Assembly (NCBI GenBank): GCA_030158485.1
Contig: JAOASS010000022.1
Span: 1 to 64,000 of the forward strand
Direction: 5' to 3'
DNA from: Pseudobdellovibrionaceae bacterium
Lineage (GTDB): Bacteria; Bdellovibrionota; Bdellovibrionia; Bdellovibrionales; Bdellovibrionaceae
Length of the DNA stretch: 64,000 nt
The position numbers and the translations under genes are program-made. The notes beneath the pieces are model-generated. The model was given only the letters and a program-made list of their open reading frames with translations, did no database searches and was not told the DNA's origin. Below, one piece after another: positions 1 through 64,000 of the stretch (the first letter of the stretch is position 1; each line of letters starts with the position of its first letter).

Positions 1-470
1 ACTCCCCAGCCTGCCGTTGTCGACATGATTTGGTTTGGATTCGATTGATCTGGAATACTTATTTCTTCTGTATTAATTTCGACAGGTTTGAATGTAGAGT
101 TTCCATTCAGTTTGATCAGCGCATAATCATAATCCATTGTACTAGAAGAGTAACTAGGATGAGCGATAATTTGAGCGACAGTAAAAGATTCGCCACGAGC
201 CAAGTCTTTTTGGTTTGTTAAGCCGATATGAACTTTTGCAATACGTCCCCCACGAACGCAGTGGGCTGCAGTTAAAACCCAGTTCGGCTTAATTAAAGAT
301 CCACCACAAAAATGGCTGGCTGAATTAGCATTTGAGTGCAAAGAGGCAATAAACGGAAATTCCGTTGGCCCAGCTTCTTCCCCTCCTACTATGAGTGTAC
401 CCGTGCGCGATGCGTAAGCTGCGCTCACAAATATCATCGATGCAACAAACGTGATTAATTTTTTTGACAT
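1..470 (-). CDS. Secreted trypsin-like serine protease (S1), C-terminus cut by window edge
   Basis: Trypsin-family (S1A) endopeptidase, expected to be exported to the periplasm or outside. About 156 residues are present. An N-terminal signal peptide (residues 1-20, cleavage near AYA-S) is followed by the IVGG activation sequence (27-30), the TAAHC box with catalytic His70, and DYALIKL with catalytic Asp115. The catalytic Ser region lies beyond the left edge. The ATG at 468-470 is preceded by a GAGGGG ribosome site. Secreted trypsins are common in predatory bacteria, but the substrate cannot be told from sequence. Confidence 0.93.
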   Translation of the reverse strand, partial: MSKKLITFVASMIFVSAAYASRTGTLIVGGEEAGPTEFPFIASLHSNANSASHFCGGSLIKPNWVLTAAHCVRGGRIAKVHIGLTNQKDLARGESFTVAQIIAHPSYSSSTMDYDYALIKLNGNSTFKPVEINTEEISIPDQSNPNQIMSTTAGWG

Positions 471-819
471 ATTTTTTCCCCTCGTAGCCAGTTCTAATTG
501 GCCTGTCTTACAAGCTTTCCTGGTTTTTTAAGGCTTGGCAGTTCAGAACAAAGAAAACTAGCTTTGGGTCCAGTCGTGTTTTGAGAGGCTTTTAATAAAA
601 CTCTGTTCATCAGATTAAAAATGAAAAAATGAGAATATTAATTCTTCTTAAGAAGAGGCCTCAGATCAATATGTGAATCGTAAGGGTTTGTTGAAACCAC
701 TCATCATTACGGAAAATTAAACATAATTAATTATTTTTTTCTGTATTTACGATTTTGTTTAATCAGATATTTGCCGAAGCTAGAGCAAGATAATAATTAA
801 AATATGAAAAGGCGATCTT
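471..819. other. Non-coding intergenic region between protease and chemoreceptor
   Basis: This 349-bp AT-rich stretch separates the two divergent genes and should hold both promoters. I see no convincing coding frame, hairpin terminator or RNA motif. A GCCGA tract at 773-777 recalls half of a flagellar sigma-28 -10 element, but no matching -35 sits at the required distance, so I do not call it. Confidence 0.5.
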
Positions 820-2457
820 ATGACTTTTAAAATGAAAATGATTTTGATAACTGCGTTTACTGTTGTAACTGGAATTGGAATTTCCTCATTCGTTGCTTAT
901 TCACGAGTGCAAGCGCAAGGAGAAGAAGCTTTGTCGGAAAAGTCCAGAGCGATTCTTTCGCGAATTGAAGCGGTAAGAGATTACGTTGCAAGCCAAGGTG
1001 GTTTTAAGCTAGCCGTTGAGCAAACAATGGCAAAATATCCAGATGGTAATGTGCCTGATGAAGTTAAGAAAGAAGTCGTCGTACATGTTCCCGTATTTGC
1101 GGCTATGAAAGTTGCAGTGCAGGATGCAGCGAAAGATCATTATGAATTCAGAGTTTTTTCAGATGAACCTAGAAACAAAGACAATCAAGGCACACAAGCT
1201 GAACTTGAAATATTAAGAAAATTTGAAGCTGATGCTCAACTAGCAGAATTGGTGGAGAAGAAAAACAATAAATTTTATGTTTATCGACCAGTTCGATTGT
1301 ATGAAAAAAGTGGTTGCATGGCTTGTCATGGTGATCCTGCGACATCGCCATTTAAAAATGGTCGTGATATTTTAGGTTACAAAATGGAAAACTGGAAAGA
1401 TGGAAAACTGCACGCTGTTTTTACTATTATTTCTGACCTAGAACAAGTTCAAGAAGCTTCTGCAAGAGTTTCTTGGTTGATTTTTGGGTTTTCGGCTCTG
1501 GGTGGTCTTGCTTGTCTTATAACGGCATTCATTTTAGTCACTAAATCTGTAAGCCGATTAAGTGCTGTGTCTGCAGACTTGGCTTCATCAGGTGGACAAG
1601 TTAAAATGGCCAGTCATGAAATTGCGTCCTCTGCGGAAAGTCTGAGCGCTTCAACTTCACAAGCGGCAGCTTCCATAGAAGAAACAACTGCATCGACAGA
1701 ACAAGTTTCAAGTATGATCAAGCTTAATGCTGATAATGCTAACACAGCTAAAGGTTTATCAGAAGAAAGTGAACAACAAGCGCTTCGTGGGGCAGACCAA
1801 GTCCAGAAGTTAATAGTTGCAATGGATGAAATTTCAAAAAGTTCGTCTAAAATCGAAGAGATCACTACAGTCATAGATGATATTGCTTTTCAAACAAACT
1901 TGCTTGCGCTAAATGCGGCTGTTGAAGCAGCACGTGCGGGGGAACAAGGTAAAGGATTTGCGGTAGTGGCAGAAGCCGTTAGAGCTTTAGCGCAAAGAAG
2001 CTCTAGTTCTGCGAAGGAAATTTCGGATTTAATAAAAGATAGTGTTAATAAAGTGAAGCTTGGATCTGAATTGGCAGCAAAAAGTGATACATCATTAACT
2101 GAAATTGTTCGAATTGTGGGCAAAGTATCACAGCTTAATAATGAGATATCGTCTGCTTCCAAAGAGCAATCCGCAGGATTAGAAAATATTAACAAAGCTG
2201 TTAATGAAATGGACAAAGTAACTCAGCAGAATGCGACTTCAGCTGAAGAGACTGCGGCCGCGTCCCAAGAGCTATCATCTCAAGCTGAAAATTTAAATCA
2301 GTTGGTTGTTGAACTTCAAAATATTTTATTCGGTACGAATGTAGTAGTTCAGGCAACAGCGCGCCCGATTTCTGATAAAGCAAAAGAAGATTTTTTGCCA
2401 CTAGCGGCCGGTCCTAAGGGTGTTAAAACACTGAATTCATTCGATAAAGCTTCTTGA
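820..2457 (+). CDS. Methyl-accepting chemotaxis protein with c-haem (DUF3365/Tll0287-like) sensor domain
   Basis: Inner-membrane chemoreceptor of 545 aa. A first membrane helix (about 7-28) leads into a periplasmic domain of about 175 residues of the DUF3365 (Tll0287-like haem sensor) type. It carries one CxxCH motif, C166-M-A-C169-H170, the covalent haem c attachment signature. A second helix (about 218-242) precedes the cytoplasmic signalling domain, which has the classic conserved hairpin tip ([20 protein letters not shown], about residues 351-370) that contacts CheA/CheW. No clear HAMP domain separates helix 2 from the coiled coil. The likely input is redox state or a small gas such as O2 or NO, which is inference. 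An AAAAGG ribosome site precedes the ATG and a hairpin terminator follows the stop. Confidence 0.93.
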
Positions 2458-2484
2458 TTTTTTTCTTCAATTCAGAATTGAATA

Positions 2485-2514
2485 AAAAGCCGCAGAATCA
2501 ACCCTGCGGCTTTT
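2485..2514. terminator. Bidirectional intrinsic terminator between convergent genes
   Basis: An 11-bp perfect stem (2485-2495 with 2504-2514) around an 8-nt loop, with an A-run on the left and a T-run on the right, so it can act in both directions. It sits between the stops of the chemoreceptor (plus) and the 562-aa unknown (minus). Confidence 0.9.
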
Positions 2515-2518
2515 GTAT

Positions 2519-4207
2519 TTAAAGATTTTTGTAGTAGGTCCTTTGTTCTGGATCCGAATTAAAATTCGCTTTTTCAATTGCCAATGGAATGCTTTCAAAA
2601 AATATTTTTCTTTCCGTTATTGAAAGGCGTATTGATTTGGGTAACCCTGTTAAAACCTGTACGGACCCGCTACCAGCTTCGGGACTGAGCATGTCAATAC
2701 CCAATATTATCTTACTTAATTTCAAGGAATTTATTTTTCTTTTTAAAATAATTCGCAATTCTTTTTCAATATTTTCGCCGTGTGATGCGATCAGATTTCT
2801 TTTATCTTTTTTAACGCCCTCGGGAATGAAAGAAATTCTTTTTTTTGAATCAGAAGTTTCTTCTGCTAAATCCTGAAGAAGTCTTTTTTTATCCGCTAGG
2901 CTAAAGGGTGAATTTCCAAAAGCTACAAAGTCATCACCACTATGTAAAGTGTGCGGAAAGTAGCGTTTTACGATAACGTTCATAGAAGCTAGTTGTTTTT
3001 GAAATTGTATTGTTACTCGAGTCTCTGAAGATCGTGAGTTATGAATAGCATCCGAAACGCTTTCGCTAGAAGCTAAGGCTTGCGCTACAGCATGAATATT
3101 AAGAGCTCCAAGTCCCATAAAGTCAGCACTCATCCCACCCCAGTCCGCAGCTTCTAGACTCGCAATGTTTCTTTCTGCCATCATAAGTGAAGGAGAAAAC
3201 GTGTCGACTAAATCTTTATAAACTTTGAGGTCTCTTATGAGCGGTAAAGTCACTTTTTCTTTCAATACAGATATTTTGTCAGGATCTTGTTGGCCAAAAG
3301 CATCAATAAGTGCATTTTTAATACTTTCTAGATCTTCTGTTTTGCGTAATATTTCAAATACTTCGATTTGTGGTATTGCCAGACTTGAATCTGTTTTTTG
3401 ATCAAAAAGGTCAGTTCCCTCTAAAGATTTTAGTAGAGAAATTCTAAAATTTTGTTGCCACTTGAGTGCATCTAGCAAAACGCCTTGAACTTCGGGGCTT
3501 GAATAAATTCTAATTTGATTGAAGCCTGACAAGTAGCGAGATACGCGCGCAGACAAGTTTGCTTCATCAGCAGAAAAGCCCAAACCGCAGCGAAACCATT
3601 CTTGTGGCTTATCTGAAGCCTTAATATGTCCTTGATTAATTAAAAATTCAGAGAAAATTTTATTAGCGGCCTGAAAATATCGCGATTTATCTTTTTCAAA
3701 ATCAGGAAGCGAGATGTTTTTTTTAGAAAAATCAGTATAAATTCCTTGGTATGATTTATAGTCTGAATACAGCAAAGTATTCTTTTCCAGACCCCACTTT
3801 TTGACAAGTTGGCTTCCCAAACTTTCTAAAATTTCTTTATATTTATTTGAAATACTTGTAACGTAGTTTTTATCTTTTAAAATCGTATTGAGTTCTCGCA
3901 AATTAGAAAGCTCAACACTAAAAAAAAGATTTCCATCAGTTGATTTTGATCTTTGGGAAAAATTAATCCAATTTTGACGTTGGCTGTTTGTTGTGAAGTC
4001 ATAATCTAAATACTGTTCAACAAATTTTTCAACATTTTCGGTTCGTGAATTTAAATTTTTCTCTTTACTGATCAAAGCTCTGCAAGAATGAACTTTTTCT
4101 AAGCTAAGGTTTGCCGGTGATCTGAAGCAGATCGTGTCAAGTGTTTGAACTTCTTTTTGATGATGCACCCAAAAGAAGAGACCTAAAATTAAGCCTGTAG
4201 CTAACAT
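2519..4207 (-). CDS. Membrane-anchored protein of unknown function (562 aa)
   Basis: Family not recognised. A single N-terminal membrane helix (about residues 2-16) is followed by a large, probably periplasmic, charged region of about 540 residues with two Cys shortly after the helix. I chose the ATG at 4205-4207 because AAGG lies 5 nt upstream. A TTG at 4246 in the same frame would add 13 residues and is the alternative start. The choice matters because the divergent glycosyltransferase promoter lies at 4238-4266. The gene is convergent with the chemoreceptor and shares its terminator. Confidence 0.75.
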   Translation of the reverse strand: MLATGLILGLFFWVHHQKEVQTLDTICFRSPANLSLEKVHSCRALISKEKNLNSRTENVEKFVEQYLDYDFTTNSQRQNWINFSQRSKSTDGNLFFSVELSNLRELNTILKDKNYVTSISNKYKEILESLGSQLVKKWGLEKNTLLYSDYKSYQGIYTDFSKKNISLPDFEKDKSRYFQAANKIFSEFLINQGHIKASDKPQEWFRCGLGFSADEANLSARVSRYLSGFNQIRIYSSPEVQGVLLDALKWQQNFRISLLKSLEGTDLFDQKTDSSLAIPQIEVFEILRKTEDLESIKNALIDAFGQQDPDKISVLKEKVTLPLIRDLKVYKDLVDTFSPSLMMAERNIASLEAADWGGMSADFMGLGALNIHAVAQALASSESVSDAIHNSRSSETRVTIQFQKQLASMNVIVKRYFPHTLHSGDDFVAFGNSPFSLADKKRLLQDLAEETSDSKKRISFIPEGVKKDKRNLIASHGENIEKELRIILKRKINSLKLSKIILGIDMLSPEAGSGSVQVLTGLPKSIRLSITERKIFFESIPLAIEKANFNSDPEQRTYYKNL

Positions 4208-4237
4208 AATGACCTTATCATTTAAAAAATTGAGAAG

Positions 4238-4266
4238 TTGAATCAAATCTAGGATCTCTATAGAAT
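4238..4266 (+). promoter_or_regulatory. Sigma-70 promoter, predicted leaderless start of the glycosyltransferase
   Basis: A -35 TTGAAT (4238-4243) and a -10 TAGAAT (4261-4266) are separated by 17 bp. The -10 ends 6 nt before the ATG at 4273, so transcription should start at or next to the start codon. An AGAAGA tract in the gap could alternatively be read as a weak ribosome site. Confidence 0.6.
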
Positions 4267-4272
4267 AGAAGA

Positions 4273-5376
4273 ATGTCCATTAGAGTTTTACACATAGGAA
4301 CTGAATACACATGGCGAGGCGGGGAAAACCAAGCGCAGTTACTTATTGAAGGATTAAAAAATCGTGTCGACGACCAATTCGGCGCGACCCCTAAAAAAAG
4401 TGTCGCTTACAAAGAAAAGCGATGGAATTGTGAGCTTCTGGGTTTAAATTCGGGGAATCCATATGATCCGGTTAATATTTTTCAAGTAGTTAAATTCGTA
4501 CGGTCCAAAAAAATAACAATAATAGATGCTCATACTGCAAAAGCACATACTTTAGCTTTAAACGTTTCTATTTTTTTACCGGATATTAAAATAGTTGTGC
4601 ATCGGCGAGTGGATAACAAGCCTAAAAAAAATATTTTGACTCGATATAAATATTTTCATCATCGCATCACCAGGTTTACGGCCATTTCTAGCTACATTCG
4701 GGAAGTATTATTAGAATATGGAGTTTCTCCTGACAAAATTTGTGTCGCAAGAAGTGCTGTAGGTCATGAAATCTATCAGAAAATTCATCGTACCCAATGT
4801 CAGATTGAATGGAAGAAAAAGTATAAAATTCCTGCCAATCACATTTTGATTGGCAATGCTTCGGCTCTTTCATTACAAAAAGGACATCAGACTCTATTGC
4901 TAGCAATAGCAGAACTTCAAATGTCGATTCAAAATTTTTCGGTATTAATAGCGGGTGATGGTGATCTGAAAGAAAGCCTTAAAAAACAAAGTATAAAAAT
5001 GGGTTTATCGAATAGAATTCAATTTATTGGGTTTATTAAAAATGTCCCTGAGTTTTTATCATCGCTCGATATCTTAGCTGTGCCATCGAATAATGAAGGG
5101 CTGGGCACAGTTATTTTAGATGGAATTTTGGCGGGCTGTGTTGTTGTGGGCAGTCGTGTGGGTGGAATTCCAGAAATTATAACTCATAATCAAACCGGGT
5201 TACTGCAGGAAGTAGGAGATTATAAAGGTTTGGCTCAAAATTTAGGGAACTTGATTGAAAATCCACAATTAGCCGAAAAATTGAGATTAGCGGCCCAAAA
5301 ACGGGTTCGGGATGAATTTAGTCTTCAGTCAATGGTTGAAGGAAACTACCAAATTTATCAAAGTATCATCAAATAA
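4273..5376 (+). CDS. Glycosyltransferase family 4 (GT-B fold)
   Basis: Transfers a sugar from an activated donor to an acceptor, probably in LPS, capsule or other glycan synthesis at the inner membrane. The 367-aa protein has the two GT-B Rossmann halves. The N-terminal half carries the acceptor-side WRGGENQ loop (about 14-20). The C-terminal GT4 domain starts near residue 190 and contains the sugar-nucleotide motif PSNNEGLGTVILDGILAG (EX7D variant of the EX7E motif) followed by GGIPEII. The gene stands alone, divergent from an unknown membrane protein, so donor and acceptor are not predictable. Confidence 0.88.
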   Translation: MSIRVLHIGTEYTWRGGENQAQLLIEGLKNRVDDQFGATPKKSVAYKEKRWNCELLGLNSGNPYDPVNIFQVVKFVRSKKITIIDAHTAKAHTLALNVSIFLPDIKIVVHRRVDNKPKKNILTRYKYFHHRITRFTAISSYIREVLLEYGVSPDKICVARSAVGHEIYQKIHRTQCQIEWKKKYKIPANHILIGNASALSLQKGHQTLLLAIAELQMSIQNFSVLIAGDGDLKESLKKQSIKMGLSNRIQFIGFIKNVPEFLSSLDILAVPSNNEGLGTVILDGILAGCVVVGSRVGGIPEIITHNQTGLLQEVGDYKGLAQNLGNLIENPQLAEKLRLAAQKRVRDEFSLQSMVEGNYQIYQSIIK

Positions 5377-5447
5377 CAACATACAAATTTCGTTGGACTC
5401 GTGCACAAGTCGAGTTATAGATACTTTCCAGCACAAGAGGGGTTTTC

Positions 5448-6650
5448 ATGTCTAAAAAAGATATATTTGGCGACGAAATTAAGACAAGTGAAACTGATTT
5501 TACAAGTTTGTTTGAAAAATCAATTGATCAGGCATCAAGACGCTTAAAAGTGGGTGACCAGCTTAAATCTGAAATTTTAAGCATTGGCCAAGAAGAAGCA
5601 TTTGTATCAACAGGATCACCACAAGATGCTGTTATTTTAAAAATTGATCTTTTAGACGAAAATAAAAACCTCAAATATAAAGTGGGCGATATTCTGGATG
5701 TTGTCGTAGTGAAAGTAAAAGGTGGCGAAATTCGAGTCACTCGCAAAGGATCGAAAAAAGCGGCAACTGATATCGATAGTTTGCAAGATGCAGCAGATAT
5801 GGAGCTTCCAATAGAAGGCCGAGTTATCGAATTGGTAAAAGGCGGATTTCGAGTTGATGTTCAAGGCCAAAAAGCGTTTTGTCCCATTAGCCAAATAGAT
5901 TCTTTATTTGTTCAGTCCGGTGAAGAGTATATTGGTCAAAAGTTAGAATTTTTAATTACAAAAATTGATGAGCAAGGAAGAAATATTGTCGTTTCTAGAA
6001 AAAAACTTTTACTTTTACAGCGCGCTGAGAATGAAGGCGTTTGGTTGGAAAAGAATAAAGTGGGCGATATTTTGATGGGAACTGTTACTCGTCTTGAATC
6101 TTATGGCGCATTTATAAAGTTTGATGATGGCGTTGAAGGTCTTGTGCATGTATCGGAAATTGGATTTTCCCGTATTAAGCATGCGTCCGAATCTCTTAAA
6201 GTTGGAGAATCTGTACAAGTTAAAATTTTGAAAGCGGAAGAAGAAGATCAAAGGCTTAAAATTTCTTTATCAATTAAGCAAGCTGGCGGTATCGGAGACC
6301 CTTGGATGAGGGTTCCCGTCGATTTCCCAGTTGGAACAATTATGAATGCAATAGTTGAAAAGAAAGAATCTTTTGGACTTTTTATTCAAGTTGCTCCAGG
6401 CATTACAGGCTTATTGCCGCGCTCTAAATGGAAAGACTCTGTTGAATCGGCTCATTACGAAAGTAAAAAACGTGGGGATGTAATACACGTCAGAGTCGAT
6501 CAGATTCAATTTGAAGAAAGAAAGCTAACTTTAGGTCTTCCAACAGAAGCTGAAGATTTATCATGGCAGTCACATATCACCACTCAGAAAAATTTTGGTT
6601 CTTTTGCAGACGCTTTCCAAAAAGCATCTGCAAAGCCAGCTAAAAAATAA
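5448..6650 (+). CDS. RNA-binding protein with four S1 domains (ribosomal protein S1-like)
   Basis: The 400-aa protein is built from four S1 (OB-fold) RNA-binding repeats at roughly 37-104, 119-186, 207-275 and 290-362, with a short acidic N-terminus and a lysine-rich tail. Repeat 3 (GTVTRLESYGAFIKFDDGVE) is the most canonical. Four-repeat S1 proteins occur in several phyla and bind mRNA during initiation. Six-repeat RpsA is usual in Proteobacteria, so this may be a second, specialised S1 protein rather than RpsA itself. A strong AGGGG ribosome site precedes the ATG. The gene is convergent with the desaturase, with only 2 bp between stops. Confidence 0.9.
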   Translation: MSKKDIFGDEIKTSETDFTSLFEKSIDQASRRLKVGDQLKSEILSIGQEEAFVSTGSPQDAVILKIDLLDENKNLKYKVGDILDVVVVKVKGGEIRVTRKGSKKAATDIDSLQDAADMELPIEGRVIELVKGGFRVDVQGQKAFCPISQIDSLFVQSGEEYIGQKLEFLITKIDEQGRNIVVSRKKLLLLQRAENEGVWLEKNKVGDILMGTVTRLESYGAFIKFDDGVEGLVHVSEIGFSRIKHASESLKVGESVQVKILKAEEEDQRLKISLSIKQAGGIGDPWMRVPVDFPVGTIMNAIVEKKESFGLFIQVAPGITGLLPRSKWKDSVESAHYESKKRGDVIHVRVDQIQFEERKLTLGLPTEAEDLSWQSHITTQKNFGSFADAFQKASAKPAKK

Positions 6651-6652
6651 TT

Positions 6653-7744
6653 TTAACTGTTAGTTAAACAAATGTCCCATTGTTTTAAAGACAGTTGAAA
6701 TTCAATTTTGGCGATTTCAAGATCTCTTTTAATGTCGACAAGTTTTTGATGTGACTTATCTGAAAATTCTTTTCGAAGCGACTGATATTCTACTTTGAGC
6801 TTCTTTATTTGTTCTTGCGCATCTAAAATGCGTAAATGTAAGTGTTCAATTTTTTCTTGTGAGTAGCCTCGAGCTTGTAGACGCATTTTATCCATTTTTA
6901 ATTTGGCTTTAAGAATTTCAGTGTCAGGAATTTTTTTTAACTTTTTGGCAAGGCCACAAAGCCATAAAAATCGGATTGTCCATTTCGTTGGGTCCCACTG
7001 GTACCAACGAATGCCATTTCTATAATCGAATTGAAAAGTATGATGAAAATTATGATAACCTTCGCCATGAGTTAAAAATGCGACTAGTAAGCTATCCCGC
7101 GCGCTGACTTTGTCGGAATATGTTTGTTTCCCAATTGTGTGTGTGAGCGAGTTCACCAAGAATGTGCTTTGTTGTGTTAAGACAACTCTGAGTCCACCAG
7201 CAATCAAAAATCCAGCCCAAAAAGAGCCCAAAAAATAACCCACAATACCAGGAAAGATGAAGCTCATGAATATTGCTATTGCGAGATAGTATTTGTTTTG
7301 CCAAACGACCAGTTTATTTTTTTCAAGATCGGGTGCTGAAATAGGAATATTAATAGAATCTTCATAAAATAACCATCCCATATGGGCATACCAAAAACCT
7401 TTAGTGATAGAATAAGGGTCTTCGTCACTATCTACTTTTTGATGGTGTTTTCTATGGTCAGAACACCATTTTAGAGCCGATCCTTGCCAAGCAGAAGCTC
7501 CAATTAAAAGAAATAAAAATTGAGGAATTGCATGCGCTTCATAACTACGATGTGACATGAGGCGATGATATCCAGCTGTTATACTGAGATTCGTTAGAAA
7601 AGCGAAGATAAGTGAAAAAATAAGAATTCCAGTTGGCACTCCGTTCTGCAAGATATACCAAGGAACAGCTATAAAAGTTATAAGAGGCATGAGGGTTAGA
7701 AATAATGTTGTCGGCCAATAAATTTTTTTCTTACTTTTTATCAT
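6653..7744 (-). CDS. Acyl-CoA/acyl-lipid delta-9-type fatty acid desaturase with coiled-coil tail
   Basis: Membrane di-iron desaturase that introduces a double bond into saturated acyl chains, adjusting membrane fluidity. All three histidine boxes are present: HRLMSH (60-65), HRKHH (97-101) and HNFHH (about 228-232), together with four hydrophobic segments. After the catalytic core (about residue 270) comes an unusual charged heptad-like tail of about 90 residues, predicted to be a coiled coil. The start at 7742-7744 has AGGAG 6 nt upstream and is preferred over an in-frame ATG 33 nt earlier. Confidence 0.92.
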   Translation of the reverse strand: MIKSKKKIYWPTTLFLTLMPLITFIAVPWYILQNGVPTGILIFSLIFAFLTNLSITAGYHRLMSHRSYEAHAIPQFLFLLIGASAWQGSALKWCSDHRKHHQKVDSDEDPYSITKGFWYAHMGWLFYEDSINIPISAPDLEKNKLVVWQNKYYLAIAIFMSFIFPGIVGYFLGSFWAGFLIAGGLRVVLTQQSTFLVNSLTHTIGKQTYSDKVSARDSLLVAFLTHGEGYHNFHHTFQFDYRNGIRWYQWDPTKWTIRFLWLCGLAKKLKKIPDTEILKAKLKMDKMRLQARGYSQEKIEHLHLRILDAQEQIKKLKVEYQSLRKEFSDKSHQKLVDIKRDLEIAKIEFQLSLKQWDICLTNS

Positions 7745-7909
7745 GTAATCTCCTGATGATCGAATTTTACTGAGCATTGCTAGTGCTACTTCAGGATAAA
7801 CTATTTTTATTTTAGATGTGAAAAAAATTAATATTTAAATGACGCAAATTTGCTCAAGCAGGAGTAATTGCCCTAATTTTATTAAGAGATCTGGGTTTTT
7901 TAAATGAAA

Positions 7910-8395
7910 TTAGTTACGTTTTTTATCGCGACTGACGAGCTTGATTCCTAAAGCCATTTCTTCATTTCGAATAAGCTCTTGATCTGGAATAGAATCTCTT
8001 TTGAGATCAAGGATATTTTTTTTGTGCTGTTCGATTTCAAAAGTAGAAGCAATCACTTCTTTTAGTAAATCAATCGTGACGGGTTTATCTATAAAGTCCA
8101 CAGCACCTAACTTTATTGCTGATTGAACAAGGTCTTTTGTGCCATTTCCCGTCATAAATATAACAGGTGTTTGAATTCCCTTAAGGCGCATGCTCCTGAC
8201 AAATTCATGTCCAGACATAAAAGGCATTAATATATCGGAAATGACTAAGTCGTAATATTTTTTTTCAACCAACGCGAGAGCGTCTTGTCCATTAAGAGCA
8301 ATATCAATTTCGCTTAAATTGTCGACGAGCAGCTGCTTAAGTGAATCGGCTAGATCAATTTCATCTTCAACAATTAGAATGTGATTTTTTTTCAA
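7910..8395 (-). CDS. CheY-like single-domain response regulator
   Basis: Receiver domain (about 5-122) with acidic pair E10/D11, phospho-acceptor Asp in ISDILMP (about D54), Thr in MTGN and Lys in DKPV. A tail of about 35 residues without a recognisable output domain follows. It presumably acts through protein-protein contacts. The start is a TTG, since an in-frame stop lies just upstream and AGGGG sits before it. No partner histidine kinase is adjacent. Confidence 0.9.
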   Translation of the reverse strand: MKKNHILIVEDEIDLADSLKQLLVDNLSEIDIALNGQDALALVEKKYYDLVISDILMPFMSGHEFVRSMRLKGIQTPVIFMTGNGTKDLVQSAIKLGAVDFIDKPVTIDLLKEVIASTFEIEQHKKNILDLKRDSIPDQELIRNEEMALGIKLVSRDKKRN

Positions 8396-8472
8396 AGGTA
8401 TCCCCTGAATTCACAAATATGAACTAACGCAAAGAATAAGAGAATAAACAGGGCTCAATACGCTAGTTTCTT

Positions 8473-8751
8473 TTAGGCGCTTTTTTTCTTCGCCTTTTTC
8501 TTATAAACCTTAGCTTCAATTACCATGCGAGAATCTTCAAGCATAATTTGAACTAAACTGTCGCGGTTTACTTTTAGCATATCGATAAGCTTTTGAAAAC
8601 AATGCGATGGCGGGGCGCAAAGGCCACGTTCCCAATTGGAAACGAACTGACTGTTCATGTTTCCTAGTGCATGTGCAAGTTCACGCTGAGTGAGGTTTGC
8701 TTCGATACGTTTCTGCTTCAAAAAATTTCCAAGATTTTTAAATTCGGTCAT
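8473..8751 (-). CDS. XRE-family helix-turn-helix regulator with lysine-rich tail
   Basis: Small DNA-binding protein (92 aa): a Cro/C1-type HTH (about 5-60; LTQRELAHALGNMNSQFVSNWE covers the recognition helix region) followed by a short helix and a very basic C-terminal tail. The ATG at 8749-8751 is preferred over an in-frame upstream start at 8787. A good promoter overlaps the upstream extension and would start transcription at this ATG. Target genes are unknown. Confidence 0.85.
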   Translation of the reverse strand: MTEFKNLGNFLKQKRIEANLTQRELAHALGNMNSQFVSNWERGLCAPPSHCFQKLIDMLKVNRDSLVQIMLEDSRMVIEAKVYKKKAKKKSA

Positions 8752-8757
8752 TCGGCC

Positions 8758-8787
8758 AATATATGTCAAAAGTGGGGTTGCTATCAA
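8758..8787 (-). promoter_or_regulatory. Sigma-70 promoter, predicted leaderless start of the XRE regulator
   Basis: On the minus strand a -35 TTGATA (8787-8782) and a -10 TATATT (8763-8758) are separated by 18 bp. The -10 ends 6 nt before the ATG at 8751 and there is no Shine-Dalgarno sequence, so a leaderless mRNA is predicted. Confidence 0.6.
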
Positions 8788-8880
8788 TAGAATATTAAGA
8801 CTACCGAATTAAATATTTTAAAAGAACTGAATAAAAAAACTTTCACATTCTCTTTAAAGGTCCCATTATTAAAGTATATT

Positions 8881-10710
8881 ATGACAGCAAATGGTTTCAT
8901 CATTTACGCCCTTATTTTTTTAGCATTTTCAGTTATTTCTGTTTTACTCTCTAAGCGCTTTGGATTCGGCTCTGTTTTAGGATACTTGGTTGCGGGAGTT
9001 TTAATTGGGCCATCAGTTTTTGGATTGGTACACGGAAGTGAAAGTTTGGCGCATTTTGCAGAACTTGGTGTGGTGTTTCTTTTATTTTTGATTGGATTAG
9101 AACTACAGCCCAAAAGATTATGGTCTATGAGGCGCCAGTTAACTGTTTTGGGTCTCGGGCAAACTTTAGTATCCACTGCCGCGCTAGGAGCTATTTTCCA
9201 CTTTGCTATCGAAATGTCTTGGGTTCCTTCGTTAGTTGCGGGATTTGCCCTCGCACTGTCTTCAACAGCTTTTTCATTACAATCTTTGATTGAAAAAGGA
9301 GAGCTCAAAACTCCTTATGGCCAAAGCTCATTCTCTGTTCTTTTAATGCAAGATATTTTGGCTATTCCTGCATTAGCATTAATTCCAGCTTTGGGAGCTC
9401 AGCAACATTTGATTAACAGGAGCGCAGAAGCCGGCGCCTATAATTTCGGCACATTTTTGGCAATTCTTTTGTTTGTTGGCTTTCTGATTATTTCTTCACG
9501 AACTTGGGTAGGTTCACTTTTCCGTTTGATTGCGCTTCACGGAAGCCGAGAAATTTTCACAGCACTTACTTTGCTACTTGTTCTGGGTGTTTCTTATTTA
9601 ATGCATACGATGGGTCTTTCTATGGGGCTTGGAGCGTTTTTGGCCGGAGTTCTTTTGGCGGATTCTGAGTACAGACATGAAATTGAAGTTGATTTAGAGC
9701 CCTTTAAAGCATTGTTGATGGGCTTTTTTTTTATGGCCGTTGGAATTACCGTTCCACTTGATAAGCTCATTTCGGATCCATGGAGAATTTTGGGTTGGGT
9801 TGCCGCATTAATGTCAGTCAAATTTGTGGTTATGTACGTTGTCGCAAGATTTGGAAAGCTAAGCCATGAAAACGCGAAAAAGACCGCACTTTATCTTGCA
9901 CTAGGTGGGGAATTCGCATTTGTTATTACTTCTCTTACACTTAAAACTTCTTTATTCACGGTGGAACAAGCAAGCACTCTGAATCTAGTGGTGACTTTTT
10001 CGATGGTCTTGACACCTTTTCTTATTTTCTTACAAACGAAAATGGATGAAAGAAAAGAATCAAAGAAGAAAGATCTTAAAGATTATGATCAATTTGAGTC
10101 TGTAGAACCACAAATTATTATTGCGGGCTTTGGAAGAGTGGGTCAAATCTTTGGTCGCATACTCAGAGCTCAAGGAATTCCTTTTACCGCGATTGACCAT
10201 GATCCCGATCAAATCCAATTATTACGAAAATTTGACAACAAAGTTTATTATGGTGATTGTTCCAGAGAAGAAATTCTTCGGGCTGCCGGAGCTGAAAATG
10301 CGCGATATATTGTTGTTGCCATTGATGATCCAAATGTTTCAGTTGAAACTGTCGAAATTATCAAAGAGAAATTTCCCAACATGAAAGTTTTTGCACGAGC
10401 TCGAAATCGACAACACGCCTATGAGCTTATGGACATGGGAATCCGATTTGTGAAGCGTGAAACAATTGATTCCAGCATTTATTTTGTGGAAGAATTGTTA
10501 GTCGAAATGGGAATGCCACAAGTCAAAGCACATCAGATCATTGAAAAGTTTAGACAACATGATGACTCGCTACTGCGTCAGCAATATGTTAATCGATTCG
10601 ACGAAAAAGCCCTCATAAGTGCATCGAAGCTTGCCGTAGAACAGTTGGAAAAAGTGATGAAAGAAGACTTAACTCAAAGTTATGTCAGCTTTGAAAATAA
10701 AAAATCATAA
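8881..10710 (+). CDS. Kef-type monovalent cation:proton antiporter (CPA2 family) with TrkA-N domain
   Basis: Inner-membrane K+/H+ (or Na+/H+) antiporter of 609 aa. About 12 hydrophobic segments (residues 5-385) form the Na/H exchanger fold typical of KefB/KefC. A cytoplasmic Rossmann TrkA-N (RCK) domain follows at about 408-525 with the nucleotide-binding GFGRVGQ and the acidic end of strand 2 (IDHD). A C-terminal helix ends the protein. By family it would export K+ during electrophilic or pH stress under NAD(H)/glutathione control. No KefF/KefG-like ancillary gene is adjacent. No clear ribosome site precedes the ATG. Confidence 0.92.
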   Translation: MTANGFIIYALIFLAFSVISVLLSKRFGFGSVLGYLVAGVLIGPSVFGLVHGSESLAHFAELGVVFLLFLIGLELQPKRLWSMRRQLTVLGLGQTLVSTAALGAIFHFAIEMSWVPSLVAGFALALSSTAFSLQSLIEKGELKTPYGQSSFSVLLMQDILAIPALALIPALGAQQHLINRSAEAGAYNFGTFLAILLFVGFLIISSRTWVGSLFRLIALHGSREIFTALTLLLVLGVSYLMHTMGLSMGLGAFLAGVLLADSEYRHEIEVDLEPFKALLMGFFFMAVGITVPLDKLISDPWRILGWVAALMSVKFVVMYVVARFGKLSHENAKKTALYLALGGEFAFVITSLTLKTSLFTVEQASTLNLVVTFSMVLTPFLIFLQTKMDERKESKKKDLKDYDQFESVEPQIIIAGFGRVGQIFGRILRAQGIPFTAIDHDPDQIQLLRKFDNKVYYGDCSREEILRAAGAENARYIVVAIDDPNVSVETVEIIKEKFPNMKVFARARNRQHAYELMDMGIRFVKRETIDSSIYFVEELLVEMGMPQVKAHQIIEKFRQHDDSLLRQQYVNRFDEKALISASKLAVEQLEKVMKEDLTQSYVSFENKKS

Positions 10711-10745
10711 ATTTTTAAATTATAAAATGATGTCTCATGAGAATT

Positions 10746-12296
10746 CTATTTATGAGCTTCCATCTTATTTTCTACGACTAGGCTTGAAATATGTTTTTCT
10801 TGTCTGGACTGTAAAGATACTTTTTTCCGAGGTTTTTTAAAAGCAGAGATATCTTCCCTCAGATACGTGGGTAGGTCCCGTTTTCCTAATATCGAATAAT
10901 CTTGAATAATAAGTTCTTTTGCTTTTTCTTCACCGATTTTAAGTTCGTTTTTAAGAAAAATCCAAAGCGATTCCGTTAAGTTCACAAGTGCAATTCCATA
11001 AGAGTCAGGGTGTCGCTTTTGCATAAAATCACTTAAATTCATGAAAATTTCAAAAAGCGAACCTTTCGTTTTTAAATAAGCTGTGGTCGTATTAAAGTTG
11101 CCACTGTTGGCGATGAGATCCCAATACTTCGCGAATCGAGTCATTCTTTGTATTTCAGAATAAGTCATGTGCTTATTTTTTAATATTTGGAAAGGTGGTT
11201 GATCGCTATAAGTCATTTCAAAAACTTTATCATGACGAATAACAGGAGTTCCTTTAAGACGCTTCAGTATTCCAACTTGGATTTCGTCAGGTGCCAGAGA
11301 AGCTAAAGCATCAAAGCCCTTACCAAAACTTTCGACGGTTTCGCCAGGTAGGCCCACTATCAAATCGGCATGGGTGTGCACATTTGTCTTTTGTTTTAAA
11401 TATTTTAAATTTTCATCAATTCTTGTGTAATTTTGTCTGCGGCTGATATTTGCAGCGACTTGAGTATTCCAAGTTTGAATACCGATTTCAAATTGAAGTG
11501 CTCCTACTGGAAATTGTTCAATTAAAGATTTAAGCTCATCTGGAAGTCTATCTGGAACTAATTCAAAATGAAGAAACAGACCTTTATCAACTTGTGATAA
11601 GAAGAATTGCATGATTTCAGTACTGATTTTGGGGCTTAGATTAAAAGTCCTGTCGACAAACTTGAAAGTTCTTGCGCCTTGATCAATCAGATTTTGCATC
11701 TGATTTAGAAACGGTTTGATTGGAAAATTTCTGACAGACACATCTAAAGAAGAAAGACAGTATTCGCATTTATAAGGACAACCTCTAGACGCTTCAACGT
11801 AAAGAATTCTGGTTTTCAAGTCTGATTCTGAATAAAAATTGTAAGGAAGTTCAATTTTAGAAATTTCTGGAAGCGGACCTGTTATCAATTTTTTTGCAGG
11901 TTTGATATCGTTAAACCAGTCTTTACAAAATTCATAAAATAAAAAATCAGCTTCACCTTTTATAACATAGTCTGCGACTTGAAATAGGGCTTGGGGTTCA
12001 GTTTCGTAACTGATTTCGGGGCCTCCTAATACGACCGTAATATGAGGTGCTACTTTTTTAAGTGTTTGGACAACTTCTAATGTTTGGCGCGTATTCCAAA
12101 TATAAACACCAAAGCCAACGATTTGGGGCTCTTTTGCCAGAATTTTTTCTACGATGTCTTTTGGATTTTGTAGAATCGTATATTCTGCGATTTCTGTATC
12201 TTGCTGTAATTCTTTAAGATTTGCGTATAGGTATCGCAGCCCAAAGGCCGCATGTTGATATGTTGAATTAAGGGTAGACAGTATGATTTTTGACAC
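10746..12296 (-). CDS. B12-binding radical SAM protein with DUF4080 C-terminus
   Basis: Cobalamin-dependent radical SAM enzyme (516 aa). The N-terminal B12-binding Rossmann domain (about 1-140; VLGGPEISYE motif) is followed by a radical SAM core with the canonical 4Fe-4S CxxxCxxC motif, C173-x3-C177-x2-C180. The C-terminal region fits DUF4080. Members are typically anaerobic-type methyltransferases or related radical enzymes with unknown substrates. The GTG at 12294-12296 (protein MSKIILSTLN...) fits family starts, with TAGAG upstream. A GTG at 12332 would add 12 residues. The gene diverges from a secreted papain-like protease. Confidence 0.88.
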   Translation of the reverse strand: MSKIILSTLNSTYQHAAFGLRYLYANLKELQQDTEIAEYTILQNPKDIVEKILAKEPQIVGFGVYIWNTRQTLEVVQTLKKVAPHITVVLGGPEISYETEPQALFQVADYVIKGEADFLFYEFCKDWFNDIKPAKKLITGPLPEISKIELPYNFYSESDLKTRILYVEASRGCPYKCEYCLSSLDVSVRNFPIKPFLNQMQNLIDQGARTFKFVDRTFNLSPKISTEIMQFFLSQVDKGLFLHFELVPDRLPDELKSLIEQFPVGALQFEIGIQTWNTQVAANISRRQNYTRIDENLKYLKQKTNVHTHADLIVGLPGETVESFGKGFDALASLAPDEIQVGILKRLKGTPVIRHDKVFEMTYSDQPPFQILKNKHMTYSEIQRMTRFAKYWDLIANSGNFNTTTAYLKTKGSLFEIFMNLSDFMQKRHPDSYGIALVNLTESLWIFLKNELKIGEEKAKELIIQDYSILGKRDLPTYLREDISAFKKPRKKVSLQSRQEKHISSLVVENKMEAHK

Positions 12297-12354
12297 TTCT
12301 AACTCTATAGCAAAAAGTTTGAAAAACGTCACAGATTGAGTGTACTTAATTGTT

Positions 12355-13398
12355 ATGGAAAGAAAACTTTACTTTTTTTTAGCGTTTTTTCTTTTTAATT
12401 CAGTTTCATGGGGCTGGTCGTCTTTTCGCGCCCGAATTGGATCAGAACAAGTTTTTCCTTACCAAAGCTCAAATCCAACAGTCGAACTCAAGACAACTCG
12501 AAACATCAACCAACAACAATCTGAAGAGTGCTATTTGTTTGCTTTTACGGGGGCTCTTGAAGTGGCTAACATGAATGCTTGGGGTCGGGCCCAAGCCCCT
12601 GAATTTTCTACAGAATACTTATTCATTCAAAAACTATTAGCTTGGTCAAAAGAAGTTTTAACCAACCAATCAAACTTGAATGACTCTTTTTATTTTTTAA
12701 ATGGCGGAGATGTTCACCACGCCCTTAAAGTCAGTCTTGAAGTCGGCTTATTTCCACAGGAACTTTTTAAGCCACAAATCGATTTTGCTTATTGGAATTT
12801 TGAACTTTTGTACCAAGACGTAAAAGAAATAGTAAAATTGGGTCGCAAACGCTTGGCAAGCGCTTCGGCTGAAGTTTTGAAGGATGAAATAGTCAAAAAA
12901 ACATTACTTCAGGTTCAAAATAGAATTGAAGTCGAAGCTGGTTTTCAGCCCCAGGAGTTTATTTGGGGTGGTAAAAATTGGAATGCGGGTAAGTTTCAGA
13001 AAGCTTTTGGAGTGAAGAAGGGATCTCATGTTTATATGATGTATGCTCAAGACAAGTGGGACATGGGTGATCCTTGGGATCTAAAAAATGCAGTTTCAGA
13101 AATGATCAAAGTATTTAAAGGGGCATTTAATTACAAACAGTCTTCTTGGAATCAAATATGGCAGTACTTAGTGGGATCTGTTGATCGAGGTTTGCCTTCA
13201 CTTGTTTCAATGAGATGGGCCGGCAGTTATCATGTTTTAAACGTCGTGGGTTACGAATATAATAATCGAAATGAAATCGTCAGTTTTAAGTTGAAAAATT
13301 CCTGGGGCGAAGACTACGGCGACCGTGGCCATGCTTTCTTTGGTCTTCAGGATATTCAAAAGTATTCAACTTCAGTTTGGGGCTTTCGAGCCCCTTAA
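12355..13398 (+). CDS. Secreted papain-like (C1) cysteine peptidase
   Basis: Predicted exported peptidase (347 aa). Residues 1-20 form a signal peptide. The active-site region [12 protein letters not shown] supplies the oxyanion Gln (53-55) and nucleophile Cys59. His293 ([10 protein letters not shown]) and Asn315 (KNSWG) complete the papain triad. The usual GSCWAFA is altered to EECYLFAF. No obvious long pro-domain precedes the catalytic Cys. The ATG at 12355 is chosen because the signal peptide fits; a GTG at 12340 is possible. It overlaps the following convergent gene by 4 bp. Confidence 0.87.
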
Positions 13399-14681
13399 AC
13401 TTCCAACATTTGTTTCACAAAGTTCGGTAAAGAAAATGAACCGATATGGACGCCTTCATTGTAGTAATGAAGCTGCTTTTCTTTGCTAAATTGAGCCGCT
13501 TTTTCTGGATTAAGATCTAATATTGGATTAAACGGTTTTTTGGAAGCAATTTGGAAGCTCCACATTCCAGTCGGGTAACTGGGGGCATAAAAAAGCATAG
13601 TGGCAGCATTTTTATCTCCAAATAGAGTTCGGATGCATCGATGTAAATCGACAAATGTTTTCTGATGAAAAAGTGGAGATTCCCCTTGAGAGACTAAAAG
13701 ACCATGAGCTTTCAAAGACTTGTGACAATCTTTATAAAACGCAGCAGTAAAAAGTCCTTCCGCTGGCCCAACTGGATCTGAACCATCAACGATAATTAAA
13801 TCGTATGTATGGGCTTCAGCTTTTTTAATAAAATCAATTCCATCGCCAATAATTAAATTCAGCTTAGGGTTATTAAAAGCAGAAGCAAGCTTTGGTAAAT
13901 GTTCTTTGGAAGCCCTGATAACGGCTTCATCAATTTCAACCATCGTTACATTTTTAACATTTGGATATTTTAAAACTTCTCGGATTGTTCCACCGTCGCC
14001 GCCACCAATAACTAAAACATTTTCAGCATGAGAAGATAATAGCTGCATCGCGGGATGTACGATCATTTCATGATAATGAGCTTCATCGCGCTCAGTGCAC
14101 ATAACCATGTTGTTAATCGTGAGCATTTTACCGAAAGAAGGTGTATCAAAAACGCGAACTTGTTGAAATGGTGAAGATTCATTAAAAAGGACTTCGTTAT
14201 AGCGAAGGCTTAGTGCTTGCAAATCATCTTTATCGGTAAACCAAACGTTGCGTTCAATTCGGTGTGCAGTTCCGGGAGCAATCGGTTCAGCATCGTTTCG
14301 TTTTTTAGGTTTGAAGTCATCCCGTTTCATCAAATGCATAGATCCACGGTTCATTTCAAGAGCTGAATACTTATTTGATTGAAAAGCTTTCTTGAGATGC
14401 TCAAAAGAAACCCAGGGGTCAACAGTTTCACCGCAAGTAAATAAATCAACGGCAGCATATCGGTATTCTGGCCATGTATGAATAGCTAAATGACTTTCTT
14501 GAATAACGACAACCCCTGAAATGCCCCAAGGAGAAAAGTGATGAAAGGTTGAATTGATAACTGTTGCACCAGCTGTATTAGCAGCTTCAACCATAGACTT
14601 TTCGACTCGGTCTACGTCATTCAGAATATCAGGATTACAATCTGTAAATTCGACTAGTATGTGGCGACCTAATGCTTTCAT
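13395..14681 (-). CDS. speDE: Fused S-adenosylmethionine decarboxylase / spermidine synthase
   Basis: Two consecutive polyamine steps in one 428-aa chain. The N-terminal class-1 SpeD domain (about 1-125) carries the self-processing site E62-S63-H64 in [12 protein letters not shown], where Ser63 becomes the pyruvoyl group that decarboxylates SAM. The C-terminal SpeE aminopropyltransferase (about 140-428) has [13 protein letters not shown] for decarboxylated-SAM binding and [13 protein letters not shown] near the diamine site. The fusion would convert putrescine plus SAM into spermidine. AAAGGA precedes the ATG. The stop codon shares a TTAA with that of the convergent peptidase gene. Confidence 0.93.
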
Positions 14682-14716
14682 GTCATCCTTTTAGGGCTAA
14701 TTTGTTAAGCGATCAA

Positions 14717-15637
14717 TCACAATTTTCGAATTTCAAAACTTGTATGAATTTGTTGATCGTGAAAATCTTGAGGTATCGTTTGTTGAGTCGTTTCTAGAAT
14801 TTTTGCTAAACTATGAAGTTTGGGCTCTAATTTAAACTTTCTTTTATTTGTAGAAAACAGCAAAAGCCCATCATGTTTCAACGCTTTTAAGCACTCTTCA
14901 ATCATCCAAACATGGTCTTTTTCGATATCTAAAACTTGGTTCATGCGCTTTGAATTTGAAAAAGTGGGAGGATCTAAAAAAATCAAATCATAAGCATTTT
15001 GGGGTAAATCGTTCTGTAAAAACTGCAAGACATCGGCTTGTAAAAAAGAATGATTTTTGACTGGAATCTGATTGAGTTCAAAATTTCGTTTGGACCATTC
15101 TAAGTATGTGTTTGAAAGATCAACACTTGTGACATTTCCACCCCCAAGAGCCGAAGCAACACTGATTGATCCTGTATAGGAGAAAAGATTTAAAACAGTT
15201 TTTCCCTTGCTGGCTTTAAAAATTCGGTATCGAGATGGCCTATGATCAAGGAAAAGACCCGTGTCTAAATAGTCCCAAAGATTGACATAGAATTTAAACT
15301 GATTTTCTTGAATCACAAATTCATGATGATTTTCAGATAACTTTTCATATTGATCTTCGCCTTCTTGGCGAATTCGACGTTTTAAAATCAGTTTACACTC
15401 ATCAATATTGAGTACTTTTTTGATCGCTTCGAGGGTGGGTGGCAGGTGATTTTTACCAGCGTCTTTAAGGACATCGGACTTATCATAAACAAGAACATGA
15501 TCTTTGTAGACATCAACAATGTAAGGAAATTCAGGAATATCTCGGTCGTAGAGCCTAAAGGCTTCAAAGTGATTTCTGTCACTCCATGCTTTTAGTTTTC
15601 TGTAATTCTTTTCTAATCGATTTTGAATTGCACTCAT
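14717..15637 (-). CDS. Class I SAM-dependent methyltransferase, RlmK/RlmI-like (23S rRNA)
   Basis: Resembles the RlmK half of E. coli RlmKL, which makes m7G in 23S rRNA. The 306-aa chain has the YDTGLFLDHRPSR-type entry motif, the SAM-binding NLFSYTGSISVASALGGG, VDLS, and the catalytic-loop motif DPPTFSNSKRM. The N-terminal third is a PUA/ferredoxin-like substrate-binding segment. It stands as a separate gene rather than fused to RlmL. The exact target base is inferred from the family. Confidence 0.82.
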   Translation of the reverse strand: MSAIQNRLEKNYRKLKAWSDRNHFEAFRLYDRDIPEFPYIVDVYKDHVLVYDKSDVLKDAGKNHLPPTLEAIKKVLNIDECKLILKRRIRQEGEDQYEKLSENHHEFVIQENQFKFYVNLWDYLDTGLFLDHRPSRYRIFKASKGKTVLNLFSYTGSISVASALGGGNVTSVDLSNTYLEWSKRNFELNQIPVKNHSFLQADVLQFLQNDLPQNAYDLIFLDPPTFSNSKRMNQVLDIEKDHVWMIEECLKALKHDGLLLFSTNKRKFKLEPKLHSLAKILETTQQTIPQDFHDQQIHTSFEIRKL

Positions 15638-15696
15638 ATGGACTCATGAATTTAGACAAAAAGGTCTCTACATGGTAGAGAATAACAGTTAATCAT

Positions 15697-17580
15697 ATGA
15701 AAGTTTTACTTATTACACCCCCCATGACCCAAATGAATTCTCCTTATCCGGCAACTCCGTATTTGAAAGCTTTTTTAAACTCATTGGGTCACGAAGTTTA
15801 TCAAGTTGATTTAGGTTTAGAATTAATTTTAAAAGTTTTTTCAAAATCAGGACTCGCTGAGCTTAAGGCGGCACTCAATAATAAGTGGGCGGGCCAAAAT
15901 AAAGTTCATGATTCAGTTCAATTTTTTTTCGAAGCATACGAAGATTATCTTCAAACGATTGAGCCTCTGATAAGATTTCTTCAGGGAAAAGATCCTAGCT
16001 TGGCGCTCAGAATAGCGAATCGAAAGTTGCTTCCGGAAGGTCCCCGCTTTCTTGTTTTGCAAGAACATGAAATCTTAATTTCAAAATTTGGAGAAATGGG
16101 ACTTCAAGACCAAGCTCAATATATGGGTTCACTTTATCTGGATGATCTTGCGGATGTGATAAAGCATGGTCTTGATTTGGATTTTGAATTTTCTCGTTAT
16201 GGTGAAAAGCTAGCCTCTTCACAAAACTCTTTTGAACCTCTTTTTATAAAGCTCAATTCAAAATCAGGATTAATTGATATCATGTTAGAAAAAATTTTGA
16301 TGGAAAAGCAAAATGAATTCAAACCAGAAGTTGTGGGAATAACGGTTCCATTCGCGGGAAATGTTTACGGTGGACTTAAGTCAGCTCAAATCTTAAAAAA
16401 GCAGAATTCAAACTTAAATGTGATAATGGGCGGTGGGTACGTAAACACAGAACTTCGCAATCTAAAAGATTCAAGAGTTTTTAATTTTGTTGATTATTTG
16501 GTTTACGATGACGGTGAAAAGCCTCTTGAACAATTACTGCTGTTTCTTGAGGGAAAAATACCTGAAAGTAAATTACTCAGAGTTAAGTCTTTAAAAAATG
16601 GAATTGTTGAAGATTTTAACAATATTGAAATCAAAGATTTTCCATTTAAAGAAAGCTTAACGCCAGACTATTCGGGTCTTCGTTTGGCGGATTATATTTC
16701 AATGGTTGAAATGCCGAATCCCATGCACCGTATGTGGTCTGCTTTTCGTTGGAATAAACTTATTTTGGCGCACGGCTGTTATTGGAAAAAGTGTACTTTT
16801 TGTGACGTCAGTTTAGATTATATTGGCCGTTTCGAGCCACAAAAAGCAGAACGTATCGTAGACCACATAGAAAAAATGATCGAACAAACGGGATCAACGG
16901 GCTTTCATTTCGTAGATGAAGCTGCGCCACCAGCGCTGCTGAAGCAACTAAGCCAAGAGCTTATTAAAAGAAAAATTAAAATTACTTGGTGGGGAAACCT
17001 TCGTTTCGATACGCTTTTTAGTGACGATTTGACCCAATTGATGGCTGATGCTGGCTGCGTGGCCGTTACGGGCGGGCTTGAAGTGGCTAATCCACGACTT
17101 TTGAAACTTATCAATAAAGGTGTCGAAGTTGAAAAGGTGGCAAAAGTAACAAAAGCATTCAAAGACGCAGGAATTTATGTGCACGCTTATTTAATGTATG
17201 GTTTTCCTACGCAAACAGATCAAGAAACAATTGATAGTCTGGAAGTTGTAAGGCAGCTTTTTGAAAATCAATGTTTGGATTCGGCTTTTTGGCATCGATT
17301 TTTAGCAACAGCCCATTCTCCTGTTGGAAAAAATCCTGAAAAATTCGGTATTAAATTAAAAACTCCACAAAAATACCAACAGGGTCTTTTTGCTGAATAC
17401 GAAATCCCTTTTGTTGATTTGACAGAAGCCAGTCATAATGAAATGTCGTTTGGTCTTAAAAAAGCTCTTTATAACTTTATGCATGGTGTGGGTTTAGAAA
17501 AGCCGCTTCACTTTTGGTTTGACCAAAAAGTTCCAAAGCCCACTTTAAAAAAAGATTACATACTTCAGATTTTGAGCTAA
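15697..17580 (+). CDS. B12-binding radical SAM protein with CX4CX2C cluster motif
   Basis: A 627-aa protein: cobalamin-binding Rossmann domain (about 195-290; GGGYVNTELR) and a radical SAM core. Its presumptive 4Fe-4S site reads C361-YWKK-C366-TF-C369, that is CX4CX2C, one residue longer than the usual CX3CX2C. GGLEVANPRLL and YLMYGFPTQT are typical radical SAM barrel strands. The N-terminal 190 residues are not recognisable. Substrate unknown. No clear ribosome site is seen before the ATG. The gene is divergent from the RlmK-like gene and unrelated in sequence to the DUF4080-type protein 3.4 kb to the left. Confidence 0.85.
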   Translation: MKVLLITPPMTQMNSPYPATPYLKAFLNSLGHEVYQVDLGLELILKVFSKSGLAELKAALNNKWAGQNKVHDSVQFFFEAYEDYLQTIEPLIRFLQGKDPSLALRIANRKLLPEGPRFLVLQEHEILISKFGEMGLQDQAQYMGSLYLDDLADVIKHGLDLDFEFSRYGEKLASSQNSFEPLFIKLNSKSGLIDIMLEKILMEKQNEFKPEVVGITVPFAGNVYGGLKSAQILKKQNSNLNVIMGGGYVNTELRNLKDSRVFNFVDYLVYDDGEKPLEQLLLFLEGKIPESKLLRVKSLKNGIVEDFNNIEIKDFPFKESLTPDYSGLRLADYISMVEMPNPMHRMWSAFRWNKLILAHGCYWKKCTFCDVSLDYIGRFEPQKAERIVDHIEKMIEQTGSTGFHFVDEAAPPALLKQLSQELIKRKIKITWWGNLRFDTLFSDDLTQLMADAGCVAVTGGLEVANPRLLKLINKGVEVEKVAKVTKAFKDAGIYVHAYLMYGFPTQTDQETIDSLEVVRQLFENQCLDSAFWHRFLATAHSPVGKNPEKFGIKLKTPQKYQQGLFAEYEIPFVDLTEASHNEMSFGLKKALYNFMHGVGLEKPLHFWFDQKVPKPTLKKDYILQILS

Positions 17581-17586
17581 AAATTT

Positions 17587-18033
17587 TTATTGGATAGTTT
17601 CAAAAGCAGAGCTCACGCCTGAACTTTTTGTATACGCGCTCATGTTTTCGGGCTTTTGAGTATAAACACGCCAAAAATACTGTTTGTTATTTTCTAAATT
17701 TTTAACTGTGTACTCTGTGTAATCAACAAGCTGTTCGTTTGTTATAATCCATTTAAAATTGGAATCAGTTGCAACTTGTAGATGATATTTGACGCCTTCC
17801 ACAGCTTTCCACTTTAAAGTGACTTCGCTGCCTTTAATTTGACTTAAAAAAGCGGGTTCTAGAAGTTGAGTCTTTTCTGGAGTTTCGGAAAGGCTTTTAT
17901 TGGCTTCAGGCTGTTTAAAAACCTGGTTCCAATCTTTATGAGATTTGGCACCCTCTTGATGAGCTTCGCCTGTTGCAGCCGCAATAGAAACCTGAGATGT
18001 GAGGGCCAATAAGATCGAAATTAAAAGCTTCAT
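17587..18033 (-). CDS. Exported fibronectin type III-like protein
   Basis: 148 aa: signal peptide (1-19, cleavage near IAAA), a linker, then one fibronectin-III-like domain (about 55-145) recognisable by VTLKWKAVEGVKYHLQVATD and NNKQYFWRVYT. Probably a periplasmic or envelope structural/binding protein. The start at 18031-18033 is fixed by GAGGAAAACT just upstream. It diverges from rnpB. Confidence 0.78.
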   Translation of the reverse strand: MKLLISILLALTSQVSIAAATGEAHQEGAKSHKDWNQVFKQPEANKSLSETPEKTQLLEPAFLSQIKGSEVTLKWKAVEGVKYHLQVATDSNFKWIITNEQLVDYTEYTVKNLENNKQYFWRVYTQKPENMSAYTKSSGVSSAFETIQ

Positions 18034-18145
18034 AGTTTTCCTCTTCAATTTGAACGTGTCTTCAATTTTTAAGGTAAAACGCCATAAAAAGGAACTACTT
18101 GTCGCGACTCTGTTGTGTATTATGGCACTTTGTGTTATCACTTTT

Positions 18146-18560
18146 GGCGGTTGAACAGACTGTCGCTTTAAGTTTTAAAAATTTGAAGAGGAAAGTCCGG
18201 ACTCCGCTGGGCACTGCATGGGGTAACGCCCCTCCACCGCAAGGTGAGGAACAGTGGAACAGAGAGAATGTCCAGGGCTTCGATCCTAATTCCGGGAACG
18301 GGAGGTTTTAGGGGAGCTGCTGGAGTGAAAACAGCTAAACTCTGCAGGGAGCAAGATCAAATAGGAAGGCTATCTTGAAGTTTGAAGTTTAAGTTCATTC
18401 TTAAGCTAAAAATGAAAAGAAAAGTGTGGCCCGCACGAGCTTTCGGGTCAGATCGCTTGAGGTCCTCAGTAATGTGGATCCTAGAGAAATGGCAGTCGTT
18501 CTGGGTTTCAATGATTCGTGAAACTTAGAAAACAGAATCCGGCTTATGTTTAACCCAGGT
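18146..18560 (+). ncRNA. rnpB: RNase P RNA (type A)
   Basis: Catalytic RNA of RNase P, which matures tRNA 5' ends. Conserved blocks appear in order: GAGGAAAGTCCGGACTCC at 18188-18205, the GGAGCAAGATCAAATAGGAAGG block at about 18348-18369, and ACAGAATCCGGCTTATG near the 3' end. The ends pair as helix P1: 18149-18156 with 18548-18555 (8 bp including one G-U). An intrinsic terminator follows immediately. Ends are accurate to within a few nucleotides. No protein gene should be called on this stretch. Confidence 0.95.
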
Positions 18561-18569
18561 GAATCTTTG

Positions 18570-18609
18570 AGGGGCTCTTAAGTGAATTCTTAAGGGCCCT
18601 GACCTTTTT
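18570..18609. terminator. Terminator of rnpB
   Basis: A long GC-rich stem (left arm from 18570, right arm to 18600, containing CTTAAG on both sides) followed by a T-run at 18605-18609. It lies between rnpB and the stop of the convergent ABC permease, and may serve both. Confidence 0.85.
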
Positions 18610-19420
18610 ACGAACTAGCAGATTGATATTTTGTCAGTGCAAACTTCCAAAATTGGCTTGTTAAAATCAAAGCAAGTGGGGCGGCTAAAATGCTCCATGC
18701 GTAAACCCAGAATTCTGGTGGGTCTAAAATGGCCCGAGCTGGGACGCTGGCAATCAGTCCGACAGGAAGTATCGTTAAGATAATAATTTGAAGCCATCTT
18801 AAATAAATTGAATCTGGCCTCATTCCCAAGCGGTATAATTGGTACCAAACAAACTGTAAGTTGTCTGCGCGAACTAAAATAATCGAAAGAGCCGCGATTG
18901 CAAATCGGATCGAGTAAAGAATCGCAAATCCACAAGGTATGAGCAAGAAAATCCATAAAACGCGGCCCCATGAAACATCTTGTAGTTGCAGCAAACTATG
19001 AATGAACCAGCCGAAGGCAATCATCAAGTTGCCAAAACATGAAACGGAGACTCTTTGGAAGCTGATCATAAATTGCGAGTTCACAGGTTTTGTTAGCAAA
19101 AGATCAAGTTCGCCTTTTCGAACCTTTTCAGAGAACTTATCTAAATTTTCCTGTAAAAAAATCATGTAGAAAGCATCGATTATAAAAAGAACTCCTAAAA
19201 AAACTCGGGTTTGATAAATATCCCAACTTCCGATCAGCTTTGTGTGCCTAAATAAAACTTCAAAAGTAAAAATTTGAGCTGCGTACCAAATAATATCATT
19301 AAAAATACGCATGATAAAATTGAGACGAAATTCAATTTCCGCGATAGCACTCGCTTTAATAAAAGCTTTATAAATAACAAGATATTTTATAAGGGTCTTT
19401 TTAAGCTCCGGTGCCAGCAT
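18608..19420 (-). CDS. ABC-2 type transporter permease (second membrane subunit)
   Basis: 270 aa with about six membrane helices, matching the DUF990-like ABC-2 permease group in which two different permeases pair with one ATPase. The KGELDLLLTKPVNSQF segment (about residues 99-114) is typical of the cytoplasmic coupling region. It overlaps the upstream permease gene by 20 bp, implying coupled translation. The substrate is unknown; related systems export lipids, polysaccharides or antibiotics. Confidence 0.85.
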   Translation of the reverse strand: MLAPELKKTLIKYLVIYKAFIKASAIAEIEFRLNFIMRIFNDIIWYAAQIFTFEVLFRHTKLIGSWDIYQTRVFLGVLFIIDAFYMIFLQENLDKFSEKVRKGELDLLLTKPVNSQFMISFQRVSVSCFGNLMIAFGWFIHSLLQLQDVSWGRVLWIFLLIPCGFAILYSIRFAIAALSIILVRADNLQFVWYQLYRLGMRPDSIYLRWLQIIILTILPVGLIASVPARAILDPPEFWVYAWSILAAPLALILTSQFWKFALTKYQSASS

Positions 19421-20213
19421 AAGACCTTACGCCCTTTCGCCAAAGAAAAAAACCAAGGACTGATACAATGATTAAACCAATCGTTGTTGTTTTGAAGCCA
19501 TGAAGAAGGACGGAGTGATCGATTCTTCCTGTGATGTATCCGACGGGGATGTAGACTCCACAGCTGAAAGGCAGCGCAAGAAAGAAGTTTTTTATATTTT
19601 CCGGCATCAAATCAAGCGGGAAAAGTTCGCCCGTGAGAAGCCAAAGTGCTAAATTTTTTGTGACTGTCAGTGAATTAACTTTATTAAAAAAGAAAGCAAG
19701 AGAAGAAATGCAAAAGCTCATGCCGTAGACAAAAATCAGATAATAAAAAATAAGTACCAAAGCTGCAGGTAATCGGGTCCATACCGTGGGCAGTTCAAGT
19801 AGTGAAATAAAAATGACAGGAAAAATAAACGAAATAATGGTTGTTATAAATTTATAGCCTAAAAGTTGACTTAAGTAATATTCAAAATAGCTCATGGGGC
19901 GAATTAAAAGTCCGTTGATTGATCCCGTGTCAATTTCTTCAATCATGCGAAATTCATACATCCAGTTGACAGTGATTCGGGCGACAAAAGTTGCCCAAAG
20001 TGCATACGCCAAATAATAATTTTGAGTAAATCCTGCAATTTCGACAGCTTGAGCGCCTTTGAATATGGCCATCCAAAGAACCATTTCAACAACGGAGCTC
20101 ACAAGTGGCTGGACAGTTGAATCAATCAAAAAGTTCAGTCTGTATTCTAAATTGGAAGCAACGGCTAGCTTAAAGAAGCCGAGATTCCTTCTGCAAAAAG
20201 CTGTGAATGACAT
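19401..20213 (-). CDS. ABC-2 type transporter permease (first membrane subunit)
   Basis: 270 aa, about six membrane helices, with the IDTGSINGLLIRPMSYFEYY segment equivalent to the coupling region of its partner. Its 5' end overlaps the ATPase gene by 44 bp and its 3' end overlaps the second permease by 20 bp, so the three form one translational unit. No Shine-Dalgarno sequence is seen in the overlap, consistent with reinitiation. Confidence 0.85.
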   Translation of the reverse strand: MSFTAFCRRNLGFFKLAVASNLEYRLNFLIDSTVQPLVSSVVEMVLWMAIFKGAQAVEIAGFTQNYYLAYALWATFVARITVNWMYEFRMIEEIDTGSINGLLIRPMSYFEYYLSQLLGYKFITTIISFIFPVIFISLLELPTVWTRLPAALVLIFYYLIFVYGMSFCISSLAFFFNKVNSLTVTKNLALWLLTGELFPLDLMPENIKNFFLALPFSCGVYIPVGYITGRIDHSVLLHGFKTTTIGLIIVSVLGFFLWRKGVRSYAGTGA

Positions 20214-21108
20214 GTTCGAAGTCTGTTTCCTCTATTTTGAAACTTTCCAACTGTCCTTTGCTGGAAATTGTATTTAAAAAACGATTGAGCTCTGTTTTTG
20301 TAATTTCAGATCGTTGCTCGGGCTGACCTTCAAATTTATAAGTTACGATTTGTAAATTTTCTGATTTTTCAACAAAGCCTTCAACAGTGCCGTCATAAAC
20401 TAAAGCACCTTTTGAAATCAAAAGAAGACGGTCTGCAAGTTTTGTGATGTCGTCCATATAATGAGAAGTCAGAATCACCGTGGGGCCACGATTTTTTACG
20501 TACTCATTTAAAAATTCACGAATAATTTCTTGGGCAACGATGTCAAGTCCAATGGTTGGTTCATCGAGATACAAGACTTCAGGAGAGTGAAGAAGTGATC
20601 CGATGATTTCCATTTTCATTCTTTCGCCAAGGCTGAGTCGACGAAGTTGAGTTTCAAGAACGTGTTCACAATGCAAGAGTCGAGATAGTTCTTTTACTTT
20701 ATTTCGAGCAGCCGTTTCGTCGAGGTCATAAATTTTCGCAAGCAAAGCATAACTGTCAATGGGAGTGATATCCCACCAGAGCTGATTTTTTTGCCCAAGC
20801 AAAAGGGATATTTTTTTTAAAAATTCTGTTTTTCTTTCAAAGGGGTTAAAACCTAAGACCTTAGCTTCACCCGTCGTCGGAGAAATTAAGCCTGATAAAA
20901 GTTTAAGAAGTGTAGTTTTGCCGGCTCCATTAGAGCCAACAAGTCCAACTATTTGGCCAGCTTCAATTTTTAAATTGGTAGGTTTCAGTGCAACTTTATA
21001 AACGACTTGTCGGTCCCAGAGCCCTTTAACGGAGTTCCAGAGCCCTTCGCTTTTTTTGTAACTTTCAAAAGTTCGACTAATTTCATGAGTTTCAATGGCA
21101 AACGACAT
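20170..21108 (-). CDS. ABC transporter ATP-binding protein of the ABC-2 exporter
   Basis: 312-aa nucleotide-binding subunit: Walker A GSNGAGKTT (about 58-66), Q-loop, signature LSLGERMKMEI (variant of LSGGQ), Walker B VLYLDEP and H-loop LTSHYMDD. A C-terminal extension of about 70 residues follows the ATPase core, as in COG4586-like subunits. It powers the two permeases encoded immediately downstream. A small exported protein gene ends 11 bp upstream and may belong to the same operon. Confidence 0.92.
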   Translation of the reverse strand: MSFAIETHEISRTFESYKKSEGLWNSVKGLWDRQVVYKVALKPTNLKIEAGQIVGLVGSNGAGKTTLLKLLSGLISPTTGEAKVLGFNPFERKTEFLKKISLLLGQKNQLWWDITPIDSYALLAKIYDLDETAARNKVKELSRLLHCEHVLETQLRRLSLGERMKMEIIGSLLHSPEVLYLDEPTIGLDIVAQEIIREFLNEYVKNRGPTVILTSHYMDDITKLADRLLLISKGALVYDGTVEGFVEKSENLQIVTYKFEGQPEQRSEITKTELNRFLNTISSKGQLESFKIEETDFEHVIHSFLQKESRLL

Positions 21109-21119
21109 AGCCTAGGAGG

Positions 21120-21626
21120 TTAGTCCTTTGGTTTAAAATCGGCAAATTTATTCTGAGCTACTTCAATTTCTTTAAAACTGTTTGAAATAAAAGAAGTTTC
21201 TTGAATTCGGCCTTCTTCACAAGAGTTCAAGGATTCGGGACGGTTAAAAACATAAGCACATTGTCCTACATACCAAGCTCGTTCTGAGTAAGTAATGACG
21301 TAACCCAGAACTTGAGTATTTTGTTGAATGATGATGACTTCATCAAGTCTGACATTGCCATCTGCGGCGTAATCACCTTCTAGAATTGTATCGCCCCAAA
21401 TTTGAGCTTGATTAAATGCAGCACTTAGCAAGTTGTTATACAAAGACGTTGGTAACCTGAAAAGCTCCTGATTCGATATAACCTCTGTCGTTAGATTTGG
21501 ATTCGGACTGCATTCTGAGTGACATCTTGTGGAATAAAAAGCCTGAGCAACTTCTTGCGTTAAACCGGGGTTCGCTTGAGAAAGTAAGCTGGAGAATGCA
21601 ATTAGGCTAAAAATAAGTGTTTTCAT
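21120..21626 (-). CDS. Exported protein of unknown function (168 aa)
   Basis: Signal peptide (1-18, cleavage near SQA-N) followed by a mature domain with four Cys (two in CHSEC, one in GQCAYVF, one near NSCEEG) that could form disulfides. Family not recognised. It is 11 bp upstream of the ABC exporter ATPase gene on the same strand, so it might be a periplasmic accessory protein, which is inference from position only. Confidence 0.7.
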   Translation of the reverse strand: MKTLIFSLIAFSSLLSQANPGLTQEVAQAFYSTRCHSECSPNPNLTTEVISNQELFRLPTSLYNNLLSAAFNQAQIWGDTILEGDYAADGNVRLDEVIIIQQNTQVLGYVITYSERAWYVGQCAYVFNRPESLNSCEEGRIQETSFISNSFKEIEVAQNKFADFKPKD

Positions 21627-21796
21627 TTAAAAATGAAATTACACACTTTTAGTTGCTTCGACTAATGCAGAATAAGAAGATTCATATGCATAATATGAAT
21701 AGCACTGGGAAAGTCACGGATGATTGACAGGAATAATTAAATAGTTGATTTCTTTGATTCAATCTCTTTGCGAATTTTTGTCTGAAAGGTTTTCCA

Positions 21797-22657
21797 ATGA
21801 GCTCCATGATTTTAATTAGTTTTTTGTTGGCCTCAATGGCTCAGAATGTTTTTGCCATCAGCCTTTCAAGTACCCTTTGTCGCACTTTTGATATTCGCAG
21901 TCTTCAGGGTGAAACTTGCATCAGCATTCCAACTAATTGGGACCGTAAAAACATCGTTTATTTCCTTCACGGAAGCGGAGGAAGTGCAAAATATTGGGAT
22001 CAAAATCAAACTTTTCAAAAAGCTATGCGAATGATGGAAAATCAAAATTTGAAAAGACCTTTAGTTGTTTCCATTTCTTTTGGTCAGTGGTGGTTGTTGA
22101 AAGATTTTGGCAGAGAAAATCAAGGGGCTCTTTTAGATATTTATCTTCAAATCCAAAAAGAAACTGAATTGGAGATTTTTAAAGATAAAGTCCCTTCTAA
22201 AAGGTATTTAATGGGCCTTTCAATGGGAGGATATAATTCACTTCTGTTGCTTGCTAAAAAAAGTCTCGAATTTGATCGGGTTGCGTTGATTTGTCCAGGT
22301 GTTGCTATTATTGGGCCTTATTCTTCTGTTGCCGATATAAGTGCTTATCTGAAACGAAACCAACCTTTTATCAACGATCAGCTTATTTTTGGTCTTTTAG
22401 ATTTATTAGGTCTTGATTTTCCAACGTATGATGTCTGGGCGACCCATTCTCCCTTTGGGCTGCTCGAAAGTTTGAAATCAAGACGGCAAACTGCATTTTA
22501 TATTTCTGGCAACACTTTAGATGAGTACGGTTTTGGTGAAGGTGCAGAACTTTTAGCGCAAAAAATGAAGAAATTAGACCTGACTGTTGATTATGAAGTG
22601 GTACCAGGACGTCATTGCGTGATGAACCCCTCAAGCATCGTCAATTTTTTAAAATAA
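21797..22657 (+). CDS. Secreted esterase-like alpha/beta hydrolase
   Basis: 286 aa: signal peptide (1-20), then an esterase D/putative-esterase fold with the oxyanion strand YFLHGSGGS, nucleophile elbow GLSMGG (Ser in the middle), and a late His in PGRHCVMN. Likely cleaves acyl esters in the periplasm or outside. AAAGG lies 7 nt before the ATG. Confidence 0.85.
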   Translation: MSSMILISFLLASMAQNVFAISLSSTLCRTFDIRSLQGETCISIPTNWDRKNIVYFLHGSGGSAKYWDQNQTFQKAMRMMENQNLKRPLVVSISFGQWWLLKDFGRENQGALLDIYLQIQKETELEIFKDKVPSKRYLMGLSMGGYNSLLLLAKKSLEFDRVALICPGVAIIGPYSSVADISAYLKRNQPFINDQLIFGLLDLLGLDFPTYDVWATHSPFGLLESLKSRRQTAFYISGNTLDEYGFGEGAELLAQKMKKLDLTVDYEVVPGRHCVMNPSSIVNFLK

Positions 22658-22670
22658 ATTCTACTTGCTA

Positions 22671-23705
22671 TTATTTTTTTTGGGCGAGAACAAAAAGTTC
22701 TTTCCCTTGCCGACGACCAGGGGATTGACGCCAGCGTCCCCAGAATAAAAGTATATAGTCTTTTTTTAAACGTTCCCGTATTTCCCATTCAGTTGCTCCG
22801 TAGGGCGGTCCGTTTCGTTTTTCAGTAACGAAAAAAACGGCCATCAAGAGTCCGCCGTGAACAAGGCAGCGATTCCAAGTTTGAACAAGTTGACTTCTTT
22901 TTTCTGGTGAAATGGCGCAATACAAAGTGTGTTCAATTATAATGTCGACGTTTTTATCATAATTTTTTGGCAATTTGAAAGCATCAGCCTGCATGAAATT
23001 AATGGGAAAATTGCCGTAATGGACTTTGGCTCTTTTAATGGCTTCTTCTGAAAAATCCACAGCCGTAACGAGATGTCCAATTTCTGCGAAATATGCAGCA
23101 TCATGACCTTCCCCGGCGCCTAAGGCCATGATTCGGGAGCGGGGTTGTTTCATTCTTGGAAAAGTATCAACAAAGGCAGGGTGCGGGACTTTCAAGTTCC
23201 AATCGGGATTACCTTCTTCTCGGTAAACATTCGTCCACCAATCAGAATTTTGAACTTTAGGATCGTGGCTGAAAGCCGCTGTTGGGATATAGCGTTTTCC
23301 AGCAATCACAAAACTTTCATCGTCGTACTCATCAAGAAGATCAAAAAATTTTTCTAAAGCTGTGCGATTCAAAACCCACGGAACTTTTGCATCATTAGTT
23401 CCATGTAATCTGTCCCATTCGTCAAAGTAGCAATCTTCTGCCAGCCCTTGGGTTGAAAAACCATAAGTATTTGTTAAAATCATTCGATCATCTGAAAAGT
23501 CGATATCAACGATAACCCATGGCGCATCGAAAGCTTCAACAAAACAGGGGGTTTCTCCGAATTGAGCAACAAGAGCTCCCCGATCAGTGACTTGGATAGA
23601 ATTAAAAAATGATTGAAGTAGGTTTTGATCTTCGACTCGGACTTCGTCTTTTAGAACTCGGCCATGTTCATCTATAGCGATGAAAAGATCTGGTGGATGA
23701 GTCAC
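22671..23705 (-). CDS. TPMT-like SAM-dependent methyltransferase with an extra N-terminal domain
   Basis: 344 aa. The C-terminal 200 residues match the thiopurine S-methyltransferase/thiol methyltransferase group: the WWTNVYREEGNPDW entry, SAM-binding ALGAGEGHDAAYFAE, AVDFS, IIEHTLYCAI and the GPPY motif. The N-terminal 145 residues are acidic and not part of the TPMT fold. Substrates could be thiols, selenium or tellurium compounds, or halides. Its start overlaps the stop of the upstream small exported-protein gene by 4 bp. Confidence 0.82.
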   Translation of the reverse strand: MTHPPDLFIAIDEHGRVLKDEVRVEDQNLLQSFFNSIQVTDRGALVAQFGETPCFVEAFDAPWVIVDIDFSDDRMILTNTYGFSTQGLAEDCYFDEWDRLHGTNDAKVPWVLNRTALEKFFDLLDEYDDESFVIAGKRYIPTAAFSHDPKVQNSDWWTNVYREEGNPDWNLKVPHPAFVDTFPRMKQPRSRIMALGAGEGHDAAYFAEIGHLVTAVDFSEEAIKRAKVHYGNFPINFMQADAFKLPKNYDKNVDIIIEHTLYCAISPEKRSQLVQTWNRCLVHGGLLMAVFFVTEKRNGPPYGATEWEIRERLKKDYILLFWGRWRQSPGRRQGKELFVLAQKK

Positions 23706-24130
23706 AATTCAGGAGCTTCAGTTTCTGGTAGAATTTCTGAGCCTTCTGAGAAATTAAGAGCTTCAAGTTGTGTTTTAACTGACTGTAAAACCCATTTATC
23801 AATCGTCGGATCTTCGCTGGGCTCTCGGTAAAGAATGGCTTCCCCTTGTATGGTTTTTTTTGCAGACCCGCTGTCTTCGCCAGGCTCAGTGAAACGGTAA
23901 GCAAAAACAGCTTGAACTTTGTTTTCACCCAATGCGGAAGTCCAAATTTTAGTGACTTCTAAATCTTGTACATCAGGTTTTTTTGCTTGAAGAGTTGATT
24001 GGATAAGTTCCATCAATTTAAGTTGGATGCCGGAATGCGTCTCGAAGCCGATTGCTGATGGTGCATGGATCGTGTGCCATGTCCAAATAAGAAGAACAGC
24101 TAATACAAGAGGACTTATAATTTTATTCAT
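23702..24130 (-). CDS. Small membrane-anchored protein of unknown function (142 aa)
   Basis: One N-terminal hydrophobic helix (about 5-18) followed by a polar domain that includes TKIWTSALGENKVQAVFAYR and an acidic tail. No family recognised. It is the first gene of a two-gene unit with the TPMT-like methyltransferase (4-bp overlap). AAGGG lies 9 nt before the ATG. It diverges from the leucine-catabolic operon. Confidence 0.7.
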   Translation of the reverse strand: MNKIISPLVLAVLLIWTWHTIHAPSAIGFETHSGIQLKLMELIQSTLQAKKPDVQDLEVTKIWTSALGENKVQAVFAYRFTEPGEDSGSAKKTIQGEAILYREPSEDPTIDKWVLQSVKTQLEALNFSEGSEILPETEAPEL

Positions 24131-24233
24131 ATCAAGGCCCTTTTCTATCTATTTGAAAGCCTGTTTGAAAACGATTATACCTAGAGACGTGCTCGAGGCA
24201 GTTCGAAGCTTTCTTCTACTATAAGAGGTACCT

Positions 24234-24779
24234 ATGAAAATACAACAAGTCATCGATTTTGTGGAGGATTATTCAAAACCTGGATTTCAAGCCATGTGGA
24301 GTTTTGTAGTGAATGTGATGCGACCTTTTTCATCGGGAATGGGCTTGAGAGTCGCATCACTAAGTCCCCAGCAAGTTGAAATTGTTGTGCCCGATTGGCT
24401 TCGTAATAAAGATGAAAAATTTTTGCACGAAGCGACTTTTTTAACAGCAGCAAAAGAAGGTCTCAGAATTTGGATTCAAAGACTTCTTGGCCCTGCAACT
24501 GAGTTTGAAATCAAACAGATTCAAATCAAAATGCTTCGTCCAGTCGAAAGCAGTGCCAGAGTTTGTTTTCAACTCAGTGATTCGGAAAAGGAAATTTTTT
24601 TACATCAATTACAACAAAAGCAACAAATTGAATATTTATTCGCTTGGACTGTGCTAGACGAAAATGAAATGAAATGTGCAGAAGTTGAAATAAAAACTTT
24701 TATTCAGTTGCCAGCTTATTTAGATTCGGGGACTCAGAAAAAAAATCAGAAAAAGGAGACTTCTCGTGCCCGTAATTGA
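24234..24779 (+). CDS. Hot-dog-fold protein (DUF4442-like), possible acyl-CoA thioesterase
   Basis: 181 aa. The central part ([20 protein letters not shown], then [17 protein letters not shown]) matches the strand-helix pattern of DUF4442 hot-dog proteins, relatives of acyl-CoA thioesterases. It is the first gene of the leucine-catabolic operon and overlaps mccB by 14 bp, so a housekeeping role in releasing CoA from branched acyl-CoA intermediates is plausible, which is inference. GAGG lies 5 nt before the ATG. The C-terminal 20 residues are lysine-rich and disordered. Confidence 0.65.
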
Positions 24780-26373
24780 TTCTGATCTAGACACTAGCTC
24801 CTTACAATTTCTTGAAAATAAAAAATCCATGTTGGAACATGTTTCTCTTTTTCGGCAGCGCTTAGCAGTTGTAGAAAAAGGTGGCGGCGATGAAGCTATG
24901 AAGAAACATAAGTCTAGAGGCAAGCTAACAGCAAGAGAAAGAATTCAAGAACTCATTGATCCGGGGACTGCATTTTTAGAATTTTCAGCTTTTGCTGCGT
25001 ATGAAATGTACGAGAATCAAGCTCCTGCCGCCGGTGTTATTACAGGCATTGGCACAGTAGAAGGGATAGAATGTGTTATTGTTTCGAACGATGCGACCGT
25101 TAAGGGTGGAACTTACTATCCACTGACTGGCAAAAAACATTTACGCGCGCAAGAAATAGCCCAAGAAAATGGCTTACCTTGTATCTACTTAGTCGACTCT
25201 GGAGGTGCTTTTTTACCCTTGCAGTCAGAAATATTTCCAGACCGCGATCACTTCGGTCGTGTTTTTTATAATCAAGCACGTATGTCGGCGGAAGGAATTC
25301 CGCAAATTTCAGTTGTCATGGGATCTTGCACTGCTGGCGGTGCTTATGTACCAGCGATGTCTGACGAAAATGTCATTGTGAAAAGCACTGGAACTATTTT
25401 CTTAGGCGGACCGCCTTTAGTTAAAGCGGCTACAGGGGAAATTGTGACAACTCAAGAGCTCGGGGGTGCGCAAGTTCATTGCGAAATAAGTGGTGTGACA
25501 GACCATTTTGCTGACGACGATCACCATGCAATTGAGATCACAAGAAGTATTGTAGCAAATCTCAATAAAAAAACAGTTCATCAGCTTAAGATAAGACCAC
25601 GTAAAGAGCCGTTGTATTCACCAGAAGAACTTTACGGTGTCGTTCCTAAAGACCCACGAATTCCTTATAATGTCAGAGACATCATTGCAAGAATTGTTGA
25701 TGGTAGTGAGTTTCATGAATTTAAAGCATTGTATGGAAAAACTCTAGTCACGGGTTTTGCTCATCTATGGGGAATGCCGATTGGTATTATTGCAAATGAT
25801 GGCGTTCTATTTTCTGAGAGCGCATTAAAAGGTGCACACTTTATAGAATTGTGTGAGCAAAGAGAAATTCCCCTTGTATTTTTACAGAATATTACAGGTT
25901 TTATGATCGGCAAAAAATATGAAAACGAAGGAATTGCTAAACAAGGCGCCAAAATGGTTATGGCAGTTTCCAATGCTCATGTGCCAAAATTCACTGTTAT
26001 TATTGGGGGCTCCTACGGAGCGGGAAATTATGGTATGTGTGGTAGAGCTTTTCAGCCAAGACAATTATGGATGTGGCCCAATGCTCGCATTTCGGTCATG
26101 GGTGGGGAGCAAGCTGCAACCGTATTGCTGACTGTGAAGCAAGAACAACTTGCAGCTAAAGGAATTCATATGACTGAAGCAGAGCAAGCTGAATTCAAAA
26201 GACCGATCTTAGAAAAATATGAAAACGAAAGTTCTGCTTACTATTCTTCAGCTAGATTGTGGGACGACGGCATTATTGATCCCGTTGATACAAGAAGAGT
26301 GCTTGCGATGGGAATTGCTAGCAGCCTTTATAAGTCTTGGGGTCAGAAAAAACATGGCGTTTTCCGAATGTAG
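24766..26373 (+). CDS. mccB: Methylcrotonyl-CoA carboxylase, carboxyltransferase (beta) subunit
   Basis: Transfers CO2 from carboxybiotin to 3-methylcrotonyl-CoA in leucine breakdown. Length (535 aa) and sequence are typical: N-terminal [13 protein letters not shown], crotonase-like domain with [11 protein letters not shown], the oxyanion [13 protein letters not shown], the MCC-specific [17 protein letters not shown], and C-terminal [16 protein letters not shown]. The GTG start has AGGAGA 6 nt upstream, inside the preceding gene. Its partners, the biotin carboxylase and a separate BCCP, follow in the operon. Confidence 0.95.
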
Positions 26374-26399
26374 GAAAAAGTCTAAAGGGGAGGTTCTTT

Positions 26400-27173
26400 A
26401 TGATCCTAGAAAAACTTGAAGGTTCTCACTACCTGATAAAATTAAATCGTCCTGAAATAAGAAATGCCTTTAATCCGGAAATGATTAATAAGTTGACTCA
26501 TGCCTTCCGTACAGTTCACGCCAATAAAAATATTCGATCCGTCACAATCGAAGGTGAGGGATCGGTTTTTTGCGCAGGTGCTGATTTGGGCTGGATGCAG
26601 TCTTTAGTAAACTCAGGAGTTGACGCTAATAAATTAGATGCAGAAAAGCTGCACGGACTTTTTCATGTCATTTGGAACTGTGAAGTTCCCGTTATTTGTT
26701 GTGTTCAGGGTGCCGCTTTTGGCGGTGCGCTTGGAATTATGGCTGTTGCTGATTATGTTATTTGCGAAGATAAAACACAGCTTTGTTTTAGTGAAGTAAA
26801 GTTGGGTATTGCCCCGGCTGTTATTTCAGAGTTTTTACTAAAGAAATGTAACACAAGTTTAGTTTCAGCATGGATGTTGTCCGGTGTTCCATTTAGTGCT
26901 TCTGAAGCCTTAAGTGCCGGACTGGTTCATCATGTTGCAAGTGTAGGCAAGATGGAAATTGAAAAGCAAAGATTTTTAAAACACATTTATGATTCAGGTC
27001 CTCAAGCAGTCCGTGCAATTAAGAAATTATTGCGTGAAATTCCTTCTATCAAAGATAAAGAAGTGATGGAAACAACAACAAGTTTAATTGCATTTTTGCG
27101 AGCAAGTCCAGAAGGTCAAGAGGGTCTAAAAAGCTTTCTTGAAAAACGCCAACCCTCATGGAGACTTGCGTGA
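26400..27173 (+). CDS. liuC: Enoyl-CoA hydratase family protein, probable methylglutaconyl-CoA hydratase
   Basis: Crotonase-fold protein (257 aa) with the first oxyanion/CoA loop SVFCAGADLGWM and GAAFGGALGIMAVADYVI, and a Glu in SEVKLGIAPA where hydratases place a catalytic acid. Between mccB and mccA the expected step is hydration of 3-methylglutaconyl-CoA to HMG-CoA. The ATG at 26400 has AGGGGAGG upstream. The stop overlaps the mccA start by 4 bp (GTGA). Confidence 0.9.
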   Translation: MILEKLEGSHYLIKLNRPEIRNAFNPEMINKLTHAFRTVHANKNIRSVTIEGEGSVFCAGADLGWMQSLVNSGVDANKLDAEKLHGLFHVIWNCEVPVICCVQGAAFGGALGIMAVADYVICEDKTQLCFSEVKLGIAPAVISEFLLKKCNTSLVSAWMLSGVPFSASEALSAGLVHHVASVGKMEIEKQRFLKHIYDSGPQAVRAIKKLLREIPSIKDKEVMETTTSLIAFLRASPEGQEGLKSFLEKRQPSWRLA

Positions 27174-28657
27174 AGAAAATTAAGCGCCTCGCGATTTCGA
27201 ACCGGGGTGAAGTGGCCGTTAGAATTATTCACGCGTGCCATGAGTTAGGAATTGAAACAGTTTTGCTTCATTCTGATGTGGATAAAAATTCCAGAGCTTT
27301 TCGAATGGTTGATAAAGCTATTTGTATTGGGCCAGCATCTACAATAGATAGCTATTTAAATATTGAAGCTAATATTCAAGGTGCACTTGCAGCTGGAGCT
27401 GATGCAATTCATCCAGGTTTCGGTTTTTTAAGCGAGAACTACAAATTTGTTGAAGCTGTTGAAAAAGCGGGAATGATTTTCATTGGGCCTTCTGCTAAGG
27501 CGATGAAGGCAGTAGGGGATAAAGTAAATTGTAAAGCTCATGCTGAACGGCTGGGCTTGCCTTTAATTCCGGGCTATCAAGGTCATAATCAATCGGTTGA
27601 TTTTCTTTTAGAAGAAGCCGAAAGAATGACGTTTCCGATTTTAGTTAAAGCGGCCGCTGGCGGTGGCGGGCGTGGAATGAAGCTTTTAACCAGTCGGTCA
27701 GATGCAAAAGAGCTGATTGAATCGGCTCAGCGTGAAGCACAAGCCGCGTTTGGAAACCCAACGGTATTTTTAGAAAAATATTTAGACCGAGCCAAACACA
27801 TTGAATTTCAAGTATTCGGTGACAGCACAGGGAATGTTAAACATTTTTTTGAAAGAGAATGTTCTGTTCAAAGAAGACACCAAAAAATTGTAGAAGAAGC
27901 TTTATCCCCGTCGCTAACTGATGAGCTCAGAAGAAAAATGGGGGAAGCTGCTTGTTTGCTAACACAATCTGTTGGCTATCAAGGCGCTGCAACAGTTGAG
28001 TTTTTATTGCAAGATAATCAATTCTACCTTTTAGAAGTCAATACTCGTCTTCAAGTAGAGCACCCGGTGACTGAAATGGTATTAGGTGTTGATTTGGTCA
28101 AAGCGCAGATTCTGACTGCTAGTGGAAACTTTGTCTTTTCACCACATCAAGTTTTTTATCCACACGGACATTCGATCGAGTGCCGAGTCTATGCAGAAGA
28201 TCCATTTCAAGGAGGCATTCCAAGCACGGGCCTACTTGGAAAAATAGAGTGGCCAGAAGGTCCTGGTAGAAGGTTCGAATATGGATTTGAAGCCGGAGAT
28301 GTGATCACTTCTTATTATGATCCCATGATTGCAAAAATTATTGTCTGGGATGAAACTAGATTGCGTGCAATCGAAAAAATGTCACGGGTGTTGAAAGATT
28401 CAATTATTTTTGGAGTCAAGACTAACATTCCATATTTACTTGAAATTATTAATCACCCTGAATTCGTTAAAGGAACAATGACAACTCGTTTTATTGAAAA
28501 ATTCTTTGCAGAACCATTAAAAGAATTAAAAACGAATGAAGCTGAACAAGCTTTATTAAACGAACTGAGCAAAATAAAATCGAAACCGACTTCAGTCGTA
28601 TTTTCAGAATTGGGTATGATTGAATCTCCGTTTGTTGGTGCCTGGAGAACCGAATGA
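27170..28657 (+). CDS. mccA: Methylcrotonyl-CoA carboxylase, biotin carboxylase component only
   Basis: ATP-grasp biotin carboxylase (495 aa): N-terminal KRLAISNRGEVAVRIIHAC, glycine-rich AAAGGGGRGMKLL (ATP lid), ERECSVQRRHQKIVEE, LLEVNTRLQVEHPVTE and the BC C-terminal domain. Unlike the usual MccA/LiuD alpha chain it ends after the BC part, and the biotinyl domain is a separate downstream gene. The GTG start (27170) has GGAGA upstream and gives the 4-bp GTGA overlap; an ATG at 27158 is less likely. Confidence 0.94.
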   Translation: MKKIKRLAISNRGEVAVRIIHACHELGIETVLLHSDVDKNSRAFRMVDKAICIGPASTIDSYLNIEANIQGALAAGADAIHPGFGFLSENYKFVEAVEKAGMIFIGPSAKAMKAVGDKVNCKAHAERLGLPLIPGYQGHNQSVDFLLEEAERMTFPILVKAAAGGGGRGMKLLTSRSDAKELIESAQREAQAAFGNPTVFLEKYLDRAKHIEFQVFGDSTGNVKHFFERECSVQRRHQKIVEEALSPSLTDELRRKMGEAACLLTQSVGYQGAATVEFLLQDNQFYLLEVNTRLQVEHPVTEMVLGVDLVKAQILTASGNFVFSPHQVFYPHGHSIECRVYAEDPFQGGIPSTGLLGKIEWPEGPGRRFEYGFEAGDVITSYYDPMIAKIIVWDETRLRAIEKMSRVLKDSIIFGVKTNIPYLLEIINHPEFVKGTMTTRFIEKFFAEPLKELKTNEAEQALLNELSKIKSKPTSVVFSELGMIESPFVGAWRTE

Positions 28658-29031
28658 GACAAATTTTTAGCTATAAAAGCCAAAAAATATCCTATGTATC
28701 GGAATGGATTCAAGGCACGCTTTGGCTTCATGTAGGTGGCAAAACCTTTACTTTTGAATCTTCACAAGTCGCTAAGAAAAGTCGAAAAGGTCATATAGGT
28801 CTCGCGCATAATAAAATTATCGCCCCTATGCCTGGTAAAATCACAAAAGTTCTAGTTGTAGAAGGCCAGGTTGTTGAAAAAGGACAAGCTGTTGTTGTGA
28901 TGGAAGCAATGAAAATGGAATATACTTTAAAGACTGAGTTGGCAGGCCCTGTTGAAAAAGTGAAAATAATTGTCGGTTCACAAGTTTCTTTAGGCGATAT
29001 TTTAGTTCAAATTAATCAGGAGCCTAAATGA
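28654..29031 (+). CDS. Biotin carboxyl carrier protein of the methylcrotonyl-CoA carboxylase
   Basis: 125 aa. The C-terminal 75 residues are a biotinyl domain with the EAMKM biotinylation motif and the PMPGKI strand. The N-terminal 50 residues may correspond to part of the BT linker that, in fused alpha chains, docks the beta subunit. ATGA overlaps at both ends tie it to mccA upstream and the lyase gene downstream. Confidence 0.93.
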   Translation: MRQIFSYKSQKISYVSEWIQGTLWLHVGGKTFTFESSQVAKKSRKGHIGLAHNKIIAPMPGKITKVLVVEGQVVEKGQAVVVMEAMKMEYTLKTELAGPVEKVKIIVGSQVSLGDILVQINQEPK

Positions 29032-29960
29032 AGCAAGTGACAATTGTCGAGATGGGTCTGCGGGATGGCCTGCAGAATGAAAAAGTAATTTTATCATTGG
29101 ATCAAAGAATTTATATTCTTCAAGGTCTTGCAAATGCAGGTTTAAAAAGAATTGAAGTAGGCGCCTTTGTCAGGTCTGAAAAAGTACCGCAGATGGCTTT
29201 TACGAAAGAACTCTTGAGTCAAGCTCAAGAGCTTAAAAAGCAAAAAAAAATCTTGAAAGACGTCTATTACTCAGTCTTAGTGCCCAATTTACAAGGTTGG
29301 GAAGATGCAACTCCTTTAAATCCTCATGAAATAGGAATTTTCGCATCTTGTTCCGAAAGTTTTTCACAGAAAAATATTAACTGTTCGATTGATGAAAGCT
29401 TTGAAAGATTCAAGTCTGTCATTGCCTTGGCAAAGAAAAGAAAAGTTAAAGTGAGAGCTTATTTGTCTGTTTGTTTTGGATGCCCTTTTGAAGGCCCTGT
29501 GTCTGAAAAAAAAGTAGTCGAACTTGCACAAAGAATGTGGGCGATGAAAGTGGATGAGATTTCAATTGGTGACACGATTGGCGTGGCTCATGTCGGGCAA
29601 ATTCGAAGTTTATTCAAAAAACTTAAAAAAAAGATTCCGCTTAAAAAACTCGTGGGGCATTTTCATGATACTCGCGGACAGGCGCTGGCCAATATTTTAG
29701 CAGCCTACGGTGAAGGGGTTAGAACCTTCGATACAAGTCTTGGTGGATTGGGCGGATGTCCTTATGCTCCTGGGTCGACGGGGAATGTTGCAACTGAAGA
29801 TGTTGTGTATATGTTTGAGGGAATGGGAATTTCAACGGGAATTAATTTAGAAAAACTCTTGTCATTAAATCATGAAGTAGAAAGTATGATGGGTAAAATA
29901 CTTCCTTCGAAAGTCTCTCGGGCAGGGCTCTTGAGCCCTCTTGGAGCAGTTATAAAGTGA
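29028..29960 (+). CDS. mvaB: Hydroxymethylglutaryl-CoA lyase
   Basis: Last step of leucine degradation: HMG-CoA to acetoacetate and acetyl-CoA. 310 aa, TIM-barrel with metal-binding MGLRDGLQNE, GHFHDTRGQ, and the family signature GLGGCPYAPGSTGNVATED (catalytic Cys in GGCPYAPG). It overlaps the BCCP gene by 4 bp (ATGA) and closes the operon. Confidence 0.95.
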   Translation: MKQVTIVEMGLRDGLQNEKVILSLDQRIYILQGLANAGLKRIEVGAFVRSEKVPQMAFTKELLSQAQELKKQKKILKDVYYSVLVPNLQGWEDATPLNPHEIGIFASCSESFSQKNINCSIDESFERFKSVIALAKKRKVKVRAYLSVCFGCPFEGPVSEKKVVELAQRMWAMKVDEISIGDTIGVAHVGQIRSLFKKLKKKIPLKKLVGHFHDTRGQALANILAAYGEGVRTFDTSLGGLGGCPYAPGSTGNVATEDVVYMFEGMGISTGINLEKLLSLNHEVESMMGKILPSKVSRAGLLSPLGAVIK

Positions 29961-29988
29961 CGGCCTTCAAATTGCTTAATAATTGCCA

Positions 29989-31311
29989 ATGACCTCGCAA
30001 TTTATCGGAAGTGCTTACTTAACAATCGTTGCATTACTTTTATTAGTATTGGCCCAAGTCGGCCAAAAATCTTTATGTATTAATTCTCAAACAATTGAAA
30101 AAATCACAATGACAGATAACTCGACGGTATTTCGTTGTAGTTCAAAAAAACGAGTACCGTATTCGGCGATGTATATTCAAAATCAGCGTATTTTGGAAAC
30201 AAAAATTATTTCATTTGAATCTTGGTTGATGCAAATATGGAATCTGAAAGTACCAAGAATCTCTTTGATCTTGGTTGACCAGCCACGCGTAACACAAGTT
30301 CATGAAAAAAACATTTTTATTTGGGATCAAAATCTCAAATTGACTCAGCAATTAGAAATTGAAATTTCTAAAAATTTTCTAAGAGTAATGAATCCAGAGT
30401 TTTTCAATAAAAACCAATTAGCCCTTGATAGTATGGCTGATTTTGTTGTCAGAATTTGGTCTTTGAATAAGACACTTTCCTACGGTGGAATTTCAAGTTA
30501 TGTAGGTCACCAGTGGTGGACAGCGTTTTCAGGCTTAACCGTTCAAGATAAATTTTTTTTATTAAGAAATATGCCGACTCTATTAAAGCAAGGATCAATT
30601 CAATCCTTTAATGACCCCGAGACCTCTAGCTATGATCAATTAAATCAGCTCATGCATCTTTTTTCTAAAGAAGTATTATTTTTTTCAAGATTAAACTTAC
30701 AAAATATTTTCGAAAATAGTTCGTTAACCGCTTCTTTTGATTATTTAATTTTAATGACACAAATTCGGTCTGGCTTATTAAATACACTTTCGTCTTTTCA
30801 AAAAAAACAGACATCGTTAAGTTTGGGACTTTGGGATGGAATAACACTTTTTCATATTGGATCGAAAAGCCAGGTTCCGGCAAAATCTTTTAAAAAACTT
30901 AAAGTATCAAATCTTATTTGGGAATCTTGTGATGATTTAGATCTTCAATCCCTACTTTCTATTCCAGCAAACGTGCGAAAAATATTAGTTGTTAGAAACT
31001 GTTCGTTCCAAAATCAGATCAATTATAATCATTATATTAAAAGTGGAATAGCCGGTTTTGCAGCGGCTTATCCTCAGGTTTCGTTTGTCCAGATTGATAT
31101 TCCATCATTGAATATGCGGCGAGACATGGTTGTATTGCAGCAGAAAATTTTTGATCTTATGTCTCAGCAGGCGATGAATAAAAATTCTAAAAATTCATTT
31201 TTTGCTCTTTTCGGATTAGAGCGACTTCATTGGGATGACAAGCTACAAATTTATATACCCAAAGCCCATATAGATGCGATTGAATCATTTCGCATTTTCA
31301 AGATAAACTAA
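29989..31311 (+). CDS. Membrane-anchored or exported protein of unknown function (440 aa)
   Basis: An N-terminal hydrophobic segment (about 7-24) anchors or exports a long chain with no recognised domain. Two Cys follow the helix (CINSQ and FRCSS), a layout loosely like the unknown protein at 2519-4207, though I see no further similarity. I prefer the ATG at 29989 to the TTG at 29983. There is no Shine-Dalgarno sequence, but an AATAAT ends 5 nt before the ATG. Its 3' end overlaps panD on the opposite strand by 14 bp. Confidence 0.7.
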
Positions 31312-31672
31312 AAGCCCTTTCTGGCCTAGATTCTTTAATATTATTTTTTTCATCAACAAAAACAACAACCGGTTGATGTTTTTGCGCCCGTTCTTTTTCA
31401 ATATGTGCATATGATACGATAATGATAATATCGCCTTTTTGAACCAATCTGGCGGCAGCCCCGTTCAAAGTGACTTCCCCTTGTTTTCCTTCGATGACGT
31501 AGGTTGAAAATCGATTTCCATTATTGCAGTTTAAGATATCAACTTTTTCATTTAGAAAAAGTTCTGCAGCTTGAATCAATTCGGGGCCTAATGAAATAGA
31601 CCCTTCGTAGTTAAGATCTGCATCTGTAACGGTAGCGCGGTGAATTTTTGATTTCATCATTTCAAGTAGCAT
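31298..31672 (-). CDS. panD: Aspartate 1-decarboxylase (pyruvoyl enzyme)
   Basis: Makes beta-alanine from aspartate for pantothenate synthesis. The 124-aa proenzyme has [19 protein letters not shown] with the Gly-Ser self-cleavage site, whose Ser becomes the pyruvoyl group, and the [10 protein letters not shown] segment. AAGGA precedes the ATG. It is the last gene of the pantothenate/CoA operon. Confidence 0.95.
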
Positions 31673-31685
31673 ATTTATATTTTCC

Positions 31686-32465
31686 TTATGCGTTCATTTG
31701 TACAGAATAGACTAAACCTTTTAAAACCAAATCAGGCACAATCGCATCAAAAACTTTTTCTTTTTCAAATAACGAAGAAAACCCGCCAGTCCCAACAATA
31801 AGAGGCTTTTTTCCCTCGAAACACTCTTGGCTCAAGCGCTGACTAATTTCTTTAATGGCTCCCAGGTGTCCATAGTAAAGTCCTGCCTGAATACTTTCTA
31901 CTGTGGATTTTCCCAAAGCCTCTTGAGAAGATATGATTTCAACTGTTGGTAATCGTGCTGTTCGACTTTCAAGTGATTCCATAGAGATTTTCATGCCCGG
32001 AATAATAGCTCCACCCAAGTAGTCTTTTTCTTCAGTTAGAACGTCAAGTGTCGTGGCTGTTCCGAGGTCTATGATAATCGCATTTTTTTTAGGATACAGT
32101 TTGGACACAGCAATGGAATTCGATATTCTGTCAGCACCAACTTCAAGAGGGTTGCGATATTTAATGTGAAGACCTGTTTTGACACCCGCTTGTAATACAA
32201 AAGGATTTATTCCGAAGTATTTTTGGCAAGCGCCTTTAAGTGAATAAATCACATCGGGGACAACCGAGCAAAATGCAATTTGTTTGATATCAGTCGGATT
32301 AAATCCATTTTCTTTTATGACAGATCGTAAAAAGATCCCCACTTCATCGGAAGATGATCCTTGTTTTGAATTTCTTCTGAAGCTTAATAGCATTTTTTCT
32401 GTTTTTTGAATATCAAATACGCCACCATAAATTTGGCTATTTCCCACGTCTAATGTTAAAATCAT
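31686..32465 (-). CDS. coaX: Type III pantothenate kinase
   Basis: First step of CoA synthesis from pantothenate, ATP-dependent. The 259-aa ASKHA-fold protein shows [13 protein letters not shown] (phosphate loop), [10 protein letters not shown] and [11 protein letters not shown] (second phosphate loop with catalytic Asp). CoaX enzymes need a monovalent cation and are not inhibited by CoA. It overlaps coaBC by 4 bp. Confidence 0.95.
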
Positions 32466-33682
32466 AAAAAACCTACTTTCATAATTTCACTAACGAGTTC
32501 ATTAATTCCTATAACTTCTATCTTGTGGTTCTTTTTAAAAATTTTAAATTGGTGGTTTTTGCGATCTTTTTTTGCGTCTATGTCATTATGTACAACTACT
32601 TCGGCATTTGCTTCTTTAATTATTTTTTCCACTTTAGTTAGTATTTGTTCATCAGTTGCTTGGGAGGTTAGCTTGAATGCAATTAGCTTTGTGTTTTTAT
32701 TTCTTGACCAATTTTTTATTTGATTTACGAGCTTGGGATTCTTTTTAAGATTTATAACGAGATCATCGTCCGAAGATATTTTTCCCACAGACTTTTCCAC
32801 AGAAAAGTCGCTTACGGCCGCCGCATGAATGACAAGGTCAAAACTTTCTTCTTGAAGTTGATTTTGTAAAAGTATTGAGAGGCTTGAAAAGCTATCAAAT
32901 TTTTTAACTTGATATAAAAAATTCGTTTTGATTGTAGCTGATTCTGCTAAATCTAGAGTCACATTAAAGCCCAACTCTGACAAAATAGTGGCAATTCTTT
33001 CACCTGTTAATCCCGTACTGGCATTGCCGATATAGCGGACATCATCTAATGGTTCACGCGTTCCCCCTGCAGTTACCAAAATATTTTTTGTTACCTCAAA
33101 AGTAGGGAAGTCTTTCGTTTTTGGTGCAAAAATTGATAGTGAATTTTGAATTTCTTCAAATAAAAGATCAGGCTCTAAAAGTTTTCCATATCCCGTTTCT
33201 CCGCAGGCTAAAACACCTGAAGCTGATTCCAGAATTTTAATCCCAAAAGTATTTAGCTTTTTTATAGAATTTTGTGTGATGGGGTGAAGGTACATGGCCG
33301 TATTCATAGCTGGGGCAATCAGAAATGGTTTTTTAAATTCGTGAGCTAGAAAAAGAGTTGTGAGTAAATCATCCCCGGTTCCATGTGCGATTCGATTAAT
33401 AAAGTGGGCCGTGGCGGGGACAGCTATTATGATATCAGCCCATCTTTCAAGCTGAATATGTTCCATGGCAGACCCTTTTTTCCAAAGATCAGTATGAACA
33501 GGGTTTCCAATTAGGCCTTCTATTGTTGTTTCACCAACGAATTGAAGAGCCGAAGCGCTAGCGGCGACTTTCACTTCGAAGTTATTTTTGACTAGCATTG
33601 AAAGCAAACTGCAAGCTTTGTAACAAGCAATAGAGCCCGACATGAGTATCAATACTTTTGGTTTCTGATTAGATTTTAACAT
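32462..33682 (-). CDS. coaBC: Phosphopantothenoylcysteine synthetase/decarboxylase
   Basis: Bifunctional CoA-pathway enzyme (406 aa). The CoaC flavoprotein half (1-185) includes GSIACYKA, an active-site His in [11 protein letters not shown] and [11 protein letters not shown]. The CoaB half (from about 205) starts [20 protein letters not shown] with dinucleotide-like CTP binding. It sits between panC (14-bp overlap) and coaX (4-bp overlap). Confidence 0.95.
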
Positions 33683-34430
33683 TATCTATCAACCTTATGG
33701 GGCCTAAGTAAGCGGCGGCGTACCTTCTGCCATTAATGTCTTGAACATAATCAACTTTGAAGCCATTCTTTTCCAAATCAAGACGGGCGTCTTCATCACT
33801 TTTCGCAAGCTTTAAAATTTTATACAAGAGAGGTGCATTTTCTTTTTCTTCTGGCTTTAGCCGTGTATTTCGAGAGCTCAAGGCTAAACCAGTTGGCTCT
33901 CGAACTGTAGGTACTCCTACTATTTGTGTGTCCATGAAAAAAGCCTGCACGAGACCCCGGACAAGTTGTAGTTGCTGATAGTCTTTTTCTCCGAAGTAGG
34001 CGCGAGTTGGCTTAATGATATTAAGAAGTCTCATGACGACAGTGAGCATTCCATCAAAGTGGCCCGGTCGGTGGGTTCCACATAAAGTTTTAGAAAGTTC
34101 ACTTTCAGAGACTTTGTATTTATACTCATCTGGGTAAATTTGTGAGTATTTTGGAAGCCATACGCAGTTAATTGTTTCTTTTTCAGCCATTCGGATATCG
34201 CTTTGAATTGTTGACGGGTATTTTTCTAAATCCTCTGTGTTATCAAATTGGGTTGGATTAACGAAAATGCTGACGATGACATAGTCATTTTCTTTGCGAG
34301 CTTGTTTCATTAACTCAGCATGGCCTGCGTGAAGTGCACCCATGGTAGGAATAAAACCAACAGATTTTTCTTTTAAAACAGCTTTTCTAATACTTTTGAC
34401 TTCATTAATAGTTGTTACAACCTGGGTCAT
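33669..34430 (-). CDS. panC: Pantothenate synthetase
   Basis: Condenses pantoate and beta-alanine with ATP. 253 aa with the nucleotidyltransferase motif TMGALHAGH, VNPTQFDNTEDLEKYP, and RPGHFDGMLTVVMRL, then FGEKDYQQL and VREPTGLALSSRN. Overlaps panB by 4 bp and coaBC by 14 bp. Confidence 0.96.
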   Translation of the reverse strand: MTQVVTTINEVKSIRKAVLKEKSVGFIPTMGALHAGHAELMKQARKENDYVIVSIFVNPTQFDNTEDLEKYPSTIQSDIRMAEKETINCVWLPKYSQIYPDEYKYKVSESELSKTLCGTHRPGHFDGMLTVVMRLLNIIKPTRAYFGEKDYQQLQLVRGLVQAFFMDTQIVGVPTVREPTGLALSSRNTRLKPEEKENAPLLYKILKLAKSDEDARLDLEKNGFKVDYVQDINGRRYAAAYLGPIRLIDNVKI

Positions 34431-35215
34431 GAATAACTCTCTTTTTCTGCAGGAAAATTTCCTTCTATTACATCTTTATGAAAATGATTGAGAGCATTTT
34501 GCACAAGCTCGGCACCATTTAAATAATGGCGCAAAAAAGAAGGTTTAAAATTTTGATTTAGGCCTAACATATCTTGAAGCACTAAAACTTGGCCGTCGAC
34601 AGCCTGTCCAGCGCCAATTCCTATAACGGGAACATGAAGTTCTTCGGCTATTTTTTTAGCTAATGAACTAGGAACACATTCGAGTACAATTGAAAAACAG
34701 CCTGCTTCCTGTAAAGCCAATGCATCTTGAAGAATTTTATCTTGAGCTTTCGCTTCTCGACCTTGAACTTTAAATCCCCCAAGCGTGAATACAGATTGCG
34801 GAGTCAGCCCCAAGTGTCCCATAACAGGGACTCCGGATTGGATCACGTGTTTAATGAGCTGGATATTTCCTTCTGCTCCTTCAAGCTTTAAAGCATGAGA
34901 CCCAGCTTTCATTAACATTTCAACTGCGGCCATATTGGAATCTAAAGATTTTCTATAGCTCATAAAAGGCATGTCACCGATTAAAAGTTTTTTTGTCAGA
35001 CTTTTTGAAACTGCCTTTATGTGAGCTGCCATCATGTCTACTGAAATACTGAGTGTGGTTTTTTCACCGTGCATGACCATGTTTGCCGAGTCACCGACCA
35101 ATATGGCATCAATTGTCGTTTGATCGATCAGTTTTGCAAATGTGGAATCATAGCAAGTGATCATTGATATTTTTTCACCTTTTGATTTTTTAGAAACGAA
35201 ATCAGGAATTGTCAT
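34427..35215 (-). CDS. panB: 3-methyl-2-oxobutanoate hydroxymethyltransferase
   Basis: Makes ketopantoate from ketoisovalerate and methylene-THF. 262-aa TIM barrel with MITCYDSTFAKL, VGDSANMVMHG (metal Asp) and GHLGLTPQSV. It lies between the DUF2520 protein gene (14-bp overlap) and panC. Confidence 0.96.
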   Translation of the reverse strand: MTIPDFVSKKSKGEKISMITCYDSTFAKLIDQTTIDAILVGDSANMVMHGEKTTLSISVDMMAAHIKAVSKSLTKKLLIGDMPFMSYRKSLDSNMAAVEMLMKAGSHALKLEGAEGNIQLIKHVIQSGVPVMGHLGLTPQSVFTLGGFKVQGREAKAQDKILQDALALQEAGCFSIVLECVPSSLAKKIAEELHVPVIGIGAGQAVDGQVLVLQDMLGLNQNFKPSFLRHYLNGAELVQNALNHFHKDVIEGNFPAEKESYS

Positions 35216-35924
35216 AAGAGCCTTCTTTCAAAATTTCATAAACTTGGCGTAAAGAATCTGACTTCGATGACAACGCAAGTAGATTTTGAGATATCGTATT
35301 TTGATCATTTCGTATCCACGGACCAGTCAAAGCTTTTGAGCCATACAATATATAATTTTCTGTTATTTTTTGAACATAAGAATTGAAAGCACTTTTTGGA
35401 ACACCCATTCCGGAAAGTATTTTTTCAGATTCAACCCAAAGAGTTTGCGCACCAGCAGCACTTAAAACACACAAAGCATGATACAGAGCTTTATCTTTTG
35501 GCTTTATTTGAAAGCTTGGATTTGTCAGTTGTGGAAAAATTTCTTGTAAGTTTTTGATAGGGGTAACGCCGAATGGGATCTTTTTGTAATTTTCTAAATC
35601 ATAAAGATTTTTTCCAAATGTCATGAGTGGGTGACAAGAAATAAGTCTTTCTGAATGATGGGCACCTGAAAAGTGAATTACTTGAAGGCTGTGGTCGGCT
35701 AGATGTTGTTGATAAAAAGCATCTAAGGCGTCATCAGAAATAGCAAGTAAGACAATAGGTTTATCGGCAATATACTGATGTAAAATTGAAACTGATTCGG
35801 TTCGATTCCAAGTTTTAAATTTGATTGAAATGTGTGAAAAATAATAAGCCAGATGAGTCGCTAAGCGTCCAGAGCCTACTAAAAGATAAAAGCCTTGTGG
35901 CTGAATTTTGATATCATTTTTCAT
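35202..35924 (-). CDS. DUF2520/Rossmann-fold oxidoreductase, candidate ketopantoate reductase
   Basis: 240 aa. An N-terminal NAD(P)-binding Rossmann domain (GSGRLATHLAYYF, variant GxGxxA) and a helical C-terminal domain resemble the DUF2520 group, distantly related to 6-phosphogluconate-dehydrogenase-like reductases. It is the first gene of an operon that otherwise holds panB, panC, coaBC, coaX and panD but no panE. A reductase for ketopantoate is exactly the missing step, so that role is inferred from position and fold. Alternative ketopantoate reductases (PanG) are known elsewhere; whether this belongs to that family I cannot tell. Confidence 0.7.
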   Translation of the reverse strand: MKNDIKIQPQGFYLLVGSGRLATHLAYYFSHISIKFKTWNRTESVSILHQYIADKPIVLLAISDDALDAFYQQHLADHSLQVIHFSGAHHSERLISCHPLMTFGKNLYDLENYKKIPFGVTPIKNLQEIFPQLTNPSFQIKPKDKALYHALCVLSAAGAQTLWVESEKILSGMGVPKSAFNSYVQKITENYILYGSKALTGPWIRNDQNTISQNLLALSSKSDSLRQVYEILKEGSYDNS

Positions 35925-36054
35925 TTTTACGGTACCTGTCCCTTTCGGTGATCAAGTCCAAGCATCCTTTTATGTCTATTCGAAGCATTCGCCAAGATGC
36001 GCAACGTCGCAGCTACTAGACCTTATCTTAAAACGAATGTAAAGCCATTCAACT

Positions 36055-36768
36055 ATGGGAAAATTATATTGGGCGATTGTTATTGTTGTTTTAGTATCGG
36101 GTTTGACGGCTGCAATTTATTTTGGCCTTCAGGGCAAAAGTGTTCCTTTGATCAGGTGGTCTCACTTTGCAAACTCGCAAGAAGTGTCCGAAGCTATTCA
36201 AACTCGAATGAGTCAGGAACTAAAGCCCTACCAAATTTACTTTATTGGTCCTCATCCAAGAAAACCTTTACATGTTGAAGTGGCTGTCAATTTGGCCCAG
36301 TGGTTAGCGCAGCAAAGTCCCAGCATCATCATAGTCGATACAATTATGTCTGAACAAAATCCAGCGATCGGTTCTTTAAAGCCGGATTTAATTCTTGATT
36401 TGGGACAAGAGAAAGAACGTTTTCTTCAAGGTTTGAAAGAATTAGGCCAAGATAAAAAAGTGATCGTAATTGCGCCTAATATTTACGTGTCGCACTTTTC
36501 ACCTCAGGCCCCAGTTTCTCAAATGAGGGATCAGTTAAAAAACTTCGTTGTGATGAGCTTCGTCAACTTCCCCAGATCTCGAGAAGAAGAAAAAGATTTT
36601 GAGTTTCCCTGTAGAACGTCTGAAAGTTCCGCATCTCAATTAGATTGGGGTTGTTTTATTTTGGGCCAATCAAGAAAATTTTACGTTAAAAAAGAAGTGA
36701 GCGGAAAAGTTCCAGGATTTTTGAATCTTGTTCGCACGGGCGAGTATATGCTTTTCCTTGGCAGATAA
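36055..36768 (+). CDS. Membrane-anchored protein of unknown function (237 aa)
   Basis: An N-terminal helix (about 4-24) leads into an alpha/beta-looking periplasmic domain with alternating hydrophobic strands (SPSIIIVDTIM, PDLILDLG, DKKVIVIAPNIYV) reminiscent of a Rossmann or TIR-like layout. I cannot assign a family. No ribosome site is evident before the ATG. Divergent from the pantothenate operon. Confidence 0.65.
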   Translation: MGKLYWAIVIVVLVSGLTAAIYFGLQGKSVPLIRWSHFANSQEVSEAIQTRMSQELKPYQIYFIGPHPRKPLHVEVAVNLAQWLAQQSPSIIIVDTIMSEQNPAIGSLKPDLILDLGQEKERFLQGLKELGQDKKVIVIAPNIYVSHFSPQAPVSQMRDQLKNFVVMSFVNFPRSREEEKDFEFPCRTSESSASQLDWGCFILGQSRKFYVKKEVSGKVPGFLNLVRTGEYMLFLGR

Positions 36769-36955
36769 AAGAAGCCATCGGTTTTTTGCGCCGCAGTATA
36801 TAATTGCAAAACTGTTAAGAAAGATTTGATCAGTAGACTTGTTCTCTTCCTTGGGGCATTTCAAAACTAAGATCAAGCAAACAATAACAGTTTATACGCA
36901 CTTAAAAGGTACGTATTTCAAAGAGGCTTTCAAAAGCCCGATTCTGGAGGCCATT

Positions 36956-37525
36956 ATGAATTTTGTATCTGCCATTATTTCGTTGTTCGTTTCCATTCAA
37001 GTTTTTGCGGGTATCGGTGAAGACTTCCGTGATTTAAAGAACTCGGCAGTAGATTACCAAGTTGTGGGCGCTGTTTGTGAAGAAGTCGCACGCTTACGTT
37101 TTCAAGAGGAATTTCCAAACAATAAGTATGCTGTGGTAACGGGAGTTGAATATGGTGATGGCAATCGTACAATTGGTGAGCTTGACGTGGTTGTGTTCGA
37201 AAATACGACTCAAAAAGTAGTTCGTGTTGCTGAAGTTAAATGTTGGAAAAATACGCAAGGAGCACTGAAGAAAGCTCGTGATCAAAGACAACGCTTTATT
37301 AGTACGTTACAATCAGGAAAACAAACTTACTTCAAATCTTTGCACTCTGATTACAAATTTAAAAAAGATAATTTTATGGGCACTAAAGAATTTATTGCAG
37401 TTGCTCAAAAAGGATCAAAGTCTTCAGGTTTTGATCGTGAATTGCCTTACGAATTAGACGAACTCATGAAGCTTCGTCAAATGATGATCGAATGCCAACA
37501 AAGTCGCGAGTGCGCTCGTCCGTAA
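36956..37525 (+). CDS. Exported protein with PD-(D/E)XK nuclease-like motif
   Basis: 189 aa with a clear signal peptide (1-19, cleavage near FAG). The mature chain follows the PD-(D/E)XK core order: a helix with Glu42/Glu43 (CEEVARLRF), a strand, then GELDVVVF with Asp77, VRVAEVKCW with Glu93-x-Lys95, and a helix with KKARDQRQRF containing the Gln often seen after the motif. This is the metal-binding pattern of restriction-endonuclease-like nucleases. Function as a secreted DNase is inference. TGGAGG lies 5 nt before the ATG, fixing the start. Confidence 0.72.
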   Translation: MNFVSAIISLFVSIQVFAGIGEDFRDLKNSAVDYQVVGAVCEEVARLRFQEEFPNNKYAVVTGVEYGDGNRTIGELDVVVFENTTQKVVRVAEVKCWKNTQGALKKARDQRQRFISTLQSGKQTYFKSLHSDYKFKKDNFMGTKEFIAVAQKGSKSSGFDRELPYELDELMKLRQMMIECQQSRECARP

Positions 37526-37531
37526 AAAATA

Positions 37532-38059
37532 TCATTGAAAATCTTTTGGCTGACAGTTGGGCAGATCTCTAATGTTAATCAGAGTTTGCCCTAAAGTTCC
37601 TGACTGTACAGTTTTGGCGATCTCATTGCTTTGACCAATCGTGTGCAGTCTTATTGTAAACTTATGTTTTTTCTTAATCGTAGACTTAACTCCTGTTAAC
37701 GTGAGGTAAAGAGTATCTTGGCCATTTCGATTTAATTTAGTAAAATCACGGTCAGTGTAAAACTCGATTACTTTATGGCCTAATGAATCGGCCTGTGAAA
37801 TTTGCTCCATTTTCAGGGAAAAAGTCATGATGGGTCTGTAGCCTTTAATGCTTAAAGAGTTAAAAAGCTCAGCGGTGGTATCTTTTCCTAAAACTGGATC
37901 CAAATTTGGCGTAAAAAGAGCGCAATCCAGCACACCAATTTTAGCTTTATTCCAGTAGATAACATCTGCAGTTTTTTTTTGTTGAACAAAATTCTTTGCC
38001 TGAGCACTGAGTGCGTAGATAAGGCTGCATAATAGGCAGTATAAGATCCACTCTTTCAC
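37532..38059 (-). CDS. Exported protein of unknown function (175 aa)
   Basis: Signal peptide (1-20, ending SAQA-K) and a beta-rich mature domain with two Cys (LDCALF and LPNCQP, the latter near the C-terminus), which could bridge the two ends. No family recognised. A GTG start is chosen because AGAGG lies 5 nt upstream. Convergent with the PD-(D/E)XK-like gene, 6 bp between stops. Confidence 0.68.
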   Translation of the reverse strand: MKEWILYCLLCSLIYALSAQAKNFVQQKKTADVIYWNKAKIGVLDCALFTPNLDPVLGKDTTAELFNSLSIKGYRPIMTFSLKMEQISQADSLGHKVIEFYTDRDFTKLNRNGQDTLYLTLTGVKSTIKKKHKFTIRLHTIGQSNEIAKTVQSGTLGQTLINIRDLPNCQPKDFQ

Positions 38060-38193
38060 AATCACCTCTTTGAAGCTGTGGTAAGACCACCAGATTCTTT
38101 GCAAGGAGATAGCCAAGAAGTGATTCAAATTGAGACGCCGTAGTCGACAATAAGAGATCTGACCTCTTGGTGTCTCAAAATGGACAGAAATTG

Positions 38194-39615
38194 TTAGTCA
38201 GAGTCTTGAGATATATTTTCTTCTGTTTCAGCGGCATGGGTCGAAACCTTTTCATGACTCAGTGGTCTTCTGGGGGCGCGAAAGTAATTTCGCGGTGAAA
38301 GCTCTAGAAGATCCTGCAGTTTCGCCATGTAGACGCAAGCATAGCGCTCAACTTGATAAGCTAAGTAACTTTCTTCATTGCCAGCTCTCATGAGTTGACC
38401 CCATTGTGGATTATAAAGACTTTGTTGTTTTTTAATAAGGGTCGAAATTTGCGTATCAATTTCTGTGATTTTCTTCTGTAAAATTTCGACTCTTGAGTCG
38501 TCCACCTTTCCTGTTTCAACTTTATTTGTCATCATATCGGTCAACTCATTTTCCAAGGGCTCTTTTTTGCGCATGAGGTCTTCAATTTCATCAATAATTG
38601 GCTGAGCTTTTATGTTATTATCTACTTCTTGGGCGAGCTCTTCGATCACCATTGCAGTTCGCCAGTTGCAATCTTTTTTTAAACGTAAAATGTCACCATA
38701 AATATGATCTCCGATATAAAGAATATCATCACCATCTAAATTTAAATCCGTTGTGAATTGACGAGCATTTCCCCCCTGATAAATTCCAGGTAAAAGTTTT
38801 TCATCAACATTTGTCATTGTGCCATCATCAGAGTTCACTTTTAAGTATTTAGCACTTTCGTAGAAAAATTTAGGCTTTGATGCAAATGTAATAACGATTT
38901 CGAAAAGGTCATGCCAAGACTTATGTTCTTTCAGGAAGGGATTGATGGCATAATCAAGCAGGAGCTTGGAATAATGAAAATCTGAATTCGTAACAATAAA
39001 AATCTTTTTTCCATGTCTTTTAAACTTTTCAAGACCACGAACAACAGCTTCATCTTTGATAATGTATTTATCTAAATTTTTTCTTACTTCATCTTTGAGC
39101 GAACCATCCCGGTGAGCCATATCAACTGCATCTAAAACATCATCAGCAATTTTAGCGTATTCTGGATATTTATTTGAAGTATCATGATCTTTTAAGTCGA
39201 CAATCTGTGAAAATAAAACAGCCAAAGATAAAGAAAAGAAAGTATCAATTGCAAGATATTGGTCGCTGCTTAAATCGATGTATGTCGACTTGTAAAGTTT
39301 TTGATGGTTTTTAAAATCAATCGGCTTGAGTCCGTGGTAAGAATTGCGAATCGCAGTATAGCGATTCAGTTTTAATACATTTCCTTTTTGACGATCTATA
39401 ACGAGGCCACGTATCGCATAATTATAATCAAACTGAAGTTTTTTAAGGGTTTCAGGGTAAGCTTTATTTTTGATTAATTTATCAATGATAATAGAGTGAG
39501 ACAGTTTTTCAAAATTTTCGCTATTGTAGCGGACCAAAGTATGATCCATATCAAGACCCAAGTATTTTATTTTTTTTAAATTGAGCGTGCGATTTACATA
39601 GACTTTACTTGTCAT
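38194..39615 (-). CDS. HAD-IG family 5'-nucleotidase (cN-II-like)
   Basis: 473-aa haloacid-dehalogenase-type hydrolase: motif I GLDMDHTLVRY (nucleophile and acid Asp), motif II FIVTNSD, and motif IV YIGDHIYGDILR. A coiled-coil insertion lies at about 355-410. The family dephosphorylates purine nucleoside monophosphates in the cytoplasm. The start at 39613-39615 has AAAGG upstream; an in-frame start 60 nt earlier runs into the rhodanese gene and is rejected. Confidence 0.9.
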   Translation of the reverse strand: MTSKVYVNRTLNLKKIKYLGLDMDHTLVRYNSENFEKLSHSIIIDKLIKNKAYPETLKKLQFDYNYAIRGLVIDRQKGNVLKLNRYTAIRNSYHGLKPIDFKNHQKLYKSTYIDLSSDQYLAIDTFFSLSLAVLFSQIVDLKDHDTSNKYPEYAKIADDVLDAVDMAHRDGSLKDEVRKNLDKYIIKDEAVVRGLEKFKRHGKKIFIVTNSDFHYSKLLLDYAINPFLKEHKSWHDLFEIVITFASKPKFFYESAKYLKVNSDDGTMTNVDEKLLPGIYQGGNARQFTTDLNLDGDDILYIGDHIYGDILRLKKDCNWRTAMVIEELAQEVDNNIKAQPIIDEIEDLMRKKEPLENELTDMMTNKVETGKVDDSRVEILQKKITEIDTQISTLIKKQQSLYNPQWGQLMRAGNEESYLAYQVERYACVYMAKLQDLLELSPRNYFRAPRRPLSHEKVSTHAAETEENISQDSD

Positions 39616-39638
39616 TTTTTTGCCTTTAATTTTAAAAA

Positions 39639-40001
39639 TTATTTTTGTGATACCGGAAGGCCCACTTGATTCCAAAGAATCATGCCACCCTTCATATTAT
39701 AAACATGAGCATATCCTTGTTGCTTCAAAAAAGCAGTTGCTCGTGCAGAACGTGCGCCACTTCTGCAAACAAGAACGACTGTTTTATCTTGCGCTACTTC
39801 CGATAGATGATTTGGCAAATGACTTAAGTTAATCAATTTAGCAGTTTTGATATGGCCCAGTTCACCATTCCATTCATCGTTTTCGCGAACATCGACAATC
39901 AGAATATCAGCTTCAGCTTTTTTGACTTCTTCTGGTGTGACGTCTTGAACTTCTTGGAAATGAGGATTTTGAATAACTTCATTAAAAACAGTGAAACTCA
40001 T
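39639..40001 (-). CDS. Rhodanese-like sulfurtransferase
   Basis: Single rhodanese domain (120 aa) with the active-site loop VCRSGARSAR (catalytic Cys) and the DVRENDEWNGELGHI segment (CH2A-like). Transfers sulfane sulfur to cyanide or protein acceptors. The ATG at 39999-40001 has GAGG 8 nt upstream. Just upstream of the HAD nucleotidase on the same strand. Confidence 0.92.
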   Translation of the reverse strand: MSFTVFNEVIQNPHFQEVQDVTPEEVKKAEADILIVDVRENDEWNGELGHIKTAKLINLSHLPNHLSEVAQDKTVVLVCRSGARSARATAFLKQQGYAHVYNMKGGMILWNQVGLPVSQK

Positions 40002-40030
40002 TGTTAGACCTCGCATTCATCAAGAGATTT

Positions 40031-41317
40031 ATGATAGGACTATTCTCTATGCCGAACAAGAAGGAACCTTCGAATCAGTTAAAGAATAGCGCATTCGACG
40101 CTCTGAATCCCGACCAGAAGAAAGCATTGGAGCTTTTGCAGTCCGGAGAAAATGTATTTTTAACAGGTGGTGCTGGCTGCGGAAAATCTTTCGTTATAAA
40201 GCATTTCGTGGACGAATTGGGACCGAAGCAGATGCCTATTTTAGCCAGTACCGGCGCGGCCGCTGTTTTGGTAGGCGGAAGGACTTTTCATAGTTTTTTT
40301 GGATTAGGCATTATGGAAGGTGGCGCGGAAGCCACTTTTAATCGTGCTTCTAACGATAAAAGACTCGCGAAAAGATTGCGTGAAGTCGAAGGTCTCATTT
40401 TAGATGAAGTATCAATGATATCGGGTGAATGTTTAATGATTGCAGAAGCTCTTGCGCAAAATGCACGAGATTCAAAACTGCCGTGGGGCGGAATGCGAGT
40501 CATTGCAGTCGGAGATTTTGCGCAATTACCGCCCGTCACCAGAAGTGGCCCAAGGGATTGGGCGTTTGCCAATCATGTCTGGAGTCAAACAGGTTTTTTG
40601 AATTATGTTTTAACTCAGAATGAGCGCGTTCAAGATGAAAAATATTTAACATTTTTGAATAAAATTCGTGTTGGAATTGTTGATGATGTTGTTAGAAACT
40701 TTTTAGATCAACATCAGTTTGAACATGATGAAAACGATTCTGCTACTCGACTTTTTTCAAGGCGAGATCAATCTTTATTTTATAATTTAAAAAAATTAAA
40801 TGAAATCGACGCAAAAGAAGTTGTCATTGATTCGATTTATTTTGGAACTGAAAAGTTTCAAGAGACGATGATGAAGCAGGGGCCCGTCCCCGTGCAGCTC
40901 CGGCTTAAAGTTGGGGCTGAAGTCATGTTTATTCAGAATGATCCTAATAAGCGCTGGGTCAATGGCACTCGCGGGCATGTTGTGCAAATAGAAGATGATA
41001 AAATTATAGTTGAAAAGCTTAAGGGTCGTGATGTGACAGTAGAAAAGCAGCAGTTTAGTTATCTTGATGCCGATGGCAATGTTGTCGCATCTGTTATTCA
41101 ATTTCCGCTGACTCTAGCTTATGCGACGACAATTCATAAATCACAAGGTGCGACTTTGGATGAACTTTGGTGTGATCTGTCAAACTTATGGGAACCAGGG
41201 CAAGCTTATGTTGCTTTAAGCCGTTTGCGCTTTGGTCGAGGTCTAAAAGTTCTAAGATGGAACACAAAATCAATTAAGATTGATCCTCAAGTGCAAAATT
41301 TCTACACACAGCTGTAG
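40031..41317 (+). CDS. PIF1-like/RecD2-like DNA helicase (superfamily 1B)
   Basis: 428 aa with Walker A GGAGCGKS, Walker B LILDEVSMI, motif III GDFAQLPPV, and late motifs TIHKSQGATLDEL and YVALSRLRFG. PIF1-family 5'-3' helicases unwind DNA/RNA hybrids and G-quadruplexes and restart forks. The start is ambiguous: ATG at 40031 (AAGAGA upstream) or at 40049 (AGGA upstream). Divergent from the rhodanese gene. Confidence 0.9.
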   Translation: MIGLFSMPNKKEPSNQLKNSAFDALNPDQKKALELLQSGENVFLTGGAGCGKSFVIKHFVDELGPKQMPILASTGAAAVLVGGRTFHSFFGLGIMEGGAEATFNRASNDKRLAKRLREVEGLILDEVSMISGECLMIAEALAQNARDSKLPWGGMRVIAVGDFAQLPPVTRSGPRDWAFANHVWSQTGFLNYVLTQNERVQDEKYLTFLNKIRVGIVDDVVRNFLDQHQFEHDENDSATRLFSRRDQSLFYNLKKLNEIDAKEVVIDSIYFGTEKFQETMMKQGPVPVQLRLKVGAEVMFIQNDPNKRWVNGTRGHVVQIEDDKIIVEKLKGRDVTVEKQQFSYLDADGNVVASVIQFPLTLAYATTIHKSQGATLDELWCDLSNLWEPGQAYVALSRLRFGRGLKVLRWNTKSIKIDPQVQNFYTQL

Positions 41318-41413
41318 TCGACTTTATTTAACTCATGTGAAAATCTCATCAAAACCTTGAATTATCGCTCTAATCTGACTACTTTCGAGGCTCTTGATAA
41401 AAGTGAGGTAGGA

Positions 41414-42463
41414 ATGACTGTTCATGCGCAAAATCCTGTTGGACTTAACGGTGTTGATTTTATCGAATATGCAAGCTCTGATAGAGTCTACTTGCAAAGT
41501 CTTTTTGAAAAAATGGGCTTTAAAAAAGTATCGCAAACTACGAATAAAAATATTCAACTTTATCGTCAAGGTAATATCAATTTTATATTAAATCATGAGC
41601 CCGACACTTTTGCTTCCCGATTTGTTAAATCGCACGGTCCTAGTATTTGTTCGACTGGCTTTAAAGTTTTCGATGCAGAGCAGGCTTTTAAAGTCGCTGT
41701 TGAAAGAGGCGCAGTCCCGTTTACGGGTTCGGATCATGATAAAGGCGCGACTCCATTTAGAGCAGTTTATGGAATTGGCGGAAGTCTGATTTACTTTATC
41801 GATGATAAAATTCATCAAAAGCTTTACACTGAAACTTTCCCAATTGCTGATATCGATCAAAAGCCAGCGGGTGTTGGATTGGTTGACGTGGATCATTTCA
41901 CAAATAATGTCCCACGCGGTGAAATGCAAAAGTGGTGTGATTTTTATCAGAATGTCTTTAATTTTCGAGAAACTCGTTATTTTAATATTAAAGGAAACGC
42001 AACAGGCCTTGAGTCGAAAGTAATGCGTTCTCCATGTGGAAAATTTTCTGTACCGATCAACGAGCCAACAGACACAAAATCTCAGATTCAAGAATACTTA
42101 GATGAATACAAGGGTTCTGGTATCCAGCACTTAGCAATGACAACAGAAAATATTGTAAAAACACTTGAAACAATGAAGAACTCACAAGTGCAATTTCTTT
42201 CGCCGCCACCTAATTCTTACTATGCAATGTTGAAAGATCGTTTACCTAACGTTGTCGAAGATTTAGGAAGACTCGAAAAAAACGCAATATTAGTTGATGG
42301 TGATCATGATGGTTACTTATTACAAATTTTTACTAAAAATATTATTGGCCCAATCTTTTATGAGCTGATCCAAAGAAAAAATCATTCAGGTTTTGGTGAA
42401 GGAAACTTTCAGGCTCTTTTTGATGCCATCGAAAGAGATCAAAGAGAACGCGGTTATCTGTAA
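41414..42463 (+). CDS. hppD: 4-hydroxyphenylpyruvate dioxygenase
   Basis: Fe(II) enzyme converting 4-hydroxyphenylpyruvate to homogentisate in tyrosine breakdown (349 aa). Two vicinal-oxygen-chelate halves supply the iron ligands: His in VDVDHFTNNV, His in GIQHLAMTT, and Glu in IFYELIQRK. The family C-terminal FGEGNFQALF...ERDQ is intact. The ATG at 41414 is preceded by GAGGTAGGA. hmgA follows 29 bp downstream. Confidence 0.95.
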   Translation: MTVHAQNPVGLNGVDFIEYASSDRVYLQSLFEKMGFKKVSQTTNKNIQLYRQGNINFILNHEPDTFASRFVKSHGPSICSTGFKVFDAEQAFKVAVERGAVPFTGSDHDKGATPFRAVYGIGGSLIYFIDDKIHQKLYTETFPIADIDQKPAGVGLVDVDHFTNNVPRGEMQKWCDFYQNVFNFRETRYFNIKGNATGLESKVMRSPCGKFSVPINEPTDTKSQIQEYLDEYKGSGIQHLAMTTENIVKTLETMKNSQVQFLSPPPNSYYAMLKDRLPNVVEDLGRLEKNAILVDGDHDGYLLQIFTKNIIGPIFYELIQRKNHSGFGEGNFQALFDAIERDQRERGYL

Positions 42464-42492
42464 TTGAAATCTTGATTTGCGGGGAGTTTAAA

Positions 42493-43596
42493 GTGTTTCA
42501 ATATTCACAAGGTAAACATAATACTCAAGGCCATAAAGCCATTCCTGAAGGGCATTTTGAAGAAGAGCAAGGCCGTAAAGGTTTTTTCGGGCCAGTTTCA
42601 CATATTATAAAACCAGAACCAAGCACTCGTTGGGTTGATATTCAAGGGCCGCTGAAGCCTCACCTTTACGATGTTGTGGAAATGGCAAAAAATCACGGCG
42701 TTTGGCAACGGATGGTATTTAATAGCAGTGTTGTTGTTTATAATCTTTGGCTAAAGCCAAGTTCGACTTTTGAGGCCACTCGAAATGCAGATGGCGACAC
42801 ACTTTATTTTTGTCACAGCGGTTCTGGTCAAGTGATGACTGAATTTGGACTTTTGGAATTTATAAAAGGTAGTTACATTAATATTCCAAAGTGCGCGACT
42901 CATGTCATTGTGCCCAAAGAAGAGTCTCAGTTTTTAGTGATTGAATCTAGGTCTAGTTTTTTCAGGGAACCAGATCGTGGGATGTTAGGTAAAAATGCTT
43001 TTTATGATCCGGCTTCTTTTGGAAAACCAGATCTTGATAAACTTCACACTTTTAAAAAACAGCATCATCTTGATATTTTAAAAGTAAATGTTCGGCGTTT
43101 TGATACTATCACCACATTTACTTATTCGAGCTGTTATTTTGATACAGTTGGTTGGAAAGGTGATTTCTGGCCGTTCACACTTCATATTAATGACTTAATG
43201 CCTGTGATCAGTCCTCGGGTTCACTTACCACCTTCGGTTCACACAACATTTGTAGCAGACGGTTTTGTTGTTTGTACTTTTTTGCCACGGCCACTGGAAA
43301 CAGACGCAGATGCTTTAAAAGTTCCATTTTATCATCAGAACATTGATTATGATGAAGTCCTTTTTTACCACGATGGAAACTTTTTTAGTCGTGATAATCT
43401 TCATGCTGGCATGATGACGCTTCATCCAGCGGGTTTCCCGCATGGTCCGCACCCAAAAGCCGTGAAAGCCGTTGAAAAGAAAACTCATACAGACGAAGTC
43501 GCAATCATGATCGACACTTGGCAAACCTTGCAGACAGATTCTCAATTAATTAATGTCGAACTTCCGGACTATTGGAAGTCTTGGATGACGAAGTAA
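42493..43596 (+). CDS. hmgA: Homogentisate 1,2-dioxygenase
   Basis: Opens the homogentisate ring to maleylacetoacetate. 367-aa cupin-type protein with the iron site region VLFYHDGNFFSR and TLHPAGFPHGPHP (His/Glu/His ligands). The GTG at 42493 has GGGGAG 7 nt upstream and is preferred to a TTG 21 nt earlier. Its stop directly abuts the ribD start. Maleylacetoacetate isomerase and fumarylacetoacetase genes are not in this window. Confidence 0.93.
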   Translation: MFQYSQGKHNTQGHKAIPEGHFEEEQGRKGFFGPVSHIIKPEPSTRWVDIQGPLKPHLYDVVEMAKNHGVWQRMVFNSSVVVYNLWLKPSSTFEATRNADGDTLYFCHSGSGQVMTEFGLLEFIKGSYINIPKCATHVIVPKEESQFLVIESRSSFFREPDRGMLGKNAFYDPASFGKPDLDKLHTFKKQHHLDILKVNVRRFDTITTFTYSSCYFDTVGWKGDFWPFTLHINDLMPVISPRVHLPPSVHTTFVADGFVVCTFLPRPLETDADALKVPFYHQNIDYDEVLFYHDGNFFSRDNLHAGMMTLHPAGFPHGPHPKAVKAVEKKTHTDEVAIMIDTWQTLQTDSQLINVELPDYWKSWMTK

Positions 43597-44613
43597 ATGA
43601 ATCTTGATCAAGCTATGCGATTAGCTATGAAAGAGGCGCTCAAGGGAGCGCCTTTTGTTTCTCCAAACCCACGAGTTGGTTGTGTGATCTTAGGTTCCAA
43701 AGGCGAGCTCTTATCGACGGGCTATCATAAGAAATTTGGCGAAGCTCATGCTGAAGTTGAAGCTTTAAAAAGTCTGACTTTTGATCAGTTAAAAGGGGCT
43801 CACGTGATTGTAACTTTAGAGCCTTGTGCCCATGAGGGTAAGACTCCGAGTTGTGCTCAGGCGTTAGCGCGACTGCCAATAAAAAAAGTGACTTTTGGTT
43901 TGGTTGATCCGAATCCATTGGTAGCAGGTCAAGGGGCTCAAATTCTTCGTGCTGCTGGAATTGAAGCTGAAGAATATCAAGGTGATTTAAAAGTCGGTCT
44001 TGAAGAAACTTGTGAAGAGTTTTTGTGGAATCAACGTTATCAAAAAGTTTTTGTGGCATTAAAAGTAGCACAAAGTTTAGACGGAAAAATTGCTTTAGCT
44101 AATGGAGAAAGTAAATGGATTACGGGTCATGAATCAAGACAGAAAGTTCATGAATTACGTGCTCAATATGATGCTATTTTAGTCGGAAAAAACACGATTC
44201 TGATAGACAATCCCAGCCTTAATATTCGTCAGCCGGGAATCCAAAAAGAAAATAAAGTAGTTATTCTCGATCGAAGCGGTGAAATTTTAAAAATTAAAGA
44301 TCAGCTTAAAATATTTCAAGTTCATAAGCCAGAAAATGTGATCGTATCATCATGCCCTGATCTGGAAACTGTCTTAAAAGAAATTTATCATCTTGGAATA
44401 AGAAGCATCTTAGTCGAAGGCGGAGGCCAAATTTATTCAAGTTTTATATCTCAGGGTTTGGTTCAAAGACTTCATCTATTTACAGCTCCGATAATTTTAG
44501 GCCAAGGTATTGGCTGGACAGACAAAATAAACCTGCCTCACATTAAAAATAAAATTCAAGTCGATTTCACTGATTCTTATGTGACAGGTACATTAAGCGT
44601 GACAAAGCGTTAA
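43597..44613 (+). CDS. ribD: Bifunctional riboflavin biosynthesis deaminase/reductase
   Basis: 338 aa. The N-terminal cytidine-deaminase-like domain has zinc ligands in EAHAEVEAL and EPCAHEGKTPSC. The C-terminal reductase has VALKVAQSLDGKIA and VEGGGQIYSSF. The ATG begins the base after the hmgA stop, so it is probably translated by coupling. No FMN riboswitch is visible. The other rib genes are elsewhere. Confidence 0.94.
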   Translation: MNLDQAMRLAMKEALKGAPFVSPNPRVGCVILGSKGELLSTGYHKKFGEAHAEVEALKSLTFDQLKGAHVIVTLEPCAHEGKTPSCAQALARLPIKKVTFGLVDPNPLVAGQGAQILRAAGIEAEEYQGDLKVGLEETCEEFLWNQRYQKVFVALKVAQSLDGKIALANGESKWITGHESRQKVHELRAQYDAILVGKNTILIDNPSLNIRQPGIQKENKVVILDRSGEILKIKDQLKIFQVHKPENVIVSSCPDLETVLKEIYHLGIRSILVEGGGQIYSSFISQGLVQRLHLFTAPIILGQGIGWTDKINLPHIKNKIQVDFTDSYVTGTLSVTKR

Positions 44614-44616
44614 AGA

Positions 44617-45369
44617 TTAATGTTGAGACTGTGTCTGATCAGTTACTTGGTTGGATTGATTGAGCATCGGACTTAAATCTAAGTTTTTGCAATCATGTTT
44701 TTTACTTAAGATGGCATGAAGATCTTTTGTTGATTTAATGATATTCTGAGTTTCCTTGCCTTCTTTGACATAATTAAAGATCTCAGAATTTGAAACTATG
44801 CACTGATTTCCTTTAGAGTCTCGAATTTTAGAATGACTGGCTTTATTGAGAAACGCATTATTTCCTTTTTTAAAACCAGAATCAATAATGACGGAATGGG
44901 GACAGCTTTTTAGATAAAATCCACCTTCTTTATTTGATTCTGTCGATTCACTTTCCCAGCTTATTTTTTTATTTATTTTGAGTTTACAATTTTGTTCAGT
45001 TGAAACTTCGTCTTTTTCATCAAATAGCCAAGTCAGACCTGCGGAGTCCTGTACTTTTACAAACAAGCTACCAGGTGATTCCATACTGATTTCATTTCCC
45101 GCAGGTAAAATAAAGTAAAAGCGACCACCGGTTGAAGCTGTGCCACCTTTTACAGAATCAATTTCCGTTACAACGGATAATTGTCCACCCTTTAAAAATC
45201 TGAAATTTCTTCTATTTGGAAGGCTCAATGAGCTGGCACTTGCGGAAATCGAACAACCAGTTAATTTTGAAGTAAATCTTTGGGAAAAAGAATAGCTATT
45301 TAACTTAAAATACTGGTTTGGGCAGTTCTGTGCGGTTGCGATGCTCAAAATCAAATGTATAAAACTCAT
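44617..45369 (-). CDS. Exported protein of unknown function (250 aa)
   Basis: Signal peptide (1-14) then a Ser/Lys/Asn-rich chain with several Cys (CPNQ, TGCS, QNCK, KSCP, NQCIV, HDCKN), suggesting disulfides. No recognised domain. I choose the ATG at 45367-45369, which gives a clean signal peptide; an ATG 51 nt upstream would bury it. Convergent with ribD, 3 bp between stops. Confidence 0.65.
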   Translation of the reverse strand: MSFIHLILSIATAQNCPNQYFKLNSYSFSQRFTSKLTGCSISASASSLSLPNRRNFRFLKGGQLSVVTEIDSVKGGTASTGGRFYFILPAGNEISMESPGSLFVKVQDSAGLTWLFDEKDEVSTEQNCKLKINKKISWESESTESNKEGGFYLKSCPHSVIIDSGFKKGNNAFLNKASHSKIRDSKGNQCIVSNSEIFNYVKEGKETQNIIKSTKDLHAILSKKHDCKNLDLSPMLNQSNQVTDQTQSQH

Positions 45370-45514
45370 ATTCAAACTTTGGGCTATTATGGACCCAGCG
45401 TCAAGATAGCAGGGGCTCATGATTAAACTGTAGATATTTCAGACACTTAACATTGTAAAAAGGGTATATGATGCCGAGCTTAATCAAGTCTGGACTTAAG
45501 TCTTCAGCAGTTTA

Positions 45515-45523
45515 TGTTATATT
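45515..45523 (+). promoter_or_regulatory. Extended -10 promoter, predicted leaderless start
   Basis: TGT plus TATATT forms an extended -10 (TGn-TATATT) ending 6 nt before the ATG at 45530. There is no Shine-Dalgarno sequence in the gap and no strong -35, as is usual for extended -10 promoters. Confidence 0.55.
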
Positions 45524-45529
45524 GTTTCT

Positions 45530-45961
45530 ATGGACCCTGACGAATCTAGCGATAAAAGCGATAGTAACGATAATTTAATAATAAAGCCTATAACCAATCA
45601 TTTTAAAATAGAATGGTCACTTTTTTGGGGTGGGCTTTTGGGCGATCAAGATAAAGCAGTGGGATCAGACCCATTGAAAGCTTTGACTCGTGAACAAGTA
45701 GGCAAGCTGATCAAAGACTTATCGGCTCAACGTAAGCAGCTTCATAAGCAGATCGAAAGTGTGAACAAAGAAATCGAGCAGAATACCGAAAAACTTGAAA
45801 GCTTACAATTAGTCGGAAGCCAGCCTGATGAAACCATAGCGCGCTTAAATCAGTTGAGTGATATCGGACAGGCTCTAGGTTCTGAGTTGCAGACTCTTAA
45901 TCAAAAATTGAAGTGGGTAAGAGCTCATGAAAAAGAAATTGGCACGAAGGATTGGGCTTAA
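45530..45961 (+). CDS. Small coiled-coil protein of unknown function (143 aa)
   Basis: Cytoplasmic-looking, acidic N-terminus, a short hydrophobic WSLFWGGLLG, then a long helical region (about 50-130) rich in K/E/Q with heptad spacing, probably a coiled coil. No family recognised. It precedes hrpB on the same strand by 34 bp. No ribosome site; see the promoter at 45515-45523. Confidence 0.7.
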   Translation: MDPDESSDKSDSNDNLIIKPITNHFKIEWSLFWGGLLGDQDKAVGSDPLKALTREQVGKLIKDLSAQRKQLHKQIESVNKEIEQNTEKLESLQLVGSQPDETIARLNQLSDIGQALGSELQTLNQKLKWVRAHEKEIGTKDWA

Positions 45962-45995
45962 TTTTAAGCATACAGACCTGTCAGCGTAAGTCGAT

Positions 45996-48416
45996 ATGAA
46001 AACTCAACTACCAGTCGATTTTTTTATTTCAAATATCAAAAAAGCATTAGAAGAAAACTCTTCTGTTGTTGTAACGGCGGCCCCAGGAGCTGGCAAAACA
46101 ACTCGAATTCCTTTTGCGCTTATGGAAATCGCATTAAAAAAAGTTTTAGTGTTAGAGCCCCGAAGAATTGCGGCTATTGCAGCAGCGTCTCGAGTTGCTG
46201 AAGAAAATAATGAAATCTTAGGAAAAAAAATTGGATTCGAAGTTCGTTTTGATCGAAAAATTTCGAATGACACTAAACTTACTTTTGTAACTGAAGCTTT
46301 GTTAATAAAAAAAATCTTGTCTGATTCGACTTTACAGGAATTTGATATTGTTGTGATTGATGAGTTTCATGAAAGATCAATTCATACAGACTTGGCGTTG
46401 GGTTTATTAAAAGAACTTCAAGATCTTGAACGCCCTGATCTTAAAATTGTTGTGATGTCAGCTACTTTAGACGCTCAAAAACTATCCCATTTCTTAAATC
46501 AAGCGCCGATTATCGATGTACCGGGACGTCTCTGTGCGCTGGAGGTCATTTATGATACGAAACCTCAAAGTCTGTTGTGGAATTTTGATGTATCAAAAAA
46601 AATAGTCGAAAAAATAAAAGTCGCAGTTAATAATGGTGAGCGAGATACTTTAGTTTTTCTGCCGGGCTTCTATGAAATTGAACAAGTTAGAAGTTTTCTT
46701 GAAAAAGAAAACTGGACTCAAAAAATGAATATTGTCGTACTTCATGGAAAGCTTGATTTGCATGATCAGCAGCGAGCCCTAAAAACTTCAGATCAAAGAA
46801 AAATCATCTTATCGACAAATGTGGCAGAGTCTTCGGTTACAGTTGATGGTCTAGATACTGTTGTTGATTCTGGACTGGAAAGATCAAGTATTTATCAAAT
46901 GCAATCGGGTTTTTCGAAGCTCACAACCCATCGAATTAGTTTGGCTTCAGCAACGCAAAGGGCAGGACGCGCCGCCCGCCAGTTTTCAGGTCAGTGTTAC
47001 AAACTATGGACGCCTTTGGATGAAAGATCATTTTCCGATTACAGTTTACCTGAAATTAAAAATCAGGAGTTATCAGAAACATTGTTGTACCTTTCTTTTC
47101 TGGGTTTAAAAGAATTTAAAAACTTTTCTTGGTTTGAATCACCAACTTCAGCAAGTCTTGAATTTGCAAATAAAAAATTAATTGATCTAGGGCTTATTAA
47201 AAATGAAACAATCACGGATCTCGGGCGAAAAGTAATTCGCTATCCTTTGCCTTTAAGGTTAGCAGTTCTAATGGAAAATTTTAAAAATGAGAATCGAGAA
47301 GACTTAGGAGCATGGATCTGCGCCATTTTGTCAGATAGAGGATCAAAGTCTATTGGTTTAGAATCAACTCATGATGAGTGTGATTTGGTTTATGAACTTA
47401 AAAAAGGTAATCGATTTTTTGAAAAATATAAGAAAGTCGCGCAGCAAATTTCATCTCGAGCCGCCCATTTTAGATGGGACGACCAAGATGAGAATATCTT
47501 AAAAAAAGTTTTAATTAAATCGTTTGCGGATCGATTGGGCCGGAGAAGAGCTGCATCGAGCGATAAGGGTCTACTCTCTTCGGGGCGAGGTATTTCATTT
47601 TCGAGAACAAGTGTTGTTAAAAAAAGTCCCTATTTTATTGCGCTGGATGGGATTGATACGGAAAATTCTCATGAGACTCAAGTGACGAAAGCGACGGGTT
47701 TTTCGGAAGAATTTTTAAGACATCATTTTTCTGATCTTATAAAAACTGATTCTCATGTCATATGGAATGAGTCTAAGAAAACATTTCTGGAAAAGAAAAC
47801 ACAAAAACTATTTGGATTAAGTATTGGGTCTGAACACAGTCAGCCGGCCAAGGCTGAATGGATTGAAGCCCATTTATCACAAGTAGCGTTTGAAAATTGG
47901 GATTGGATTCGTAATCAAAACGAAGAAATGCGGAATTGGTGGCTTCGCTTTGAATTTTATACGAATCATGTCAATTTGGAGACTCAAGGGTTTTGGACAG
48001 AAGAAAAGTTAAAAAATATTATAAATGAAGCCACTTACGGTCAAAAAAATTTACATGCGCTTAAAGAAATCGATTTAGTCTATTTTTTTGAAAATCTTAT
48101 GCCGCAATCGATATTAACAGATTTTAAATCCAAAGTTCCAATTTTTCTTGAAGCCGCTCAAGGCAGACAAGTGAAAGTACACTACGAGGGCGAGCAAGCT
48201 CCATTCGTTGAGTTGCGTATTCAGGATGCTTTTTCATGGAAGAAGACCCCACGACTTGGGCATGATATTCTAGTGACAATCGTTTTACTTGCCCCTAATC
48301 GTCGTCCGACACAAGTAACTCAAGATTTAGAAGGATTTTGGAAAGGTTCTTACAAAGAAATTAGAAAAGAATTAAAAGCTCGGTATCCGAAGCATGATTG
48401 GCCAGAAGAGGTTTAA
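45996..48416 (+). CDS. hrpB: ATP-dependent helicase HrpB
   Basis: DEAH/RHA-type RNA helicase of 806 aa, the usual HrpB length. Motifs: Walker A APGAGKTT, DEFH (in place of DEAH, as in HrpB), MSATLD, STNVAESSVTVDG and QRAGRAAR, followed by the winged-helix and HrpB-specific C-terminal domains. Cellular role is poorly known. Its stop shares a TTAA with the stop of the convergent TrmJ-like gene. Confidence 0.95.
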   Translation: MKTQLPVDFFISNIKKALEENSSVVVTAAPGAGKTTRIPFALMEIALKKVLVLEPRRIAAIAAASRVAEENNEILGKKIGFEVRFDRKISNDTKLTFVTEALLIKKILSDSTLQEFDIVVIDEFHERSIHTDLALGLLKELQDLERPDLKIVVMSATLDAQKLSHFLNQAPIIDVPGRLCALEVIYDTKPQSLLWNFDVSKKIVEKIKVAVNNGERDTLVFLPGFYEIEQVRSFLEKENWTQKMNIVVLHGKLDLHDQQRALKTSDQRKIILSTNVAESSVTVDGLDTVVDSGLERSSIYQMQSGFSKLTTHRISLASATQRAGRAARQFSGQCYKLWTPLDERSFSDYSLPEIKNQELSETLLYLSFLGLKEFKNFSWFESPTSASLEFANKKLIDLGLIKNETITDLGRKVIRYPLPLRLAVLMENFKNENREDLGAWICAILSDRGSKSIGLESTHDECDLVYELKKGNRFFEKYKKVAQQISSRAAHFRWDDQDENILKKVLIKSFADRLGRRRAASSDKGLLSSGRGISFSRTSVVKKSPYFIALDGIDTENSHETQVTKATGFSEEFLRHHFSDLIKTDSHVIWNESKKTFLEKKTQKLFGLSIGSEHSQPAKAEWIEAHLSQVAFENWDWIRNQNEEMRNWWLRFEFYTNHVNLETQGFWTEEKLKNIINEATYGQKNLHALKEIDLVYFFENLMPQSILTDFKSKVPIFLEAAQGRQVKVHYEGEQAPFVELRIQDAFSWKKTPRLGHDILVTIVLLAPNRRPTQVTQDLEGFWKGSYKEIRKELKARYPKHDWPEEV

Positions 48417-49195
48417 TTTTTCTGTTTTTTAAGCTCTTTCCATTCGCGTAGTTTCCGAATAGATTGCTGTAAAACAGTTTCTAAAATTCTAATTTCTTTT
48501 GGAGTTGGTGTGTTTTGTAAAAGCATGCGTTTTAAGACTGTATAGACGTTTACTTTTTTTCCATAAAGAGTAAAGCCCATTTCTTGTAGCCAGACTTGTA
48601 AGCTTTCTTCTAAAAAAGCTGTTGGCCTGCGATTTAATCTTTTATCAGCAATTTGATTTTCAATTTTTCCTAGAGTGCCACCCCAGGATTCGCGCACCAT
48701 GAAAAGTGCAATCAGAACAGCTTGTGCTAAATTAAGACTGGGGTTGCTACCATAGGTGGGAAGGCTACAAGCGTAATGAACGTACTCAATATCTTCAGTG
48801 GACAGGCCCCAGTCTTCACGTCCAAAAATAAGATGAACGATAACAGGATTTTCATTTTTTTTTGTAAAGTAGGGAGATTCATTTGCAAGCCAATCAAGAG
48901 TGGGTTTAAAGTCGCGAACTTGACGGGCGCGACCGTCTTTTGTTGTAAAACCTAGGCGTATTGAATCGGGCTCATGATCGTAGAAACTTTTCCAATTGGC
49001 ATAGGTTTTTCTAGATTGAAGCGCCGTTTGCCCAGTGGCAGCTGCTTGTTGTGCTTCAAAAGTTATTTCACATTGAGGATCAACTAAAATAAGTTGATCA
49101 AAACCCATATTGGCCATTGCTCGTGAAGTTGCTCCAATATTTCTTTCATAGATGGGGCTCGCTAAAACAACTCGAATTTCAAATGCTTTTTTCAT
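48413..49195 (-). CDS. TrmH/SpoU-family RNA 2'-O-methyltransferase, TrmJ-like
   Basis: 260-aa SPOUT methyltransferase with the trefoil-knot motifs: RNIGATSRAMANMG near the N-terminus, IFGREDWGLS, and PTYGSNPSLNLAQAV. It resembles TrmJ, which methylates position 32 of tRNAs, but the target is inferred. The ATG at 49193-49195 lies inside the end of phhA (17-bp overlap), so the two are translationally coupled. Confidence 0.88.
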   Translation of the reverse strand: MKKAFEIRVVLASPIYERNIGATSRAMANMGFDQLILVDPQCEITFEAQQAAATGQTALQSRKTYANWKSFYDHEPDSIRLGFTTKDGRARQVRDFKPTLDWLANESPYFTKKNENPVIVHLIFGREDWGLSTEDIEYVHYACSLPTYGSNPSLNLAQAVLIALFMVRESWGGTLGKIENQIADKRLNRRPTAFLEESLQVWLQEMGFTLYGKKVNVYTVLKRMLLQNTPTPKEIRILETVLQQSIRKLREWKELKKQKN

Positions 49196-50909
49196 GAGCA
49201 ATGGCAAGTCCTTCTTGAATGCATTTTGAAGCTGTCGAAGAAAAAATATTTTGATTTAAATGATTTCGACAAAGTTGTTCAAGTTGTGGTTGGTTGACTT
49301 GCAGGCAAATTTCAAGTGATTCAAGTATAACTAGCCACTCTTCTGGGAATTCTTCAATGACTCCACGAATACAAGATTCTAAATCATAAAGTGTTTTTTT
49401 ACCATGACGGATATCTCGAATGATTTGATAGTAAGCAAATATTCTGTAATCAGTTTCTGAAAAATTCAGATCGGGCACTTTTGCCACGATAAAATCAGCG
49501 ATTTCTCCGAAAGCCAGGCGATCGGCGGGCCCACCAAAAACTGAAGTGATTTTCTCACCCAATATAATATCGTAGTCTCCCCATGATGGATCAAAAAGTA
49601 TTTTATTTTGTAATGTTGCGGTCGCATTTTTGAAAGTTACTAAAATTCTTTTGCCAGACTCCATCAATGAAGAAGTTATTTCCCCTTTGACCAGTACTCC
49701 GCTTGAAAATTCTAAAGTAACTTGAGAATTTTTTGAAAAATCAACACCGACTTGGAGCCATTCTTTTTCAGTTAAGAGGCTTGGGCATTTTGATGGAAAT
49801 GCTTTTAAGTTTCCAAGAGGAGAACCGTAACCTTGTCCATGATAAGCTTTCGAATGCCCTTTTAGTTCAAGTCGATTAAAAGATATTTGAGTTGGGCCTT
49901 GGGTTTTAAAGTAGGCAACATCTCCGTTTTTATCTAATGTAAATTCAGCAACTAGGCCAGAAATCTGTGCCCCAGAGTTGAGTTCAACTGTATTAACAGT
50001 TTTGGAAAGAATCGCTTTTTCTAAGCCGCTCACGCCACCGACTTTGTAAGCCATTTTATCAGAAAGTTCTGCTAAGACTTGGGAAAGATTTTTAAAATCA
50101 GGTGTGACGAAAAGTTGAGGCTGAGGCTCTGTAATATCATAAGTGTAATTGAGGCATTCGATTGTAAGCGGAAGTCGTTTTACTTTATCGCTCAAGCACC
50201 ACTTAGCTTCACCAACAGAAGAAAGCAAACCAGCTCCAAAAATTTTTGGAGCTTCAAGAGTTCCGATGAGACCGTACTCAGCTGTCCACCAATTCATTCT
50301 GGATAAAAGAGTCGCTTCTGAAGTATGAGTCATGTTTTTGACAGCCATTGAAAGCTTATTTTCGGCAGCTTGTACTTCTTCTTTTGTCGCGCCAGAGTGA
50401 GCTTTAATGTCGGACAAATAACGAATAGCTTCATAGACATCTAAATCTTCTCGGCTTGCAATAGCGTACTTGGCGACTTGAGCGTATTCTTTTAAATAAG
50501 CAGCGTATTCGGGATGGGCCAACATGGGTGCATGTCCTGCGGCTTCGTGAACAATATCAGGTGCTGGCGTATACATAAGCTGTTCAATTGAGCGCATATC
50601 ACTTGCAATTGGAAGTACTGACAGAGATTGCATTTCCATAAAAGCAGCGGGTGGAATAAATCCGCTGACAGGGCAGGCTGTCCATCCATAACGTGAAAGT
50701 TTTTGACTGATGTGCGATATATCAGGAATAGAATCAATCGTGATGCCAGTTTCCTTAAGGCCTTCTAAATAAAATGGATGGGCATGAGTTGAAAGAAAAT
50801 CTTTGAGTTGGCGTAAAATATAGCGCCAAACGGCATGATCTCGAGAAGTATATTTTCGATCAGACTGATTCACTTCAAATTTACTGAGATGTTTTGGCAA
50901 TGAGCCCAT
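49179..50909 (-). CDS. phhA: Aromatic amino acid hydroxylase, long form (phenylalanine 4-monooxygenase)
   Basis: Fe(II)/pterin enzyme converting phenylalanine to tyrosine, feeding the hppD-hmgA route encoded 5 kb away. The 576-aa chain has the catalytic core in the first 300 residues: HEAAGH with iron ligands His121 and His126, and Glu211 in WWTAEYGL. Typical bacterial PhhA is about 260-300 aa. Here a further 270-residue C-terminal extension of unknown role follows, as in the long-form bacterial hydroxylases. AAGG lies 7 nt before the ATG. Confidence 0.9.
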   Translation of the reverse strand: MGSLPKHLSKFEVNQSDRKYTSRDHAVWRYILRQLKDFLSTHAHPFYLEGLKETGITIDSIPDISHISQKLSRYGWTACPVSGFIPPAAFMEMQSLSVLPIASDMRSIEQLMYTPAPDIVHEAAGHAPMLAHPEYAAYLKEYAQVAKYAIASREDLDVYEAIRYLSDIKAHSGATKEEVQAAENKLSMAVKNMTHTSEATLLSRMNWWTAEYGLIGTLEAPKIFGAGLLSSVGEAKWCLSDKVKRLPLTIECLNYTYDITEPQPQLFVTPDFKNLSQVLAELSDKMAYKVGGVSGLEKAILSKTVNTVELNSGAQISGLVAEFTLDKNGDVAYFKTQGPTQISFNRLELKGHSKAYHGQGYGSPLGNLKAFPSKCPSLLTEKEWLQVGVDFSKNSQVTLEFSSGVLVKGEITSSLMESGKRILVTFKNATATLQNKILFDPSWGDYDIILGEKITSVFGGPADRLAFGEIADFIVAKVPDLNFSETDYRIFAYYQIIRDIRHGKKTLYDLESCIRGVIEEFPEEWLVILESLEICLQVNQPQLEQLCRNHLNQNIFSSTASKCIQEGLAIAHEKSI

Positions 50910-50920
50910 TCTTAGCCTTT

Positions 50921-51886
50921 TTAAAGTAGAGGATCCGCTTTTTTGAGATAATTTTGGATATAATCATCAACTGCTTTTTCCAGCGGCCATTCAGATTCGC
51001 TCATACCAGCATCTTGCCACTTTTTCATGTTTGCTTCCGTAAAATACTGATACTGACTTTGAAGTTCCGGTGGCATTTCGAGCCACTTAATATTGAGATC
51101 TTGATTCAGGGACTTAAAAACAGATTGTGCCAAATCTAGCCAGGTACGAGCTTTTCCGTAGCCCATATTATAAAGCCCGCTTGCTGGAGTTTTATCCATG
51201 ATTTCAACCATCCAACGAACGACATCTTTTACATAAACGAAATCTCTTTTCTGTTGGCCATCCTGATAATTGGGGTTGTAGCTTTTAAAGAGTCCTAAAG
51301 AGCTTGTTTCCTTCACTTGCTTATAAGCTTTGTAAGCGACGCTTGACATGGAACCTTTGTGATATTCATTAGGTCCAAAAACATTGAAAAACTTAACGCC
51401 GTACCAATTGCGGGGAATATTTTTTTGAGTTAAGGCCCAGCGGTCCATCAGAACTTTCGAATCACCATAAAGGTTGAGCGGTCTTAATTCATTTGAATCA
51501 AAGGAATCGTTAAAACCATGTTCGCCGGCGCCATAAGTTGCACCGCTACTAGCATAAACAATCTGTTTTTGATTATCAGAGCACCAATTAAATAATTTTT
51601 GTGAATATTCTAGATTATTCTCTTTTAAGAAAGCCCAATTTGTTTCTGTTGTGGAGGAACAAGCCCCCATATGAAAAATCCAAGTTACTTTATGAGATTG
51701 AGATGACTTAAGGAAATCCCAGATTTGGTCTTTTAAAAGAAACAGACTGTAAGCTTTATTTTTAAGTAAATTTCTTTCTTCCAAGCTAACTGAATCCACT
51801 GCCAGAATGTCTCGGAATCCCTTTTGATTGAGTTCCCAAACAAGTGCACTTCCAATAAATCCGTTAGCTCCTGTGACAATAATCAT
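50921..51886 (-). CDS. hldD: ADP-L-glycero-D-manno-heptose 6-epimerase
   Basis: Makes the L,D-heptose precursor of the LPS inner core. 321-aa SDR-family protein with NAD(P) motif TGANGFIGSAL, the family hallmark HMGACSSTTE, catalytic YGDSK, and GPNEYHKGSMSSV. Indicates an LPS-bearing Gram-negative envelope. Ends 11 bp upstream of phhA on the same strand. Confidence 0.93.
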   Translation of the reverse strand: MIIVTGANGFIGSALVWELNQKGFRDILAVDSVSLEERNLLKNKAYSLFLLKDQIWDFLKSSQSHKVTWIFHMGACSSTTETNWAFLKENNLEYSQKLFNWCSDNQKQIVYASSGATYGAGEHGFNDSFDSNELRPLNLYGDSKVLMDRWALTQKNIPRNWYGVKFFNVFGPNEYHKGSMSSVAYKAYKQVKETSSLGLFKSYNPNYQDGQQKRDFVYVKDVVRWMVEIMDKTPASGLYNMGYGKARTWLDLAQSVFKSLNQDLNIKWLEMPPELQSQYQYFTEANMKKWQDAGMSESEWPLEKAVDDYIQNYLKKADPLL

Positions 51887-51979
51887 AGAGTTATAACTTA
51901 ATCTAAAGGGTTAGTATGTTCAAGTCAGACCGACTTGCTCATACGGTCAAACTAAGAAAATGCAGCGCCGAGAGGCGAT

Positions 51980-52005
51980 CAGGACCGGTTGAGAGTCCGG
52001 TCCTG
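51980..52005. terminator. Strong hairpin downstream of the lipoprotein gene, probable terminator
   Basis: A perfect 9-bp GC-rich stem (51980-51988 with 51997-52005) with an 8-nt loop, 19 bp beyond the lipoprotein stop. No clean T-run follows on either strand, so termination is likely but not certain. Confidence 0.55.
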
Positions 52006-52024
52006 CATTGAATTTTAATAAAAT

Positions 52025-52465
52025 TTAATGAGTCACTTTCTTTTTTGATCCAGAAGACACGCACTCATAAGAAATTTGCCATTCCTTGAGCTGAGTAACA
52101 GTTGAAGAGGATGTCGTATCAGTGCCTGCGGCCTGACCTGAAATCAAAGGCATTCCGAATAAAGTTCCTACTTTCTTCTGAGAACTTGGACGATGAGCTT
52201 CTGATGCATTTGAAGTTGTTGTTTGGCCAACAGCCACTTCGCCTTCTTCTAAAATCTTCACGTTTGCTGCGGGACAGTTGGATTTCATTTTTTCATCAGC
52301 TTTTGAGCGGTCCTCGGGGCGATGATCAGTTGTGAGAGCGATGACTCCACCTTCGCTTGGCTTACGTTTTACTTCTCTTGCTTGCCCTTGATAGGGAACA
52401 GTTTGACAAGAAATTAAATTTACAGCGAATAAAATACTTATTGATAAGTTAATAAATTTTTTCAT
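52025..52465 (-). CDS. Lipoprotein of unknown function (146 aa)
   Basis: Lipobox LISC with Cys20 after a hydrophobic signal peptide, so it should be lipid-anchored. The mature part is low-complexity (Ser/Thr/Gly-rich) with two Cys (NCPA, YECV). No family recognised. GAGG precedes the ATG. It is 16 bp downstream of the outer-membrane barrel gene, likely co-transcribed. Confidence 0.8.
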   Translation of the reverse strand: MKKFINLSISILFAVNLISCQTVPYQGQAREVKRKPSEGGVIALTTDHRPEDRSKADEKMKSNCPAANVKILEEGEVAVGQTTTSNASEAHRPSSQKKVGTLFGMPLISGQAAGTDTTSSSTVTQLKEWQISYECVSSGSKKKVTH

Positions 52466-52481
52466 TTTTTAATCCTCATTT

Positions 52482-53027
52482 TTAAAAGAATTGACCAGCA
52501 TTTATATAAACGTTTCCATTTCCATTAGCGATAAATCCTTGATTGTAGCCAATTGCGAATTGATAACCATTTTGGCTGACGTAATCAATTCCTGCGTTCG
52601 CATAGGCATGAAAAGTGTCTTTTTTAAAACCGTCTATTGAAATATTACCTTTTCCACTGACATCGACGAATCCAAAATGGACACCCGCGACAGGTCTCCA
52701 GTTTTCACCGTGCATAAAGTAGTACTCGACGCCCGTGTCATAAGTTGAAGCTTTTGCTTTTTCTTCCTGAAATCCAGCAGCATCACTATAAGTTAAGCTT
52801 GTGGTTGCTTCTAATTCAGCATAACCAGCAGTTAACCTGATATCTGAAACATTATAGCCGACATTAAGACCAAGCAAAGAAGGGTAAGGAGTTCCAAGCC
52901 CCAAATAAACGCCGTACTTTTTTTCATTCCGAATATCTTGGGACTGAGTTGATACGACATTATTTTGAGCAAAACTGTTGATTGGCTGAGCCAAAAGAAA
53001 AAATGCGACATAAAGAATATTTTTCAC
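52482..53027 (-). CDS. Small outer-membrane beta-barrel protein
   Basis: 181 aa. Signal peptide (1-19, ending SFAQ) followed by alternating amphipathic strands (VYLGLGTPYP, GLNVGYNVS, TGVEYYFMH, VAGVHFGFVDV, YQFAIGYNQG) and a C-terminal Phe (GQFF), the signature of outer-membrane barrels recognised by BAM. About eight strands fit an OmpA/OmpW-like size. The GTG start is set by GGAGG 5 nt upstream. It diverges from the TIGR02147 regulator. Confidence 0.8.
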   Translation of the reverse strand: MKNILYVAFFLLAQPINSFAQNNVVSTQSQDIRNEKKYGVYLGLGTPYPSLLGLNVGYNVSDIRLTAGYAELEATTSLTYSDAAGFQEEKAKASTYDTGVEYYFMHGENWRPVAGVHFGFVDVSGKGNISIDGFKKDTFHAYANAGIDYVSQNGYQFAIGYNQGFIANGNGNVYINAGQFF

Positions 53028-53106
53028 GAAACCTCCGTGCATATTGTTGTTTGTTGGGGACAAATAACGGATAGCGAAGTTCTGTTGACAGGACAACAAA
53101 ACTGGC

Positions 53107-53119
53107 GAACAAAGTGTTC
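53107..53119. promoter_or_regulatory. Inverted repeat GAACA-n3-TGTTC, possible operator
   Basis: A perfect 5-3-5 palindrome in the 111-bp space between the divergent barrel and TIGR02147 genes, with a third TGTTC half-site at 53125-53129. The position suits control of the barrel gene by the regulator, but such short repeats also arise by chance. Confidence 0.3.
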
Positions 53120-53138
53120 ACCAATGTTCGGGGGCCTT

Positions 53139-53945
53139 GTGTATATCGATTATTATCCAAAAGATTCACGACACTATCTTAAGTTTGAATTTGAGGCTCG
53201 AAAAAAGCGTCGTCCCCATTATTCTTTAAGAGCTTTTGCGCGGGATTTAGATTTAAGTCCGTCGGCTTTGTCTGAATACTTAAACGGCAAGCTGACTTTT
53301 TCCGAAGAGCGAGTGTTGCAAGTTTGTAAAAAAATTCAACTTAAAACAATTCAAAAGGAACACTGGCTTGATCTGATTAAAATGGAAAGTTCTTCATCAA
53401 AAGCGGATCGTGAAGTAGCGGCGGCAAAAGTTCGAGCAAGATCGAGTCAAGAAAAAGGAACTATCGCACTGGATCTTTTTCAAGTGGTTTCAGATTGGTA
53501 TCATTTCGCTTTACTCGAATTGATTGATGTTAATCCCGAATATCAAGATCACAAAGCGGCCAGTAAAGCTTTAGGAATAAACGTTAAGACCGTTAAAGAA
53601 TCCTGGGAGCGGCTGATTCAAGTGGGTTTGGCTGAAAAGCAGGACGGCATTTACAAGGCTTCAACATTGGCGACTTTTGCGGGCGAAGATGTGCCATCCG
53701 CAGCCCTTCGAAATTTTCATGCAGGACTTATTTCAAAAGCTCTTATTGCACAAGAGGAACAGCCGATTGATAAAAAAGAATTTGTCTCAATTGTTTTTAG
53801 TTTTCGAAAGGAAGACTTGAAATCAATCAAAGACGAAGTTTATAAGTTCCAAGTCGACTTAACAAATAAATATGCTCAAAAGAAGAATAAAGATTCGGTC
53901 TATTGTCTGAGTACTCAGTTATTTAATCTTGTCGAGGAGAATTGA
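53139..53945 (+). CDS. TIGR02147/DUF4423 family putative transcriptional regulator
   Basis: 268 aa. The N-terminal HTH (YSLRAFARDLDLSPSALSEYL) and middle winged-helix-like part (DWYHFALLELIDV, LGINVKTVKESWERLIQVGL) are followed by the family C-terminal domain ending VYCLSTQLFNLV. This family is abundant in Bdellovibrio and Fibrobacter. Start uncertain: GTG 53139 (GGGGG upstream) or ATG 53124. It overlaps the next exported-protein gene and diverges from the barrel gene, suggesting a local regulatory role. Confidence 0.85.
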   Translation: MYIDYYPKDSRHYLKFEFEARKKRRPHYSLRAFARDLDLSPSALSEYLNGKLTFSEERVLQVCKKIQLKTIQKEHWLDLIKMESSSSKADREVAAAKVRARSSQEKGTIALDLFQVVSDWYHFALLELIDVNPEYQDHKAASKALGINVKTVKESWERLIQVGLAEKQDGIYKASTLATFAGEDVPSAALRNFHAGLISKALIAQEEQPIDKKEFVSIVFSFRKEDLKSIKDEVYKFQVDLTNKYAQKKNKDSVYCLSTQLFNLVEEN

Positions 53946-54715
53946 AATTGAAAAAAATAAATTTTATATTAATCGTACTTATAAGTTCAGTGGCTTTATC
54001 AAATGTTCGAGTCGGTCGAACGGGTGGTGGTTTGGCTGAAATGAAAGCTTATTCTATCGTCGGTCAGATATCGACTTTTCTAAATATATGTGTGAATTCA
54101 CCATTCAGATGTGGAATGAATGAAAATCAAAAAAATGATTTAATCAGACTTTCACAAAAAATTAATCTCAAAAAATTGCAGCTCATTGCGCCCTGGTCTG
54201 GTCCTTCTAAGTTAGAAGGTTTAACGCTTTTTTTAAATTCACAAGATCTTTACACTTCAGGAGTTCCGCATAAGTTTGGTCAAATTTTAAGCTTAAGCTT
54301 GTCTGTCTTGTTACGAGACGGTCTGGGAATATCTGAGAGTGCGGCTCTTTGGCCCTACGAAGTATTTTACTTATTTGAAGAAAACATGCGAAGTATTTAT
54401 CTTTATCAAGCAAGTTCAACACTCCATTCATTTTCATTGGCCAATCCGGATTCAAAAGAATCTATCGTCCAAGCTTTGGCATTGGAAAAATCTAAAACAA
54501 CGGATGACTTAACTAGCAACCTTTTATCGGTACTAGGTTGCCCAAATGCTTTTTGGAAAATTGAAAGTTGGACTTATGTTCAACATCAAAATTGGGTTCG
54601 GGCTCAGATATTATGGAACTGCGGCTCTCATCAATGGAGTGGGGAATTACAAATCAGATTAAATGCGACTGGAGCATCGCAAATGAGTCTTGTGCGAAAA
54701 ACCCAGCTTCGATAA
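53942..54715 (+). CDS. Exported protein of unknown function (257 aa)
   Basis: Signal peptide (about 1-20), then a mature chain starting VRVGRTGGGLAEMKAYS, with four Cys (ICVN, RCGM, GCPN, WNCG). No family recognised. The start is a TTG either at 53942, overlapping the TIGR02147 stop, or at 53948, with GAGGAG upstream. Co-transcription with the regulator is likely. Confidence 0.72.
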   Translation: MKLKKINFILIVLISSVALSNVRVGRTGGGLAEMKAYSIVGQISTFLNICVNSPFRCGMNENQKNDLIRLSQKINLKKLQLIAPWSGPSKLEGLTLFLNSQDLYTSGVPHKFGQILSLSLSVLLRDGLGISESAALWPYEVFYLFEENMRSIYLYQASSTLHSFSLANPDSKESIVQALALEKSKTTDDLTSNLLSVLGCPNAFWKIESWTYVQHQNWVRAQILWNCGSHQWSGELQIRLNATGASQMSLVRKTQLR

Positions 54716-54802
54716 AGCTATCAAAATATCGAGTTTTTCAACTTTAATGCCTCGGGCTCAAGCTTTCGTATTGGTCCGATTATTGGAATTAAAGAAAAGA
54801 AG

Positions 54803-56875
54803 ATGCAAAAATGTCGAGGCCTATTTTTTATATTCGTTTTAGCGGTTACACAATTGACGGTTGCTGGGCCAGAATTGTCATCTCAACACGCTCCGAAAAA
54901 AGCTCAAAAAAATCGAATCGAAATCTTTAAAAGAACCTTAGCTTATTTGCCATCATTTTTATTTTCTGTGATGGGGCGTATTCCGATGTCTCGGGATGAG
55001 ACATATCTTTTTAATGAAATTGGAAATATTGTTTCCCGCAATCTGAATCGCAGCAATTCACAAGAATTAATTTTGCCTGATAAATACAGTCTGTTCGTTG
55101 TTAAAGAAAGCGAAGACCAACGGTATTTTGATGATCTCGAGCCTGGGTTGGCAAAGCGGATTGCTTCAACTAAGCCATTTATACATGAACCAATCATGAT
55201 CAACACACTGATTGCCAATGACCCCCAAGTCGAAATTACTTTGCCCCATGCTGTCCAAATTTTGATCCACGAGATTGCCTGGAAGGTGCCGGGAGTGAAT
55301 ATACAGTTGGCAGATCGTTTTGCTGCGAAAATTAAACGCAGCCTTGAAAGTGATTATCAAGTGATTGAATTAAGTCCAACTGAAAAACTTCATATATTAA
55401 ATTCGCCTATTCAGTATCAGCCGCCATTGCTTGAAATGGATTCGGCAAGTGACAATTTTAAAAATTCAATAAACATATTTAAATCTCATCAAATTAGGCA
55501 AGGGCGCGAAATCCTTATTTTTCATGAAAATAATTTTGGATTCACTTATGTTCCAACTTTAAAAGAGGCTTTGATAAATGGAATTCATGGCATGAAAGAT
55601 GTGAATAAAGATAGCACAACAGTTTTTTCATCTTCAGTTAATATCGAGCAAATCCGAGTCGACAGAGCATTAGGCCAAGCGCCTCTTGTCCGTTTTTTGA
55701 TCAGTGTTTATGAACGAGCTTACCGGTATGTTGATACAACTGACCGAGAAGACCAAAGTGGTGAAAGAAAAAAAACAGGTGAGAAATCAATACATAGTTT
55801 TGTTGCGCTCAAGAGGCAAGGCATGGATGTGAGCGAAGGAGATGAAATATTAAAAACTCGTGTTGAAATCGCCTCAAGATTTGAACCAGGTGAATCGGTT
55901 CACATCAGTCGTAGAGAAGTATTAGACCAGGAACCCTTGATTAAAGTTCATGACTTAATTTGGAGCGAAAAAGGGGCAAGTCGAAATGGAAGTTTTCGAG
56001 TTGAAATACCTCAAGATCGCGTTTCAAGTCTGGTTACTCATGATCTTCGCGCTTTTTTATGGGCGCGAATGGAACACGGATTAGTTCGAATTGAAGTTCA
56101 GAAGCTTATTCCAGATTCAAGGGGTATAAAAGTTGAATTTTCAATTCCCTCAAGCTTGGGAACGACTCAAGCATTTGCGATCGAAGAAGTTATTTTAAAA
56201 AATAAAAATCATGAGTTTGTCTTAGACTTACCTGAAACAATAATTGTGCGTCATCCACAGTTAAGTCCCGACACTTTTCAGATGCGAAAACTTGAACGAG
56301 GCACGCCTACCGGCTGGTTGGAAGTTCCTGTAGAAGCAAAAGCCGAATCTGATGAAACAATGAGTTCTTATCTTAATAAGCTGGGTGATATCCCGGGTCT
56401 TATCAAGATAAAATCAGGAAAACAAAAAATGCGTTTGATTTTTCAGTCTCGAGCTTTTTTGCATGAAGTCTATTTTTATAAGCGCGCGTTATATCTAACT
56501 CACGACCCAATGGCTCGCGCTGCCATGCAAGCTTTAGAGGATAATCCTATCATGAAAATGTTTGCTAATTATTTAGGGACAACAAATAGAAGTGCCAGTC
56601 ACTTTCAAATGAAAGATGAAGTTATTCATTTGCCGGCCTCGGAATTAAAACAATATCAACATGGATCTGATCTTATCGTTGAATTTGAACTTCCAATGGA
56701 TATCATGCCGGATAAGGGCGCGAATACTTTCGATACGGGGCTGCGATACTTTGGTAAAATGATTGCCATTAACCAGCGTCTTGAAAAATGGAGAGCAAGT
56801 TCGTTAAGGCATCCTTTATTTTCGGTTGAAGGAACAAGTTACGGCGCTAAAAGTTGCCGTGATCATTTCAATTAA
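54803..56875 (+). CDS. Large exported protein of unknown function (690 aa)
   Basis: Signal peptide (1-21) and a long mature region with no domain I recognise. A LIHEIAWK stretch superficially resembles a zinc-protease helix but lacks the second His of HExxH. The C-terminal half is predicted mixed beta. It is the last gene before the tRNA-Ser. Runs of lineage-specific exported proteins like this are usual in Bdellovibrio-like genomes. Confidence 0.72.
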   Translation: MQKCRGLFFIFVLAVTQLTVAGPELSSQHAPKKAQKNRIEIFKRTLAYLPSFLFSVMGRIPMSRDETYLFNEIGNIVSRNLNRSNSQELILPDKYSLFVVKESEDQRYFDDLEPGLAKRIASTKPFIHEPIMINTLIANDPQVEITLPHAVQILIHEIAWKVPGVNIQLADRFAAKIKRSLESDYQVIELSPTEKLHILNSPIQYQPPLLEMDSASDNFKNSINIFKSHQIRQGREILIFHENNFGFTYVPTLKEALINGIHGMKDVNKDSTTVFSSSVNIEQIRVDRALGQAPLVRFLISVYERAYRYVDTTDREDQSGERKKTGEKSIHSFVALKRQGMDVSEGDEILKTRVEIASRFEPGESVHISRREVLDQEPLIKVHDLIWSEKGASRNGSFRVEIPQDRVSSLVTHDLRAFLWARMEHGLVRIEVQKLIPDSRGIKVEFSIPSSLGTTQAFAIEEVILKNKNHEFVLDLPETIIVRHPQLSPDTFQMRKLERGTPTGWLEVPVEAKAESDETMSSYLNKLGDIPGLIKIKSGKQKMRLIFQSRAFLHEVYFYKRALYLTHDPMARAAMQALEDNPIMKMFANYLGTTNRSASHFQMKDEVIHLPASELKQYQHGSDLIVEFELPMDIMPDKGANTFDTGLRYFGKMIAINQRLEKWRASSLRHPLFSVEGTSYGAKSCRDHFN

Positions 56876-56932
56876 AGCCTTGAAAAATGCCGTACAAATG
56901 ATAATTCTACGAATCAAGAATTAGTTTTATCC

Positions 56933-57024
56933 GGAGAGGTGGCCGAGTGGCTGAAGGCGCTCGCTTGGAAAGCGAGTTTAGGCTTTAAAACCTAACAAGA
57001 GTTCGAATCTCTTCCTCTCCGCCA
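56933..57024 (+). tRNA. tRNA-Ser (anticodon GGA), CCA encoded
   Basis: Acceptor stem GGAGAGG (56933-56939) pairs with CCTCTCC (57014-57020), followed by discriminator G and encoded CCA. The anticodon stem CTCGC/GCGAG presents loop TTGGAAA with anticodon GGA. A long variable arm and a GTTCGAATC T-loop complete a class II tRNA of 92 nt. Marks the left border of the accessory region. Confidence 0.97.
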
Positions 57025-57232
57025 ATTTAACTCATCGAAATTCATGTCCCCGTGATGTCCCCACAAACTAAACGAATCGCATCAAGTACTTAATAACACA
57101 AGAGCCGCATAGGTCCCCAACTTCACACAACTTAAAAAGTGCGTGTGCTTTTTAAAACAATACTACTTAATGCTACTTCTTTTGCTACTTCGATTTCAAA
57201 GAGCGAAAAATCTTTTTTATTGGAGGTTTTTT
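57025..57232. other. Spacer after tRNA-Ser, no recognised gene
   Basis: Starts with ATGTCCCC repeated twice 3 bp apart (57042-57060), typical of sequence left beside tRNA integration sites, then AT-rich DNA without a supported frame. I find no copy of the tRNA 3' end elsewhere in the window and no integrase, so an attachment site cannot be shown. Confidence 0.35.
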
Positions 57233-57412
57233 ATGGTTTCTTTGATTCAGTTCTACTCGCTCGTTATTCGACTAGCTATACTCTTAAGTTTTGCTGGTCA
57301 GCTTAAAACTTGCACTCTGACAATGATGGGACTCGCGGCCACGAAGTCAGAACGAGGAATTATTTCTTATTCGAAATTCACGAAGTTACTTACATCAAAG
57401 AATTCGAAATGA
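57233..57412 (+). CDS. Possible small membrane protein (59 aa)
   Basis: The main support is a strong ribosome site, TTGGAGG, 6 nt before the ATG at 57233. The product has one hydrophobic helix (about 8-24) and a basic C-terminus. No family recognised. It may be a genuine small protein or a remnant in the decaying region after the tRNA. Confidence 0.4.
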   Translation: MVSLIQFYSLVIRLAILLSFAGQLKTCTLTMMGLAATKSERGIISYSKFTKLLTSKNSK

Positions 57413-57491
57413 TTTTATTAAGGCGAACTTTAGTGGACGATGTGAAGATGTGTACCCGCCGTATTTTATTTGGATTGGATATTTAGAAAAG

Positions 57492-57520
57492 AAAACCCTG
57501 CCTTTATCGAGCGGGGTTTT
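57492..57520 (-). terminator. Intrinsic terminator of the zinc-peptidase gene
   Basis: A 10-bp stem (57492-57501 with 57511-57520, one G-U pair) with a 9-nt loop. Read on the minus strand it is followed by TTTTCTTTT and lies 45 bp beyond the stop of the 57565-58650 gene. Confidence 0.75.
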
Positions 57521-57564
57521 GAGTTGCAGAGTTATTTCAAAAGCTAGAGGTTTATGGTCAGGCG

Positions 57565-58650
57565 TTACTTCTTAGAAGCCTCAATGCCTCGAAGAGCAAA
57601 TTCCCTTTCAAGTTCCATCCCCATTGTTGGGTTATACTTTCTTGCTTCGTGAATTATTGCAGATGTCACGCTGGAAAGACTGTCTGGGTTATGCACATTG
57701 GGTAAAGCCAAAAAGTAAATTCTTAAAACCACTTCGGACCCATATTTCTCGGCGGCAAGCCATAATGGCTGCGTGAAGACCGCTGAAGAATAGTATTGAT
57801 CCGGTTGATCTAAAGACGAGTCATCCCCCTTTATATACTTTCCAACGGCTCTTAAAATCTGTTCTGCTAAAATGGGGTAAGTTTTCTTAAACTTTTCAGC
57901 AAAAGTAATTCGCTTATATTTATCACCTCTTGTGATGACCTTATCTGGTAATCGTAATTCTTGGTTTATTTCATCGGCTAGCTCTTTGAGATCAGCTTCC
58001 CCAATCCGGCTAGTATTAAAAAAGATACCTGACAATAGATGCGCACTACCCTCAACAAAGAGCCGCGCGTGCCAGCCGTAAAGTCCTGCATGATGCTTAG
58101 CCACTGTAAAGTGAATGGAATGCCCAATCTCATGCCCCAAGACCGTCTCGTCAAAATTTTCGGTTGGGACTATAATTCGTATACTTTCATTCCCGTTGGC
58201 TTGTCCCTGAGCTGGCTTCCCAGGAGAAATATCAATATCAATTCGTAAATTTTTAAGTGTTGGAAATCCAAGATTTTGTAGAATTCCATTGTAGTATTCA
58301 ATTTTCTTGTTGGCGAAATAAAAGGCTTTGATGTGAGCAGATCTGATGTCATTGATTGTAAAACAGAAGCAGTTATTTGCATCCGGATAAACATTCTCAG
58401 CACTGCCAATTTTAACCGTAGAATTTTCTAGTTTTCCATTTTTCGTTTCTGGCATTTGAACTATTATCGAAGAGTCCATATTAAAACGATCATAGATTTT
58501 AGCTGTCATAGTGGGGCTTTTTGCAAATGCCACTGCTCCTGTCCAAGTCGACACTAAAAGTGACAAAATTAGTCCTGACATAGCTGCCATATTGCTGAGG
58601 AAAGCTTGTATGCTCATGTACGTTAATTTAGCAATTGTTAGACCAGCCAT
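57565..58650 (-). CDS. Exported gluzincin-type zinc metallopeptidase
   Basis: The zinc motif HEIGH (in GHEIGHSIHF, about residues 170-174) and a downstream Glu in FVEGSAHLLSG, about 30 residues later, give the HExxH...E gluzincin layout. An N-terminal hydrophobic stretch (about 20-44, ending AFAKS) is a signal peptide. The true start could be any of several ATGs (58650, 58617, 58590, 58581), none with a good ribosome site. Target unknown. It lies in the accessory region after tRNA-Ser. Confidence 0.8.
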   Translation of the reverse strand: MAGLTIAKLTYMSIQAFLSNMAAMSGLILSLLVSTWTGAVAFAKSPTMTAKIYDRFNMDSSIIVQMPETKNGKLENSTVKIGSAENVYPDANNCFCFTINDIRSAHIKAFYFANKKIEYYNGILQNLGFPTLKNLRIDIDISPGKPAQGQANGNESIRIIVPTENFDETVLGHEIGHSIHFTVAKHHAGLYGWHARLFVEGSAHLLSGIFFNTSRIGEADLKELADEINQELRLPDKVITRGDKYKRITFAEKFKKTYPILAEQILRAVGKYIKGDDSSLDQPDQYYSSAVFTQPLWLAAEKYGSEVVLRIYFLALPNVHNPDSLSSVTSAIIHEARKYNPTMGMELEREFALRGIEASKK

Positions 58651-59093
58651 GGAGCTAACTCATTTGACGAATCTTACTAAAACCAAATCATATTAGCTGA
58701 TGCATGATTTAATGGGACCTGAGCCTTTTGAGGCGATCAGCTCAATTTGAATTGCGCCGCCTAAGCCCAAACAAATTCTTGTTCCCCAGTTCTATGATCA
58801 GAAAGCCGCACGATTTAATCATTGGCTCGCAGCCTCTATAATTAAGCCAGGGCTTCTCAATTATGTCCCCGTCTGCAGGCTTCAAAAGGTTCGGGCCCAG
58901 CTAATTTGAACTGAGGCCACATCGATTACCTTCTGGACAGCTTGCTTTGTCAGCAGAAAGCTAGACAGTGCATGATATTCAAATACTCAGCTTTATTTCT
59001 TACAACACTACTTCTAATTACCAGGTCTGGATCAAACGCTCGAGTATTTAATTTTTAGAACTACTCAGTAATTTGAAATTCGACAAAGGATGA
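58651..59093. other. Non-genic stretch with broken reading frames
   Basis: 443 bp without an intact gene. On the plus strand 58712-58909 is one 66-codon frame with an ATG but interrupted by TGA at 58748; its product is not recognised. At 58972-59058 an ATG opens a 28-codon frame that looks like a signal peptide and then stops. Both look like decayed genes; neither is called as functional. Confidence 0.4.
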
Positions 59094-59729
59094 TTACTGA
59101 GCGCTCTTCTGATATACACAATTCACTTCGCCAAGATAAAGCAAGCTTGAGCCAACTCCAACTTCGTCCTTTTTCCATTCGCCAACCAGAGCATTTAAAG
59201 TAATCTGGCCATTTTTTTCATTTAGAACAATAGTTGTACGGACAGAATCTCCCTCTTCCATTGCATATTTAAAAACAATTGACGAAGATCTGTATGAGAA
59301 CTTAGACAAATTAGAGTTAGTTGTTTGTCCTTTTGAATTAACCGGTATCTGGTGTAAATCAGGTTCTTTTGTGTACTCTAGGTCTCCGATACCAACTTCA
59401 AAAACATCATTATCTGTAGCTTCGTCTGAATTGGGAATCCCATCAGCTACCTGATATTTGAGCTTACTCGGGCAGCTATTAATCTCGTGCAGCTGGCTAC
59501 CTAAAAGATAATTATATTGCTGTCCTCTTATAATGTTAAAACCAGTTTCTGTCTTGTTCGAAGCGATAAGGGCAGCCAATGCCTGCTTATCCTTTGCTTT
59601 AACAACTTCGATTTTCTGAAGACCATATTCGCCATTGAAATTTTTAAGCCTAGGCACGCTAGCCTGACTGAAAGACACCACTGCTAGTAAACTGGTCAAA
59701 ATGGCAATTTGTAAAGATAGTGACAACAT
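59094..59729 (-). CDS. Exported protein of unknown function (211 aa)
   Basis: Signal peptide (1-23, ending SQAS) and a beta-rich mature domain with two Cys (NSCPSK, VNCVYQ) that could pair. AAGGAGA precedes the ATG. No family recognised. Not linked to neighbours by overlap. Confidence 0.72.
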   Translation of the reverse strand: MLSLSLQIAILTSLLAVVSFSQASVPRLKNFNGEYGLQKIEVVKAKDKQALAALIASNKTETGFNIIRGQQYNYLLGSQLHEINSCPSKLKYQVADGIPNSDEATDNDVFEVGIGDLEYTKEPDLHQIPVNSKGQTTNSNLSKFSYRSSSIVFKYAMEEGDSVRTTIVLNEKNGQITLNALVGEWKKDEVGVGSSLLYLGEVNCVYQKSAQ

Positions 59730-59742
59730 ATAGATAATCTCC

Positions 59743-59982
59743 TTAAAGGTTTAAAGACTCCGGATTGTCTCCATGCAACCTACGCGCCGCTTGAAAAGGC
59801 ATCATATGAGAGGTGATTGTAAAAAGAACAACTGCGGTGACATTTATTGCGAATATTTCGAAGGTTACGCTTCGTAAAACTTGCGATCTTAAAGGCCGAG
59901 GTTTTTTAAAAAATATTTTCCTTTGTAATGGGGTAAGTAGCTGAACATTAACACTACCTTCTGAAAAAAAATTGAAAGCCAC
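59743..59982 (-). CDS. Possible small membrane protein (79 aa)
   Basis: A GTG start with a short AGG upstream and one hydrophobic helix (about 43-60). It ends 13 bp before the start of the exported 211-aa gene. No family recognised and coding evidence is weak. Confidence 0.3.
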   Translation of the reverse strand: MAFNFFSEGSVNVQLLTPLQRKIFFKKPRPLRSQVLRSVTFEIFAINVTAVVLFTITSHMMPFQAARRLHGDNPESLNL

Positions 59983-60070
59983 AAACCTGCTTAAAAAAGT
60001 GGGTTTTGTTTTTGTACCTTTTCGAACTGTCGCCTACATTGATAGATGATCTCCACGGTGGTGAGGAATA

Positions 60071-60667
60071 ATGTTACCCTTCAATCAAGAATCATTTATA
60101 CAGCCAGAACTTAAGACTCTTCGCTTTATTTTGGAGCCGATCTCTGCGATTCACGCAAAAGAGCTCTGTGAGTTCTTCAGTGACAACGACCTTCATCATT
60201 TTGTCCCCTTTGAAGCGCCAACACTTGAACAGCAGACTGAACGTTGCTTGCGATGGGCAAAGCGATTGTCCCCTGATGGTACCGAGCTCTGGCTGAACTG
60301 GGCTGCGCGAGACAAAGAGACCGGCAGAATTGCCGCTCACATACAGGCTGGGATGAAGGTCGATCGTATTGCGTCGATTGGGTATGTTGTCGGGAGAGCC
60401 TTCCAGCGAAGGGGTTGTGCGACTGAGTGTCTTGAGTCTGTCTTCAAATACTTGGAAGAGTCTCTTGGAGCTTTCGAAGTAAAGGCTTGGTCTGATACCC
60501 GCAATGAAGCGTCTCATCGTCTCGCTCAAAAACTTGGCATGGTTCAGGTTGAGCTGATTAAGGATGCTAATTTTTTTAAGGGAAGAACCAGTGATGAGTT
60601 TGTATTTTCAAAAGTATTCAAAGTTACATCACAAAATGAAATGCAGGTAAGCAATGACGATACATGA
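60071..60667 (+). CDS. GNAT acetyltransferase, RimJ/RimL type
   Basis: 198 aa. The acetyl-CoA loop is AFQRRGCATECLESVFKYL (Q/RxxGxA-like) with the typical DTRNEASHRLAQKLGM that follows in RimJ/RimL-type enzymes. Acetylates a protein N-terminus or small amine. GTGAGGA precedes the ATG. Noticeably more GC-rich than the chromosomal genes to the left, consistent with transfer. Overlaps the methyltransferase gene by 14 bp. Confidence 0.88.
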   Translation: MLPFNQESFIQPELKTLRFILEPISAIHAKELCEFFSDNDLHHFVPFEAPTLEQQTERCLRWAKRLSPDGTELWLNWAARDKETGRIAAHIQAGMKVDRIASIGYVVGRAFQRRGCATECLESVFKYLEESLGAFEVKAWSDTRNEASHRLAQKLGMVQVELIKDANFFKGRTSDEFVFSKVFKVTSQNEMQVSNDDT

Positions 60668-61418
60668 AAAGGCAGCTGTTGGATTTGATCGAGCCGGCGA
60701 TTCCTACGAGCGGGGTCGTCCCGAGTATCCCCAAGATGCTATCGATTTTCTAGTGAAGACTCTTCAAATAGACCCAACTTCAACTGTTGTGGATCTAGGT
60801 GCGGGCACTGGTAAGTTCACAAAACTTCTGACTCAAGCAAAGGCGACCGTTATAGCTGTCGAACCCGTTGAGGGAATGAGAAAGAAGTTTCAATCACTTT
60901 ATCCAGGTATAAAAATTCTGAGTGGCACTGCTGAAGACATCCCAATGGAAGACAACTCGGTGGATGCTGTAATTGCAGCGCAGGCTTTTCATTGGTTTAA
61001 TGGACCCGCGGCAGTTAGAGAAATTCACCGAGTACTAAAACCTAATGGTAAAATAGGGCTAATTTGGAATGCTCGCGACGAATCTTTGGCATGGGTTGCT
61101 GAGTTGACTAAAATCATTGACCCACACGAGGGCGGTGCTCCTCGGTATAAAACGATGAATTGGAAGAAAGCCTTTGTTGAAACAAATCTCTTTTCGAGGC
61201 TTCAACTTCAGCATTTTTCATATAGCCAAGTCGGAACAGTTGAGACGATTGTTGATCGTATTGGATCGATCAGTTTTATTTCAGCTTTATCTGAAGTCGA
61301 TAAACAAAAAGTACTGACACAGGTTCGCAATCTAGTCCAATCCCATCCCGATACTAAGAGTAGGTCAGAAGTAAAACTGCCGTACCGAACAGATGTATAT
61401 TGGTGTGAGAAAATATGA
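60654..61418 (+). CDS. Class I SAM-dependent methyltransferase (type 11)
   Basis: 254 aa with SAM-binding VVDLGAGTGKFT, acidic AVEP, GTAEDIPMEDNSVDAV and AAQAFHWF, typical of UbiE/type-11 small-molecule methyltransferases. Substrate unknown. Translationally coupled to the GNAT gene (14-bp overlap), with GGTAAG before the ATG. Confidence 0.9.
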   Translation: MTIHEKAAVGFDRAGDSYERGRPEYPQDAIDFLVKTLQIDPTSTVVDLGAGTGKFTKLLTQAKATVIAVEPVEGMRKKFQSLYPGIKILSGTAEDIPMEDNSVDAVIAAQAFHWFNGPAAVREIHRVLKPNGKIGLIWNARDESLAWVAELTKIIDPHEGGAPRYKTMNWKKAFVETNLFSRLQLQHFSYSQVGTVETIVDRIGSISFISALSEVDKQKVLTQVRNLVQSHPDTKSRSEVKLPYRTDVYWCEKI

Positions 61419-61430
61419 CTCTCTTAGGGT

Positions 61431-61859
61431 GTGCTTTACTCTGCTATCCGATTGTGTTGTTCAATTGGTGAGGGATTAACAATTGATGAGATATCTGAAA
61501 AATTACAAGTTCCAAGGTCACAAGCATTAACCGCTATCGAATTTCTACGCAACAGTGGCTTCGTAAAACAAAATGGTGCACGTTTTGAAATCGGAACTCA
61601 GTATACACATTTAGGACAGGGTTCGCCTTATTTGAGTCGTCATCATTCTAATTGGAGAGTTAAGGCCTTACAAAAAATTGATCATTTAACGAACCAAGAG
61701 CTGATGTATACCGCTCCTTTTTCGATTGCTGAAAAAGATTTTGCAGTGCTTCGAGAACACATGGTTGGGGTCATTCAAGAATTTCTTAAAAAGGTGAAAC
61801 AGAGTGAAGGGGAGACCGTAGCTTGTTTTAATTTGGATTTGTTTAAACTGATGATTTAA
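61431..61859 (+). pseudogene. 5'-truncated TIGR02147/DUF4423 family gene
   Basis: 142 codons from a GTG with a stop in frame just upstream. It covers only the second half of the family: the winged-helix part (LTIDEISEKLQVPRSQALTAIEFL) and C-terminal domain (SRHHSNWRVKALQKI, ending ACFNLDLFKL). The N-terminal HTH present in the intact 53139-53945 copy is missing, and the methyltransferase gene ends 12 bp upstream. There is no proper ribosome site. Probably a remnant, though a short functional protein cannot be excluded. Confidence 0.6.
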
Positions 61860-61972
61860 GAATTTTCACGCGGCATCGATTAAGTTCGTTAAGAAGCCCA
61901 TTCCAGACAAAAAGTTTGAAAGCTATTTACTTCTGCCGGCAAAATAATAAAATTCAATAAAATCAGATATTT
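61855..61972 (+). repeat. Copy A of a duplicated coding fragment
   Basis: An open frame from 61855 to the TAA at 61945-61947 ends IPDKKFESYLLLPAK. The segment 61901-61972 is repeated at 62971-63028. Differences are mostly synonymous or conservative, so both derive from the 3' end of one protein gene. The parent family is not recognised. Confidence 0.65.
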
Positions 61973-62009
61973 GTACAAGAAAAATAAACTTCTTCATGGA
62001 AGTATTGTA

Positions 62010-62018
62010 TGGTACAAT
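62010..62018 (+). promoter_or_regulatory. Extended -10 promoter, predicted leaderless start
   Basis: TGG plus TACAAT forms an extended -10 ending 6 nt before the ATG at 62025. No Shine-Dalgarno sequence is present. It would drive the two-gene nucleotidyltransferase/HTH module. Confidence 0.5.
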
Positions 62019-62024
62019 ATATCT

Positions 62025-62327
62025 ATGAAGAATGTCATAATTGAATTTGATAAGTTCCTAAATATGCAAGGTCTGAGTTTTGAAGCCATAATTATTGGTG
62101 GGGCAGCACTCAATATTTTAGATAGAGCAGATTTCCTTAAGTCTAAACTCTTTGCATACTGTGATCGAACAACACCCGATTTCGAGGACCTCAAAAATCT
62201 AAAGCCTTCGGTGGATGAGCTCGGCGCCGCTATCGATTGGGTTAAAGAAAGAGATACACACGCTAATTGGGTAGCCCATGTTGAGAAAGCTTTTTCTGTT
62301 TTACGAAGAGCACTTGGTTATGAGTAA
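62025..62327 (+). pseudogene. AbiEii/DUF6036-like nucleotidyltransferase with internal in-frame deletion
   Basis: 100 codons. Residues 1-32 match the start of DUF6036/AbiEii-type nucleotidyltransferases, including the IIIGGAALNIL glycine motif. From residue 33 it jumps to the family C-terminus (RADFLKSKLFAYCDR, EDLKNLKPSVDEL, WVAHVEKAF, LRRALGYE). Family members have roughly 80-100 residues between these parts, including the metal-binding DxD. The result stays in frame but should be catalytically dead. Overlaps the next gene by 8 bp, as in toxin-antitoxin pairs. Leaderless promoter upstream. Confidence 0.65.
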
Positions 62328-62952
62328 GATTTCTTTAGATCAAAAGCTTTGTTACATTGGCTTTCAAATTGTCGCGCCTAAAATAGGTGGGACCAAGCAA
62401 TGGGTTGATATCGAAAATGCATTATATGAAGCCACTTTAGAAGTAACCCAAGATAGTCGGTTATTTTCGCTTATTTGTAGCTGGGTTTCAGTGCATGGTG
62501 ATTATGTCATTATTGAAAAACTTATGAAGCTTCAGAAGAAAAAAAACTCTCCCTGGTTAGTAGCTGTGGCTATATGTGCTTCAAATATGGGTTTTCACCA
62601 ATGGAAACGACTTATTAAAAAACAAAAAAACACTTTTGCTTTGGTAGACCAGGATCTTGCATTAAGCTCTATCAGTATGAAAGGCGAAGAGTCGAATTTC
62701 AGAAGTAAAGGTTTTCTAATCCCTAAGGAATCAATTAGAATTCGATCGTCTGACGCTCAATCGGCGACTAGTCTTATAAAGAGCAATCTTCAATACCGCA
62801 ATCGATTGCGTTATGGAGCTTCTTGGCGGGCTGATATAATCACAGCGATAGAAAAAGGGATGAAAACTCCTTACACAATAGCTAAAGTATTAGGCTGCTC
62901 ATACGAGCCTGCTCATAGAATTTTTAAGGAGTATGCGTTAGCGACAATTTGA
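62320..62952 (+). CDS. HTH protein paired with the nucleotidyltransferase (antitoxin-like)
   Basis: 210 aa. The C-terminal 50 residues form a winged-helix-like HTH (RYGASWRADIITAIEKGM, then TPYTIAKVLGCSYEPAHRIF). The N-terminal part is helical and not recognised. The RxxxGAxxRADI-plus-HTH layout recalls AbiEi-like antitoxins and other regulators encoded with AbiEii/DUF6036 nucleotidyltransferases. The ATG at 62320 sits inside the upstream gene (8-bp overlap). Repeats A and B flank the pair. Confidence 0.6.
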   Translation: MSKISLDQKLCYIGFQIVAPKIGGTKQWVDIENALYEATLEVTQDSRLFSLICSWVSVHGDYVIIEKLMKLQKKKNSPWLVAVAICASNMGFHQWKRLIKKQKNTFALVDQDLALSSISMKGEESNFRSKGFLIPKESIRIRSSDAQSATSLIKSNLQYRNRLRYGASWRADIITAIEKGMKTPYTIAKVLGCSYEPAHRIFKEYALATI

Positions 62953-62970
62953 ATGTTTAAAGCTAACGAA

Positions 62971-63028
62971 TTCCAGACAAAAAGTTCGAAAGCTATCTAC
63001 TTGTGCCCACAAAATTAAATCAGATAAA
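62971..63028 (+). repeat. Copy B of the duplicated coding fragment
   Basis: Aligns with 61901-61972 except for point changes and a gap of about a dozen bases. In the same frame it reads IPDKKFESYLLVPTK. Its 5' boundary is abrupt: a TAA lies one codon upstream in that frame. Lies immediately beyond the nucleotidyltransferase/HTH pair. Confidence 0.65.
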
Positions 63029-63307
63029 TTGCCCCAGCATAATTAAGCATAAATTTCTGACGAGAGTCTTTGTATCCATAAAGTAATTTGGATAACTTTC
63101 TTCAAGTTTTTTAATATCTCCTGCATTAACAAGAACAATGTTTATTTGTTTATCATTTAAGTATTTTGTTTCAAAATTTAAATAGTCTTGTGCTGCAATA
63201 TCAAATTGATTAGCGCTATATGTATTTAATGAAATCGTATTTTCGTCTGAGTTTAACAAAATTAAACTGTAGTATTCTTGATTTACTATAGTTGAGCTGA
63301 ACGGACT
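63020..63307 (-). pseudogene. C-terminal fragment of a RelA/SpoT-domain protein
   Basis: An open frame without a start codon of its own family, running from just after a TGA (63308-63310) to 63020. It encodes EYYSLILLNSDENT, NIVLVNAGDIKKL and SYPNYFMDTKTLV, which resemble the C-terminal region following the nucleotidyltransferase domain in RelA/SpoT-domain proteins. The catalytic domain is absent. A nearby ATG with a GGAG site (63309-63311) is in a different frame and leads to a stop after 31 codons. Assignment rests on recollection of this family's C-terminal pattern. Confidence 0.45.
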
Positions 63308-63448
63308 TCATAAAACTCCAATTTTTATCAGTTTACACTTTTAACTCATTGAAATTACTCATTTAAAACTCAATATAATATCTACGCCTCATTTTAAGAC
63401 AGTTTTAAAATAATCAAATCACTAAGAACAGCGAAATAGCCCGCAATT

Positions 63449-64000
63449 TCAACTTTTCCATTCGGTTCGCAAAATACCGAACCCAAGACCATCAAAATAT
63501 TCACCCTTAACAATACGAGCTTTTCTAAAACAAGCTTCTTGTTTAAAACCAAGTTTATGAGCTAATTGAATTAGTCCTTTATTTCCAGACCATGTTCTCA
63601 TGTCTAAGCGAACAATTTCTGTGTGTGCATTAAATAAATATTGGATCCAGAGACTCAGAGAATCAAAACCGATACCTTGACCCCAATATCTTGAATCATA
63701 AATTATAATACCAATACATAGCCAGTTGGTTTCTTTTGATTCCCAATAGCTGGACACTGTACCTATAATTTTATTAGAGGTTATGTCAGCAATTACAAGT
63801 ATATTTCTAGGGTTTGAAACAGTTTTTGAATCTATGAGTTGTTCAACTTTTTTTCGAAGATTTTCAGAATTATCAAAATCGTATTGATAATATGGTCCGT
63901 CGAACTCTTGCCACTTATGACCAGGACGCTGCCAGTATTGGTAGTCATCAAGGTCTGAATACTGCCAATCTCTGAGTATGACCTGTCTGCCCGAAAGACT
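63449..64000 (-). CDS. GNAT acetyltransferase, N-terminus cut by window edge
   Basis: 184 codons are open to the right edge. The acetyl-CoA site is YDSRYWGQGIGFDSL (QGxG type), followed by the RTWSGNKGLIQLAHKLGF motif that RimJ/RimL-like N-acetyltransferases share. The start lies beyond 64000; a GTG at 63757 in the same frame is internal. Second GNAT gene of the accessory region, on the opposite strand to the first. Confidence 0.88.
   Translation of the reverse strand, partial: SLSGRQVILRDWQYSDLDDYQYWQRPGHKWQEFDGPYYQYDFDNSENLRKKVEQLIDSKTVSNPRNILVIADITSNKIIGTVSSYWESKETNWLCIGIIIYDSRYWGQGIGFDSLSLWIQYLFNAHTEIVRLDMRTWSGNKGLIQLAHKLGFKQEACFRKARIVKGEYFDGLGFGILRTEWKS

Follow-up and report, generated by a model that had tools for sequence, protein, structure and literature searches.

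A candidate Sec-exported PD-(D/E)XK nuclease family of the Bdellovibrionota in canonical and circularly permuted forms

Described systems and the new locus

Enzymes of the PD-(D/E)XK superfamily are usually intracellular. HamA, for instance, works in the cytoplasm together with a helicase partner, and the UPF0102 (YraN) proteins (PF02021), which are predicted to belong to the superfamily, are cytoplasmic as far as known, unlike the protein described here with its predicted export. In our search of the literature on exported families of this fold, we came across modular toxins only. PoNe, which is delivered by type VI secretion, is one such PD-(D/E)XK nuclease that acts outside the producing cell (PMC6688995); effectors of this kind are modular and have specialised delivery and immunity proteins.

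The secreted nucleases of Bdellovibrio are of a different make. B. bacteriovorus has 20 annotated nucleases, and the exported endonucleases among them are of the Endonuclease I or the SNase type (PMC3593177). They include Bd0934, Bd1244 and Bd3507 of the former type and Bd1431 and Bd1934 of the latter, all exported with a Sec signal (PMC3593177, PMC7925074). Deleting bd1244 and bd1934 together left the degradation of prey DNA intact (PMC3593177, PMC7925074). Nuclease activity also persisted after the deletion of bd0934 and bd3507, and the authors of that study allow for an unidentified extracellular nuclease (PMC7925074). Predation was intact in both of the published double deletions (PMC3593177, PMC7925074).

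The gene considered here lies in a stretch of 64,000 nucleotides (the window) from a Pseudobdellovibrionaceae bacterium, a member of the same lineage. Its product resembles PoNe in its putative PD-(D/E)XK nuclease domain and predicted action outside the producing cell, but it consists of a single domain and appears to be exported by Sec. It would likely do the same job as the Endonuclease I and SNase enzymes of Bdellovibrio, but their folds and active sites are unrelated to its own, and none of the five enzymes named above belongs to its family. The features of the gene are collected in Table 1; its reading frame was taken from the ORF list together with the homologues.

Table 1. Coordinates of the candidate nuclease gene and its features in the window
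Feature	Positions	Strand	Basis
Ribosome-binding site GGAGG	36946..36950	+	Five bases upstream of ATG, sequence read directly
Exported PD-(D/E)XK nuclease-like gene (predicted), ATG start, 189 aa plus stop	36956..37525	+	ORF, homologues, fold
Sec signal peptide, residues 1-18, predicted cut between VFA and G	36956..37009	+	Family-wide N-terminal signals
C41 (likely partner of C96) and E42 (putative catalytic Glu of helix A)	37076..37081	+	Conservation
G74-E75-L76-D77, strand 2, with putative metal-binding Asp77	37175..37186	+	D77 in 82/82; model strand 72-82
E93-V94-K95, strand 3, plus C96	37232..37243	+	E93 and K95 in 82/82; model strand 88-95
Helix B motif K106...Q110-R111-x-R113-F114	37271..37297	+	Q110 in 82/82, R113 in 81/82; model helix 100-119
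Strand-helix module, residues 140-182 (F140...G153-x4-G158-F-x-x-E162...)	37373..37501	+	N-terminal in the permuted clade
C180-x5-C186, likely second disulfide	37493..37513	+	68/68 of the close clade; both gone in L194

The gene stands alone. Upstream of it is an ORF of 237 aa (36055-36768, +), and downstream an ORF of 198 aa on the opposite strand (37532-38128, -) is followed by a 5'-nucleotidase gene; panB and the gene of a DUF2520 protein are further neighbours in the window. The 237- and 198-aa proteins are fast-evolving, have no Pfam match and are common only to the same genus, and the gene order around the window copy is likewise conserved only within that genus. Upstream of the nuclease-like gene, no promoter-like site scored higher than expected by chance.

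Export signal, fold and active site

The protein begins with MNFVSAIISLFVSIQVFA, followed by G, a typical Sec signal peptide with the cut after VFA, and its sequence contains neither a lipobox cysteine nor a second membrane segment. Under a crude rule, 81 of the 82 family members have a signal-peptide-like N-terminus, compared with 14 of 50 control ORFs, which were long ORFs of the window itself; with a stricter form of the rule, 78 members passed and the window protein fell just short. Export signals are thus present in nearly all members, including those of a distant clade discussed below. The signal peptide that the initial annotation had placed ahead of the nuclease motifs is borne out by these comparisons, and together with the signal peptidase I site it supports the prediction that the protein is exported by Sec.

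An AlphaFold2 model built from 68 sequences is of high confidence (pLDDT 92.5, pTM 0.86) and consists of a helix (39-52), three strands (58-67, 72-82 and 88-95), a second helix (100-119), a further strand (145-150) and a last helix (167-182). It contains the alpha-beta-beta-beta-alpha-beta core whose absence had been named beforehand as a reason to give up the assignment. In the model D77 sits midway along strand 2, strand 3 ends with E93 and K95, and a turn (83-87) joins the two strands; given these strand limits, residues 77 and 93 are expected to meet across a tight hairpin.

Comparison of the model with known structures points to one superfamily. The top Foldseek matches are NucC, HamA and BstEII, and the leading fold matches in the PDB include these three proteins (HamA being that of Hachiman) as well as Card1 and Can2; upon structural realignment PD-(D/E)XK proteins ranked first, with a best Z of 7.8 over 99 residues. 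Matches with Z below 8 prove little singly, so what gives them weight is that the leading rows converge on the same superfamily, together with the motif.

Sequence searches with the window protein returned nothing above the cut-off in Pfam, NCBIfam, the PDB sequences or PADLOC. The sole return of the PDB sequence-profile search, to TatB, was rejected as a chance match, and PADLOC gave a weak PD_DExK match. The only Pfam match of the window protein is to NERD (PF08378), at 14.3 bits against a cut-off of 22.1, and the Endonuclease I and SNase domains (PF04231, PF00565) were not found by Pfam. Across the 68 members used for the model, the best sub-threshold Pfam matches are to DUF6602 (PF20247; 29 members), HamA (PF08878; 11 members), which is also among the fold matches, and NERD (10 members), with others to HSDR_N_2 and UPF0102; the sub-threshold matches thus fall mainly within the PD-(D/E)XK superfamily, to which these five families belong. 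The match to UPF0102 stays below its cut-off: it is seen in two of the 68 members, with a best E of 0.0018, and not in the window protein. A profile alignment of the two families scored 36.2, compared with 12.0 +/- 2.1 and a maximum of 18.7 for 100 column shuffles, and the GE-D and E-K of both line up. UPF0102 proteins have the same GE(I/L)D...E(V)K spacing and a preceding helix with a Glu; the host genome has a separate UPF0102 gene of its own on contig C20.

The residues expected of the active site are the most constant part of the family. G38, E42, Y66, G74, E75, D77, E93, K95 and Q110 are invariant in all 82 members, of which 68 form a close clade and 14 a distant one; position 76, within the invariant block, is either L or I, and R113 is kept in 81 members. 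GE(L/V)D and ExK are also retained in every one of 24 more loci from other families of the phylum, all distinct and with the core intact. One additional locus (L210, G268:C9:59500-63000) has a broken copy of the gene, split across two reading frames. Every residue named in the initial annotation stands at its stated position. The invariance agrees with the earlier assignment of D77 and E93-x-K95 and with a Q/R-rich helix in the right order after them, and it narrows the proposed E42/E43 to E42, since E43 is not invariant. These patterns support the presence of a complete PD-(D/E)XK active site in the window protein, for which catalysis is predicted. Conservation, the confident model and the fold matches together support its placement in the superfamily, as the fold is accompanied by the conserved Asp and the (D/E)-x-K. 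The family appears to be previously unrecognised: it passes no Pfam or NCBIfam cut-off, and it is not among the 20 listed nucleases of strain HD100.

Cysteine pairs and the permuted clade

All 68 members of the close clade have C41, C96, C180 and C186, and in 58 of them these make up exactly the four cysteines of the mature part. In the distant clade, C41 is replaced by Leu and C96 by Leu, Ile or Val in 14 of 14 members, and 12 of the 14 carry two other cysteines and no more, each at a fixed place. In one locus (L194), C180 and C186 were lost together with the C-terminus, and C41 and C96 were kept. Because the cysteines of each pair are present or lost together, two separate disulfides, C41-C96 and C180-C186, are likely, and they would fit an oxidising compartment; DsbA-like genes were found in the host genome. 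It is worth adding that the exchange at positions 41 and 96 happened just once on the tree and is therefore suggestive only.

Alignment of the two clades is confined to the core, from about residue 30 to about residue 120. In the model of the distant clade (pLDDT 87.6), a strand (51-56) and a helix (73-83) precede helix A, and helix B is followed by neither; in the close clade the corresponding strand (145-150) and helix (167-182) come after helix B. Both strand-helix modules have the pattern G-x4-G-F-x-x-E in common, and in both the helix begins equally far from the end of the strand. When the profile of the close C-terminus was compared with that of the distant N-terminus, the two matched with a probability of 95.1% and a score of 42.4, whereas 200 shuffles gave 10.4 +/- 2.3 with a maximum of 17.3. 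Comparisons in the non-permuted order found no match, with scores of about 12, and the two cores matched each other at 99.5%. From the position of the module in the models and the match of C-terminal to N-terminal profile, we infer that the two clades are circular permutants of each other, both with signal peptides and with the same predicted active site. When the permuted model was submitted to a fold search, the best Z was 4.0, which is expected if the order of the elements changed and is no proof of it.

Circular permutations are known in the PD-(D/E)XK superfamily, and we found no published description of the present canonical and permuted pair. Among 291 genomes of the phylum, with full-length and core-only matches taken as the basis of the tally, the canonical form occurs in about 36 and the permuted form in 25, and two genomes, G240 and G248, carry both. 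The permuted form is probably the derived one, since the canonical order matches that of other PD-(D/E)XK proteins. Examples of it are L068-L081 (e.g., L070:2706-3422, -), as well as L198 and L203. At about ten loci in several families, bolA follows within a few bases after the permuted gene (L068:2233-3306).

Distribution and proposed function

Relatives of the window protein were found in 50 of 148 near-relative genomes and in 60 of the 291 genomes of the phylum; the nearest named relative, from Bdellovibrionales bacterium Ga0074139, is 63% identical. When GTDB contigs were scanned with a single conserved stretch, all records returned were from Bdellovibrio, Bdellovibrionales, Oligoflexia, Bacteriovoracales and Halobacteriovoraceae; such a scan reaches mainly the close clade and does not prove the absence of distant members from other phyla. 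As far as seen, then, the family appears confined to Bdellovibrionota. Genomes that carry it in the genus that includes B. bacteriovorus (g6) have one to four copies, and B. bacteriovorus HD100, recognised among other things by the published bd1244 primer site, has three members (G036 C1 1214197-1214766, 1489173-1489730 and 2070045-2070614). The family is absent from several apparently complete genomes of the same taxonomic family, so the lifestyle does not depend on it.

Apart from the window copy, the paralogue groups each keep a stable neighbourhood. One paralogue group of Bdellovibrio immediately precedes mutL, with both genes on one strand, at about 20 loci, and in this group (L057:2659-3234; L041, L046, L048 and others) the nuclease gene itself comes after a gene whose product weakly matches SH3. 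Neither these mutL, SH3 and bolA neighbourhoods nor that of the window copy are informative for function.

Neither the host genome (G000, 98.3% complete) nor that of its genus mate G001 has a match to Endonuclease I, SNase or Endonuclease_NS. This is unusual for the lineage: among 64 relatives, 44 have Endonuclease I, 29 SNase and 23 Endonuclease_NS. Two other genomes (G005 and G017) are without all three nuclease families and yet also without the PD-(D/E)XK family, which therefore is not a strict replacement for the classical secreted nucleases.

We consider it probable, at roughly 0.7, that the window protein is a metal-dependent exported nuclease that degrades prey or environmental nucleic acid. 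The preprotein would be exported by Sec and cut by signal peptidase after Ala18, and the mature PD-(D/E)XK domain would be stabilised by the two proposed disulfides. By analogy with the superfamily, D77 and E93 would coordinate Mg2+ or a comparable ion, E42 would supply one more acidic ligand, K95 would activate the attacking water, and Q110 and R113 of helix B would contact the phosphate backbone. Nucleic acid, most likely DNA, would thus be hydrolysed outside the cytoplasm, presumably for the salvage of nutrients from prey or dead cells. Such a nutritional role is likely given that the genome has no match to the three classical secreted-nuclease families and given the activity left over in the Bdellovibrio mutants. 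The digestion of foreign DNA by an exported nuclease, as the initial annotation had envisaged, fits the lineage, and activity, destination and predatory role are put forward here as predictions.

Sec export would also suffice for an enzyme that stays in the periplasm of its own cell and cuts incoming DNA there, as a barrier to phages and plasmids or in DNA uptake. The superfamily is rich in defence nucleases, and NucC, HamA, Card1 and Can2 among the nearest folds, as well as the weak PADLOC match, are in keeping with this idea. We regard it as unlikely, since no defence or competence genes adjoin the window copy and no relative was found in the phage, plasmid and viral-contig collections. The latter result leaves a phage origin unsupported, and it indicates a family that does not travel with mobile elements, unlike many defence genes.

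Less probable still is an antibacterial effector that is delivered into prey and destroys the chromosome as the killing step. There are prey-invading bacteria in the lineage, and PD-(D/E)XK domains are delivered as DNase effectors elsewhere (PoNe, PMC6688995), but a simple Sec signal on a single domain with no delivery or sorting domain argues against it, and so does the result that no conserved immunity-like or delivery gene was found beside the family loci. The least probable reading, that of an exported phosphodiesterase with a different substrate, or of a structural protein in which the fold was kept, could appeal to the sequence similarity to characterised nucleases, which in every case stays below library cut-offs. 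Against it, all residues of the metal-binding and lysine set stay unchanged on both sides of a deep divergence, circular permutation included, and a structural role would not call for this.

To return to the exported nuclease, the three members in HD100 would be candidates for the digestion of prey DNA that remains in the published mutants. A broader proposal, of a disulfide-stabilised, Sec-exported family in two circularly permuted forms within one phylum, duplicated in prey-invading Bdellovibrio and digesting prey DNA where classical nucleases are lacking, is offered tentatively, and we would not yet bet on it as a whole. The family in any case constitutes an unlisted set of candidates, three of its genes being in HD100, for the residual DNase work of Bdellovibrio. 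If the prediction is true, the PD-(D/E)XK fold would be extended to plain Sec-exported enzymes, and the canonical and permuted pair would offer a natural case for how circular permutation arises in an enzyme.
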